Of a DNA stretch of 40,109 nucleotides, positions 1-40,109 are shown one piece after another. Each line of letters begins with the position of its first letter. Position 1 is the stretch's first letter. Location of the stretch: positions 1 to 40,109 of the forward strand of contig CAJAVM010000017.1 of the NCBI GenBank assembly GCA_903945435.1. Reading direction: 5' to 3'. The DNA comes from an uncultured bacterium. Lineage in GTDB: Bacteria; Patescibacteriota; Patescibacteriia; Patescibacteriales; UBA12465. The translations under genes and the position numbers were made by a program. The notes under the pieces are model-generated. The model ran no database searches and was not told the DNA's origin. It worked only from the letters and a program-made list of their open reading frames with translations.

Positions 1-38
1 CTATTTATGCGCTCGTTATCGCTTTCAGTATCAAATAA
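1..38 (+). CDS. atpE: ATP synthase subunit c, C-terminal end (partial)
   Basis: The first 38 bases hold the end of an open frame whose codons start at position 3 and whose TAA stop is at 36-38. It reads IYALVIAFSIK, which matches the end of the second transmembrane helix of the ATP synthase c subunit, the proton-carrying rotor ring of Fo. The rest of the gene lies before the window. Identification rests on eleven residues plus position: atpE normally precedes atpF, which starts 69 bp downstream. The essential carboxylate of the c subunit would be just upstream and cannot be checked here. Confidence 0.75.
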   Translation, partial: IYALVIAFSIK

Positions 39-106
39 TTGAAGCTTGAAAGATTGAGGATTAGTTTTTAATTAATCTTCAATTTTCAATTTTTAATTTT
101 TATTTT

Positions 107-595
107 ATGGAATCATTAATTTCTACCTTTCATATCGACTACAAACTGTTTATTGCTCAGTTAATTAACTTTGCAATTGTTTTTTCTGTTTTGTATTTTT
201 TGATTTTTAAGCCATTGGTAAAAACCATGACAGAGAGAAGCAAGACTATTGAAAAAAGTTTAACCGATGCTGATGCGATTGAAAAACGTTTAGCTTTAAC
301 CGAAAAAGAAAGAGAGGAAATAATTGCAGCTGCTAAAAAACAAGCCAGCGTATTAATGGAAGAGGCTAATTTACGCGGGGAAGATAGAAAAGCTGAATTA
401 GTTAACAAGGCTAAAGAAGAAATTAATAAAGTTATTGCTCAAGAAAAGGAAAAAATTGCTCGCGATAAAGAAGAGACTTTAAAAGATATAAAAAGTGAAG
501 TTGCCGGTCTCGTCATTCTAACGGTTGAAAAAGTTTTAAATGAGAAAATTAATAGCGAGAAGGATAATGATTTAATTAAGAAATTGGTTAAGTAG
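107..595 (+). CDS. atpF: ATP synthase subunit b
   Basis: This is the b subunit, the peripheral stalk that ties Fo in the membrane to the F1 head. The 162-residue product has one N-terminal membrane helix (about residues 14-37) followed by a long, charged, Lys/Glu/Ala-rich helix that should form the stator coiled coil. Length is normal for a bacterial b subunit. It sits between atpE and atpH, with only 2 bp between its TAG stop and the atpH start, so the two are probably translated together. The leader is a run of A and T with no Shine-Dalgarno element. Only one b-type gene is seen; a b' partner is not present in the visible part of the operon. Confidence 0.93.
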   Translation: MESLISTFHIDYKLFIAQLINFAIVFSVLYFLIFKPLVKTMTERSKTIEKSLTDADAIEKRLALTEKEREEIIAAAKKQASVLMEEANLRGEDRKAELVNKAKEEINKVIAQEKEKIARDKEETLKDIKSEVAGLVILTVEKVLNEKINSEKDNDLIKKLVK

Positions 596-597
596 TT

Positions 598-999
598 ATG
601 AAAATATCTGTTAAGCAATATGCTCAAAGTTTATACGAATCAATTCAGGGGAAGCCTGATAAAGAAGCTTCTGAAGTAGTTGTTAAATTTGTTGCAGCCT
701 TACGTCAGCATCACGATATTTCTAAAATAAAAGAAATTATTCAAGCTTTTAGTGAGATTTGGAATAATGAGAATCAAGAAATTACCGCCGAATTAACCAC
801 TGCTAGAGAAGCAACTTCTGTTTCTAAAGAATTGATGATTAAATATTTACAAGAAAGAACCGGAGCTAAGAAGATTGAGTTATCAGAAAAAATTGATACT
901 GATATAATTGGAGGATTTATCTTGAAGTATGGGAGTAAAATTTTAGATGGTAGTTTGAAGAGTAGCTTAAAAGATTTAGGGTCGAGATTAGAGGGATAG
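598..999 (+). CDS. atpH: ATP synthase subunit delta, short form
   Basis: Delta (OSCP) joins the b stalk to the top of the alpha/beta hexamer. The C-terminal part is recognisable: a KIELSEKID strand followed by IIGGFILKYGSKILDGS, the typical family ending, then a helix. The protein is only 133 residues, while the family is usually near 175-180. By eye the shortfall lies in the N-terminal helical bundle: the opening SVKQYAQSLYES helix is present, but two later helices seem to be missing. The frame is intact and the gene is tightly linked to atpF, so this looks like a genuine compact form, not a broken gene. Confidence 0.88.
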   Translation: MKISVKQYAQSLYESIQGKPDKEASEVVVKFVAALRQHHDISKIKEIIQAFSEIWNNENQEITAELTTAREATSVSKELMIKYLQERTGAKKIELSEKIDTDIIGGFILKYGSKILDGSLKSSLKDLGSRLEG

Positions 1000-1008
1000 A
1001 TATTTAAT

Positions 1009-1060
1009 AAAAAAGGCTTCCGTTTAGAAAGCCTTGAACTGAAAAAAAGCGAAGCTTTTA
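1009..1060 (-). terminator. Tandem terminator hairpins for the antisense small gene
   Basis: Two hairpins read as intrinsic terminators on the minus strand. The first has stem AAAAGC/GCTTTT (1045-1050 with 1054-1059), includes part of the stop codon of the small minus gene, and is followed on that strand by further Ts. The second has stem AAGGCTT/AAGCCTT (1013-1019 with 1029-1035) and on the minus strand runs into TTTTTTATT. Neither has a T-run directly after it on the plus strand, so they should stop the antisense gene while letting ATP synthase transcripts pass. Confidence 0.6.
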
Positions 1061-1264
1061 ATTAGTTTTTTTCTCGGGCTTGCTTGGAGCAAGCATGAAG
1101 ATGAGCAGAGCTAAAACTCCGGCAAGTAAGCCAATACTTCTACTGCCTACAGTGCCAAGGTCTACTCCGAAAGTTAGGTTTACCGGAAGGGTTACCTCGA
1201 GAGCTACTAAAATTCCGTAAGCCAAGATTAAACCCGCAATTACCAATACAATTATTCGTTTCAT
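1058..1264 (-). CDS. Small two-helix membrane protein, antisense within the ATP synthase operon
   Basis: An open frame of 68 residues lies on the minus strand between atpH and atpA. It encodes two hydrophobic segments (about residues 4-24 and 42-60) joined by a short loop with VDLGTVGSRS, and ends in a charged tail (KPEKKTN). No family is recognised. It is treated as a real gene because it has a typical membrane-protein composition, fills a 330-bp gap in an otherwise tight operon, and ends in terminator-like hairpins that work only in its own direction. The ATG is preceded by A, not the T usual in this window, and no Shine-Dalgarno element is seen. A role linked to the ATP synthase membrane sector is possible but is only a guess from position. 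Confidence 0.6.
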   Translation of the reverse strand: MKRIIVLVIAGLILAYGILVALEVTLPVNLTFGVDLGTVGSRSIGLLAGVLALLIFMLAPSKPEKKTN

Positions 1265-1293
1265 TGCATCAGGTTTTAAATTATTACTAAAAT
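1264..1293 (+). promoter_or_regulatory. Possible internal promoter for atpA-G-D-C
   Basis: TTGCAT (1264-1269) and TAAAAT (1288-1293), 18 bp apart, form a moderate sigma-70-like pair about 40 bp before the atpA start. It would allow transcription of the catalytic genes downstream of the antisense insertion. Neither box is a full consensus match, and AT-rich DNA gives such matches easily. Confidence 0.3.
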
Positions 1294-1331
1294 AAAAATA
1301 ACTAAAATCAATTTACAATAAATTAAACTAT

Positions 1332-2852
1332 ATGTCAACCACAAAAGATTTCATAATTGAACAACTGAAGGAAGAAATTTCTAGTTTTAAGGCTGAAGTG
1401 AAAGAAAAATCAGTCGGTCGGGTTTTAAAAGTTTCTGATGGCATCGCCCTTGTTTCTGGATTATCCGAAGCGATGATGAGTGAAATCTTAACATTTAAAA
1501 CAGATAAGGGTGATGTTTCTAGTGTTGCTTTAAATTTAGAAGAAAGCCAAGTTGGTGCCATTATTCTTGGCGACTATACTGCAATTAAAGAAGGGGACGA
1601 AGTTCATACTACTGGGAGAATTTTAGAAGTTCCAGTTGGCGAAGCTTTAATTGGTCGCGTTGTTGATCCTTTGGGGCAGCCTTTGGATGGTAAAGGAAAA
1701 ATTGAAACTAATAAATTTTATCCAGTTGAAAAAATTGCTCCTGGTGTTATTACTCGTGCTTCAGTTAAAGAACCAGTTCAAACCGGCATTAAAGCGATTG
1801 ATGCAATGGTTCCAATTGGTCGTGGTCAGAGAGAACTTATTATTGGCGACCGCCAACTTGGAAAAACTGCTTTAGCAATTGACGCCATTATTAATCAGAA
1901 GGGTCAGAACATGAAATGTATTTATGTTGCTATTGGTCAGAAAGAATCAAAGATTGCTGCTTTGCTTCGAAAATTAGAAGAAGCGGGTGCGATGGAATAT
2001 ACAACTATTGTTTTGGCTGGAGCTTCTACTCCTGCTTCACTATTATATATTGCCCCTTATGCCGGTTGTGCAATGGGAGAATATTTCTTAGATAAAGGAG
2101 AGGATGTTTTAATTGTTTATGATGATTTATCTAAGCATGCTGTTTCATATCGTGAAATTTCTTTATTGTTAAGACGTCCACCAGGACGCGAAGCTTATCC
2201 TGGCGATGTTTTTTATCTACATTCAAGATTATTAGAAAGAGCTTGTAAATTAAATAAGGAAAATGGTGGTGGGTCTATTACCGCTTTACCTATTATTGAA
2301 ACTCAAGCGGGTGATATCTCAGCTTATATTCCAACTAACGTTATTTCTATTACTGATGGTCAAATCTTTTTGGAACCAGAAATGTTTTATAAAGGAAACC
2401 GCCCAGCGATTAATGCTGGTTTGTCAGTTTCTCGTGTTGGTTCCAGTGCTCAAATTAAAGCGATGAAAAAGGTTGCTGGTAAGATGCGTCTTGAAGCGGC
2501 TCAGTTCCGTGAATTAGCTGCTTTTGCTCAATTTGGTTCTGATTTAGATGAGGATACTAGCCGTAAGTTAGAGAGAGGTAAGCGTTTATATGAAGTCTTT
2601 AAACAAGATCAATATCAACCCCTATCTGTTGATAAGCAAGTGTTAATTTATTACGCCTTAATTAATGGCTATATTGATAATGTTCCGGTTGAACGTGTCG
2701 GAGAATTTGAAGCTGGCTTATATAAATATTCTGATATTAATAGTGATTTTTCTAAATTGATTGTTGAAAGAAAAGAAATTGATGAAGAAATCGAAGGTAA
2801 AATTAAAAGTTTAATTACAGATTATAAAGCAACGTTGGATTACTTAAGTTAA
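1332..2852 (+). CDS. atpA: ATP synthase subunit alpha
   Basis: This is the non-catalytic nucleotide-binding subunit of the F1 hexamer. At 506 residues the length is normal. The N-terminal beta barrel, the P-loop GDRQLGKT (residues 172-179), the [19 protein letters not shown] region and the C-terminal helical domain are all present. The P-loop differs from the very conserved alpha-subunit form GDRQTGKT by T to L at residue 176, while still fitting the general Walker A pattern. The gene follows the antisense insertion and is 1 bp from atpG. The leader is AT-rich without a Shine-Dalgarno element. Confidence 0.97.
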
Positions 2853-2853
2853 T

Positions 2854-3798
2854 ATGGCAAAAACCAAGGAAATTTCTCGTCGAATTAAGTCCATCACTAA
2901 TACCAAAAAAATTACCAGAGCGATGGAAATGGTTGCGGCGGCTAAAATGCGTAAAGCGGTAGAAGCGGTGCTTAGGACTAGAACCTATGCTAATTTGAGC
3001 TGGGAAACTGTTTTAAATTTATCCGCGATGTCTAATGCTGACGAAGCTCAACATCCGCTTTTAACAAAACGTTCTGAAATTAAAAAAGCAGCTATCATTT
3101 TAGTAACTTCCAATCGTGGAATGTGTGGCGGCTATAATTCGGCGATTATTAATAAGGCCAAGTATTCAGTTAAGCGTCATTCCGAAGTTCCAGTAGAATT
3201 TATTTTAGTTGGAAAGAAGGGCTCATTAGTATATTCCCAGAATCAAATTGTTGCCGCGGAATTTCCTAAAAGTGATTTAGTGAAAGATGCTTCAGAGGTT
3301 ACTCCAATTGTAAAATTAGCGATTAGCGATTTTTTAACAGGGAAGTACGATAAAGTATTTGTTGCTTATACTGATTTTATAAGTCCGGCTAAACAAATCC
3401 CACGCGTTAAACAACTTTTACCTATTGAAATAACGTCAGAAGATAAATATTTAGGTATTGTTGGTGACCCTAAGGTTAGTGTTGATAAAGAGATGCTAAA
3501 AGTTAAGGAAGAAAAACATTTGCAAGCACAATTAGGAAATGAATATATTTTTGAGCCAAACCCAACAGAAGTTTTAAATCAGATTATTCCACGTCTTTTG
3601 GAGGTTCAAATTTTTCAGGCCCTTTTGGAAGCTAATGCTTCTGAGCATAGTGCGCGAATGAGCGCGATGCATCAAGCAACGGAAGCGGCAACTGATATGG
3701 TAAAAGAGTTAACTTTATTTTATAACAAGGCTAGACAGGCGGGGATTACTGCAGAAATTGCAGAAATTAGTGCTGGTGCTAATGCTTTATTGGATTAA
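2854..3798 (+). CDS. atpG: ATP synthase subunit gamma
   Basis: Gamma is the central rotating shaft that couples the c ring to catalysis in the beta subunits. The 314-residue protein begins with the family signature AKTKEISRRIKSITNTKKIT and MEMVAAAKM, has the Rossmann-like middle (SNRGMCGGYN), and ends in the long C-terminal helix (NKARQAGITAEIAEISAGANAL). It is some 25 residues longer than the usual 285-290; the extra length appears to be in the middle domain around residues 200-235 (KVSVDKEMLKVKEEKHLQAQ). It lies between atpA (1 bp) and atpD (15 bp) in one operon. Confidence 0.96.
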   Translation: MAKTKEISRRIKSITNTKKITRAMEMVAAAKMRKAVEAVLRTRTYANLSWETVLNLSAMSNADEAQHPLLTKRSEIKKAAIILVTSNRGMCGGYNSAIINKAKYSVKRHSEVPVEFILVGKKGSLVYSQNQIVAAEFPKSDLVKDASEVTPIVKLAISDFLTGKYDKVFVAYTDFISPAKQIPRVKQLLPIEITSEDKYLGIVGDPKVSVDKEMLKVKEEKHLQAQLGNEYIFEPNPTEVLNQIIPRLLEVQIFQALLEANASEHSARMSAMHQATEAATDMVKELTLFYNKARQAGITAEIAEISAGANALLD

Positions 3799-3801
3799 TA
3801 A

Positions 3802-5199
<1,398 letters not shown>

Positions 5200-5211
5200 A
5201 AAATAATAGAT

Positions 5212-5661
5212 ATGGCTAATCAGAAAATAATTAAATTTGAAATTGCGACTCCAGAACGTGTTGTTTTGAAGCAGGAAATTATTTCTATTACTGCTCCAAC
5301 ACAAAGTGGAGAAATCACAATTTTACCAGACCACATTCCCTTGGTTTCTATTTTGAAACCAGGAGTTGTTGAGGTTAAATTAGCTGATGGCGAAATTGAG
5401 ATTATCGCAGTTTCTGGTGGTTTTATTGAAGTTTTAAAAGATAAGATAGTTATTCTTGCTGATTCAGCTGAAAAGGGCGCTGAGCTTGATGAAACTCAAA
5501 TTATTGAAGCCAAGAAGCGTGCTGAAGAAGCTAAAGAAAAAGCTAAAAACGAAGTCCATTATGATTGGTCAGCAGTTGCCGCAAAGCTTGAAGTTGAAAT
5601 GGCTAGAGAGAGGGCTTTGCATAAATGGCGTAAGTTAAAAAATATAAATCCAGTAAAATAA
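5212..5661 (+). CDS. atpC: ATP synthase subunit epsilon
   Basis: Epsilon binds gamma and the c ring and can inhibit ATP hydrolysis. The 149-residue product has the N-terminal beta-sandwich with the family motif SGEITILPDHIPLVSILKPG and the GGFIEVLKDKIVILAD strand pair. A Lys/Glu/Ala-rich two-helix C-terminal region follows (about residues 95-143), slightly longer than usual. It is the last ATP synthase gene in the operon, and the carbonic-anhydrase-like gene begins 12 bp after its stop. Confidence 0.94.
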   Translation: MANQKIIKFEIATPERVVLKQEIISITAPTQSGEITILPDHIPLVSILKPGVVEVKLADGEIEIIAVSGGFIEVLKDKIVILADSAEKGAELDETQIIEAKKRAEEAKEKAKNEVHYDWSAVAAKLEVEMARERALHKWRKLKNINPVK

Positions 5662-5673
5662 ATATAAAATTGT

Positions 5674-6492
5674 ATGTTTAATGAAAATAATATGTGTAAT
5701 AACAAATTAAAACTTGAAGTAATGGACAAACATGACAATCACAACAACCACGAAGAGTTGTTTAACCAGGAGTGGGCAAAAAGCCAAGAGAATACAATTG
5801 TTCAAGCCTTGAAGGCTGGTGAAAAAATCGAAGAAAAACTTTTCGAATTACCTGGGTTTCAGAAAGCTTTCGATCATGAGCTAACTTGTTTAGAATGCTC
5901 TGACGGTCGAATTTGTTCTGGACCTAAAATAGCTTTAGCCGGTCAGGGCATATTGCTTGGACTTGAAGATTTGGCTATTTTAGAAAAGGCTATTAAAGAC
6001 AAGGGTCTTACTATCACTGGCCATGAGAATTGTGGAGCCGCTGGCATTGCTCACCCAGGCGAACATAGCGATTACCATGGCTATGAGTATACCAAGGAGC
6101 TAGCTAGCAGTACTGGCAATACTTATCGGGAAGTTCATCACGATGAATTTAAATGCGCAGTTCATAATGAGCGTGCTTTAGTTCTTGAAGGGACTGGGCG
6201 TTTCGATGTCGCTAATCTGGAAGGTTTTCCGGGACAATTTATTAGCTCCGCTTCTCATTTTGGCTTAAGTGCTGAATATCAAAAGACTGAAGCTAAAGCT
6301 TTAATTAACATTGCTCTAGGAAGTCATTCTTTTGGTGAAAGATTTGATGAGGAGAATCCTTTCTACCTAATCGTATCAGCTAAAGACGCTGAGCAATTGG
6401 AAGTTACTACTAAATTAGCCGAAGAAGTTGCCGCCGAATTTGATGGTCGAGTTAAGGTTAGTAGTTTCATCGCTCCTAAAGAAGTAATTTAA
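5674..6492 (+). CDS. Beta-carbonic-anhydrase-like zinc protein
   Basis: The 272-residue protein carries the two metal-site motifs of beta-carbonic anhydrases: CSDGR (residues 75-79; Cys zinc ligand plus the Asp-Arg pair) and GHENCGA (H117 and C120 as zinc ligands). This family hydrates CO2, and relatives hydrolyse COS or CS2. The spacing between motifs is about 42 residues, shorter than in common beta-carbonic anhydrases, and the 120-175 region is unusually rich in His and Glu, so the exact substrate is uncertain. The N-terminus is also His/Asn-rich, and ATGs at codons 7 and 17 are alternative starts. The gene is 12 bp behind atpC and ends at a terminator, so it is probably cotranscribed with the ATP synthase genes. 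It could be a divergent carbonic anhydrase or a related enzyme. Confidence 0.72.
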   Translation: MFNENNMCNNKLKLEVMDKHDNHNNHEELFNQEWAKSQENTIVQALKAGEKIEEKLFELPGFQKAFDHELTCLECSDGRICSGPKIALAGQGILLGLEDLAILEKAIKDKGLTITGHENCGAAGIAHPGEHSDYHGYEYTKELASSTGNTYREVHHDEFKCAVHNERALVLEGTGRFDVANLEGFPGQFISSASHFGLSAEYQKTEAKALINIALGSHSFGERFDEENPFYLIVSAKDAEQLEVTTKLAEEVAAEFDGRVKVSSFIAPKEVI

Positions 6493-6521
6493 TAAAACCT
6501 ATTACTATCTGGATTTAAAAA

Positions 6522-6546
6522 GCCGCTTATAACAGCGGTTTTTTTA
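6522..6546 (+). terminator. Bidirectional intrinsic terminator after the ATP synthase operon
   Basis: CCGC (6523-6526) pairs with GCGG (6535-6538), flanked by an A-run before and seven Ts after, with an 8-base loop. It lies between two convergent genes (the carbonic-anhydrase-like gene and uppP). On the minus strand the hairpin is also followed by Ts, so it can serve both. Confidence 0.8.
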
Positions 6547-6564
6547 CAGATTAATTATTTAATA

Positions 6565-7362
6565 TTAGAGTAAAATATAAGCAATTAAAACTAGGCCAGC
6601 GATTATTCTATACCAGCCGAAGGGAACAAAATTATTTTTTTGGATGAATTTAAGAAAGAACTTAATTCCGATTATTGCAGTGATAAAAGCGGTAATAAGT
6701 CCTACTAGCCAAACAATTATTTCTTGATTATTTAATACTGGAGGAGTTTTATATAAATCTAAAACAGTGGCCGCGAGCATAGTTGGCATAGCAAGGAGGA
6801 ATGAAAATTCAATAATATTTTTTCGAGAAATTCCGAGAGAAAGTCCGCCCATAATAGTTGCGGCTGAACGAGAAACTCCAGGGACGACAGCTAGTGCTTG
6901 AAAGATGCCTATTAAAGCGGCTTGGCGGTATGAAATAGCAGTTAACTCGGTATAATTTGATTGTTGAATAATTCCACTGGAAATTGATTTTTTCGCAAAA
7001 TATTTTTCTAGGATGATTAAAATTACGCCGCCGATAATTAAAGCCCCGGCAATAGTAGGGAGGCTATCCATCAAATAATTTTTTACTAGCTTATAAACCG
7101 TTAAACCGATAATCGCTGTTGGAATAAAGGCGGCGGCTATTTTGAGTATAAGTTTAGGATTTTTGATTAACGTTTTAGCGTATAAGACGGCCACTGATAA
7201 AATCGCACCTAATTGGATTGAGATTAAAAAGCTAGTCAAAAAAACAGAGTTAGAAATTTGTAGCCATTTTGCGGAAACGATAAGATGGGCAGTTGAAGAG
7301 ATTGGTAAAAATTCGGTAATACCCTCGATTAAACCTAGAATAATAGATTGTATAATAGTCAT
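6565..7362 (-). CDS. uppP: Undecaprenyl-diphosphatase
   Basis: UppP (BacA) removes a phosphate from undecaprenyl diphosphate to recycle the lipid carrier for peptidoglycan and surface glycans. The 265-residue integral membrane protein has the family's Glu-rich motif GLIEGITEFLPISSTAHL (residues 10-27) and the second motif PGVSRSAAT (161-169), both of which line the active site. Multiple hydrophobic helices fill the rest. It has its own promoter, which overlaps that of the divergent nucleotidyltransferase-mltG unit. The pairing with mltG across the promoter suggests a shared cell-wall role. Confidence 0.95.
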   Translation of the reverse strand: MTIIQSIILGLIEGITEFLPISSTAHLIVSAKWLQISNSVFLTSFLISIQLGAILSVAVLYAKTLIKNPKLILKIAAAFIPTAIIGLTVYKLVKNYLMDSLPTIAGALIIGGVILIILEKYFAKKSISSGIIQQSNYTELTAISYRQAALIGIFQALAVVPGVSRSAATIMGGLSLGISRKNIIEFSFLLAMPTMLAATVLDLYKTPPVLNNQEIIVWLVGLITAFITAIIGIKFFLKFIQKNNFVPFGWYRIIAGLVLIAYILL

Positions 7363-7383
7363 ATTGTATAATTATCTGAATTG

Positions 7384-7412
7384 ATTATAACATTTTGTAA
7401 CTTGTTTGTCCC
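7384..7412 (-). promoter_or_regulatory. Promoter of uppP (extended -10)
   Basis: On the minus strand, GGGACA (7407-7412) and TATAAT (7384-7389) are 17 bp apart. The -10 is preceded by TGT, making an extended TGnTATAAT. The uppP start is 21 bp beyond the -10. Its -35 box overlaps that of the divergent plus-strand promoter. Confidence 0.6.
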
Positions 7413-7434
7413 GACTTGTTTATTTTGCTATAAT
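7406..7434 (+). promoter_or_regulatory. Promoter of the nucleotidyltransferase-mltG operon (extended -10)
   Basis: TTGTCC (7406-7411) and a perfect TATAAT (7429-7434) are separated by 17 bp, with TGC just before the -10 (extended form). The first start codon lies 27 bp after the -10. The -35 overlaps the divergent uppP promoter, so the two may compete for RNA polymerase. Confidence 0.65.
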
Positions 7435-7460
7435 ATAAGTGATAAATTAAATAAATTACT

Positions 7461-7940
7461 ATGTCTGTAAGTAAAATAAAAGATAAAAAATCAATTATTG
7501 TGGCCGTTTCTGGTTATTTTAATCCGCTTCACGTTGGCCACCTTGATATGATAGAGAAAGCTAGAAAATTGGGCGATAGATTGATTGCGATTATTAATAA
7601 TGACGAGCAAGTTGTGCTTAAGGGGAGCGTTCCTTTTATGTCTGAAAAGGATCGCATTCGAATTGTAAAAGCTTTGCGCGATGTTGATGAGGTTTTTTTA
7701 TCAGTTGATAAAGATAAAACCGTATGTCGTTCGCTTGCTAAAGTTCGCCCTAATATTTTTGCTAATGGTGGCGATAGGAAGAGCATTGGTGATGTTCCGG
7801 AATATCCGATTTGCAGAAAATTAGGAATTAAAATGGTTGATGGTTTAGGAAAAAAAATTAGAGCGAGTTCTCAGATGATTGCGCGTGCGGCTGCTCTTAA
7901 ATCAGAGAAAGAATTGGAAAAAGTAAAAACCAAAAAATAA
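7461..7940 (+). CDS. Cytidylyltransferase-like nucleotidyltransferase
   Basis: The 159-residue protein belongs to the HxGH nucleotidyltransferase superfamily: GYFNPLHVGH (residues 18-27) holds the nucleotide-binding HxGH signature, and a later RASSQMI segment resembles the second motif of the family. Members attach CMP or AMP to small phosphates (glycerol-3-phosphate, heptose-1-phosphate, FMN, pantetheine phosphate). The arrangement of FANGGDR after the central sheet resembles the glycerol-3-phosphate cytidylyltransferase/RfaE C-terminal group more than CoaD, but the substrate cannot be read from the sequence. A Lys-rich tail ends the protein. It is the first gene of a plus-strand unit, 3 bp before mltG. 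Confidence 0.8.
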   Translation: MSVSKIKDKKSIIVAVSGYFNPLHVGHLDMIEKARKLGDRLIAIINNDEQVVLKGSVPFMSEKDRIRIVKALRDVDEVFLSVDKDKTVCRSLAKVRPNIFANGGDRKSIGDVPEYPICRKLGIKMVDGLGKKIRASSQMIARAAALKSEKELEKVKTKK

Positions 7941-7943
7941 GTT

Positions 7944-8882
7944 ATGCTTAAATTGTCTAAACCATGGGTAATCACGGGATTGATTATAATGCATATTCTA
8001 TTTCTATTTACCATTAGACCCATTTACCGGTATTTAATTAAACCAAATAAACAATATTTTCCGGCATTCATTGAAAATTTTATTAGTCAAAGAGAAAATA
8101 AGCAAAAGCCCAGCGCTGTTTCTTATAGACCAGAAGAAACCATTAAAGTTCTTGAGGGTTGGACTTTAGACGATATTCATAATTATTTAAGCTCAGCTGG
8201 TAAATGGAGTTCTGCTGATTTAGAATCAGTTATTGGCAAAGCAAAAGTTGATTACCGCAATTTAGATAATACAGATTTTCCATTTGATTTTTCTCAGCAA
8301 TTTTCTTTTTTGAAAGATAAACCGAAATATTATAGTCTAGAGGGATTTTTATTTCCTGATACGTATAGAGTCTATGCTGATGCGACGGTAGATGATGTAA
8401 TAGTTAAAATGTTAGAGAATTTTGATGAAAAATTAACGGATAAAATGCGCCAGGATATTGTCTCTCAAGGAAAAACAATTTATGATATTATTATCATGGC
8501 ATCTTTAATCGAAAAAGAAGCGCCGATAGATTATGAGGACCCCGAAAATCGAGACGCAAGAATAGTATCTGATATTTTTTGGGGAAGACTGCAGACTAAC
8601 CAAGCACTGCAATCTGACGCCACTCTTTCATATTTATTAAAAGATAATAATCCTAGTCATTCCACTAATGATTTAGAAATTGATTCTCCTTATAATAGTT
8701 ATAAGTATCGCGGCTTACCACCAACTCCAATTTGTAATCCTGGAATCAGGGCAATTGAAGCAGCCATTTATCCGATTAAAACTAATTATAATTATTTTTT
8801 AACTAGCTTAAATGATGGCCAGATATATTACGCAGTAACTTACGATGAGCATTTGCAAAATAAATATAAATATTTGAAATAA
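7944..8882 (+). CDS. mltG: Endolytic murein transglycosylase MltG
   Basis: MltG cuts nascent peptidoglycan strands at the membrane and so sets glycan length. The 312-residue product has an N-terminal membrane anchor (about residues 9-25) followed by the YceG/MltG catalytic domain: SLEGFLFPDTY (131-141), ASLIEKEA (186-193, with E190 as the likely catalytic glutamate), LQSDAT (222-227), and SPYNSYKYRGLPPTPICNPG (248-267). All the usual signature blocks are present, so it should be active. It is the second gene of the operon, 3 bp after the nucleotidyltransferase and 4 bp before the DUF3160-like gene. Confidence 0.93.
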   Translation: MLKLSKPWVITGLIIMHILFLFTIRPIYRYLIKPNKQYFPAFIENFISQRENKQKPSAVSYRPEETIKVLEGWTLDDIHNYLSSAGKWSSADLESVIGKAKVDYRNLDNTDFPFDFSQQFSFLKDKPKYYSLEGFLFPDTYRVYADATVDDVIVKMLENFDEKLTDKMRQDIVSQGKTIYDIIIMASLIEKEAPIDYEDPENRDARIVSDIFWGRLQTNQALQSDATLSYLLKDNNPSHSTNDLEIDSPYNSYKYRGLPPTPICNPGIRAIEAAIYPIKTNYNYFLTSLNDGQIYYAVTYDEHLQNKYKYLK

Positions 8883-8886
8883 ATTT

Positions 8887-11241
8887 ATGTTTTCAGAACA
8901 GCCGGTAGTTTTAGCATCAGATACTAACCAGAAGTACGAAGAGCCTCAATCTGCTGGTAAAAAACCGACAAAGAAAATGATTATTCTTGGAGCACTTATT
9001 GTAGCCGTTATTGTATTTACGGTTGCAATCTTTTTGATTGTTAAAAATTATCGAAATAATCATGTTGCGCCAGTTATTCAGGAAAGTAAACAAGAAGAAA
9101 CTAATCCGATTATTCTTCCAAATCTAGAGCATTCTCAAGAAGCAACTTCTACTTCGACGGCTACAACTATTGCTGATTTAGCAGTTGAATATTTATCTTT
9201 TACGGAATTTTATAAAAAGCCAGCAAATGATTTAGAGGTAAATATCAGTGATTATACTTTACCGATTAATATTAAATTAGACGGCATGAATTATTATGAC
9301 CTTTCTCGTAAATTAAACCTTGAGCCTGGTATTGCTAGTTTAAATAGCCGTGGATTTACGTTAATAGATAATCCTTGGCAAAATGAGGCGAGCGATTTCT
9401 ATTCTATTTATGATCGTTTGGAGGAAAAACAAATACCGTTTTTAATTACTGCTGATTTTATAGCCTATTATTATCAGAATATGACTAAAAAGGTTTTTAA
9501 GGATATAGAGGCTAATATTTTTTATGACAATTTGTGGCTTATTAATAAAGAACTTTATATTTTAGCAAAGAATCGATATGAAACAAGATTGGCATCTATT
9601 GGAGAAATAAATGATTCAATTTTGGAGGGGCAACGCTTAGAGATGGCTTTTTTTGCAGTTTCTTTAGAGTTGTTAAAACCAACTCTTGATCAAATATCCT
9701 CGAACTCTGCGATTGATAGCACTACTAAATTTAATGAAGCGGACGTAGAAAAATTTCATTTAATTGTACCTCCGTATTTAAAAGAGGATGTTGATAAAGA
9801 AGTTGCTCTAATTAGAGCTGGTAAGGTTAGCGCTAAATCACCAAATCTTTTATACCAAAGAAACTATAATGAATTTGTGGTTCCTAAAGAATATAAGGTA
9901 GACGCAAAATTAAATAATTTTTATTTGGCTTCTCGTTGGCTTAATTCGGTTTTTCCGCTTGAATATAGAAATGAAAAATGTGCCGATTGTTTGTTGGATA
10001 AAGAAGATTGGCGCTTAAGTATGATTGCCGCTAGTTTTATTTCGACAGATTTTTCTAGTCGTCCTGATTTAAAAAATCGTTGGGCGAGAATTTATAAATT
10101 GATGGCCTTTTTCAGAGGTTTAAGAGAAGAAATAGATTATGTAGATTATCGCGACGCTTTGGTAAGAATTTTTGGAGAAAATTACAATATTGAGAATCTC
10201 TTTGATGATAAAAATAAAGAAGCTAAAAATAATTTAGATAGCTTAAGAGATGAGTTATTAAAAGGCGATTATTCGGCGATTAGAGGTGCGATTGATAAAA
10301 CTAATCCAGCTAATAAAAAACTCATTGGCTTTAAGATGTTAACTGAGTCTTATTGGCCAAATGAGTATTTATTCAAAAACTTAACCTCGCCTCTAGTTGG
10401 TTCTTATCAGGGGACATCAAGCAAGCTTAGTGATATCACTTACTGTGATATCAGAAAGGTTATTACTCGTTGTAATGGTTTTTCTCTTGATATTGCTAAT
10501 ATGATACAGCCCATGGCTGGTAATACAATTTTTGATAGAAATACTCAGTATGTAAATTATAAAACTCAGTCCGCTAAATTAGTTGATCAGTTTAATCACG
10601 ACGCTTTATGGCACACCTCAAATTATTGGTCCACTCTTAGTCTAATGGAGGCGATTTTAAATTCCGATGCTAAAAAACTACCAGCTTTTGCTGATTCTGA
10701 TGAATGGCGCCAAAAAAACCTTAAGACTGCAGTTTCCGCTTGGATAAACTTGCAATTACCTTTAGAAAAATTTTCTTTAACACCAGTGTTTAAGGGACAA
10801 AGTCTAAGTAATTTTTCTCGTTATAATGAGAATGTGTATGTCGAGCCTAGTTTGCCGATGATTAATGAGCTCATTGCAACTAATGATATGTTGGCTCAAA
10901 TGTTCACGGCTTTACGTCTTAATGATGAATTGAATTTAACAGCTCAAAGTGTACAAGCAATCGATACAGACTTAAAAATTTTACGAGATATAATGATAAA
11001 AGAGTTAACTTCAGAGCCTTTAAATGAGAAAGACGGGGAGGCAATTGCTGATTTTGCAAGAAAATTTTCAATTGATAAAAAAGAGGAAAGTAGCAAGATT
11101 TTGATAATTCCTTCACCCGTAACCAAGAGTGTTCTCAAAGAAAATGTTGGCCGTCTTAAACTCTTAATTCTTGTTCATCAATCAGCTGGCAATAAAGTAA
11201 TCTCAGTTGGCCCAGTTTGGGATTATCAAGAGACTAGATAG
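8887..11241 (+). CDS. Membrane-anchored DUF3160-like protein
   Basis: This 784-residue protein has a short cytoplasmic head, one membrane helix (about residues 31-52), a Thr/Ser/Gln/Glu-rich stalk and a large, probably extracellular, mostly helical domain. Features such as FLITADFIAYYYQN near residue 195 and the ending VGPVWDYQE resemble DUF3160 proteins, which are common in Patescibacteria and some archaea and have no known function. A Cys pair (CADC, near residue 362) and further cysteines (CDIRKVITRC, near residue 520) might form disulfides outside the cell. The gene closes the mltG unit, 4 bp after it. No terminator is visible before the convergent gene 20 bp away. The family call is by memory of sequence style and is moderate. 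Confidence 0.65.
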   Translation: MFSEQPVVLASDTNQKYEEPQSAGKKPTKKMIILGALIVAVIVFTVAIFLIVKNYRNNHVAPVIQESKQEETNPIILPNLEHSQEATSTSTATTIADLAVEYLSFTEFYKKPANDLEVNISDYTLPINIKLDGMNYYDLSRKLNLEPGIASLNSRGFTLIDNPWQNEASDFYSIYDRLEEKQIPFLITADFIAYYYQNMTKKVFKDIEANIFYDNLWLINKELYILAKNRYETRLASIGEINDSILEGQRLEMAFFAVSLELLKPTLDQISSNSAIDSTTKFNEADVEKFHLIVPPYLKEDVDKEVALIRAGKVSAKSPNLLYQRNYNEFVVPKEYKVDAKLNNFYLASRWLNSVFPLEYRNEKCADCLLDKEDWRLSMIAASFISTDFSSRPDLKNRWARIYKLMAFFRGLREEIDYVDYRDALVRIFGENYNIENLFDDKNKEAKNNLDSLRDELLKGDYSAIRGAIDKTNPANKKLIGFKMLTESYWPNEYLFKNLTSPLVGSYQGTSSKLSDITYCDIRKVITRCNGFSLDIANMIQPMAGNTIFDRNTQYVNYKTQSAKLVDQFNHDALWHTSNYWSTLSLMEAILNSDAKKLPAFADSDEWRQKNLKTAVSAWINLQLPLEKFSLTPVFKGQSLSNFSRYNENVYVEPSLPMINELIATNDMLAQMFTALRLNDELNLTAQSVQAIDTDLKILRDIMIKELTSEPLNEKDGEAIADFARKFSIDKKEESSKILIIPSPVTKSVLKENVGRLKLLILVHQSAGNKVISVGPVWDYQETR

Positions 11242-11260
11242 TTTATAATTATATTATATA

Positions 11261-13255
11261 TTAGCGCGTATACTTGAAGATAAAAATTTCTTGTCCACCA
11301 ACAGTTTCCCAATTATCTGCTGTTAGTTTTGCGGCATTAATAATTTTTGTGCTTTCATTCCAGTATTTGTTTATTATTAAATAGGCCTCATTAACCTCAA
11401 CTAAATCCATGGCTTTTAACATGGTTTCACGGTTGGGGTTTTTATATACTATATCTAGATAATATTGATAAAGACGGCCGCCGGTTGGTATTGGATAAAA
11501 ATATATTAATCCTTGAGGAGTCTGGTAGTAATGATTAAAGCCTAATAATTGCAAAGCAGCAATTGATACTTGTTGATTAGCGAGTACAACATAATTATTA
11601 TTTGTTTGTTCATCAATTTTTTTGACCGCCTCTAAATCAAAACGACTAGTACTATAGCCGCGAGAATTAAAATATCTATCAAAACGAGGGTAGGCAAGAT
11701 ATAAAGAAATTGTAATAAAAATAGCTATCAAAATTAACCAGAATAATTTTAGACTCCTTTCTGGTAGCTCGCTAATTTTTGCAGTAAATTCTCTAATAGT
11801 TAGGATTATAAAAGGGCTCAAAAATATAACCGCGATAGTCATTAAGCGGTTTGCGTAGTCGCTTTGCTCATAGTTAATTATTTGTTGGAAAGAAATTTGG
11901 CTACTTAAAATAAAAGCGGCGATTGAAGATAGGCCCATCGCTAATAATCCCTTCCAGGGCCAGATTTCTTCCTGAGAAAAATTATATTTATTTTTTTTAT
12001 AGAATAATACAACTCCGATAATTATTAGAAGCAAGATAAGGAGCTTGTTATTATGAGATAGAAAATATGTTAGATTAAGGAGCCAACTTTCGCTACCGGC
12101 TGAGGAGAAAATAAAAATTGATTTTATTTGACTGATGATAATATTGAGACCGAGATTGATATTTTCAATTTTTCCGCCGCTAGCTATAAAAAGAGCGAGA
12201 GGAATAAAAATAGTATTAACAAAAATAAGCACGGTCGAGATGATTCGTCCGGTAAACTTGCTTGTTTTAGATTTATAATATTTAGCCACCAGCCATATAC
12301 TCCAGATAATTGCTGGGATTCCGGAGAGGGGATGAATGGCGGTAGTTGTTAGAGCAAAAATAATAGCCGTAGTTGGATTTTTATAAATTAAACCACTGAT
12401 AATAGCGGCAATAATAAAAATATAGCTTAAATTTTGAGGGGTGCTAATAATAAACAGAGGGAAGCTTAAGGCTAGTATAATTACCGTCCCGAGAAAGCTA
12501 TAGTTATCCTCTTTAATATTTTTTGTAATAACCTGAAACAATTTAGATATTAAGCTCGGAATTAATACCGTTGCCATTAGTAATACTAATAATTTATTTA
12601 AAATATAAATTGGTATTCCAAAAATTTTGTGGATGCTAATAATTAATCCATACTCGCCTAAATAATAAGGAGTTTTTGGTAAAACAACTCCGGCCTTATC
12701 GATTATTTCCATGGCGGCCTGGTGGATGAAAGGATCAAACCCATAGCCAATTTTATATACGACTACCGCTACGGCCAAGCTTAGGCAGTAATGGCTACTG
12801 ATTAAAAATATTTTTATTGGCTGAGATATATTTTTATTAAGTACGGCGATTATGAGAGTTAAAGAGCTTAAAAAGTAGAAGTAAAAGAAAACGCTGGAGA
12901 CTTTTTCCCAGGGAGAAATAAAGGCGCTATCACTACGACCAAAATAGAGTTCTAGGCCGGAGGCCAACAGAAAGGCAACATACGCTAAGATTATAAGTCT
13001 TTCTTTTAGTAGAAGCTGTTTGAGATTACTAATTACAAGGGGTGAGTTGTAAGTTTTTTCAGCGGGTTCAATTAAATTATATTTATTTAAGATAATTAGG
13101 CTAATAATAGATAAGATAATCGTTAAAAGTACTCCTAATAAATTTAGAGCATATAAATAATAGATTATAGCACTAAAAATGATAATTAGAGAGGTAAAAA
13201 TTATCATATTTTGTCCGATATTATTAGGTATTTTTCTTGAATGCCAGATTTTCAT
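11261..13255 (-). CDS. Polytopic membrane protein, GT-C glycosyltransferase-like
   Basis: A protein of 664 residues with roughly a dozen or more hydrophobic helices and a soluble C-terminal domain of about 150 residues. The layout, and an acidic loop motif FDPFIHQAA after the first group of helices, suggest a GT-C type glycosyltransferase or oligosaccharyl-transferase-like protein using a lipid-linked sugar, but no family is recognised with certainty. I chose the ATG at 13253-13255. The longer frame begins 14 codons earlier at 13297 and would run into the divergent promoter region. The gene is divergent from another large GT-C-like gene and shares a 62-bp intergenic region with it. Confidence 0.7.
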   Translation of the reverse strand: MKIWHSRKIPNNIGQNMIIFTSLIIIFSAIIYYLYALNLLGVLLTIILSIISLIILNKYNLIEPAEKTYNSPLVISNLKQLLLKERLIILAYVAFLLASGLELYFGRSDSAFISPWEKVSSVFFYFYFLSSLTLIIAVLNKNISQPIKIFLISSHYCLSLAVAVVVYKIGYGFDPFIHQAAMEIIDKAGVVLPKTPYYLGEYGLIISIHKIFGIPIYILNKLLVLLMATVLIPSLISKLFQVITKNIKEDNYSFLGTVIILALSFPLFIISTPQNLSYIFIIAAIISGLIYKNPTTAIIFALTTTAIHPLSGIPAIIWSIWLVAKYYKSKTSKFTGRIISTVLIFVNTIFIPLALFIASGGKIENINLGLNIIISQIKSIFIFSSAGSESWLLNLTYFLSHNNKLLILLLIIIGVVLFYKKNKYNFSQEEIWPWKGLLAMGLSSIAAFILSSQISFQQIINYEQSDYANRLMTIAVIFLSPFIILTIREFTAKISELPERSLKLFWLILIAIFITISLYLAYPRFDRYFNSRGYSTSRFDLEAVKKIDEQTNNNYVVLANQQVSIAALQLLGFNHYYQTPQGLIYFYPIPTGGRLYQYYLDIVYKNPNRETMLKAMDLVEVNEAYLIINKYWNESTKIINAAKLTADNWETVGGQEIFIFKYTR

Positions 13256-13317
13256 ATATTTACTATAATGATAGCAAATTCTTGCTAAAATTGGCAATTT
13301 CGGATAACATTAAATTA

Positions 13318-15126
13318 ATGAAAATCCAATTTAAATCTTATATTAATCTTATAATAGTTGTCTTATTGGCGACAGTCTTTTTTGGTTTAACTTCTAGTTT
13401 CCAATATTTAACTCAAGATCCAAGCTATACTAAATGGTCGTCTCCGGACGAAACGGCAAATTATTTTTTTGCTAAGCGTTATAGTGATGGCCAGGGAATA
13501 GCAATGTTTGATTCCGCAGCGGTTGTCGGTAATGGGATGATTATGCCTAGAAGTGTGAGAAGTGATTCTGGATGGTTAAAGCCGGTTAGTTTTTTGGGAA
13601 TAATACTAATGTATGGAACCATCGGCTCAATTTTAGGCTCAGTAGTTATTCCTTATCTCACACCATTTTTTGCCGCTTTAGGTATCATTATTTTTTATCT
13701 CTTAATTAAGAAAATATTTACTGATAGAATCGCGTTGATTTCTGCTTTTTTGTTGGCCTCATTTCCGGTATATGTTTACTATACAATTAGGAGTATGTTT
13801 CATAATGTGTTGTTTATTGTCTTGGCATTGCTCGGAGTTTATTTAGTGATAATCGCTGTGGGTGAAAAAAAACCGAAAAGCGTAGAGGTTCCTATTGTAA
13901 AATGGAGTCGCAAATTTATTTCATTTCGTTTAAGTTTTAGTGCTTGGTTTAAAATGTTGGCTGCTTTTGCGGGTGGCTTATTTGCAGGCTTAGCCTTGAT
14001 TACGCGCTTGTCAGAAATTATTTGGCTAGCTCCAGCTGCTTTTATTGTGTGGTTATTTTATGCAAAAAGACTAGGTATTACAAAATTAATTTTAATTTTG
14101 TGTGGTTTATTTTTAGCGGTTATTCCTAATGCGTATTTTAATCAAGCTTTATATTCAGCTCCTATTTACGGTGGTTATAATGAAATGAATCGTTCTATAG
14201 ATGATTTATCTAAAACTGGGTCAGCCATGATACAGTCTATTGGTAAAACTGGTAGTAATTATGGCCCATATTTAGAAACTATTTACCGGAATGTTTTTTA
14301 TTTTGGTTTTAATCCTAGTCAATCGATCGCTATGGCGAAGCATTATATTCCCGAAATGTTTCCTGTTCTGGTGGCCTTGTTCATATTTGGGCTAGTTATT
14401 TTATTTGTCCAAAATATTATTAAATTTAAAAAACAGTATTTAGCTTATTTGCTAGCTTTTATATTCTTAAGCTTAACGTTAATTTTTTATTACGGTAGCT
14501 GGAAGTTTAATGATAATCCTGACCCTAATAGATTTACTATTGGTAACTCTTATACTAGATATTGGCTTCCTATATATTTAATGATGATGCCGATTGCTTC
14601 TTTAGCAATCGTAAAAGTAAGCAGTGCGTTCTTTTTTGCAGGGCAAGAAGTCCGTCAACGTTGGAGAAAAATTGCAATTGGCGGTTTACAAGCAGCTTTA
14701 GTTTTTTTGATTATTTCTTCAAGTGCTATTTTTGTGATGTATGGCTCAGAAGAGGGAATCGCTTATTTATATTACAACCACATATCGGAAAAAGAAAATA
14801 CTCAGAGAGTTTTTGCTTTAACTGAACCGAACTCAGTTATTATTACTAAGTATTATGATAAGTTCTTTTTCCCTGATAGAAGAATAATCATGGGGACAAT
14901 TCCTAATGATGAACTTTTAATTGCTGTTCAAAGATTAGTTGAATTCTACCCAGTTTATTATTATAACTTTTATTTAAATGAGGCCGATGTTGTTTATTTA
15001 AATGATAGGAAATTAGCACCGTATAAATTAAGAATGTCTTTAATAAAAAAAATGAATCGTAACTTTGGTTTATATAAGTTGGAGGCCGCGCCAGAAATAA
15101 TCGAAGTTATCCCTGATAAAATATGA
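13318..15126 (+). CDS. GT-C family (GT39/ArnT-like) membrane glycosyltransferase
   Basis: The 602-residue protein starts with a membrane helix, then a first extracytoplasmic loop with SSPDETANYFF whose acidic pair resembles the catalytic Asp/Glu of the GT39/ArnT/PMT superfamily. About ten further hydrophobic helices and a soluble C-terminal part follow. Such enzymes transfer sugars from polyprenyl-phosphate donors to proteins or lipids at the outer face of the membrane. The acceptor is unknown. The longer frame from 13237 was rejected because it would cross the divergent neighbour's start. The TGA stop (15124-15126) overlaps the miaB ATG (ATGA), so miaB is translationally coupled. A TATAAT at 13264-13269 may be its -10, with no convincing -35. 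Confidence 0.78.
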   Translation: MKIQFKSYINLIIVVLLATVFFGLTSSFQYLTQDPSYTKWSSPDETANYFFAKRYSDGQGIAMFDSAAVVGNGMIMPRSVRSDSGWLKPVSFLGIILMYGTIGSILGSVVIPYLTPFFAALGIIIFYLLIKKIFTDRIALISAFLLASFPVYVYYTIRSMFHNVLFIVLALLGVYLVIIAVGEKKPKSVEVPIVKWSRKFISFRLSFSAWFKMLAAFAGGLFAGLALITRLSEIIWLAPAAFIVWLFYAKRLGITKLILILCGLFLAVIPNAYFNQALYSAPIYGGYNEMNRSIDDLSKTGSAMIQSIGKTGSNYGPYLETIYRNVFYFGFNPSQSIAMAKHYIPEMFPVLVALFIFGLVILFVQNIIKFKKQYLAYLLAFIFLSLTLIFYYGSWKFNDNPDPNRFTIGNSYTRYWLPIYLMMMPIASLAIVKVSSAFFFAGQEVRQRWRKIAIGGLQAALVFLIISSSAIFVMYGSEEGIAYLYYNHISEKENTQRVFALTEPNSVIITKYYDKFFFPDRRIIMGTIPNDELLIAVQRLVEFYPVYYYNFYLNEADVVYLNDRKLAPYKLRMSLIKKMNRNFGLYKLEAAPEIIEVIPDKI

Positions 15127-16427
15127 AGAAAACCTTTAACATCATTACGATTGGTTGCCAAATGAATAAAGCTGATAGCGAGCGCCTAGCCGCTTTTTTA
15201 GAAAGTAATAGCTTTAAAAGTAGTCCTAACATAAAAACAGTTGGTTTAATTGTGATAAATACTTGTAGTATTAGACAGACTGCTGAGGATAGACTTTATG
15301 GCCTAGTAAATCAAATTAAAAAAGATAATCCTTTATCTAAAATTGTAGTAACCGGATGTTTAAGTCGTCGTGAAGATGTTCAAAAAAGATTGGTTGATAG
15401 GGTTGATGTTTTTATGCCGATTAACGAAATCCCAAATATTTTAGATTTATTGGCTAAGCGAGAAATAAAAACTAAATTAAGTTTAGATGAGGTGCGCTTG
15501 TTGCAAGGGGAGAAATATTTATCGATTATTCCTAAACATGATAATAAATTTAGCGCTTATGTCCCGATTGGTAATGGTTGTAATAATTTTTGTTCTTATT
15601 GCGTAGTCCCTTATGCTCGAGGACGCGAAGTTTATCGCCCCGCTGTTGAGGTCGTTAAAGAAATTAAAGACTTAGTTGCTAGTGGATATAAAGAAATTAT
15701 ATTAATTGCACAAAATGTTAATAGCTATCATGATCAGAAAAATAATTTTCCTAAATTATTAAAAAAGATTACTGCTATTTCTGGAGATTTTTGGTTAAGA
15801 TTTTCTTCCAGTCATCCTAAGGATGTAAGTGATGAGCTTATTGCCGTTATGGCTTCTTCAAAAAAAATATGCCCTCATTTTCATCTTGCTGTACAGTCTG
15901 GAGATGATAAAATTTTAACCGCGATGAATAGAAAATATACAGTTGCTCACTTTATCGATAGACTTGAAAAAATTAGAACTGCGATGCCAGAGATTTCGGT
16001 AACCACGGATGCTATTGTTGGTTTCCCTGGAGAAACAAAAAAACAATATCAGAATACAGTAAAATTATTTAAAGACATGAAGTTCGATTTAGCATATATT
16101 TCAAGGTACAGCCCTCGACCAGGAACGGTTTCTTATAATATGAAAGATAATGTGAGTAAGGAAGAGAAACAAAGAAGAGAAGAGGAATTAGACGTTATTT
16201 TAAAAAGAACTGCTTTTGAGAATAATGAAAAATTTATTGGTCAGACTGTACGAGTATTAATCGAAGGGGTAAATAAAAAAAATAAATTTTATGGTAAGAC
16301 TGGTAGCTACAAGGTAGTGATAGTCGAGTCCATTGGTAAAATAAAGAAATCTATAATTGGAAAGTTTGTAAATGTTAAGCTCGAGAAGCTTAATAAATTT
16401 GGTTTTTCAGGAAAGATAATTGAATAA
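15123..16427 (+). CDS. miaB: tRNA-2-methylthio-N6-dimethylallyladenosine synthase
   Basis: MiaB adds the methylthio group to i6A37 of tRNAs reading UNN codons, using two Fe-S clusters. The 434-residue protein shows the N-terminal cluster cysteines (C12 in GCQMN, C48 in NTCSIR, C79 in TGCLSR), the radical-SAM CxxxCxxC (C153, C157, C160 in CNNFCSYC) and a C-terminal TRAM-like domain. The short KYTVAHFIDRL segment and MNRKY also fit the family. MiaB is favoured over the related MtaB and RimO because the next gene is miaA, which makes its substrate. Its ATG overlaps the stop of the membrane glycosyltransferase gene. Confidence 0.93.
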   Translation: MKKTFNIITIGCQMNKADSERLAAFLESNSFKSSPNIKTVGLIVINTCSIRQTAEDRLYGLVNQIKKDNPLSKIVVTGCLSRREDVQKRLVDRVDVFMPINEIPNILDLLAKREIKTKLSLDEVRLLQGEKYLSIIPKHDNKFSAYVPIGNGCNNFCSYCVVPYARGREVYRPAVEVVKEIKDLVASGYKEIILIAQNVNSYHDQKNNFPKLLKKITAISGDFWLRFSSSHPKDVSDELIAVMASSKKICPHFHLAVQSGDDKILTAMNRKYTVAHFIDRLEKIRTAMPEISVTTDAIVGFPGETKKQYQNTVKLFKDMKFDLAYISRYSPRPGTVSYNMKDNVSKEEKQRREEELDVILKRTAFENNEKFIGQTVRVLIEGVNKKNKFYGKTGSYKVVIVESIGKIKKSIIGKFVNVKLEKLNKFGFSGKIIE

Positions 16428-16439
16428 ACGTGTTTGGTT

Positions 16440-17393
16440 ATGAAAATTAAGGTTCCACAATCTAAATCGATTAAGCCTAAAGTTGTAGTAATTTTAGGGC
16501 CGACAGCGAGCGGTAAGACTGCATTGGGTGTTAAATTAGCCCAGATTTTTAATGGTGAAATTATTAGTGCTGATAGTCGCCAGGTTTATCGAGGGATGGA
16601 CATTGGAACCGGTAAAGATTTAAGTGAGTATAAAATTGGTCGTAATAATATCCCTTATCACCTAATAGATATTATTCAACCAAATACTAAGTTTAACTTA
16701 GCTCGTTATCAAAAGCTCGCCCTTAAGGCCATTAATGAGGTTATCAGCCGCGGTAAGCTCCCTATTGTAGTTGGAGGTACAGGCTTATATTTACAAGCAA
16801 TAGCTGATAATTATCATTTATCTGAAATAAAAATAAATAGCAAAAAAAGATTAGAGCTAGAGAAAAAAACTCGCGTCCAATTGCTTGAGGAATTAACTGC
16901 TTTAAAACCGGAATTTGTTGCTCAGCTAAATAATAGTGATAAAAATAATCCTCGTCGTTTAATTAGATATATAGAAATAATTTCTGGCTCCGGAGAGATG
17001 GTCCAACGTAAGGGGAAATCATTATTTGATTTTTTAATTTTAGGGATTGAGATTAGTGATGAAAAAATGAAATCTAAGATTGTGAGCCGTCTTAATAATC
17101 GTTTAGATAGGGAGGAAATGATTGCTGAGGTTAAATCTTTGAAAGAAGCAGGAGTATCTTTTCGTCGTTTAATTTCGTTTGGTTTAGAATATAAATTTAT
17201 TAGTTATTTTTTGCAGGATAAAATAAGTCGTGAAGAAATGGTTGAAAAACTTGGGAATGCTATTTATCGCTTTGCAAAAAAACAGAAGACTTGGTTTAGA
17301 CGTTGGGAAAAGCAGGGGAGAGTAATAAATTGGATAGCCGATATCGACGCCGCCACTAAAAAAATAAAAACATTTTTAAAAACCTCGGATTAA
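16440..17393 (+). CDS. miaA: tRNA dimethylallyltransferase
   Basis: MiaA transfers a dimethylallyl group to A37 of tRNA, the step before MiaB. The 317-residue protein has the P-loop GPTASGKT (residues 20-27), the DSRQVYRGMDIGTGK motif, and VVGGTGLYLQAI, all diagnostic. Length is normal. The ATG at 16440 is preferred: the frame also extends two codons up to a TTG (16434), but the ATG has the T at -1 seen across this window. It lies 12 bp after miaB. Its TAA stop is in the loop of a terminator palindrome, so the gene ends exactly where transcription stops. Confidence 0.95.
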   Translation: MKIKVPQSKSIKPKVVVILGPTASGKTALGVKLAQIFNGEIISADSRQVYRGMDIGTGKDLSEYKIGRNNIPYHLIDIIQPNTKFNLARYQKLALKAINEVISRGKLPIVVGGTGLYLQAIADNYHLSEIKINSKKRLELEKKTRVQLLEELTALKPEFVAQLNNSDKNNPRRLIRYIEIISGSGEMVQRKGKSLFDFLILGIEISDEKMKSKIVSRLNNRLDREEMIAEVKSLKEAGVSFRRLISFGLEYKFISYFLQDKISREEMVEKLGNAIYRFAKKQKTWFRRWEKQGRVINWIADIDAATKKIKTFLKTSD

Positions 17394-17407
17394 TCCGAGG
17401 TTTTTTT
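17378..17407 (+). terminator. Bidirectional terminator containing the miaA stop codon
   Basis: A perfect 22-bp palindrome (17381-17402) gives stem AACCTCGGAT/ATCCGAGGTT, with As before and seven Ts after. The miaA TAA (17391-17393) is at its centre. It separates convergent miaA and gatB, and its A and T flanks let it act in both directions. Confidence 0.9.
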
Positions 17408-17424
17408 GAAGTTTATGTGAGGTT

Positions 17425-18930
17425 TTATTTTAAGAATTTTTCTAGTAGTTCTTTGGTAAGCGCTGGGTTAGCCTTTCCCCCAGTTTCAGCCATTACTTTT
17501 CCTAGCAAAAACTGAATAACATTAGTTTTTCCTTTTTTATATTGTTCAGCTTGTTCTTTATTTTCATCAATTATTTTTTTGATAGTTTTTTCTAAATCAG
17601 CTTTATTATCCATTTGTTCTAAGCCCATTTTTAGCATAATATCCGTTGGGTCGCCACCCTGATTATACATAAAATCTAAAATAGTCTGTCCGGCTGAAGA
17701 ATTTATTTTATTTTGATAGATAAGACAAACAAGTTCAGCAAAATTTTCGGCGGTAATTTTAATCTGAGTAATATTTTCGTTGTTAGCTTTTAAGTGCTTC
17801 ATTAGTTCGCTCGCAATCCAATTCCCGGCAATTTTTGCAAGTTTTTTATCTTGTCTATCAGCACTATCGCCATTAGCTTCTATCCAAGCCTCAAGCTCTG
17901 AAATAACATTTTCAGTCCAGTTGGCTAAATTTTTATCACTCACTATAATTTCTAAAATATCATCATTTAGACCGTATTCTTGTTGAAATCTCTTAAATTT
18001 ACTATGTGGTAATTCTGGTAGGCTCGCATTAATATTCGCGAGCCATTCGCCGTCTACTTCTATTGGGGGAATGTCTGGTTCAGGAAAATAACGATAATCG
18101 GCAGAAGTTTCTTTTATTCTTTGGCTTACTGTTTCATTTTTTTTATCATCCCAACCACGAGTTTCGCCAATTATTTCTTCTCCTTGCTCAAGGACAAGAG
18201 TCTGACGTTTAACTTCAAAAATAATTGCTTTTTCTAGAGCTCTAAAAGAATTAATATTTTTTACTTCAACTTTGTGGTTTAATTTATTTTTTTTGATTGG
18301 CTTAATCACCCCATCTTCATATTTGAAGCTACCTTCTTCTTGAACACTAACATTAGCTTCGCAACGCATTTGCCCTTTTTCCATATCAGCGTCGCTGATT
18401 TCTAGATAGCGTAGAATTTGTTGATATCTTTGACAGAATTTTTTTGCTTCGGCAGCATCTTTAATAACAGGATCGGTTACAAGCTCCATTAAAGGCGTCC
18501 CAGCACGATTAAAATCGATTAGAGTGCTATCAGAGTTTTTAGGATGGAATGATTTACCGGTATCTTCTTCAAGGTGAATTCTGGTGATAGAAATTTTTTC
18601 TTCGCCGATTTCTAAATAGCCAGAATAAGCTAAAGGTTGGTCGTATTGAGAAATCTGGTAGCCCTTTGGTAGATCAGGATAAAAATAATTTTTACGATCA
18701 AATTTAGATAAACGGTTAATTTTACAATTTAAAGCTAGCCCAACGGCAATCACGGATTCAATCGCTTTTTTATTAGGGACGGGAAGTGTCCCGGGATGAC
18801 CAAGACAAATAGGACAGACGGTAGTATTCGCTGTTTTCCCCTCGGAGTCATTATCGCAAGAGCAAAACATTTTGCTTTTTGTTTTTAGTTCGGCGTGAAT
18901 TTCCAAACCGATGATAGTTTGATAGGCCAT
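17425..18930 (-). CDS. gatB: Asp/Glu-tRNA(Asn/Gln) amidotransferase subunit B
   Basis: GatB, with GatC and GatA, turns Glu-tRNA(Gln) and/or Asp-tRNA(Asn) into the amide forms. The 501-residue protein has the family start GLEIHAELKTKSKMFCSC, the second Cys pair VCPICLGHPG (with the first pair, a likely zinc site), the FDRKNYFYPDLPKGYQISQ motif and the C-terminal YqeY-like helical tail. gatA and gatC are not in the window. It is the last gene of the thymidylate operon, 16 bp after tmk-dut, and ends facing the miaA terminator. Its presence suggests that Gln and/or Asn tRNAs are charged indirectly. Confidence 0.97.
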   Translation of the reverse strand: MAYQTIIGLEIHAELKTKSKMFCSCDNDSEGKTANTTVCPICLGHPGTLPVPNKKAIESVIAVGLALNCKINRLSKFDRKNYFYPDLPKGYQISQYDQPLAYSGYLEIGEEKISITRIHLEEDTGKSFHPKNSDSTLIDFNRAGTPLMELVTDPVIKDAAEAKKFCQRYQQILRYLEISDADMEKGQMRCEANVSVQEEGSFKYEDGVIKPIKKNKLNHKVEVKNINSFRALEKAIIFEVKRQTLVLEQGEEIIGETRGWDDKKNETVSQRIKETSADYRYFPEPDIPPIEVDGEWLANINASLPELPHSKFKRFQQEYGLNDDILEIIVSDKNLANWTENVISELEAWIEANGDSADRQDKKLAKIAGNWIASELMKHLKANNENITQIKITAENFAELVCLIYQNKINSSAGQTILDFMYNQGGDPTDIMLKMGLEQMDNKADLEKTIKKIIDENKEQAEQYKKGKTNVIQFLLGKVMAETGGKANPALTKELLEKFLK

Positions 18931-18946
18931 ATATTAAAGTTTTAAT

Positions 18947-20350
18947 TTAAAATTTTCCCGAGCTACCGAAGCCAGCATCGTGACGGTCGGTAATATCTTC
19001 TAGTTTACCTTCCTCTAATTCTGAGGAAGCAATTTTTTGGATAATAATTTGAGCAACTTTTTGACCAGGGACGATATTGAAAATATCTTCACTGAGATTT
19101 TTAACAACCACTTTTATTTCGCCCCGATAATTAGAATCGATTACACCACCCATAGTTGTTATTCCTTCATTTGCGAGGCCACTTTTATCCCAAATCAAAC
19201 CCGCATAGCCATTAGGAATCATCATTTTAATTCCAGTTGAAACTAAGGCTTGACCGTAGGCGGTAATAGAATAATAGTCGTTAGCATATAAATCGTAACC
19301 GGCATCACTAGCATGTGCTTTTTGTGGAATTTTTGCTTCAGCGGTAGTTTTTTCTACTTTTAATTTTATAGAGGAGTCAGCTTGATTAACTGGGATGTTG
19401 GTTTGATTAACGGGGATAGTAGTTGGGATAACGGGGGTGGTAATTGGAGCTAGGATTGGCTCTGGTATGATTATTGGTTGTTGAGGTTGCGCGACTGGTT
19501 GTGGAGTCGGGATGAACGGCTGCGGAGTAGGAGCGACCGGTTGAGCCATTGAATTATTTAAGTTGTTGTTAGTATTATTAAAAATTAAATCGCGATTTTT
19601 TAAGATTTGTTCATTAGCGCCAATTAGACTACCGATTTGTTCAAATCCACGTCCAACTTTAGCCTGATGGACAATGAGCTGACTAGTTGCGAGCCATACT
19701 AAAAAATGAATAGATTCTCGGCTTAAAATTTGGCCGTTATGGGTACATTTAATTAAACGGAAACCAGGCAAAGTATTCGCAATTTCTAGATAGGTTTGTT
19801 CAGCTTGCTTTAAATGAGTAAAATTATTTTCATGAATATCAGTAGTTTTTCCAGTCCAATCTTCACGCGATCTTTCTTTCGCTAACATAAAAGAGATTTC
19901 TGGTTCGACTTGAAGGACGATAGTTAAGTCTGGTTTTGGAATTTCAAATATTTTATATTCTAAATCATAAAGCCAATTGAAAAAAACTTTTCTTTCAAGT
20001 GGATTTTCTATTTTACAACCTTGATGACCTAAGCTAGCACTCGTATATCTATTTGCTAAAACAATTTTTCCTTCTTGAAGCCATTTTTTAATTCTTGGAC
20101 TAGCATCAAAACGGTCAACTGCATAAAAAATAGAAGCCTTGTATGGGTCGACATCATTAGCTTGGCCGTATTTACCGGAGAGGTATTCTTCTACTAATCC
20201 GGCTGATTTAGTATTATATTGAGGAAAATCGGCAACTGCTACAGCGTAGCCTTCCGCTTCTAGTTTTTCTTTAAGCAAGTTAAGCTGAGTGGTTTTTCCA
20301 CTTCCATCTGTACCATCGATTACGATAAATTTTCCTGAATAGTTTTCCAT
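18947..20350 (-). CDS. Fused thymidylate kinase and dUTPase
   Basis: One 467-residue frame joins two enzymes of dTTP synthesis. Residues 1 to about 225 are a thymidylate kinase: P-loop GTDGSGKT (13-20) and an NRYTSASLGHQG segment (100-111) where the usual DRY is NRY. A linker follows (about 230-328) that is Asn-, Pro- and Gln-rich with repeats such as PTPQP and TIPVNQTNIPVNQ. Residues 329-467 are a dUTPase with all five motifs: DAGYDLYA (349-356), WDKSGLA (387-393), GGVIDSNYRGE (401-411), PGQKVAQI (428-435) and the C-terminal DAGFGSSGKF (458-467). The dUTPase half makes dUMP and the kinase half makes dTDP; the step between is expected from the ThyX-like neighbour. It sits 4 bp after the kinase gene and 16 bp before gatB. 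Confidence 0.93.
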   Translation of the reverse strand: MENYSGKFIVIDGTDGSGKTTQLNLLKEKLEAEGYAVAVADFPQYNTKSAGLVEEYLSGKYGQANDVDPYKASIFYAVDRFDASPRIKKWLQEGKIVLANRYTSASLGHQGCKIENPLERKVFFNWLYDLEYKIFEIPKPDLTIVLQVEPEISFMLAKERSREDWTGKTTDIHENNFTHLKQAEQTYLEIANTLPGFRLIKCTHNGQILSRESIHFLVWLATSQLIVHQAKVGRGFEQIGSLIGANEQILKNRDLIFNNTNNNLNNSMAQPVAPTPQPFIPTPQPVAQPQQPIIIPEPILAPITTPVIPTTIPVNQTNIPVNQADSSIKLKVEKTTAEAKIPQKAHASDAGYDLYANDYYSITAYGQALVSTGIKMMIPNGYAGLIWDKSGLANEGITTMGGVIDSNYRGEIKVVVKNLSEDIFNIVPGQKVAQIIIQKIASSELEEGKLEDITDRHDAGFGSSGKF

Positions 20351-20354
20351 AGTT

Positions 20355-20909
20355 TTATTTTTTTATCTCATCAAAAATTTTATCTAATTGAGAATGTAAT
20401 TCTGATAAGGAGCCATTGTTGTCAAGTTTAAAAACAGCCTTCTCCATTACTACTGGAATTTCTTGTTCGGCTTCTTTATTACAATCATCGAGAAATTCTT
20501 CAAAAGTTTTATCAATATCTCCCTTGTTTTCATTACGGAGTTTCATTCTTTCATAACGTGTTTGGATACTAGCGTCAATACTGATTAATTTGAATTCTGG
20601 TAAACCACTTAAATGCATAATATCGTCCATGCGTCTTACCCCATCAACAATTACAATATCTCCTTTATCATTTTTAGCATCTTCGGTTATTACTTTCGCT
20701 AGAATATCGCTACCAAAGCGTGTTCTGACATCTAGAGAAAGATTTTGCATATTTTCTCTATCAATTGGTAAATATAAACGATTTAAAATATTTCTTAAAA
20801 CTGTAGAAAATTTATAACTTGAAGCGTTATATTTTTCTTCGATATATTTTTTGCTTACATCTTTTCCGCTTGCAATAGGACCAACAAGGCCGATAATAAT
20901 TTTTGGCAT
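20355..20909 (-). CDS. P-loop nucleotide kinase, UPF0200/dNMP-kinase-like
   Basis: The 184-residue protein has a P-loop ending in GKD instead of GKS or GKT (GPIASGKD, residues 10-17). A FGSDILAK segment (near 86) and VIVDGVRRMDDI (near 109) follow, then a Lys/Glu/Asp-rich lid-like region. This layout fits the UPF0200/dephospho-CoA-kinase group and also viral-type deoxynucleoside monophosphate kinases, where GKD is seen. Its exact substrate cannot be read. It lies in the middle of a thymidylate operon (2 bp after thyX, 4 bp before tmk-dut), which points to a deoxynucleoside monophosphate. A CoA-related role is the alternative. Confidence 0.65.
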   Translation of the reverse strand: MPKIIIGLVGPIASGKDVSKKYIEEKYNASSYKFSTVLRNILNRLYLPIDRENMQNLSLDVRTRFGSDILAKVITEDAKNDKGDIVIVDGVRRMDDIMHLSGLPEFKLISIDASIQTRYERMKLRNENKGDIDKTFEEFLDDCNKEAEQEIPVVMEKAVFKLDNNGSLSELHSQLDKIFDEIKK

Positions 20910-20911
20910 AG

Positions 20912-22201
20912 TTATTTTTTAATAATATCGGCTAGACCGCGTCTTACGTCCCAATCATCTAAATCTAAATCAGAATATAGTTTTAAATTAGGAAATTTTT
21001 TAATTACCGCGTGGTGCATTTTATGAGCAATAGTACGAAGGGATGGATGAACAGTCCTATTAGACCTTAGTTCAATTACATACACAGCTGCTGGTAGGGG
21101 AAAAGTAAGGTGACAAGATACATTAAATCCAATCGCGATATAATATTGTTTAATTTCTGGAGTTGTTTCTAATTTATCAATTAATATTTTTTGTGCAGTA
21201 ATTAAAGCAAGAGCTTCGGCACGTAAATCTTCGGGAAGTTGTTCTAAATACCAATCGCTAAAGCCTAATCCAGAAGTTAATAATGGCATGCGACCAACAC
21301 CGTTGCGATGGCGTTGAATATCTCTAAACGAGCCGAAGTCTAATTTAAAATCAAAAGTAAAAGTTCCTAAATCACCTAAAAAATTAGGTAAGCCAATTTT
21401 AGGGGGGCGAGCGTCTATTGTTTTTTGGTATTTAATTAAATCCTCCGTTTTTACTGTTGTTATCATGGAAAAATCGACTGGATTTTCTGGGTTAAAGTAA
21501 GAATATTCATTTACGGTTTGAGCTCTATAGGCTTCCTGCTCTTCATTTAAAATATGAGAAAAACTATGAGAATATTTTTCTTTTAACTTTTCTAAAATTG
21601 TTTCTGCACTTTGGCGGACTTCTAGTAATGGGTGATGGCGAAGTAAGACTAGGTGGTCCCAGGCCTGACGTAAATTAGTATGCCAGCTTAATTGAGTTGT
21701 GATTCCGGCAGGAAGGAAACCACGCATAATATCGAATCCACGAGCCTTGATTGCTTTTATATAAACACCCTCATCTTCGCTTTCTGGACGAGGGAATTTA
21801 GTCATTAAATATTGTTGGATTCTTTCCTGATTATTTATATAGAAGCTCATCCAATTATCCAAAATAGCTTTTGACTCAGGAGTTCCAATCGGGTCAATGA
21901 TTTCTTGTTTACCCATATCTATATAACGGGTACTGGTTTCTTGCCCGCTGTATAACTGCCAGTCCTGGATAGCTTTATCGCCTAAGATACTAATATTTTC
22001 GATGAAGATAGTTGTACTTCCACAATCGGCGATACTAGCATGACCATAGCCAACGTAGAATGTCGCCATAAATTTTCCAGAGCCGCTAGCTTTAACTTTC
22101 TCAACGTGTTCAGTTACGCTTTTTGGACTTCTGGAATACAGCGCTTGCATCATTGCAACGTCTTCTGGATTAAATTCATCGTAAATAAAGATGTTAGACA
22201 T
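20912..22201 (-). CDS. Tandem ThyX-like flavin-dependent thymidylate synthase
   Basis: ThyX converts dUMP to dTMP with FAD and methylenetetrahydrofolate. This 429-residue protein is about twice the usual ThyX length and seems to hold two diverged copies. The first (about 1-210) has GHASIADC (53-60), GQETSTRY (86-93, the dUMP-binding S-x-R), RGFLP (160-164) and the NLRQ...EVRQ region (176-197), but DWQ stands where RHR should be. The second (about 225-429) keeps RHR (297-299) and an ELRS...R segment (377-389), yet lacks the S-x-R after it. Each half therefore has part of the ThyX motif. It is the second gene of the operon, 21 bp after the dCMP deaminase. No thyA is in the window. Confidence 0.82.
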   Translation of the reverse strand: MSNIFIYDEFNPEDVAMMQALYSRSPKSVTEHVEKVKASGSGKFMATFYVGYGHASIADCGSTTIFIENISILGDKAIQDWQLYSGQETSTRYIDMGKQEIIDPIGTPESKAILDNWMSFYINNQERIQQYLMTKFPRPESEDEGVYIKAIKARGFDIMRGFLPAGITTQLSWHTNLRQAWDHLVLLRHHPLLEVRQSAETILEKLKEKYSHSFSHILNEEQEAYRAQTVNEYSYFNPENPVDFSMITTVKTEDLIKYQKTIDARPPKIGLPNFLGDLGTFTFDFKLDFGSFRDIQRHRNGVGRMPLLTSGLGFSDWYLEQLPEDLRAEALALITAQKILIDKLETTPEIKQYYIAIGFNVSCHLTFPLPAAVYVIELRSNRTVHPSLRTIAHKMHHAVIKKFPNLKLYSDLDLDDWDVRRGLADIIKK

Positions 22202-22222
22202 ATTATTGTTTTAGTTATTGTC

Positions 22223-22738
22223 TTAATACTTTGTCACTTCTTCGGATAAAAGTACATACTCTATTTGAGCTTCTTTGAAGATTTCTTTGCTTCTTGCTCC
22301 AGCTTGATAATCTTGTGCACAAACCACCCTTTTAATTCCGGCATTAATAATCATTTTTGCGCAAGTATAACAAGGGGACATTTTGCAGTATAGAGTTCCT
22401 CCTTCAAGTGCAATTCCCATGCGAGCTGCTTCGCAGATAGCATTTTGTTCAGCATGAGCTGTTCTGATACAGTGATTAGTCTGAGTTCCGTCAGCATGAG
22501 TAACCATATGCATTTCATGTCCGACTTCATCGCAGTGAGGAGTACCAACAGGGGAACCAACATATCCAGTCGAAACAATACGACGATCTCTAGTAATTAC
22601 ACATCCAGTGCGCCCGCGATTACATGAACCGCGACTAGCAACCATCTCAACTATTTTCATAAAATACTCATCCCAAGAAGGACGTTTATAAATTTCTTCT
22701 TGTTTGTTTTCTGAAGTTGATGATTGTGGTTCGTTCAT
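22223..22738 (-). CDS. comEB: dCMP deaminase
   Basis: The enzyme turns dCMP into dUMP, the substrate of thymidylate synthase. The 171-residue protein has the zinc-dependent deaminase signature HAEQNAI (H95, E97 as catalytic Glu) and PCYTC (C123, C126). It also has the GYVGSPVGTPHCDEVGH segment (59-75), which in dCMP deaminases carries an extra metal site and nucleotide contacts. A short polar N-terminal tail precedes the domain. It is the first gene of the minus-strand dTTP operon. No clear promoter was found, but an inverted repeat lies about 80 bp upstream. A general cytidine or ComE deaminase is less likely given the neighbours. Confidence 0.93.
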   Translation of the reverse strand: MNEPQSSTSENKQEEIYKRPSWDEYFMKIVEMVASRGSCNRGRTGCVITRDRRIVSTGYVGSPVGTPHCDEVGHEMHMVTHADGTQTNHCIRTAHAEQNAICEAARMGIALEGGTLYCKMSPCYTCAKMIINAGIKRVVCAQDYQAGARSKEIFKEAQIEYVLLSEEVTKY

Positions 22739-22820
22739 ATTTATAGAGATTAATTAGAAGGCTAAAAACTAGCGTTCTTGTGCTTATATTTTAATATATT
22801 ATTACAATAAAATAAATCTT

Positions 22821-22840
22821 GACAGAAGGTGATTTCTGTC
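22821..22840. repeat. Inverted repeat, possible operator, between divergent operons
   Basis: GACAGAA (22821-22827) and TTCTGTC (22834-22840) form a perfect 7-bp inverted repeat with a 6-bp spacer. A TTGACA (22819-22824) overlaps the left arm, but no matching -10 follows at a normal distance. It has no T-run on either side, so it is not a terminator. It lies between the dTTP operon and the DUF167-glycosyltransferase operon and could bind a repressor. Confidence 0.45.
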
Positions 22841-22924
22841 TTGCGACCCTTTCAAAATGAGTAAAAAGGGGATAAAATGATATTAGGATCTAGCCTAATT
22901 TTTTTAATCCGTCTGATTGTCTAT

Positions 22925-23191
22925 ATGCTAAGTAAATTTAGAGAAGATTTGGCTAATAATAAAGAACTTTTCTTAAAAGTAAAGGTTTTTCCTAATGCTG
23001 GCCGAAATGAATTAAAGGGTGAAATGTCTGATGGTACCCTCAAAATAGGAGTTGTTGCTCAAGCTGAGGATAATAAGGCAAATATTGCGCTCATAAAGTT
23101 TTTGGCTGATGAGTTGGGAGTAAGAAGATATCAGCTCCAAATAGTAAGCGGCGCCTCTGATCGTTTTAAAGTAATCAAGGTTGGTCGCTAA
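22925..23191 (+). CDS. DUF167 (YggU-family) protein
   Basis: The 88-residue product matches the small DUF167 family: FLKVKVFPNAGRNEL, GTLKIGVVAQAEDNKANIALIKFLAD and a VSGASDRFKVIKV end, which form one alpha/beta domain. The family's function is unknown. I chose the ATG at 22925 because it gives the usual family length and has T at -1. An ATG at 22877, with an AAGGGG 5 bp ahead, would add a hydrophobic 16-residue extension foreign to the family, though it cannot be excluded. The gene leads the glycosyltransferase operon; GT2 starts 6 bp after it. Confidence 0.85.
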   Translation: MLSKFREDLANNKELFLKVKVFPNAGRNELKGEMSDGTLKIGVVAQAEDNKANIALIKFLADELGVRRYQLQIVSGASDRFKVIKVGR

Positions 23192-23197
23192 TGTTTT

Positions 23198-24034
23198 ATG
23201 GACCTATCTGTTATAATCGTTTCTTGGAACGTAAAAGAAAAACTTAAAGCTAATCTTAAAGCTCTCTTTGATTCGGGGAGTGATTTTAAATTTGAAGTTA
23301 TCGTTGTGGATAATAACTCTAACGACGGTAGCGTACAAATGGTAGAAGAAAGTTTTCCGGAAGTTAAGTTAATAAAAAATTCAGACAATCTTGGTTTCTC
23401 TAAAGCAAATAATCAGGCAATAAAAATATCGACTGGCAGTTTTATCTTATTACTTAATCCAGACATGCAGGTTAACAAAGATACATTACTCAAATCATTA
23501 AATTGGGCTAAACAAAATTCTCAGGCAACCGTTACCGGGATTAAATTAATAAGCGAAGATGGTCGGATAGTAAAACAAGTAAGAAATTTCCCAAAATTCA
23601 TTGATCAGTTATTAATAGTTGTTAAATTACCTCACATTTTTCCTTGGCTACTTAATAGTTACTTATGTAAAGATTTTGATTATAGTAAGCCAAATAGAGT
23701 AGACTCTATTAGAGGAGCTTTCTTTTTAATTAATTTAGAAAATTTTAAAAAATTAAGTGGTTTAGATAAACCTTATCTTGATGAACGTTATTTTATTTGG
23801 TTTGAAGAAGTTGATTTTTGTCGTCAGGTTTATAAATTAGGCGGGGAAGTCTGGTATACACCTGAGGCTGAATGCTTAGATTATATTGGCCAAAGTTTTA
23901 AACAAGTTAAAAAAAATAAAACACAGAAATATTTTGCTGATTCAATGTTGGCCTATTTTAAAAAATGGGAAAGTCCAATTCAGTTTAATATTTTAGCAAT
24001 CGCTTGGAAATTAGTTGGCCTTGTGTTGAGATAA
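23198..24034 (+). CDS. Family 2 glycosyltransferase (first of three)
   Basis: The 278-residue protein is a GT-A fold family 2 enzyme of the rhamnosyltransferase (WbbL) type. It shows the N-terminal LSVIIVSWNVKE strand, the nucleotide-binding VVDNNSNDGS, NLGFSKANNQAI, the NPD acceptor-side acidic motif (LLLNPDMQV), and a late FIWFEEVDFCRQ motif with the catalytic-base-like acidic residues. No strong membrane helix is present, so it is likely cytoplasmic or peripheral. It builds sugar chains from nucleotide-activated donors; the sugar is not known. It lies 6 bp after DUF167 and 3 bp before the second GT. Confidence 0.9.
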   Translation: MDLSVIIVSWNVKEKLKANLKALFDSGSDFKFEVIVVDNNSNDGSVQMVEESFPEVKLIKNSDNLGFSKANNQAIKISTGSFILLLNPDMQVNKDTLLKSLNWAKQNSQATVTGIKLISEDGRIVKQVRNFPKFIDQLLIVVKLPHIFPWLLNSYLCKDFDYSKPNRVDSIRGAFFLINLENFKKLSGLDKPYLDERYFIWFEEVDFCRQVYKLGGEVWYTPEAECLDYIGQSFKQVKKNKTQKYFADSMLAYFKKWESPIQFNILAIAWKLVGLVLR

Positions 24035-24037
24035 TTT

Positions 24038-25105
24038 ATGAATAAGTTAGTTGGCATAATTTTAGTTAATTATAAAGATTACGCGGTTCAATATTTACCG
24101 GCTTGTCGCGACTCTTTGCGTATCCAAAGTTATCCATCGGAAAATTTTAAAGTTTATATTATTGATAATGCTTCCTCGGAAGAGAGCTTGAATTATTTAA
24201 CAGAAAATTATCCTAAGGCAAAAATATTAACTCGTAATGATGGAAATTATTGTGCTGCAAATAATTTAGGATTTCAAGAAGCGATTAAAGATGGATGCGA
24301 TTATTTAGTAACCGCTAATATGGATACCGAGATGAAGGCTGATTGGCTCACGGAATTAGTTTTAGCCTTGGAGAATAATCCTGAGGCCGGAATAGCACAA
24401 TCAAAAATACTACTTTTCCCTAAGAATGCAGAAGAAAAAATGAATCCTAAAATTAATACATTGGGTAATCGTTTGCATTTTTTAGGATTTGGCTTTACTT
24501 CTAGTTATAATTTAGCCGACATGATAATTAGCGGCTACCCAGAAATTACCGGCTATGCTAGTGGTTGTTGTTTTATTACTACTCCTAAAGTTTTTCAAGG
24601 TATTGGTGGCTGGAATGAAGATTATTACATGTATCATGATGATATTGAGTTTAGTTTAAAAGCTAAATTAGCTGGTTATAAAATTATTTTAGCTCCTAAA
24701 TCGGTTATTTTTCATAAATACGAATTTTCCAGAAGTGTTCGCATGCTGTACTATATGGAAAGAAATCGCTATTTATTGGCGTTGAGTTTTTATCCAGTAA
24801 GATTATTGCTTTTTCTGCTCCCAGCTTTTATAATGATGGGCCTAGGTTTATTCGTCTTCGCTTTGTTTAAGGGATGGCTTAAAACTTGGTTTCAAACTTT
24901 ATTTTATTTTTTAAGACCGGCATCTTGGAAGGAAATAAAAAAAATAAGAAAAGAAATAAAAAAAATAAGTCGATTACATTTTACAGATTTAACAAGTGAT
25001 ATAGAGGGGAAGGTAGATTTTCCGGAAATAAATAATCCAGTTTTAAAATATATTGGAAATCATGTTTTGAATTTTTATTGGAATCAGGCAAGAAAAATAA
25101 TCTAA
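24038..25105 (+). CDS. Family 2 glycosyltransferase with C-terminal membrane segment
   Basis: The 355-residue protein has a GT2 catalytic domain: VGIILVNYKDY, IIDNASSEES, a DGNYCAANNLGF loop, the acidic ANMDTE motif and YYMYHDDIEFSLKAKLAGYK. A hydrophobic segment of two helices follows at about residues 245-285, then a basic Lys-rich tail with the tandem EIKKIRKEIKKISR. The membrane part suggests work at the inner face on a lipid-linked glycan. It is between two other GT2 genes, spaced 3 bp and 1 bp. Confidence 0.9.
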   Translation: MNKLVGIILVNYKDYAVQYLPACRDSLRIQSYPSENFKVYIIDNASSEESLNYLTENYPKAKILTRNDGNYCAANNLGFQEAIKDGCDYLVTANMDTEMKADWLTELVLALENNPEAGIAQSKILLFPKNAEEKMNPKINTLGNRLHFLGFGFTSSYNLADMIISGYPEITGYASGCCFITTPKVFQGIGGWNEDYYMYHDDIEFSLKAKLAGYKIILAPKSVIFHKYEFSRSVRMLYYMERNRYLLALSFYPVRLLLFLLPAFIMMGLGLFVFALFKGWLKTWFQTLFYFLRPASWKEIKKIRKEIKKISRLHFTDLTSDIEGKVDFPEINNPVLKYIGNHVLNFYWNQARKII

Positions 25106-25106
25106 T

Positions 25107-25925
25107 ATGGAATTATCAATAATCGTTGTTAATTATAAAAGTAAAAGTAAGCTAGAAAACTGTTTAGCTTCTATTTTTAGTTTTGATTTAAAGAGTATAA
25201 ATTATGAAATTATTGTTGTTGAGAATAATTCCGGCGACGATTTATCAAATTTAACAAATAGCTATTCGAATATTAAAATAATAGTAAGCATAAAAAATTT
25301 GGGAATGGGAGGAGGAAATAATCTCGGGATAGAAGCAGCTCGTGGCGAATATATTTTAGTTTTGAATCCAGATACGGTTATTACTAAAGACGCTATTTCC
25401 GTATTACTAAATTATTTGAAAAATGATTCTAGTGTTGGTTTAATTGGTCCGAAGTTATTATATCCAGATGGAGCTTTACAATTATCTTGTTCTCGTTTTC
25501 CTAAGTTTTTTATTCCGGTCTTGCGTCGTACTTTTTTGGGTGATTATTTTAAAAATGTACGCGATAGTTTCACAATGGTTGGATTTAATCACCAAGAGAT
25601 AACGGAAGTTGACTGGCTTATGGGCTCTTGTTTAATGTTTAAAAAAACTCAGATTGATAATGAAGGAAAAAAATTCTCACCACGTTTTGATGAACGTTAT
25701 TTTATGTATTTTGAAGATACTGATTTAAGCCGTACATTTAGAAGCCGTGGATTAAAAGTTATTTATAATCCATTAGCGGTTGTTATTCATGACCACGCGC
25801 GTGAAAGTGCAAAACACCCCTGGTACATTGCGATTTTTAAAGATAAAATTACTTGGATTCATATTGAATCTTGGTTAAAATATTTCATAAAATGGGGCTT
25901 TAAGACTCCAGAAAAAATAAAATAA
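25107..25925 (+). CDS. Family 2 glycosyltransferase (third of three)
   Basis: A 272-residue GT2 enzyme with LSIIVVNYKSKSK, IVVENNSGDD, NLGMGGGNNLGIEAARGEY, the acidic LNPDTVI motif and RYFMYFEDTDLSRTFRSRG. It is close in layout to the first GT of the operon and like rhamnosyl- or related transferases. No membrane segment is obvious. It lies 1 bp after the second GT and 1 bp before galU, so the whole set is surely cotranscribed. Confidence 0.9.
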   Translation: MELSIIVVNYKSKSKLENCLASIFSFDLKSINYEIIVVENNSGDDLSNLTNSYSNIKIIVSIKNLGMGGGNNLGIEAARGEYILVLNPDTVITKDAISVLLNYLKNDSSVGLIGPKLLYPDGALQLSCSRFPKFFIPVLRRTFLGDYFKNVRDSFTMVGFNHQEITEVDWLMGSCLMFKKTQIDNEGKKFSPRFDERYFMYFEDTDLSRTFRSRGLKVIYNPLAVVIHDHARESAKHPWYIAIFKDKITWIHIESWLKYFIKWGFKTPEKIK

Positions 25926-25926
25926 T

Positions 25927-26802
25927 ATGCAAAAAATAAAAAAAGCGATTTTTCCGGTAGCTGGTTTTGGTACTCGCTTCTTACCGGCGACTAAAGCACA
26001 GCCGAAAGAAATGTTAACAGTAGTTGATAAGCCTGTTATTCAATATTTAGTTGAACAGGCGGTTGCAGCGGGGATTGAAGAGATTATTTTTGTTACTGGT
26101 CGCGGGAAAAGAGCAATTGAAGATCATTTTGATTATTCTTTTGAGCTTGAAAAAACCTTGGTAGAAAAAAATAAATTAGATTTAGTTAAGAAAGTTCAAG
26201 AAATTGAAAATTTAGCAAAGTTTTCTTATGTTCGTCAGCCTATTCCTTTGGGGGATGGCCATGCGGTTTTGTGTGCGTCTCATTTAATTGGAGAAGATGA
26301 ATCAGTTTTAGTCATGTTTGGCGATACTTTGTATGATGCGGAAATCTCCCCCGTTAAGCAGGTAATCGATGTTTATGAAAAATACGGCGATACCGTTATC
26401 GGATTATCTGAAGTAAAGCCAGAAGAAGTTAGTCAGTTTGGTGTTATGGGGGGGGTTGATTTGGGCAATGGAGTTTACGAAGTTAAAAAATTTATTGAAA
26501 AGCCGAAAATGAGTGAAGCTCCTTCTAACTTAGTTCAGGTTGGAATTAATGTTATTACTCCGGAAGTAATTAAGATTTTAAGTAAAATGAAAAATGGTAA
26601 ATCGGGTGAAATTAGATTAGCGGACGCCTACGACGAAATGCTTCAACAGAATAAGCCATTGTATGGTAAAAAGATTGAAGGGGAGTGGTTGGATACGGGC
26701 AACAAGTTTAATTTTATTAAAGCAACTTTAAAGCTTGGTTTAAAGCATGAAGAAGTAAAAGATAGGTTGCAGTTGTTAATTAACGAATTGAGTACGAAGT
26801 AG
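25927..26802 (+). CDS. galU: UTP-glucose-1-phosphate uridylyltransferase
   Basis: GalU makes UDP-glucose, the donor for many surface glycans. The 291-residue protein has the nucleotide-binding signature GFGTRFLPATKAQPKEM, PVIQYLVEQAV, the VMFGDTLYD acidic motif, FIEKP, and the GEWLDTGNKFNFIKA ending. All are typical of bacterial GalU and the length is normal. It closes the glycosyltransferase operon and probably feeds it. A terminator follows 18 bp after its TAG. Confidence 0.96.
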   Translation: MQKIKKAIFPVAGFGTRFLPATKAQPKEMLTVVDKPVIQYLVEQAVAAGIEEIIFVTGRGKRAIEDHFDYSFELEKTLVEKNKLDLVKKVQEIENLAKFSYVRQPIPLGDGHAVLCASHLIGEDESVLVMFGDTLYDAEISPVKQVIDVYEKYGDTVIGLSEVKPEEVSQFGVMGGVDLGNGVYEVKKFIEKPKMSEAPSNLVQVGINVITPEVIKILSKMKNGKSGEIRLADAYDEMLQQNKPLYGKKIEGEWLDTGNKFNFIKATLKLGLKHEEVKDRLQLLINELSTK

Positions 26803-26820
26803 AAATTGTTTATTTTTATT

Positions 26821-26849
26821 AAAAAAGGAGGCCAGTTGGTCTCCTTTTT
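26821..26849 (+). terminator. Intrinsic terminator after galU
   Basis: AAAAAAGGAG (26821-26830) pairs with CTCCTTTTT (26841-26849). The inner bases CC/GG extend the stem across a G-T pair to a 4-base loop. A- and T-runs flank it, so it may also serve the convergent PEGA gene. Confidence 0.8.
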
Positions 26850-26889
26850 ATTTGAATTATTTCATGTACATTATTTATATGTAATCTTT

Positions 26890-28218
26890 CTACTGTAATA
26901 GCATTTTATAAATTCCGGATCGTTGTCCTATCTTGGCATAGAAATATAGAAGGTTGTTGTTTTCATCAAGAATAGGGGTTGCTATATTTTCTGAATTTAA
27001 AATAGTTGTAACTGTTCCTGTCTGCATATCGGCAGCATTAATTTTGTTGTCGGTTGAAAAAATATAATAGCCGCCATCTTTATGCCACAGAACATTTTTA
27101 ATATTTTCGCTAACGCGAGTAATTAAAGTTGAGCGTCCATTTTGAATATTAAAAATATTTATTTCCCAGTCATTATTGTAAATAATTTCTTCATTATTAA
27201 TCCAGGACCAGCTTTTAATGCCTCTAACCACAGAATAATCATTCATGTCAGCAGGATTTATTAGATAAAGTGTAAAATTCTTTTGATCGTATAAACATAC
27301 GTATCTTGTATTTTCTTGTTTAAAAACATAATCACCAACAGGGGGTAAATCTATTTGTCCTGATTTCTCTCCACTATTTGCAAAGTAACTTTTTAAGGCT
27401 ATTTGGTTTCCGCTTTGAACAACAGCAAATAATATCTCATTTCTAGGTTCAAAAGTTAAATATTCTTCTCCTTTTATTAAAGTAGAGATTGTGCGATTAT
27501 CAGACGCTAAGCGGTTGATTGATTTTTGATCGGAATAATAAATTAAATTATCAAAATTACTATATTGCCAAGTTGCATTTGTGTTTCCGATTAATATGGT
27601 TAAATCTATCGCGGTATTTTTTTCTATATCTAGTATTTTTCCGTCTACAAAAAATTTGTTGCTATTTTTAAGCCAATGTCCGTTAGCATTTTTTTTGGTT
27701 TGTAGAGGCGATTCTGAATTATCTTTAAGATTAATGATTTTTCCCTCAGAGCTAATATATATATATCTTCCGTTGTCGTTAAGTAATGGACTGCCAGTCG
27801 CATCTTGTTTGATTAGTAGCGGAAGGTCTGATAAAAATAAATTAATATCTTCAGCGAAGGTTGTTTGGCCAGAATCTATTTTAATTTTTCTTTCAAATGG
27901 CCAATAGTTTTCTCTCTCTAGTCTTAAAATATATTCTCCGGGTAAGATATTTTTTATTTTTGCAGGAGTAGTAATTAAGTCTTTTTTAAAAATGTTTAAT
28001 ACTGACTTTCTTTGTTGTTTTCCATCTAAATAGATAGTTGCATTCTTTGGTGTAGTCGAAACATTAAGCATCCCAGTTTTTTGTAAGAGGCGATTAAATT
28101 TTAAAGGCCAACTCAAATTAAACTTATAGCCAGAGGCATAAAGGGAAATAAGAATTGTCATAATAATAAATATTGCGACAAAGGCAAAAAACAGAAAATC
28201 TCTAGCTTTTTTGGACAT
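26890..28218 (-). CDS. Membrane-anchored PEGA-domain protein
   Basis: The 442-residue protein has an N-terminal membrane helix (about residues 8-29). A PEGA-like domain follows (about 49-125): GMLNVSTTPKNATIYLDGK, PAKIKNILPGEYILRLER. Then comes a long beta-rich region with repeats (NNKFFVDGKILDIEK, INRLASDN, WINNEEIIYNND) that look like blades of a propeller. PEGA domains occur in extracytoplasmic proteins of many bacteria and archaea; a surface scaffold or binding role is likely but unproven. Its start is 4 bp from the end of murA, so the two are one unit with murA first. Confidence 0.8.
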   Translation of the reverse strand: MSKKARDFLFFAFVAIFIIMTILISLYASGYKFNLSWPLKFNRLLQKTGMLNVSTTPKNATIYLDGKQQRKSVLNIFKKDLITTPAKIKNILPGEYILRLERENYWPFERKIKIDSGQTTFAEDINLFLSDLPLLIKQDATGSPLLNDNGRYIYISSEGKIINLKDNSESPLQTKKNANGHWLKNSNKFFVDGKILDIEKNTAIDLTILIGNTNATWQYSNFDNLIYYSDQKSINRLASDNRTISTLIKGEEYLTFEPRNEILFAVVQSGNQIALKSYFANSGEKSGQIDLPPVGDYVFKQENTRYVCLYDQKNFTLYLINPADMNDYSVVRGIKSWSWINNEEIIYNNDWEINIFNIQNGRSTLITRVSENIKNVLWHKDGGYYIFSTDNKINAADMQTGTVTTILNSENIATPILDENNNLLYFYAKIGQRSGIYKMLLQ

Positions 28219-28222
28219 AAAA

Positions 28223-29488
28223 TTATTCTACGCGATTGATATCAGCACCAATAAGTCTTAATCTCTCGTCAAGTTTTTCGTAGCCACGGTCTATTTGATA
28301 GATGTTATCAATTTCAGTTTGACCATTAGCAATCAAAGCGGCAATTACTAAAGCTATTCCAGCTCGTAAGTCTGGACTCACTAAACGTTTTCCATATAAT
28401 TTTGTTGGTCCTTGAACAACAATGCGGTGAGGATCGCACATTACGATATTTGCACCCATTTGCGATAGCATATCGGTCCAAAGTAAGCGTCTATCGTAAA
28501 TTGATTCGTGAATTAAAGAGGTTCCATGTGCTTGGGTCATTAAAATAACATAGGGAGATTGCAAGTCGGTAGCAAATCCTGGGTATTCATGAGTTTTTAT
28601 ATCGTGTGGTTTAAGCGGGGAAGAGCTTGGTTTAATTTGAATCCAATCAGGCCCAGTGCTAAAGTTTACTCCGATTTTTTCAAATATTTTTAATAAGGCC
28701 ATCACATGCTCTGGATTGCAGTGAGTAATTTTTAAATCAGCATTAGCGGCTGCGGCCATAATTGCAAAAGATCCAGTTTCAATTCTATCGGGAATGACAA
28801 TAAATTTATTAGCTTTTATTTTATCTTTACCTTCGATAATGATTGTTGGCGTACCAGCGCCTTTAATATCTGCTCCTTGTGAATTTAAATAATTAGCTAA
28901 AGCTTCTATCTCGGGTTCCATGGCACAGTTTTTTAAGATGGTTGTTCCAGGAATAATAACCGCCGTCATCATCATGCTCTCGGTTGCGGTTACGCTAACA
29001 AGGGGAAAGAAGAAATTAGCTGGTTTTAATTTTTTAGCTTTTATTTTATAACAATAACCCGCTTCTTCAGTAATCTCAGCACCGTATGCTTTATAGCCAT
29101 CAAGAAAGAGGTCTATTGGTCGACCACCAGCACCAATAACACAACCACCAGGGTGAGGGAAGGTTACTTCGCCAAACCTAGCTAACATGGGACCAACAAA
29201 CATGATAGAGCCACGAAACTTATTAGCCATGGAATGGCTTAGTTCATTTTTATTAATTTTACTCGTATTAATGATTACGCTATCTTTTTCACGCATAACC
29301 TCAGCTCCTAAGTCCGTTAGAACCTCCAGAGAGCGGTCTACATCCTCAATATTAGGTAAGTTCGTGATAGTTATTGGTTCTTTAGAAAGAATAGCGGCTG
29401 GGATGATTTTAAGGGCTGAATTCTTAGCCCCGCCAACCGTAATTTCTCCTGATAGTATATTACCACCCTTGATAATGAATTTAGGCAT
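28223..29488 (-). CDS. murA: UDP-N-acetylglucosamine 1-carboxyvinyltransferase
   Basis: MurA carries out the first committed step of peptidoglycan synthesis: transfer of enolpyruvate from PEP to UDP-GlcNAc. The 421-residue protein has AKNSALKIIPAAIL, the active-site loop with the catalytic cysteine (C116 in GGCVIGAGGRPIDLF) and the RRLLWTDMLSQMGA, PDLRAGIALVIAALIA and IDRGYEKLDERL motifs. The loop holds two extra Gly before RPIDL compared with the commonest form (GGCAIGARP). Length is normal. Cys at 116 is the form that fosfomycin alkylates in other bacteria. It is followed 4 bp on by the PEGA gene. Confidence 0.97.
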   Translation of the reverse strand: MPKFIIKGGNILSGEITVGGAKNSALKIIPAAILSKEPITITNLPNIEDVDRSLEVLTDLGAEVMREKDSVIINTSKINKNELSHSMANKFRGSIMFVGPMLARFGEVTFPHPGGCVIGAGGRPIDLFLDGYKAYGAEITEEAGYCYKIKAKKLKPANFFFPLVSVTATESMMMTAVIIPGTTILKNCAMEPEIEALANYLNSQGADIKGAGTPTIIIEGKDKIKANKFIVIPDRIETGSFAIMAAAANADLKITHCNPEHVMALLKIFEKIGVNFSTGPDWIQIKPSSSPLKPHDIKTHEYPGFATDLQSPYVILMTQAHGTSLIHESIYDRRLLWTDMLSQMGANIVMCDPHRIVVQGPTKLYGKRLVSPDLRAGIALVIAALIANGQTEIDNIYQIDRGYEKLDERLRLIGADINRVE

Positions 29489-29583
29489 AGCTTATTGACA
29501 AAATATTAATAATGTATTATTTACGCAAACTTTAGCCTTTTTTAAGATTTGGCTTAACTCTAGTCATTACTATAAATCATTTG

Positions 29584-29612
29584 TTGACATTTTTCAAATA
29601 TTTGTATACTAT
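29584..29612 (+). promoter_or_regulatory. Promoter of rplU
   Basis: A perfect TTGACA (29584-29589) is followed by TACTAT (29607-29612) after 17 bp, or by TATACT (29605-29610) after 15 bp. It would give a leader of about 80 bases. In the leader, AACGC near 29652 and GCGTT close to the start could pair, hinting at a structured ribosomal-protein leader; this is weak. Confidence 0.5.
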
Positions 29613-29698
29613 TAACTTGTTCAGAATTAACTCTGATTTTTTATTATAAAGAACGCTGATTTAAAACTTAGACTTAGGTTGGCGCGTTTACAAGACAT

Positions 29699-30007
29699 AT
29701 GTCAAAAATAGCTGTTATTAAAACCGGCGGCAAACAATATAAAGTCGCGGAAGGAGAAACTTTAAAAGTTGAAAAACTATTAGCTGAGAATGGAACCAAA
29801 ATTACTTTGGATACTCTTTTGATTGCCGATGGTGATAAGGTTGAAATTGGTCAACCATCTCTAGGCGAAAAAGTTGAGGCTGAAGTTATTGAGAGTGGTA
29901 AAGGTGATAAAGTAACTGTAGTAAAATATAAGAATAAAACTCGTTACAAAAAAACCGTTGGTCATCGTCAAAGATTTACTGCTGTAAAGATTGTAAAGAT
30001 TTCTTAA
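29699..30007 (+). CDS. rplU: 50S ribosomal protein bL21
   Basis: bL21 binds 23S rRNA in the large ribosomal subunit. The 102-residue product has the usual length and signatures: AVIKTGGKQYKVAEGETLKVEKL, and a C-terminal KYKNKTRYKKTVGHRQRFT rich in basic residues. In many bacteria rplU is followed by rpmA (bL27); here a terminator follows at once and no rpmA is seen. It has its own promoter and an approximately 80-base leader. Confidence 0.97.
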   Translation: MSKIAVIKTGGKQYKVAEGETLKVEKLLAENGTKITLDTLLIADGDKVEIGQPSLGEKVEAEVIESGKGDKVTVVKYKNKTRYKKTVGHRQRFTAVKIVKIS

Positions 30008-30030
30008 TTTTTCAAATTGATTTAAAATAA

Positions 30031-30060
30031 AAAGCCACCTGTTTTATGGGTGGTTTTTTT
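30031..30060 (+). terminator. Bidirectional terminator after rplU
   Basis: CCACC (30035-30039) pairs with GGTGG (30049-30053), with As before and seven Ts after. The minus-strand gene at 30044-30319 ends inside its loop, and the hairpin is followed by Ts on that strand too, so it serves both convergent genes. Confidence 0.85.
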
Positions 30061-30319
30061 GTTTGGCTCTTTTTAGTATTCTTCTGATTTTTATTTTATT
30101 TAAGAAAAGTCTTTTTTTATAAATCAGAACCTTTACTAATGTTGCCAATTTTCTTGGCAGTTGCTTTATATTATTGGTATTTGGATTTAGATTAGCAATT
30201 GCAAATAGAATAATCTCTACTTGATTGGAAACTCTGGTGTTAAAAAAACCAATTATATAGAAAACAAACAATGTTAGAGCCAAGATGATTAAAATTCCGA
30301 AAGCAGTTAAAGTCATCAT
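30044..30319 (-). CDS. Small membrane protein with basic tail
   Basis: A 91-residue product with one strong hydrophobic N-terminal segment (about residues 4-26) and a highly basic C-terminal half (KKRLFLNKIKIRRILKRAKQ). No family is recognised. Support for its being real: an AAGGAG lies 9 bp before the ATG, one of the few Shine-Dalgarno sequences in the window; the stop falls in a shared terminator; and the frame fills the gap between rplU and recR. It is 39 bp downstream of recR and in line with it, so it may be the last gene of the dnaB-ybaB-recR unit. The basic tail might contact nucleic acid or the membrane surface. Confidence 0.6.
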   Translation of the reverse strand: MMTLTAFGILIILALTLFVFYIIGFFNTRVSNQVEIILFAIANLNPNTNNIKQLPRKLATLVKVLIYKKRLFLNKIKIRRILKRAKQKNHP

Positions 30320-30358
30320 TTCTTGTTTCTCCTTTTTGTTTAATTTGTACTTTTTATA

Positions 30359-30955
30359 TTATTTTATTTCATTACGATATTTAAAAGCGCTGGACAGGGT
30401 TGTTTCATCAGCATATTCTAAGTCGGAGCCAGCTGGTAAACCTTTAGCGAGGCGGGTAATCTTAACGTGATTTTTTAAAATTTTACTTAAATACAGGGAA
30501 GTTGTTTCGCCCTCCAAGGTAAAATTAAGAGCGAGAATAATTTCTTTTATTTCTTGGGTTTGTATTAATTTTACTAGTTTATCTATATTTAAATCTTCGG
30601 GTCCAATATCTTCGATAGTATTTACTAAACCGCCAAGTACAAAATAGCGCCCGTTATATTGTTTAGTTCCTTCGATTGCGGCTAGGTCCTGAATATTTTC
30701 TACTATGCACAGAGACTGTTGATTGCGATTTGTATCTGCACAAATAGGGCAGGGATTGGAACCGGAAATAGAAAAGCAGGTTTTGCAAATAGTAGTTTTT
30801 TGTTTTAGTTCTTTAATTGCTTGCGCTAACCCGTCTAATCTATCTTCGCTTTGGTTTAATAAATAAAAAGCATAGCGTTCTGCTGTTTTAGGACCGACGC
30901 TTGGAAGAAAAGATAGCCTTTCAATTAAATTTTGAATAGCCGACGGATATCTCAT
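30359..30955 (-). CDS. recR: Recombination mediator RecR
   Basis: RecR works with RecO (and RecF) to load RecA at single-strand gaps. The 198-residue protein has the family order: an N-terminal helix-hairpin-helix (LSFLPSVGPKTAERYAF), a four-Cys zinc finger (CKTCFSISGSNPCPIC), a Toprim domain (LCIVENIQDLAAIEGTKQYNGRYFVLGG) and a Walker-like C-terminus with GLPAGSDLEYADETTLSSAF. Length is normal. The stop of the YbaB gene abuts its ATG, the classic ybaB-recR arrangement. Confidence 0.96.
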   Translation of the reverse strand: MRYPSAIQNLIERLSFLPSVGPKTAERYAFYLLNQSEDRLDGLAQAIKELKQKTTICKTCFSISGSNPCPICADTNRNQQSLCIVENIQDLAAIEGTKQYNGRYFVLGGLVNTIEDIGPEDLNIDKLVKLIQTQEIKEIILALNFTLEGETTSLYLSKILKNHVKITRLAKGLPAGSDLEYADETTLSSAFKYRNEIK

Positions 30956-31231
30956 TTAGTTTAATCCCGGGATACCTCCCATATCTTGAAGTTTTTTAGC
31001 CATTAAGCGTTGAGCTTTTTTTACTGCTTCGTTAAAACAATTTTTTACCGCCTCTTCTTGAGCTGATTTATTTAAACTTTCGTTCAAACTCACACTTACT
31101 GCTTCCATGTTACCGTTAAGAACAATTTTAACGCCATTTTTTTCTTCGCTAATTGTTTCTTTTGCTAAAGCATCTTGCATGGTTTTAGCCTGGCTTCTTA
31201 AATCTTTAAATTGTTTTAATTTGCTGAACAT
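30956..31231 (-). CDS. YbaB/EbfC nucleoid-associated protein
   Basis: A 91-residue small acidic/basic protein of the YbaB/EbfC family, which binds DNA as a dimer. Visible features are the N-terminal helix (LKQFKDLRSQAKTMQDALAKE), the central strands (GVKIVLNGNMEAVSVSLNE) and the C-terminal helix ending DMGGIPGLN, a typical family end. Its stop is directly next to the recR start, the conserved gene pair. dnaX, often upstream in other bacteria, is replaced here by dnaB. Confidence 0.92.
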   Translation of the reverse strand: MFSKLKQFKDLRSQAKTMQDALAKETISEEKNGVKIVLNGNMEAVSVSLNESLNKSAQEEAVKNCFNEAVKKAQRLMAKKLQDMGGIPGLN

Positions 31232-31276
31232 ATTTATTTGTTAATTATTTTAATTATTGTTTAAAATTTTTTTAAT

Positions 31277-32674
31277 TTAGAATTCCGTTAAAGCTGGTTC
31301 TCCTGGTTGACGACTTAGACTCTTAAAGCTTACAGTATTTTCATCAAAGAATAAATCAACTTTGCCGGTTGGGCCATTTCTATGTTTAGCGATATGAATT
31401 TCTGCTTTATGTCTTTCATCCATCGGTAAATCGTTGGGATTAAAGCTGCGGTCAGCCGCTTTACGATAAATAAACATTACGATATCAGCATCTTGTTCGA
31501 TTGAACCAGAGTCACGTAAATGAGAAAGCTTAGGAATCGCTGGACTAGTTGCCTCTACGGCACGAGATAACTGTGCAAGAGCTAAGATGGGAATATTGAG
31601 TTCACGAGCAATAGATTTTAGCCCACGACTAATCTCGGCTATTTCTTGAACTCGATTATCGCCATATTTACCCCTTCCTTCCATAAGCTGTAAGTAGTCG
31701 ATAACTATTAAACCTAGGCCTTTTTCCATTTGTAAACGACGGGCCTTAGCGCGGATTTCCATAATTGATAGGGTTCCGGAATCGTCAATATATATTGGAG
31801 CTTCAGCCAGCTTTCCCATTGCTTCTCCGATTTTAGCAAAATCATTATCGCCCTCTTTATCGGAAAGATTTCCGGTTCTCATTTTCCATAAACTAACGTT
31901 CGCTTGAGAACATAACATACGATCAACCAATTGTTCTTTGCTCATTTCAAGTGAGAATATTCCTACGCCCTCCTTGCTTTTAATAGCCGCTTGTCTAGCA
32001 ATATCAAGTGCAAAAGAAGTTTTTCCGACAGAAGGGCGAGCAGCTAGAATAATTAAGTCTGATTTTTGTAAGCCAGCCAATACATTGTCTAGGTCAGGGA
32101 AGCCAGTTGATAGGCCACGTAATTTTCCGCTTTGTTTATGCAAGTCATCAATACGCTCAAAAGCATCAGTCAATAAATTATCAATTGGAACAAAAGCATT
32201 TTTTAAATATTTTCTTGATACACCAAAAACTTTTTTTTCTGTTTCATCTAAAATTTCATCGATTTCTCTTTCTTCATTAAAACTGATGCTTGATATTTCA
32301 GCGGCCGCTTGTTGCAACCTTCTGAGAGTTGCTTTTTTCTGGATGATATTTGAATAATGAACAATATTTCCTGAAGTCGCGACAGTATTTGAGAGTTTCG
32401 CCAAAAAGCTCCGACCGCCAACGGATGCTAGTTGTTTCTTATCCTCTAGCTTATTAGAAAGAGTTATAATATCGATTGGTTCCTGGTTGCTGTAAAGCTC
32501 GCGCATTGATTCGAAAATCATTTTATGAGCATCGCGGTAAAAATCTTCCGAAGTTAAATTATCGGCTACTTTGATAATTGCATCCTTATCAATTAAAAGG
32601 GAGCCGAGAAGTGATTCCTCTGCCTCTAGACTATTAGGAGGAACTTTTTCGAGTAAATTTTGGTCATTAGACAT
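31277..32674 (-). CDS. dnaB: Replicative DNA helicase
   Basis: DnaB is the hexameric helicase that opens the replication fork. The 465-residue protein has the N-terminal helical domain (PPNSLEAEESLLGSLL), the RecA-like ATPase with Walker A AARPSVGKT (211-219), Walker B VIDYLQLM, and the H4-type RELNIPILALAQLSRAVE segment. No intein is inserted at the usual P-loop or H4 sites. It is followed 45 bp on by the YbaB gene and recR. A possible promoter lies 37 bp upstream. Confidence 0.97.
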   Translation of the reverse strand: MSNDQNLLEKVPPNSLEAEESLLGSLLIDKDAIIKVADNLTSEDFYRDAHKMIFESMRELYSNQEPIDIITLSNKLEDKKQLASVGGRSFLAKLSNTVATSGNIVHYSNIIQKKATLRRLQQAAAEISSISFNEEREIDEILDETEKKVFGVSRKYLKNAFVPIDNLLTDAFERIDDLHKQSGKLRGLSTGFPDLDNVLAGLQKSDLIILAARPSVGKTSFALDIARQAAIKSKEGVGIFSLEMSKEQLVDRMLCSQANVSLWKMRTGNLSDKEGDNDFAKIGEAMGKLAEAPIYIDDSGTLSIMEIRAKARRLQMEKGLGLIVIDYLQLMEGRGKYGDNRVQEIAEISRGLKSIARELNIPILALAQLSRAVEATSPAIPKLSHLRDSGSIEQDADIVMFIYRKAADRSFNPNDLPMDERHKAEIHIAKHRNGPTGKVDLFFDENTVSFKSLSRQPGEPALTEF

Positions 32675-32710
32675 ATTCTTATAATAATATTCTCAAGGCT
32701 TTATTTTATC

Positions 32711-32739
32711 ATCTTAACTTAATAAGGTCTTTTTTTCAA
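32711..32739 (-). promoter_or_regulatory. Possible promoter of dnaB
   Basis: On the minus strand, TTGAAA (32734-32739) and TAAGAT (32711-32716) are 17 bp apart, with the dnaB start 37 bp after the -10. The -10 is a four-of-six match, so the call is tentative. Confidence 0.35.
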
Positions 32740-32789
32740 GCATTATTAAAACACAGTTTTTCCGCTTTTTGTCCCCATCAAATAATAAC

Positions 32790-32816
32790 AAAAAACCGTC
32801 AATAGACGGTTTTTTT
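32790..32816 (-). terminator. Terminator of the tRNA-Lys/tRNA-Thr transcript
   Basis: The stem AAAACCGTC/GACGGTTTT (32792-32800 with 32805-32813) has a 4-base loop and a T-run on the minus strand. It starts only a few bases past the CCA of tRNA-Thr. The plus strand also has a T-run, but no plus-strand gene ends here. Confidence 0.85.
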
Positions 32817-32817
32817 G

Positions 32818-32893
32818 TGGAGCCGACTGTCGGGTTCGGACCGACGACCTGCTGTTTACAAGACAGCTGCTCTACCAGCTGAGCTAAGTCGGC
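32818..32893 (-). tRNA. tRNA-Thr (anticodon UGU)
   Basis: A 76-base cloverleaf with the 3' CCA encoded. Acceptor stem GCCGACT/AGTCGGC, D-arm GCTC-AGCTGGTA-GAGC, anticodon stem GCTGT/ACAGC with loop CTTGTAA (anticodon TGT, reading ACA), T-stem GTCGG/CCGAC. The T-loop is TCCGAAC, so position 55 is C instead of the nearly invariant U (pseudouridine). It follows tRNA-Lys by 26 bp on the same transcript. Confidence 0.95.
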
Positions 32894-32919
32894 TTATAGA
32901 CTCCATTGATAAATAAAAG

Positions 32920-32992
32920 TGCGCCCAGCAGGGCTCGAACCTGCGACCTTATCCTTAAAAGGGATCTGCTCTACCAGCTGAGCTATAGGCGC
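32920..32992 (-). tRNA. tRNA-Lys (anticodon UUU)
   Basis: A 73-base cloverleaf without encoded CCA: acceptor GCGCCTA/TGGGCGC (one T-G pair), D-arm GCTC-AGCTGGTA-GAGC, anticodon loop CTTTTAA (anticodon TTT), normal T-loop TTCGAGC with stem GCAGG/CCTGC. The top pair of the anticodon stem (G27-A43) is a mismatch. CCA must be added by a nucleotidyltransferase. A promoter lies just upstream. Confidence 0.95.
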
Positions 32993-33034
32993 AAATAAAT
33001 ACTGGCTACAGAGCCATGTATTTTTATGTTTTTG

Positions 33035-33063
33035 ATGATAACAAAAGATTTTTATTTTGACAA
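33035..33063 (-). promoter_or_regulatory. Promoter of the tRNA operon
   Basis: On the minus strand, TTGTCA (33058-33063) and TATCAT (33035-33040) stand exactly 17 bp apart, each one base off consensus. The first tRNA begins 42 bp past the -10. A small TGGCT/AGCCA hairpin (33003-33016) lies in the leader before tRNA-Lys. Confidence 0.7.
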
Positions 33064-33071
33064 GGGCTAAC

Positions 33072-34598
33072 TTAGAAAATTAACTGGCCATCGGGAAGCC
33101 CCTTTAATTCTTTATCAGTAATAATTTTAACGTTAGAGAATTGATAGCCTTGTTTGAGAAAGACGGCTTGGCTAGAAAAGAGCATTTTTTTACCATTAGC
33201 AACCAAGTATACGCTCGTTCCATTACTAGATTTTACTAATTTATTATTTAAAGTTGAGCTAGTTATTTCTTTCGTAGTTTTAATTATTGTACCCAGTTTA
33301 TATACAGCTAGTTGAGCCTTTTTAACTACCATAATATCTTTAGAAGTATAATTGAGTCCAGTAACAACATTCCATTTAGCAATTGGTTTTTTATAATTAC
33401 CGTCTATTAGGTAGACAATATTACTTTTTTCTTCTTTAACGAGTTGGCCATCGCGCAACATTCCAAAATAGGCGGGGCTATCTTTGTATTGTTTAAAATA
33501 TTTTTCTTCAATTGTTTTAATAGTTTTAGTTGATAGACTCTTTATTTTTTCACTATTATTAATCGCAGTTTTAGTATCGTTATATAAAAAATAAGTAATA
33601 TTTTTATATTTTACTAAATCACCGTTTTTAAAATATTGATTAAGATACTCAATATTCATAGGAGCGGTTTTGAAAGAATATGTTTGGCTTTCAAAGCTTT
33701 TTTTATTGAGGGGACTACTCATTTTTATGCGGTAATAATAAGTTGTATTAGCTTCTAGTTTAGTTAGGGTTGCTTTGTGATTTAAACTGGAAGTCGCGGT
33801 AACTTTAGTTAATTTGTTTAAAGCTTTTGGAGAGGTTCCATAAGCAATATCAGCTGTTGCTAAAACATTACTAGTCCAGGTAATGATTGCGCTTTCGGGC
33901 ATTAAGGGGGCCTGATTGTAGCCTTCAGGGATTAAATTACTAATTTTTATTTCATTATAACTTTGACTATCAGTTGTGAAATCTCCGGTGCTTACTGATG
34001 GATTATTATCTTTATCTTTCACACTGATTTCAAAAAAATATTTAGTTGAAGCTTTTAATCCACTGATAATTACTAAGTGTTCTAGATTATAAGTAGTATT
34101 GCTCCAGGTTTTATTTAACAATTTTTCACTTGTTCCGTATTTAACACTAGCTTTTGTTAGTTCATTAGTTGAAAATGAAAACGCAAACGCGGTATCGATA
34201 GTTTGTATCTTTTTAACATTAGAAATTACGGCGGCTTTAGTATCGATCATTTTATCGGTATTGAAATACTTTACAAAAGATTCAGATGTCGCTCCGTTCT
34301 TATCTTTAGCAACCACTTTATAATAATAATCTTGGCCTTTTCTTAGTCCTGTTAAATCAACAACGTGAGTTTGGCTTAAATTTGTATCACCTACATAAAA
34401 AGACATATCTTCCTGGCTTTTACCAAAAAAGACGTGTCCTGTAGTTGGTTCGTTAGTTGACCAAAAGACCTGAGTTTTTCCTTCTTGCAGGGCGCCTAAT
34501 TTAATATCGTATATTCTTGCTTCCGCTTTCACGGCGGTTGCCATTAATAAGCTTAAACAAAAAACGAATAAACAGGTTAATAAAGTTTTATTTTTCAT
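33072..34598 (-). CDS. Secreted protein with Fn3-like domains and C-terminal DG-LVK repeats
   Basis: The 508-residue protein has a signal peptide (about residues 1-26, ending VKA-EA). Three beta-sandwich domains like Fn3 or the purple-acid-phosphatase N-domain follow (about 27-115, 120-210 and 215-312), each with the sequence style TNE or SN...A..YGTS...L..LKA.T.Y.Y.I. The last part (about 320-508) has degenerate repeats of the kind NGDLVKYKN.TYFLYN, DGQLVKEEKSNIVYLIDG and NKLVKSSNGTSVYLVANG, known from surface proteins of Patescibacteria. No catalytic residues are apparent, so it is probably a wall or S-layer-type adhesin. It has its own promoter with an extended -10. Confidence 0.8.
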   Translation of the reverse strand: MKNKTLLTCLFVFCLSLLMATAVKAEARIYDIKLGALQEGKTQVFWSTNEPTTGHVFFGKSQEDMSFYVGDTNLSQTHVVDLTGLRKGQDYYYKVVAKDKNGATSESFVKYFNTDKMIDTKAAVISNVKKIQTIDTAFAFSFSTNELTKASVKYGTSEKLLNKTWSNTTYNLEHLVIISGLKASTKYFFEISVKDKDNNPSVSTGDFTTDSQSYNEIKISNLIPEGYNQAPLMPESAIITWTSNVLATADIAYGTSPKALNKLTKVTATSSLNHKATLTKLEANTTYYYRIKMSSPLNKKSFESQTYSFKTAPMNIEYLNQYFKNGDLVKYKNITYFLYNDTKTAINNSEKIKSLSTKTIKTIEEKYFKQYKDSPAYFGMLRDGQLVKEEKSNIVYLIDGNYKKPIAKWNVVTGLNYTSKDIMVVKKAQLAVYKLGTIIKTTKEITSSTLNNKLVKSSNGTSVYLVANGKKMLFSSQAVFLKQGYQFSNVKIITDKELKGLPDGQLIF

Positions 34599-34618
34599 AT
34601 AGTATTATTAGTTATTTA

Positions 34619-34648
34619 ATTATATCATACTATCTAAAGGTTTGTCAC
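34619..34648 (-). promoter_or_regulatory. Promoter of the Fn3-like surface protein
   Basis: On the minus strand, GTGACA (34643-34648), 18 bp, then a perfect TATAAT (34619-34624) preceded by TGA (extended -10). The start codon lies 20 bp after the -10. The -10 is part of an 11-bp word TGATATAATTA that recurs twice in the opposite direction in the same intergenic region. Confidence 0.65.
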
Positions 34649-34679
34649 AAGCTTTTTAACTATCAAAAACCTAATTAAT

Positions 34680-34722
34680 TTGATATAATTAAATTCAAGT
34701 TAATTATTAATTGATATAATTA
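34680..34722 (+). repeat. Direct repeat of an extended -10 word before the anchored surface-protein gene
   Basis: TTGATATAATTA occurs at 34680-34691 and again at 34711-34722, 31 bp apart (about three helical turns). The first has the form TGATATAAT and can act as an extended -10 for the gene at 34724. The second is too near the ATG to serve that start unless transcription begins inside the gene. No strong -35 is visible. Confidence 0.5.
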
Positions 34723-34723
34723 T

Positions 34724-36157
34724 ATGAATAAAAAAATTTACATTGCTGCTAGCGTTTTGGTGATTTTAGTTGTTGTTGTAATAATTTTTGTAAAATCACA
34801 AACAATGATTTTTGTTCCGCCTGATAAAAATGGAGAAGTGAAGATAGACAGCACAAATAATAATTATCAATCAGAAGCCATCAGCGTTCTTCCGGCCGGA
34901 GCTTTTGGAAGCTTAGCTTCTTTGGGGAGCACGGTTCCTACAAGTGAATCCGCTAAAATATCAGCGGCCCCTTTAGGAATGGGTGGTAGTAGCGCGGTAA
35001 GAACTGTGATGTCCGCAGATGCAACTGTTAGTTCTAGCATGATAGCGCCAATAGACGCTAAAATTATGCCACCATTTTACGGTTTTCAATATGTTTATAA
35101 AGGAGAGGCTCTAGATTTGAAAGAAGAAAGTGCTTCCGTTTTTCGTCGTTTAAAGGGTGATGGCACTGTAGCGCGAAATTTTGCATCATCTCTAGGAGAC
35201 TTCGGTTTTTCTGATTTAAGTTTGAAAACCTTTAATAATTTGAAGGTGACCAACTTTTCTGTCGTTGAAGATAAGGAGCAGGGGTTAATGATTAATTTCG
35301 ATTTCAACGAAGATAATATTTATATTTACGAAAATTGGGAGAAGTGGAAGTATGCCGAAAGAGATGCTTGTGGCAGTGACCAGGCTTGTTGGGATAGATA
35401 TCGTATCAAGATAGAAAATGTTCCAGCTGATGAAGATTTAATTGCTATGTCAGATAGTTTTTTATCTGAGCATAAAATAAATCTTGAACATTATGGAAAC
35501 GCGATGGTTGATAATGTTTGGCGTGAAAATTATAATCTTGCAGAAGATAAAACCAACTATTATATTCCAGAATCTGCGACGGTTATTTATCCTTTGTTAA
35601 TTGATGGCCAGGTAGTGAGAGACCAGAGTGGAAGTTATGCTGGGTTAAGAGTAAATATTAATTTACTGAAGAAAGCTGCTTCTGGTTTGAGCGGCCTAAC
35701 CCCATATCGTTATGAATCTTCAAGCTATGCTCTAGAGACATCCTCGGAGACTATTATTAAATTAGCAGAGAATGGTGGTTGGAATAGAAATTATTATATG
35801 CAGGCGGAAAATCTAAAAACTATTAATCTTGGTACTCCGGTGAGATCGTATGTTCAAATTTGGAAATATGAAAATAATCGTAATGATGAACTTTTAGTTC
35901 CAGCTTTAATTTTCCCAGTTCTTAATGCTGAGGAGTTGGGTTATTATTATGGCCAGAAATACGTGGTTGTTCCTTTGGTAAAAGAAATGATTCAGGATTT
36001 AGGAAATCAACCTATACCCATGCCTTATCTGATGAAGGGAAGCGTTGATGGCTCAAGCGGAAGTACTGGTGCTGGTAGCGCTGGTTCTGTCGGGGGAATA
36101 GAACCGGCTGTTGGCGCTACTGAAATAATGCCCGTCCCAACACCGATGGTTAAATAA
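34724..36157 (+). CDS. Anchored extracellular protein of unknown function
   Basis: A 477-residue product: one N-terminal membrane helix (about residues 4-24), a Ser/Ala/Gly-rich stalk up to about 110, a mixed alpha/beta domain (about 115-425) that includes a short Cys pair (CGSDQAC, near 222), and a low-complexity tail rich in Gly, Ser and Pro (GSSGSTGAGSAGS, then PVPTP). No family is recognised. The tail and anchor suggest an exposed protein that spans the wall. It is divergent from the Fn3-like gene and 9 bp before the permease gene, so it may be in the same unit. Confidence 0.7.
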   Translation: MNKKIYIAASVLVILVVVVIIFVKSQTMIFVPPDKNGEVKIDSTNNNYQSEAISVLPAGAFGSLASLGSTVPTSESAKISAAPLGMGGSSAVRTVMSADATVSSSMIAPIDAKIMPPFYGFQYVYKGEALDLKEESASVFRRLKGDGTVARNFASSLGDFGFSDLSLKTFNNLKVTNFSVVEDKEQGLMINFDFNEDNIYIYENWEKWKYAERDACGSDQACWDRYRIKIENVPADEDLIAMSDSFLSEHKINLEHYGNAMVDNVWRENYNLAEDKTNYYIPESATVIYPLLIDGQVVRDQSGSYAGLRVNINLLKKAASGLSGLTPYRYESSSYALETSSETIIKLAENGGWNRNYYMQAENLKTINLGTPVRSYVQIWKYENNRNDELLVPALIFPVLNAEELGYYYGQKYVVVPLVKEMIQDLGNQPIPMPYLMKGSVDGSSGSTGAGSAGSVGGIEPAVGATEIMPVPTPMVK

Positions 36158-36166
36158 ATATTTTGC

Positions 36167-37150
36167 ATGAATATATTTTCTCTATTTCAATTACTAGCTG
36201 ATTGGCTTACTTACGATATTTTTCAGATTGATGTCAGTTCTCATTTAGGCGTATCTCTTAACTTTTTTTTGAATGACTCTTTCAAGATTCTATTTTTATT
36301 GTTGCTGATTAATTATTTGATGGCAGTAATTCGATATTATTTACCGATAGAGAAAATGAGAAGTTTTTTAGCTTCTCGTCGCTGGTATGGTTTTGATCAT
36401 GTTTTTGCTTCTTTGTTCGGAGCGATAACTCCTTTTTGCTCTTGCTCATCTATCCCTCTATTTGTTGGGTTTGTTGGAGCCGGGATTCCCTTGGGAGTTA
36501 CTCTTTCTTTTCTAATTACTTCTCCACTAATTAATGAAGCGGCAATCGTTTTATTTATTGGCCTGTTTGGTTGGAAAATAACTCTCGCTTATGTAGCGGC
36601 TGGAATATTCTTGGGTGTTTTTGGTGGGTATATTCTAGGAAAAATGAAATTGGAAAAATATGTGGCCGACCATATTTTTCAAGGAGAAGTCACTAAGCCG
36701 CTGCAAAATAAAAGTGTTGTCGAAAAAAAATCTTATAGTATATTGTTAGCTAAATTTTGGCGTGAAGGCTGGTCTTTAACCAAAAGATTAATGCCATATA
36801 TTTTAGTTGGAGTCTTGCTTGGGGCTTTAATTCATGGATTTGTACCGACGGGATTTTTTGAAAAATATATTAGTGCTAGCAATCCTTTTGCTGTTCCTAT
36901 TGCAGTTATTATCGCCGTTCCGATGTATGCTAATGCAGTTAGTGTTATTCCTATTGTTCAAGCTTTAGTTGATAAGGGAATTCCACTAGGAACCGCGCTT
37001 GCTTTTATGATGGCCGTTGTTGGTTTATCATTGCCAGAAGCTTTAATTCTTCAAAAAGTAATGAAAAGAAAATTATTAATTTCATTTTTTGCCGTTGTTT
37101 CTCTTAGTATAATTTTGATTGGATATTTATTTAATATTTTTTTAAAGTAA
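36167..37150 (+). CDS. Permease of the ArsP/DUF318 (UPF0718) family
   Basis: The 327-residue integral membrane protein has two related halves with about eight helices. The conserved ITPFCSCSSIPLFVGFVGAGIPLG and LITSPLINEAAIVL segments in the first half, and PMYANAVSVIPIVQALVDKGIPLGTALAF in the second, are typical of this family. Some members export methylarsenicals or other metal(loid)s, and the CSCSS cysteines may bind metal. A Lys/Glu-rich loop joins the halves (about 160-195). The real substrate here is unknown. It is between the anchored protein (9 bp) and the PEP-utilising protein (9 bp). Confidence 0.85.
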   Translation: MNIFSLFQLLADWLTYDIFQIDVSSHLGVSLNFFLNDSFKILFLLLLINYLMAVIRYYLPIEKMRSFLASRRWYGFDHVFASLFGAITPFCSCSSIPLFVGFVGAGIPLGVTLSFLITSPLINEAAIVLFIGLFGWKITLAYVAAGIFLGVFGGYILGKMKLEKYVADHIFQGEVTKPLQNKSVVEKKSYSILLAKFWREGWSLTKRLMPYILVGVLLGALIHGFVPTGFFEKYISASNPFAVPIAVIIAVPMYANAVSVIPIVQALVDKGIPLGTALAFMMAVVGLSLPEALILQKVMKRKLLISFFAVVSLSIILIGYLFNIFLK

Positions 37151-37159
37151 ATTTCTTAT

Positions 37160-38650
37160 ATGAGCATGAGAGCGAGTCATTACTATAAAGACGAAGTTGT
37201 AAAAGTTGGGAGGTGGGCCTGCTTACCGCTAGATGGTGAAACTTGGTTTGGGAATAAATCTTCTGATTACTTTAAGGAATACTTTGGTATTTATAAAGGT
37301 GGATTATATATATTTTTTGAGGGTTTTTTCTATGGTTATCTGACTCAAGATTTATTTAAAAAACTTAGTCAAAGAATATCGGAGCTTAATAAAAAGGATT
37401 ATAAATCTTTAGAGAAAAAATTAAACTTTTTTTATTTACTTAAGAAAGAGGCTAAGCAGGCGGTATTAGAAATTTCAAGTACTGAATATACAAAGCTATC
37501 AAATAAAAAATTAGCTAATCGATTTTTGTTGATTCGCGATTGGATTAGAAGGGTTACTATTTTTGACCAACTAGGATTTGTTGGTGAAGACTTCTTACTG
37601 TCCTTAGCTGAGGACGTTTTAGTTAATAGGCTTGGCCTTTTAAAGAATTCATTAGAATATAATGAAGTATTGTTTGCGTTAACTAAACCGCAAGAAATTT
37701 CAACTACTTTATCGGAGAAGAGATATGCATTGAAGCAGGCGCTTGAAGTTAAGCGCCAAAAAATTAGTTTAGCTAAAGCGAGCAAAAAGATGGCCAAAGA
37801 TTATGGTTGGATGCCAGTTTTTTGTTGTGGAGAGCCGTGGAGTAAAGAGTATTATCAGAAAGAGCTGCAAAGCTTAATCAAGAAAAATATAAAAGAATTA
37901 GAAAAAGAATATTCTATATTGCAAGGGTATCGGAAGAATAGAAATAATGATATTAAGCGGATTGTTAAAAAATATAATATTCAAAATCAGGATTTACAAA
38001 AATTTATTGATTTTGGTTTAGCGCTTGATGGTCGCAATGAGGCGGAATATTTTGTTAGTTTTTCCGGATTTTATCTTTTACCCCTATATAAAGAAATAGC
38101 TAAAAGATTAAATGCCTCTATTAATCAAATTAGACTTTTATTTGAAGATGAGCTGATGGATTGTTTATTGGGGAAGAAAGATATTAATAAGCTGTTGTCA
38201 GGATTTGGTAAAATGAGAGGGTTTGGTTTTAACAAGTCAATGTCTAAGCGTTTTATTTTTTCGGGAACTGAGGCTCAGGCTCTTTTTAAGTATATTGAAA
38301 AAAATGCTGAACAGGCTCAGGGAAATGATGAAACTCAAGGAGTTTGTGCGAGTCCTGGCAAAGTGCGGGGAATTATTAGAATAGTTACTTCTCCCGATGA
38401 AAACAACAAAGTTAAAGACGGCGATATTTTAGTTACTTACGCCACTACCGTTGATTATCTCCCGGCAATGAAGCGCGCTGTGGCCATTATTACGGAAGTT
38501 GGCGGATTAACTTGTCATGCGGCCGTTGTTTCTCGAGAATTTGGCATTCCTTGTATTATTGCTCTTAAAAATGCCATGCATAACTTTAAAGACGGCGATT
38601 TAGTAGAACTCGATGCGGATAAGGGGGTGGTGAGAGCATTAAAGGGTTAA
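37160..38650 (+). CDS. PEP-utilising mobile-domain protein with a novel N-terminal region
   Basis: The 496-residue protein ends in a PEP-utilising 'mobile' (phosphohistidine) domain of about 100 residues: VCASPGKVRGIIRIVTSPDE, DGDILVTYATTVDYLPAMKR, and GGLTCHAAVVSREFGIPC with the phospho-accepting His (H453). PEP synthase and rifampicin phosphotransferase carry this domain with an ATP-grasp domain. Here the approximately 390-residue front part is mostly helical and Lys/Glu-rich, and shows no obvious ATP-grasp motif or PEP-binding barrel. It may take its phosphate from another protein. No function is claimed. It follows the permease gene by 9 bp. Confidence 0.75.
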   Translation: MSMRASHYYKDEVVKVGRWACLPLDGETWFGNKSSDYFKEYFGIYKGGLYIFFEGFFYGYLTQDLFKKLSQRISELNKKDYKSLEKKLNFFYLLKKEAKQAVLEISSTEYTKLSNKKLANRFLLIRDWIRRVTIFDQLGFVGEDFLLSLAEDVLVNRLGLLKNSLEYNEVLFALTKPQEISTTLSEKRYALKQALEVKRQKISLAKASKKMAKDYGWMPVFCCGEPWSKEYYQKELQSLIKKNIKELEKEYSILQGYRKNRNNDIKRIVKKYNIQNQDLQKFIDFGLALDGRNEAEYFVSFSGFYLLPLYKEIAKRLNASINQIRLLFEDELMDCLLGKKDINKLLSGFGKMRGFGFNKSMSKRFIFSGTEAQALFKYIEKNAEQAQGNDETQGVCASPGKVRGIIRIVTSPDENNKVKDGDILVTYATTVDYLPAMKRAVAIITEVGGLTCHAAVVSREFGIPCIIALKNAMHNFKDGDLVELDADKGVVRALKG

Positions 38651-38652
38651 TA

Positions 38653-38681
38653 TTGACAGATTATATAATTTATGTTATAAT
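38653..38681 (+). promoter_or_regulatory. Consensus sigma-70 promoter with extended -10
   Basis: A perfect TTGACA (38653-38658), 17-bp spacer and perfect TATAAT (38676-38681), with TGT before the -10. The TTG of the -35 coincides with a potential TTG start of the following frame, so that start is rejected. The leader to the ATG at 38731 is about 40 bases. It begins 3 bp after the previous stop codon. Confidence 0.85.
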
Positions 38682-38730
38682 AATCTCACAATTAGTTCCT
38701 TTAAATAACGTAGTATACACCCCAATTACC

Positions 38731-39132
38731 ATGAGAAAGTTAGAAATTTGCGCTGTTGTTTCAGTAATTATCTTCTTGGCTCTAGCAATAGATTCGATGA
38801 AGTATTACAAACATACAAACACTATGAGAACGGCCACAGTTGTTGGCTATAAAGATGGCGAATCTATAAATCTCGCCACCACGATTATTACCGGTAGCAT
38901 TATGGCCGGTTTATTTACAGCAGACGATGCAAGAGTTCTTCTCCAGATTGATGGAGAAAAAGACACCGTTTCCACGGTAGTTGGACAATGGTTTGCTACT
39001 GCAGTAAAATCAAAAATTGACTCCACTGGTAAATGGTCCGGAAGAGTCAAATTAGAAATGAAGCAGGAATTTTTTAAAGATAAAGAAACTCAGCATACTA
39101 GAAAGTATGTAATTCAATCTTTAGAAGATTAA
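38731..39132 (+). CDS. Small membrane-anchored protein of unknown function
   Basis: The 133-residue product has one N-terminal membrane helix (about residues 4-20), then a soluble domain with alternating strands (TATVVGYKDGESINLATTII, ARVLLQIDGEKD, GRVKLEMKQEFF). No family is recognised. The ATG at 38731 is chosen because the frame's earlier TTG lies in the -35 box of the promoter. It is driven by the best promoter of the window and closed by a clear terminator, so it is probably a well-expressed monocistronic gene. No Shine-Dalgarno element; C at -1. Confidence 0.7.
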   Translation: MRKLEICAVVSVIIFLALAIDSMKYYKHTNTMRTATVVGYKDGESINLATTIITGSIMAGLFTADDARVLLQIDGEKDTVSTVVGQWFATAVKSKIDSTGKWSGRVKLEMKQEFFKDKETQHTRKYVIQSLED

Positions 39133-39142
39133 AAACATTTAG

Positions 39143-39178
39143 AGGCCTCAAAGATTATCTTGAGGCCTTCTTTATTTT
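39143..39178 (+). terminator. Intrinsic terminator after the small anchored gene
   Basis: The 9-bp perfect stem AGGCCTCAA/TTGAGGCCT (39143-39151 with 39160-39168), 8-base loop, then TTCTTTATTTT. The convergent Nudix gene ends at 39206; the minus-strand T-run is weaker, so it mainly serves the plus strand. Confidence 0.88.
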
Positions 39179-39205
39179 CTAAAATAGTAACTGTTACAGT
39201 AGAAG

Positions 39206-39616
39206 TTAGTTATTGAGTATTAAATCTTTTATATATTTCCAGCGGTGGGGAAGCGTAAGAGCAGCTTCTTTATCAAACCATTTTAAATCTAAAGCTTGAT
39301 TATCAATTTCCATGGTTCCGCCAGTTATAGTTCCTTCAAAAATTATTAATTCTATTTCTTCGGTATCGGTTGAATTTCCTAAATATTCTTTTTTAGGAAT
39401 TATTGCTTTAAAAATTACATCACCGAGAATAATTTGATAGCCACTTTCTTCCTTTGCTTCTCTAATTGCTGCCTCTTCAAAAGACTCTCCTTCGTCGACG
39501 TGTCCACCGGGAAAACACCATAGCCCTTTAGAGAGCCGGCCGCCTTCTTGTAAAAGAAGGACTTTATTATCTTGAGAAATATAAGTAAAGGCAACTTTGG
39601 TTAATTGGTTGGTCAT
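39206..39616 (-). CDS. Nudix hydrolase
   Basis: The 136-residue protein has the full Nudix box GGHVDEGESFEEAAIREAKEESGY (pattern Gx5Ex7REUXEEXGU), which binds Mg and cleaves nucleoside-diphosphate-linked compounds. The start TKVAFTYISQDNKVLLLQEG and the rest of the fold are typical of MutT-like members. The substrate could be an oxidised or unusual nucleotide. It follows 8 bp after the deoxyribosyltransferase-like gene, so both may act in nucleotide clean-up or salvage. Confidence 0.9.
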   Translation of the reverse strand: MTNQLTKVAFTYISQDNKVLLLQEGGRLSKGLWCFPGGHVDEGESFEEAAIREAKEESGYQIILGDVIFKAIIPKKEYLGNSTDTEEIELIIFEGTITGGTMEIDNQALDLKWFDKEAALTLPHRWKYIKDLILNN

Positions 39617-39624
39617 ATTGTATA

Positions 39625-40089
39625 TTAGGATATTTTGTTTATATCACCATTTATAAAAATTGGTTTCATTCCATATATTTCTTGAGTATAAGAAATTTCT
39701 GATGAAACTTGGTTTAGGATATAAATAGGCTTATTTAAATAGAAAGCAACGCCCATCTCGATTAAAGTATTTCCGCCAATATATCCTACGATACCTTTTT
39801 TCTCATAATTTACAACCAAAATTGCATCGCACCACTCGATTTTTTTGTAATGGTCTGAGATTGCCTTAGCCTTTAAATCCCAAATCCGATCATCTAAGGA
39901 GAATGATTTCATTCCTCCATTTTCTTCAATATATTTACCAAAGTAAATTGTTTTTCCGCCACCCATATCTTGAGGAGCCTCATTTTCTAGAAGTGGAATA
40001 AAAACTTCATGTCCAATATTTTCTAGTGATTTCTTGAGATTTTCCATTTCCTGATAGAAGGCGATGCTTCCACAAATTGTTATTTTCAT
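39625..40089 (-). CDS. Nucleoside 2-deoxyribosyltransferase-like protein
   Basis: The 154-residue protein shows the layout of the nucleoside 2-deoxyribosyltransferase-like superfamily: an N-terminal ITICGSIAF, a DH...KIEWCDAILVVNYEKKG strand, and GYIGGNTLIEMGVAFYLNKPIYIL, where NT and the E (of IEMG) sit at the place of the catalytic Glu. Enzymes of the group move or hydrolyse deoxynucleoside bases; others are of unknown function. It is upstream of the Nudix gene (8 bp). Only 20 bp remain before the window edge, so no promoter can be judged. Confidence 0.72.
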   Translation of the reverse strand: MKITICGSIAFYQEMENLKKSLENIGHEVFIPLLENEAPQDMGGGKTIYFGKYIEENGGMKSFSLDDRIWDLKAKAISDHYKKIEWCDAILVVNYEKKGIVGYIGGNTLIEMGVAFYLNKPIYILNQVSSEISYTQEIYGMKPIFINGDINKIS

Positions 40090-40109
40090 ATATTTTGACT
40101 ATTTCTCAA

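Follow-up and report, generated by a model that had tools for sequence, protein, structure and literature searches.

The cell that carries this DNA, an uncultured bacterium of the Patescibacteria, very probably makes its thymidylate with a ThyX that arose by an ancient duplication and fusion, after which the work of the active site was divided between the two copies; from this division we infer the assembled site, the oligomer, its stoichiometry and its activity. Within the analysed window (the whole stretch of 40,109 nucleotides), the open reading frame described in an earlier sequence-only reading is present, with residue numbers that are correct, and is here placed on the minus strand, together with its neighbours:

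20912..22201, minus strand: tandem (two-domain) ThyX of 429 aa, with an ATG start
22223..22738, minus strand: dCMP deaminase, which makes dUMP, 21 bases upstream of ThyX (Pfam dCMP_cyt_deam_1, E 5.9e-24)
20355..20909, minus strand: P-loop (deoxy)nucleotide kinase-like protein, 2 bases downstream of ThyX (AAA_17, E 1.2e-9; DNMK weak)
18947..20350, minus strand: dTMP kinase-dUTPase fusion (dUTPase, E 1.3e-33; Thymidylate_kin, E 3.6e-24)

The genes form a run that lies entirely on the minus strand, in the order dCMP deaminase, ThyX, kinase-like protein, dTMP kinase-dUTPase and a gatB-like gene, with intergenic gaps of 21, 2, 4 and 16 bases. A dCMP deaminase gene is found near the long ThyX in 40 of 80 cellular relatives. 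A 91% identical homologue of the tandem ThyX occurs in Falkowbacteria, to which the host is probably related. The dTMP kinase-dUTPase fusion itself comprises 467 aa, with a proline-rich stretch joining both domains, and in 20 of the 80 cellular relatives dTMP kinase and dUTPase domains are likewise carried on one open reading frame near the ThyX gene.

Profiles and models alike identify the tandem ThyX gene as two fused ThyX domains, each predicted to adopt the ThyX fold:

21551..22201, minus strand: N-terminal ThyX copy, residues 1-217 (Pfam Thy1 on this piece, E 7e-14; hhalign, E 1.2e-14)
20915..21514, minus strand: C-terminal ThyX copy, residues 230-429 (hhalign, E 7.5e-7; AlphaFold2 model of the half alone, pLDDT 92.7)

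On the 429-aa protein, Pfam Thy1 (PF02511) scores 62 bits against a cut-off of 24.8, which places it as a ThyX homologue, and detects the N half at E 8.6e-17 and the C half weakly (E 0.042); the NCBIfam ThyX equivalog (TIGR02170) reaches 28.4 bits, below its cut-off of 87.9. The hhalign values come from profile-profile comparison with 22 short ThyX references, which are ordinary single-domain proteins from the same phylum. Since the direct comparison of the N-copy and C-copy profiles is weak (E 0.021), the kinship of the two copies rests on each half matching ordinary ThyX. The AlphaFold2 model of the full chain (127 related sequences) has a pLDDT of 94.7 and a pTM of 0.91, and the top PDB matches found for it by Foldseek are M. 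tuberculosis ThyX, while for the C half modelled alone every one of the best 50 PDB matches listed is an enzyme of the ThyX fold. The sequence-only reading would fall if the halves did not adopt the ThyX fold, an objection that fails because the models of the full chain and of the C half match ThyX in the PDB.

The active-site residues are distributed over the two copies. The sequence-only reading had claimed that the N copy keeps S90-T-R92 and has DWQ in place of RHR, and that the C copy keeps RHR at 297-299 and lacks S-x-R. Both observations hold in the profile-profile register, where the DWQ of the N copy and the RHR of the C copy each align on the canonical RHR, and in an unconstrained MAFFT alignment (55 N copies, 55 C copies and 22 short sequences), which reproduces that register:

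22034..22042, minus strand: H54-A-S56, N copy, equivalents of H53 and S55, the other-subunit residues for folate and FAD (H in 170/204 and S in 200/204 N copies; C copy without them)
21956..21964, minus strand: D80-W81-Q82, N copy, at the place of RHR (R78 equivalent is R in 0/204 N copies)
21923..21940, minus strand: E88-T-S90-T-R92-Y93, N copy, dUMP-binding loop and Tyr lid (S90 204/204, R92 204/204, Y93 198/204)
21668..21676, minus strand: N176-L-R178, N copy, equivalents of N163 and R165 on the FAD phosphate side, with a less clean partition (R in 173/204 N copies)
21644..21646, minus strand: L186, the N-copy R174 position, Arg lost (R in 0/55 diverse N copies versus 22/22 short ThyX; an alignment of the long proteins alone reads R in 16/204)
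21305..21313, minus strand: R297-H298-R299, C copy, binding FAD and dUMP (R 204/204, H 196/204, R 204/204)
21272..21289, minus strand: M305-P-L-L-T-S310, C copy, at the place of ExSxRY, motif lost (sequence alignments)
21065..21067, minus strand: R379, C-copy equivalent of R174, kept (R in 201/201 readable sequences and in 54/55 of the diverse set)

The contiguous RHR...SxR that marks a ThyX domain is thus absent from each half, and in short ThyX of the same phylum RHR and SxR both lie within one domain. In addition, a third residue beyond those listed in the earlier reading is split, as the canonical R174 is kept solely in the C copy (R379). A shifted TxRY, considered as a possible remnant of the motif in the C copy, was rejected for this protein; T/S-x-R-[YF] two or three residues after the canonical SxR place is seen in 15 of 204 C copies, this one excluded.

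ThyX is a tetramer of 222 symmetry in which three subunits together form each active site (PMC6514825, PMC11940539, PMC3498832). In site 1 of M. tuberculosis ThyX, RHR95-97 and R199 are contributed by subunit A, S71 and R190 by subunit B, and S105, R107 and Y108 by subunit C (PMC6514825); H53 sits on the third monomer (PMC11940539), and a viral ThyX draws Q75 and R182 from one monomer and S88 from a second (PMC3498832). The correspondence of R199 (M. tuberculosis), R174 (T. maritima) and R182 (viral) is our own, read from the alignments together with the N-x-R...R spacing. When placed on this scheme, the split follows subunit role: the residues of one subunit (RHR and R174) are found in the C copy alone, whereas those of the other subunits (H53, S55, S88, R90 and Y91) are retained by the N copy and have mostly disappeared from the C copy, as counted in the diverse set:

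R78: short ThyX 22/22, N copy 0/55, C copy 55/55
R174: short ThyX 22/22, N copy 0/55, C copy 54/55
S88: short ThyX 22/22, N copy 55/55, C copy not conserved (S in 9/55)
R90: short ThyX 22/22, N copy 55/55, C copy 7/55
Y91: short ThyX 22/22, N copy 54/55, C copy 1/55
S55: short ThyX 22/22, N copy 52/55 (and T in 3), C copy not conserved

The H53 position of the 55 N copies is occupied by H in 41 and by D in 14, and R165 is not cleanly divided, being retained in 38/55 N copies and 17/55 C copies, with N163 also less clear-cut. Across both copies of one chain, the complete set of FAD and dUMP role residues is present, divided by subunit role. R174 is located about 80-100 residues from RHR in the sequence, yet is retained together with it. 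If a composite site is rebuilt, R174 would be expected to travel with RHR, as it does, and we consider this the strongest evidence because R174 was used neither to find nor to define the split. We also note that Asp at the H53 position (GDDS) is present in 34 of 204 N copies, for example L015-L021, L023 and L027-L031, and that this is the same change as in the H53D laboratory mutants 4kar and 4kas in the PDB.

Alignment with other long ThyX proteins, the comparison that the sequence-only reading had put forward, reveals that the split is general. The sample consists of 204 distinct proteins from cellular MAGs, cultured phages and large IMG/VR contigs, where the cellular members come from Patescibacteria, from Magnetovibrio/Rhodospirillaceae and Gammaproteobacteria MAGs and from one Spirochaetes-labelled MAG, and the cultured phages are those of Vibrio, Microcystis and Tunturiibacter. 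S90, R92, R297 and R299 are invariant in 204/204, of which the N-copy conservation in the viral subset is partly selected, since the viral scan was baited partly with the GQExSTRY stretch (RHR was never bait). The first RHR position (R78) is R or K in 0/204 N copies, and H298 is replaced by Q, N or G in 8/204. The role residues do not vary between families or in phages, even where identity to this ThyX drops to about 20%, and on these alignments the invariance of S90, R92, R297 and R299 is far beyond chance. Such fixation speaks against a neutral degeneration of both copies into an inactive protein, an explanation in favour of which the absence of a canonical motif from either half speaks; an inactive protein would, moreover, leave the thymidylate supply otherwise unexplained, and we judge this explanation extremely improbable.

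We suggest that the C copy takes the part of the FAD-holding subunit, with RHR and R174 as its contacts to dUMP, and that the N copies act as the two neighbouring subunits, which would provide H53 and S55 as well as E86, S88, R90 and Y91 of the dUMP loop, such that both copies are probably needed for one working site. Because two different subunits supply the N-type residues, a full site would require two N copies besides a C copy, and hence a dimer of chains; similarly, an assignment of the C copy to subunit A and of N copies to subunits B and C holds together only when the fourth subunit is a C copy, which again leads to a dimer of chains. Two chains would pair to form a pseudo-tetramer of the usual 222 form. 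Two of its four sites would be live, each drawing on a single C copy and a pair of N copies (C, N, N'); the remaining two (N, C, C') would be dead, lacking RHR, R174, S88, R90 and Y91 in this protein. The geometry of the site is borrowed from published structures of ordinary ThyX, the model here being that of a single chain. The composite site proposed in the sequence-only reading is strongly supported, through the role split, the family-wide fixation and the replacement of ThyA, with its three-dimensional form a prediction, whereas the proposed pseudo-dimer, in which a single chain would suffice in place of a homotetramer, gives way to a dimer of chains with two live sites.

The same reading had offered the alternative that one copy is purely structural. 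A division into one enzymatic copy and one purely structural or degenerate partner would fit the greater divergence of the C copy, which Pfam barely detects, but finds no support here because neither copy holds the full residue set; furthermore, each copy carries residues fixed in 204/204, and S88 and R174, which both matter for catalysis in known ThyX (PMC8316439), sit in different copies. We therefore regard a purely structural copy as very unlikely. It is also unlikely, if somewhat less so, that the two dead pockets have been converted to sites of another type, such as one for a regulatory nucleotide; residues conserved in these pockets include D80 of the N copy (142/204) and G313 and F/Y314 of the C copy.

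For the divided ThyX, a role in thymidylate synthesis is suggested by the distribution of ThyA. The own genome, a 0.98 Mb draft, contains one ThyX and yields no ThyA match, so that the tandem ThyX is its sole detected thymidylate synthase; glyA (serine hydroxymethyltransferase) and folD lie side by side in this genome, which makes a supply of CH2THF plausible. A survey of 380 genomes from the phylum gave ThyX matches in 126 and ThyA matches in 207. A strong ThyA is present in 1 of 64 genomes with a verified long ThyX versus 172 of 316 others (Fisher p 5.5e-18, uncorrected for shared ancestry). As the two are alternative enzymes for one reaction, such an exclusion is what would be expected, and the long ThyX behaves as a functional replacement of ThyA. 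In a congener (G357, same genus) ThyA is strong and ThyX gives no match, such that the synthases have switched within one genus.

These observations bear on the possibility that the protein, instead of being the cellular dTMP synthase, is a ThyX-like flavin methylase acting on a different substrate, as might be suspected from the presence of the UMP/dUMP methylase PolB among the fold matches and from the NCBIfam score that falls short of its ThyX cut-off. We consider this highly improbable given the near-complete mutual exclusion with ThyA across the 380 genomes, the status of the protein as the only thymidylate synthase detected in its own genome, and the packing of its gene between the dCMP deaminase and the dTMP kinase-dUTPase, which is repeated in many relatives.

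A FastTree of the halves keeps N copies, C copies and short ThyX apart with nearly the minimum number of changes, the C copies forming one group with a support of 87, and N-copy and C-copy distances correlate (r = 0.80). These sequences are most simply explained by a single old duplication and fusion, but the tree has long branches.

The tandem ThyX shares with known ThyX (PF02511; M. tuberculosis Rv2754c, T. maritima TM0449 and PBCV-1) the fold, the FAD and dUMP residues, the role in replacing ThyA and, as predicted, a site built from several subunits. In ordinary ThyX, single-domain chains that each carry RHR...SxRY form a homotetramer whose four sites are identical, whereas the tandem ThyX spreads these residues over two fused domains, which predicts two live sites per dimer. 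The long ThyX of phages (Microcystis phage Ma-LMM01 gp020, Vibrio phages BONAISHI and vB_VmeM-Yong, and IMG/VR contigs) have the identical two-domain layout and split, and the full-length model matches the viral entry A0A6B7EUB9 with TM scores of 0.93/0.87; the phage proteins are annotated merely as thymidylate synthase or hypothetical, and differ in being found outside the bacterial dCMP deaminase and gatB neighbourhood. The dUTPase of herpesviruses is a fused homo-oligomer with a divided site, in which each repeat keeps part of the site; it is a different enzyme with a different fold, and the likeness is one of general kind. The ThyX of Chlamydia is also long (about 530 aa) and may be of the split kind, which constitutes the main doubt about the novelty of the tandem split. 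A search largely confined to the open-access literature returned nothing relevant on a tandem or duplicated ThyX, on such a division of residues or on ThyX in candidate-phyla bacteria. Since a mutation in ordinary ThyX alters all four sites, questions of cooperation between sites and of subunit roles are hard to address, whereas a naturally occurring tandem ThyX, in which the residues are already sorted by subunit role, would allow the roles to be mutated one by one. In many Patescibacteria the real thymidylate synthase is probably the motif-broken long ThyX, to which annotation models give low scores, and the same kind of protein travels in large phages.

Other long or distant ThyX-like proteins were also observed. 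A third long kind (L096, L098 and L099) has KKRHRT in the C copy and, in the N copy, GHAS together with SGRR replacing SxRY, and L100 and L101 are single-domain, distant ThyX-like proteins from two genomes of one family, one of them alongside an ordinary short ThyX (L042). Six long ThyX open reading frames (L068, L073, L077, L078, L080 and L082) span 737-796 aa, with about 200 additional N-terminal residues; the stretch IVLSNRFTG in L068 resembles a dTMP kinase motif, which makes it possible that kinase-ThyX fusions are to be found among them.
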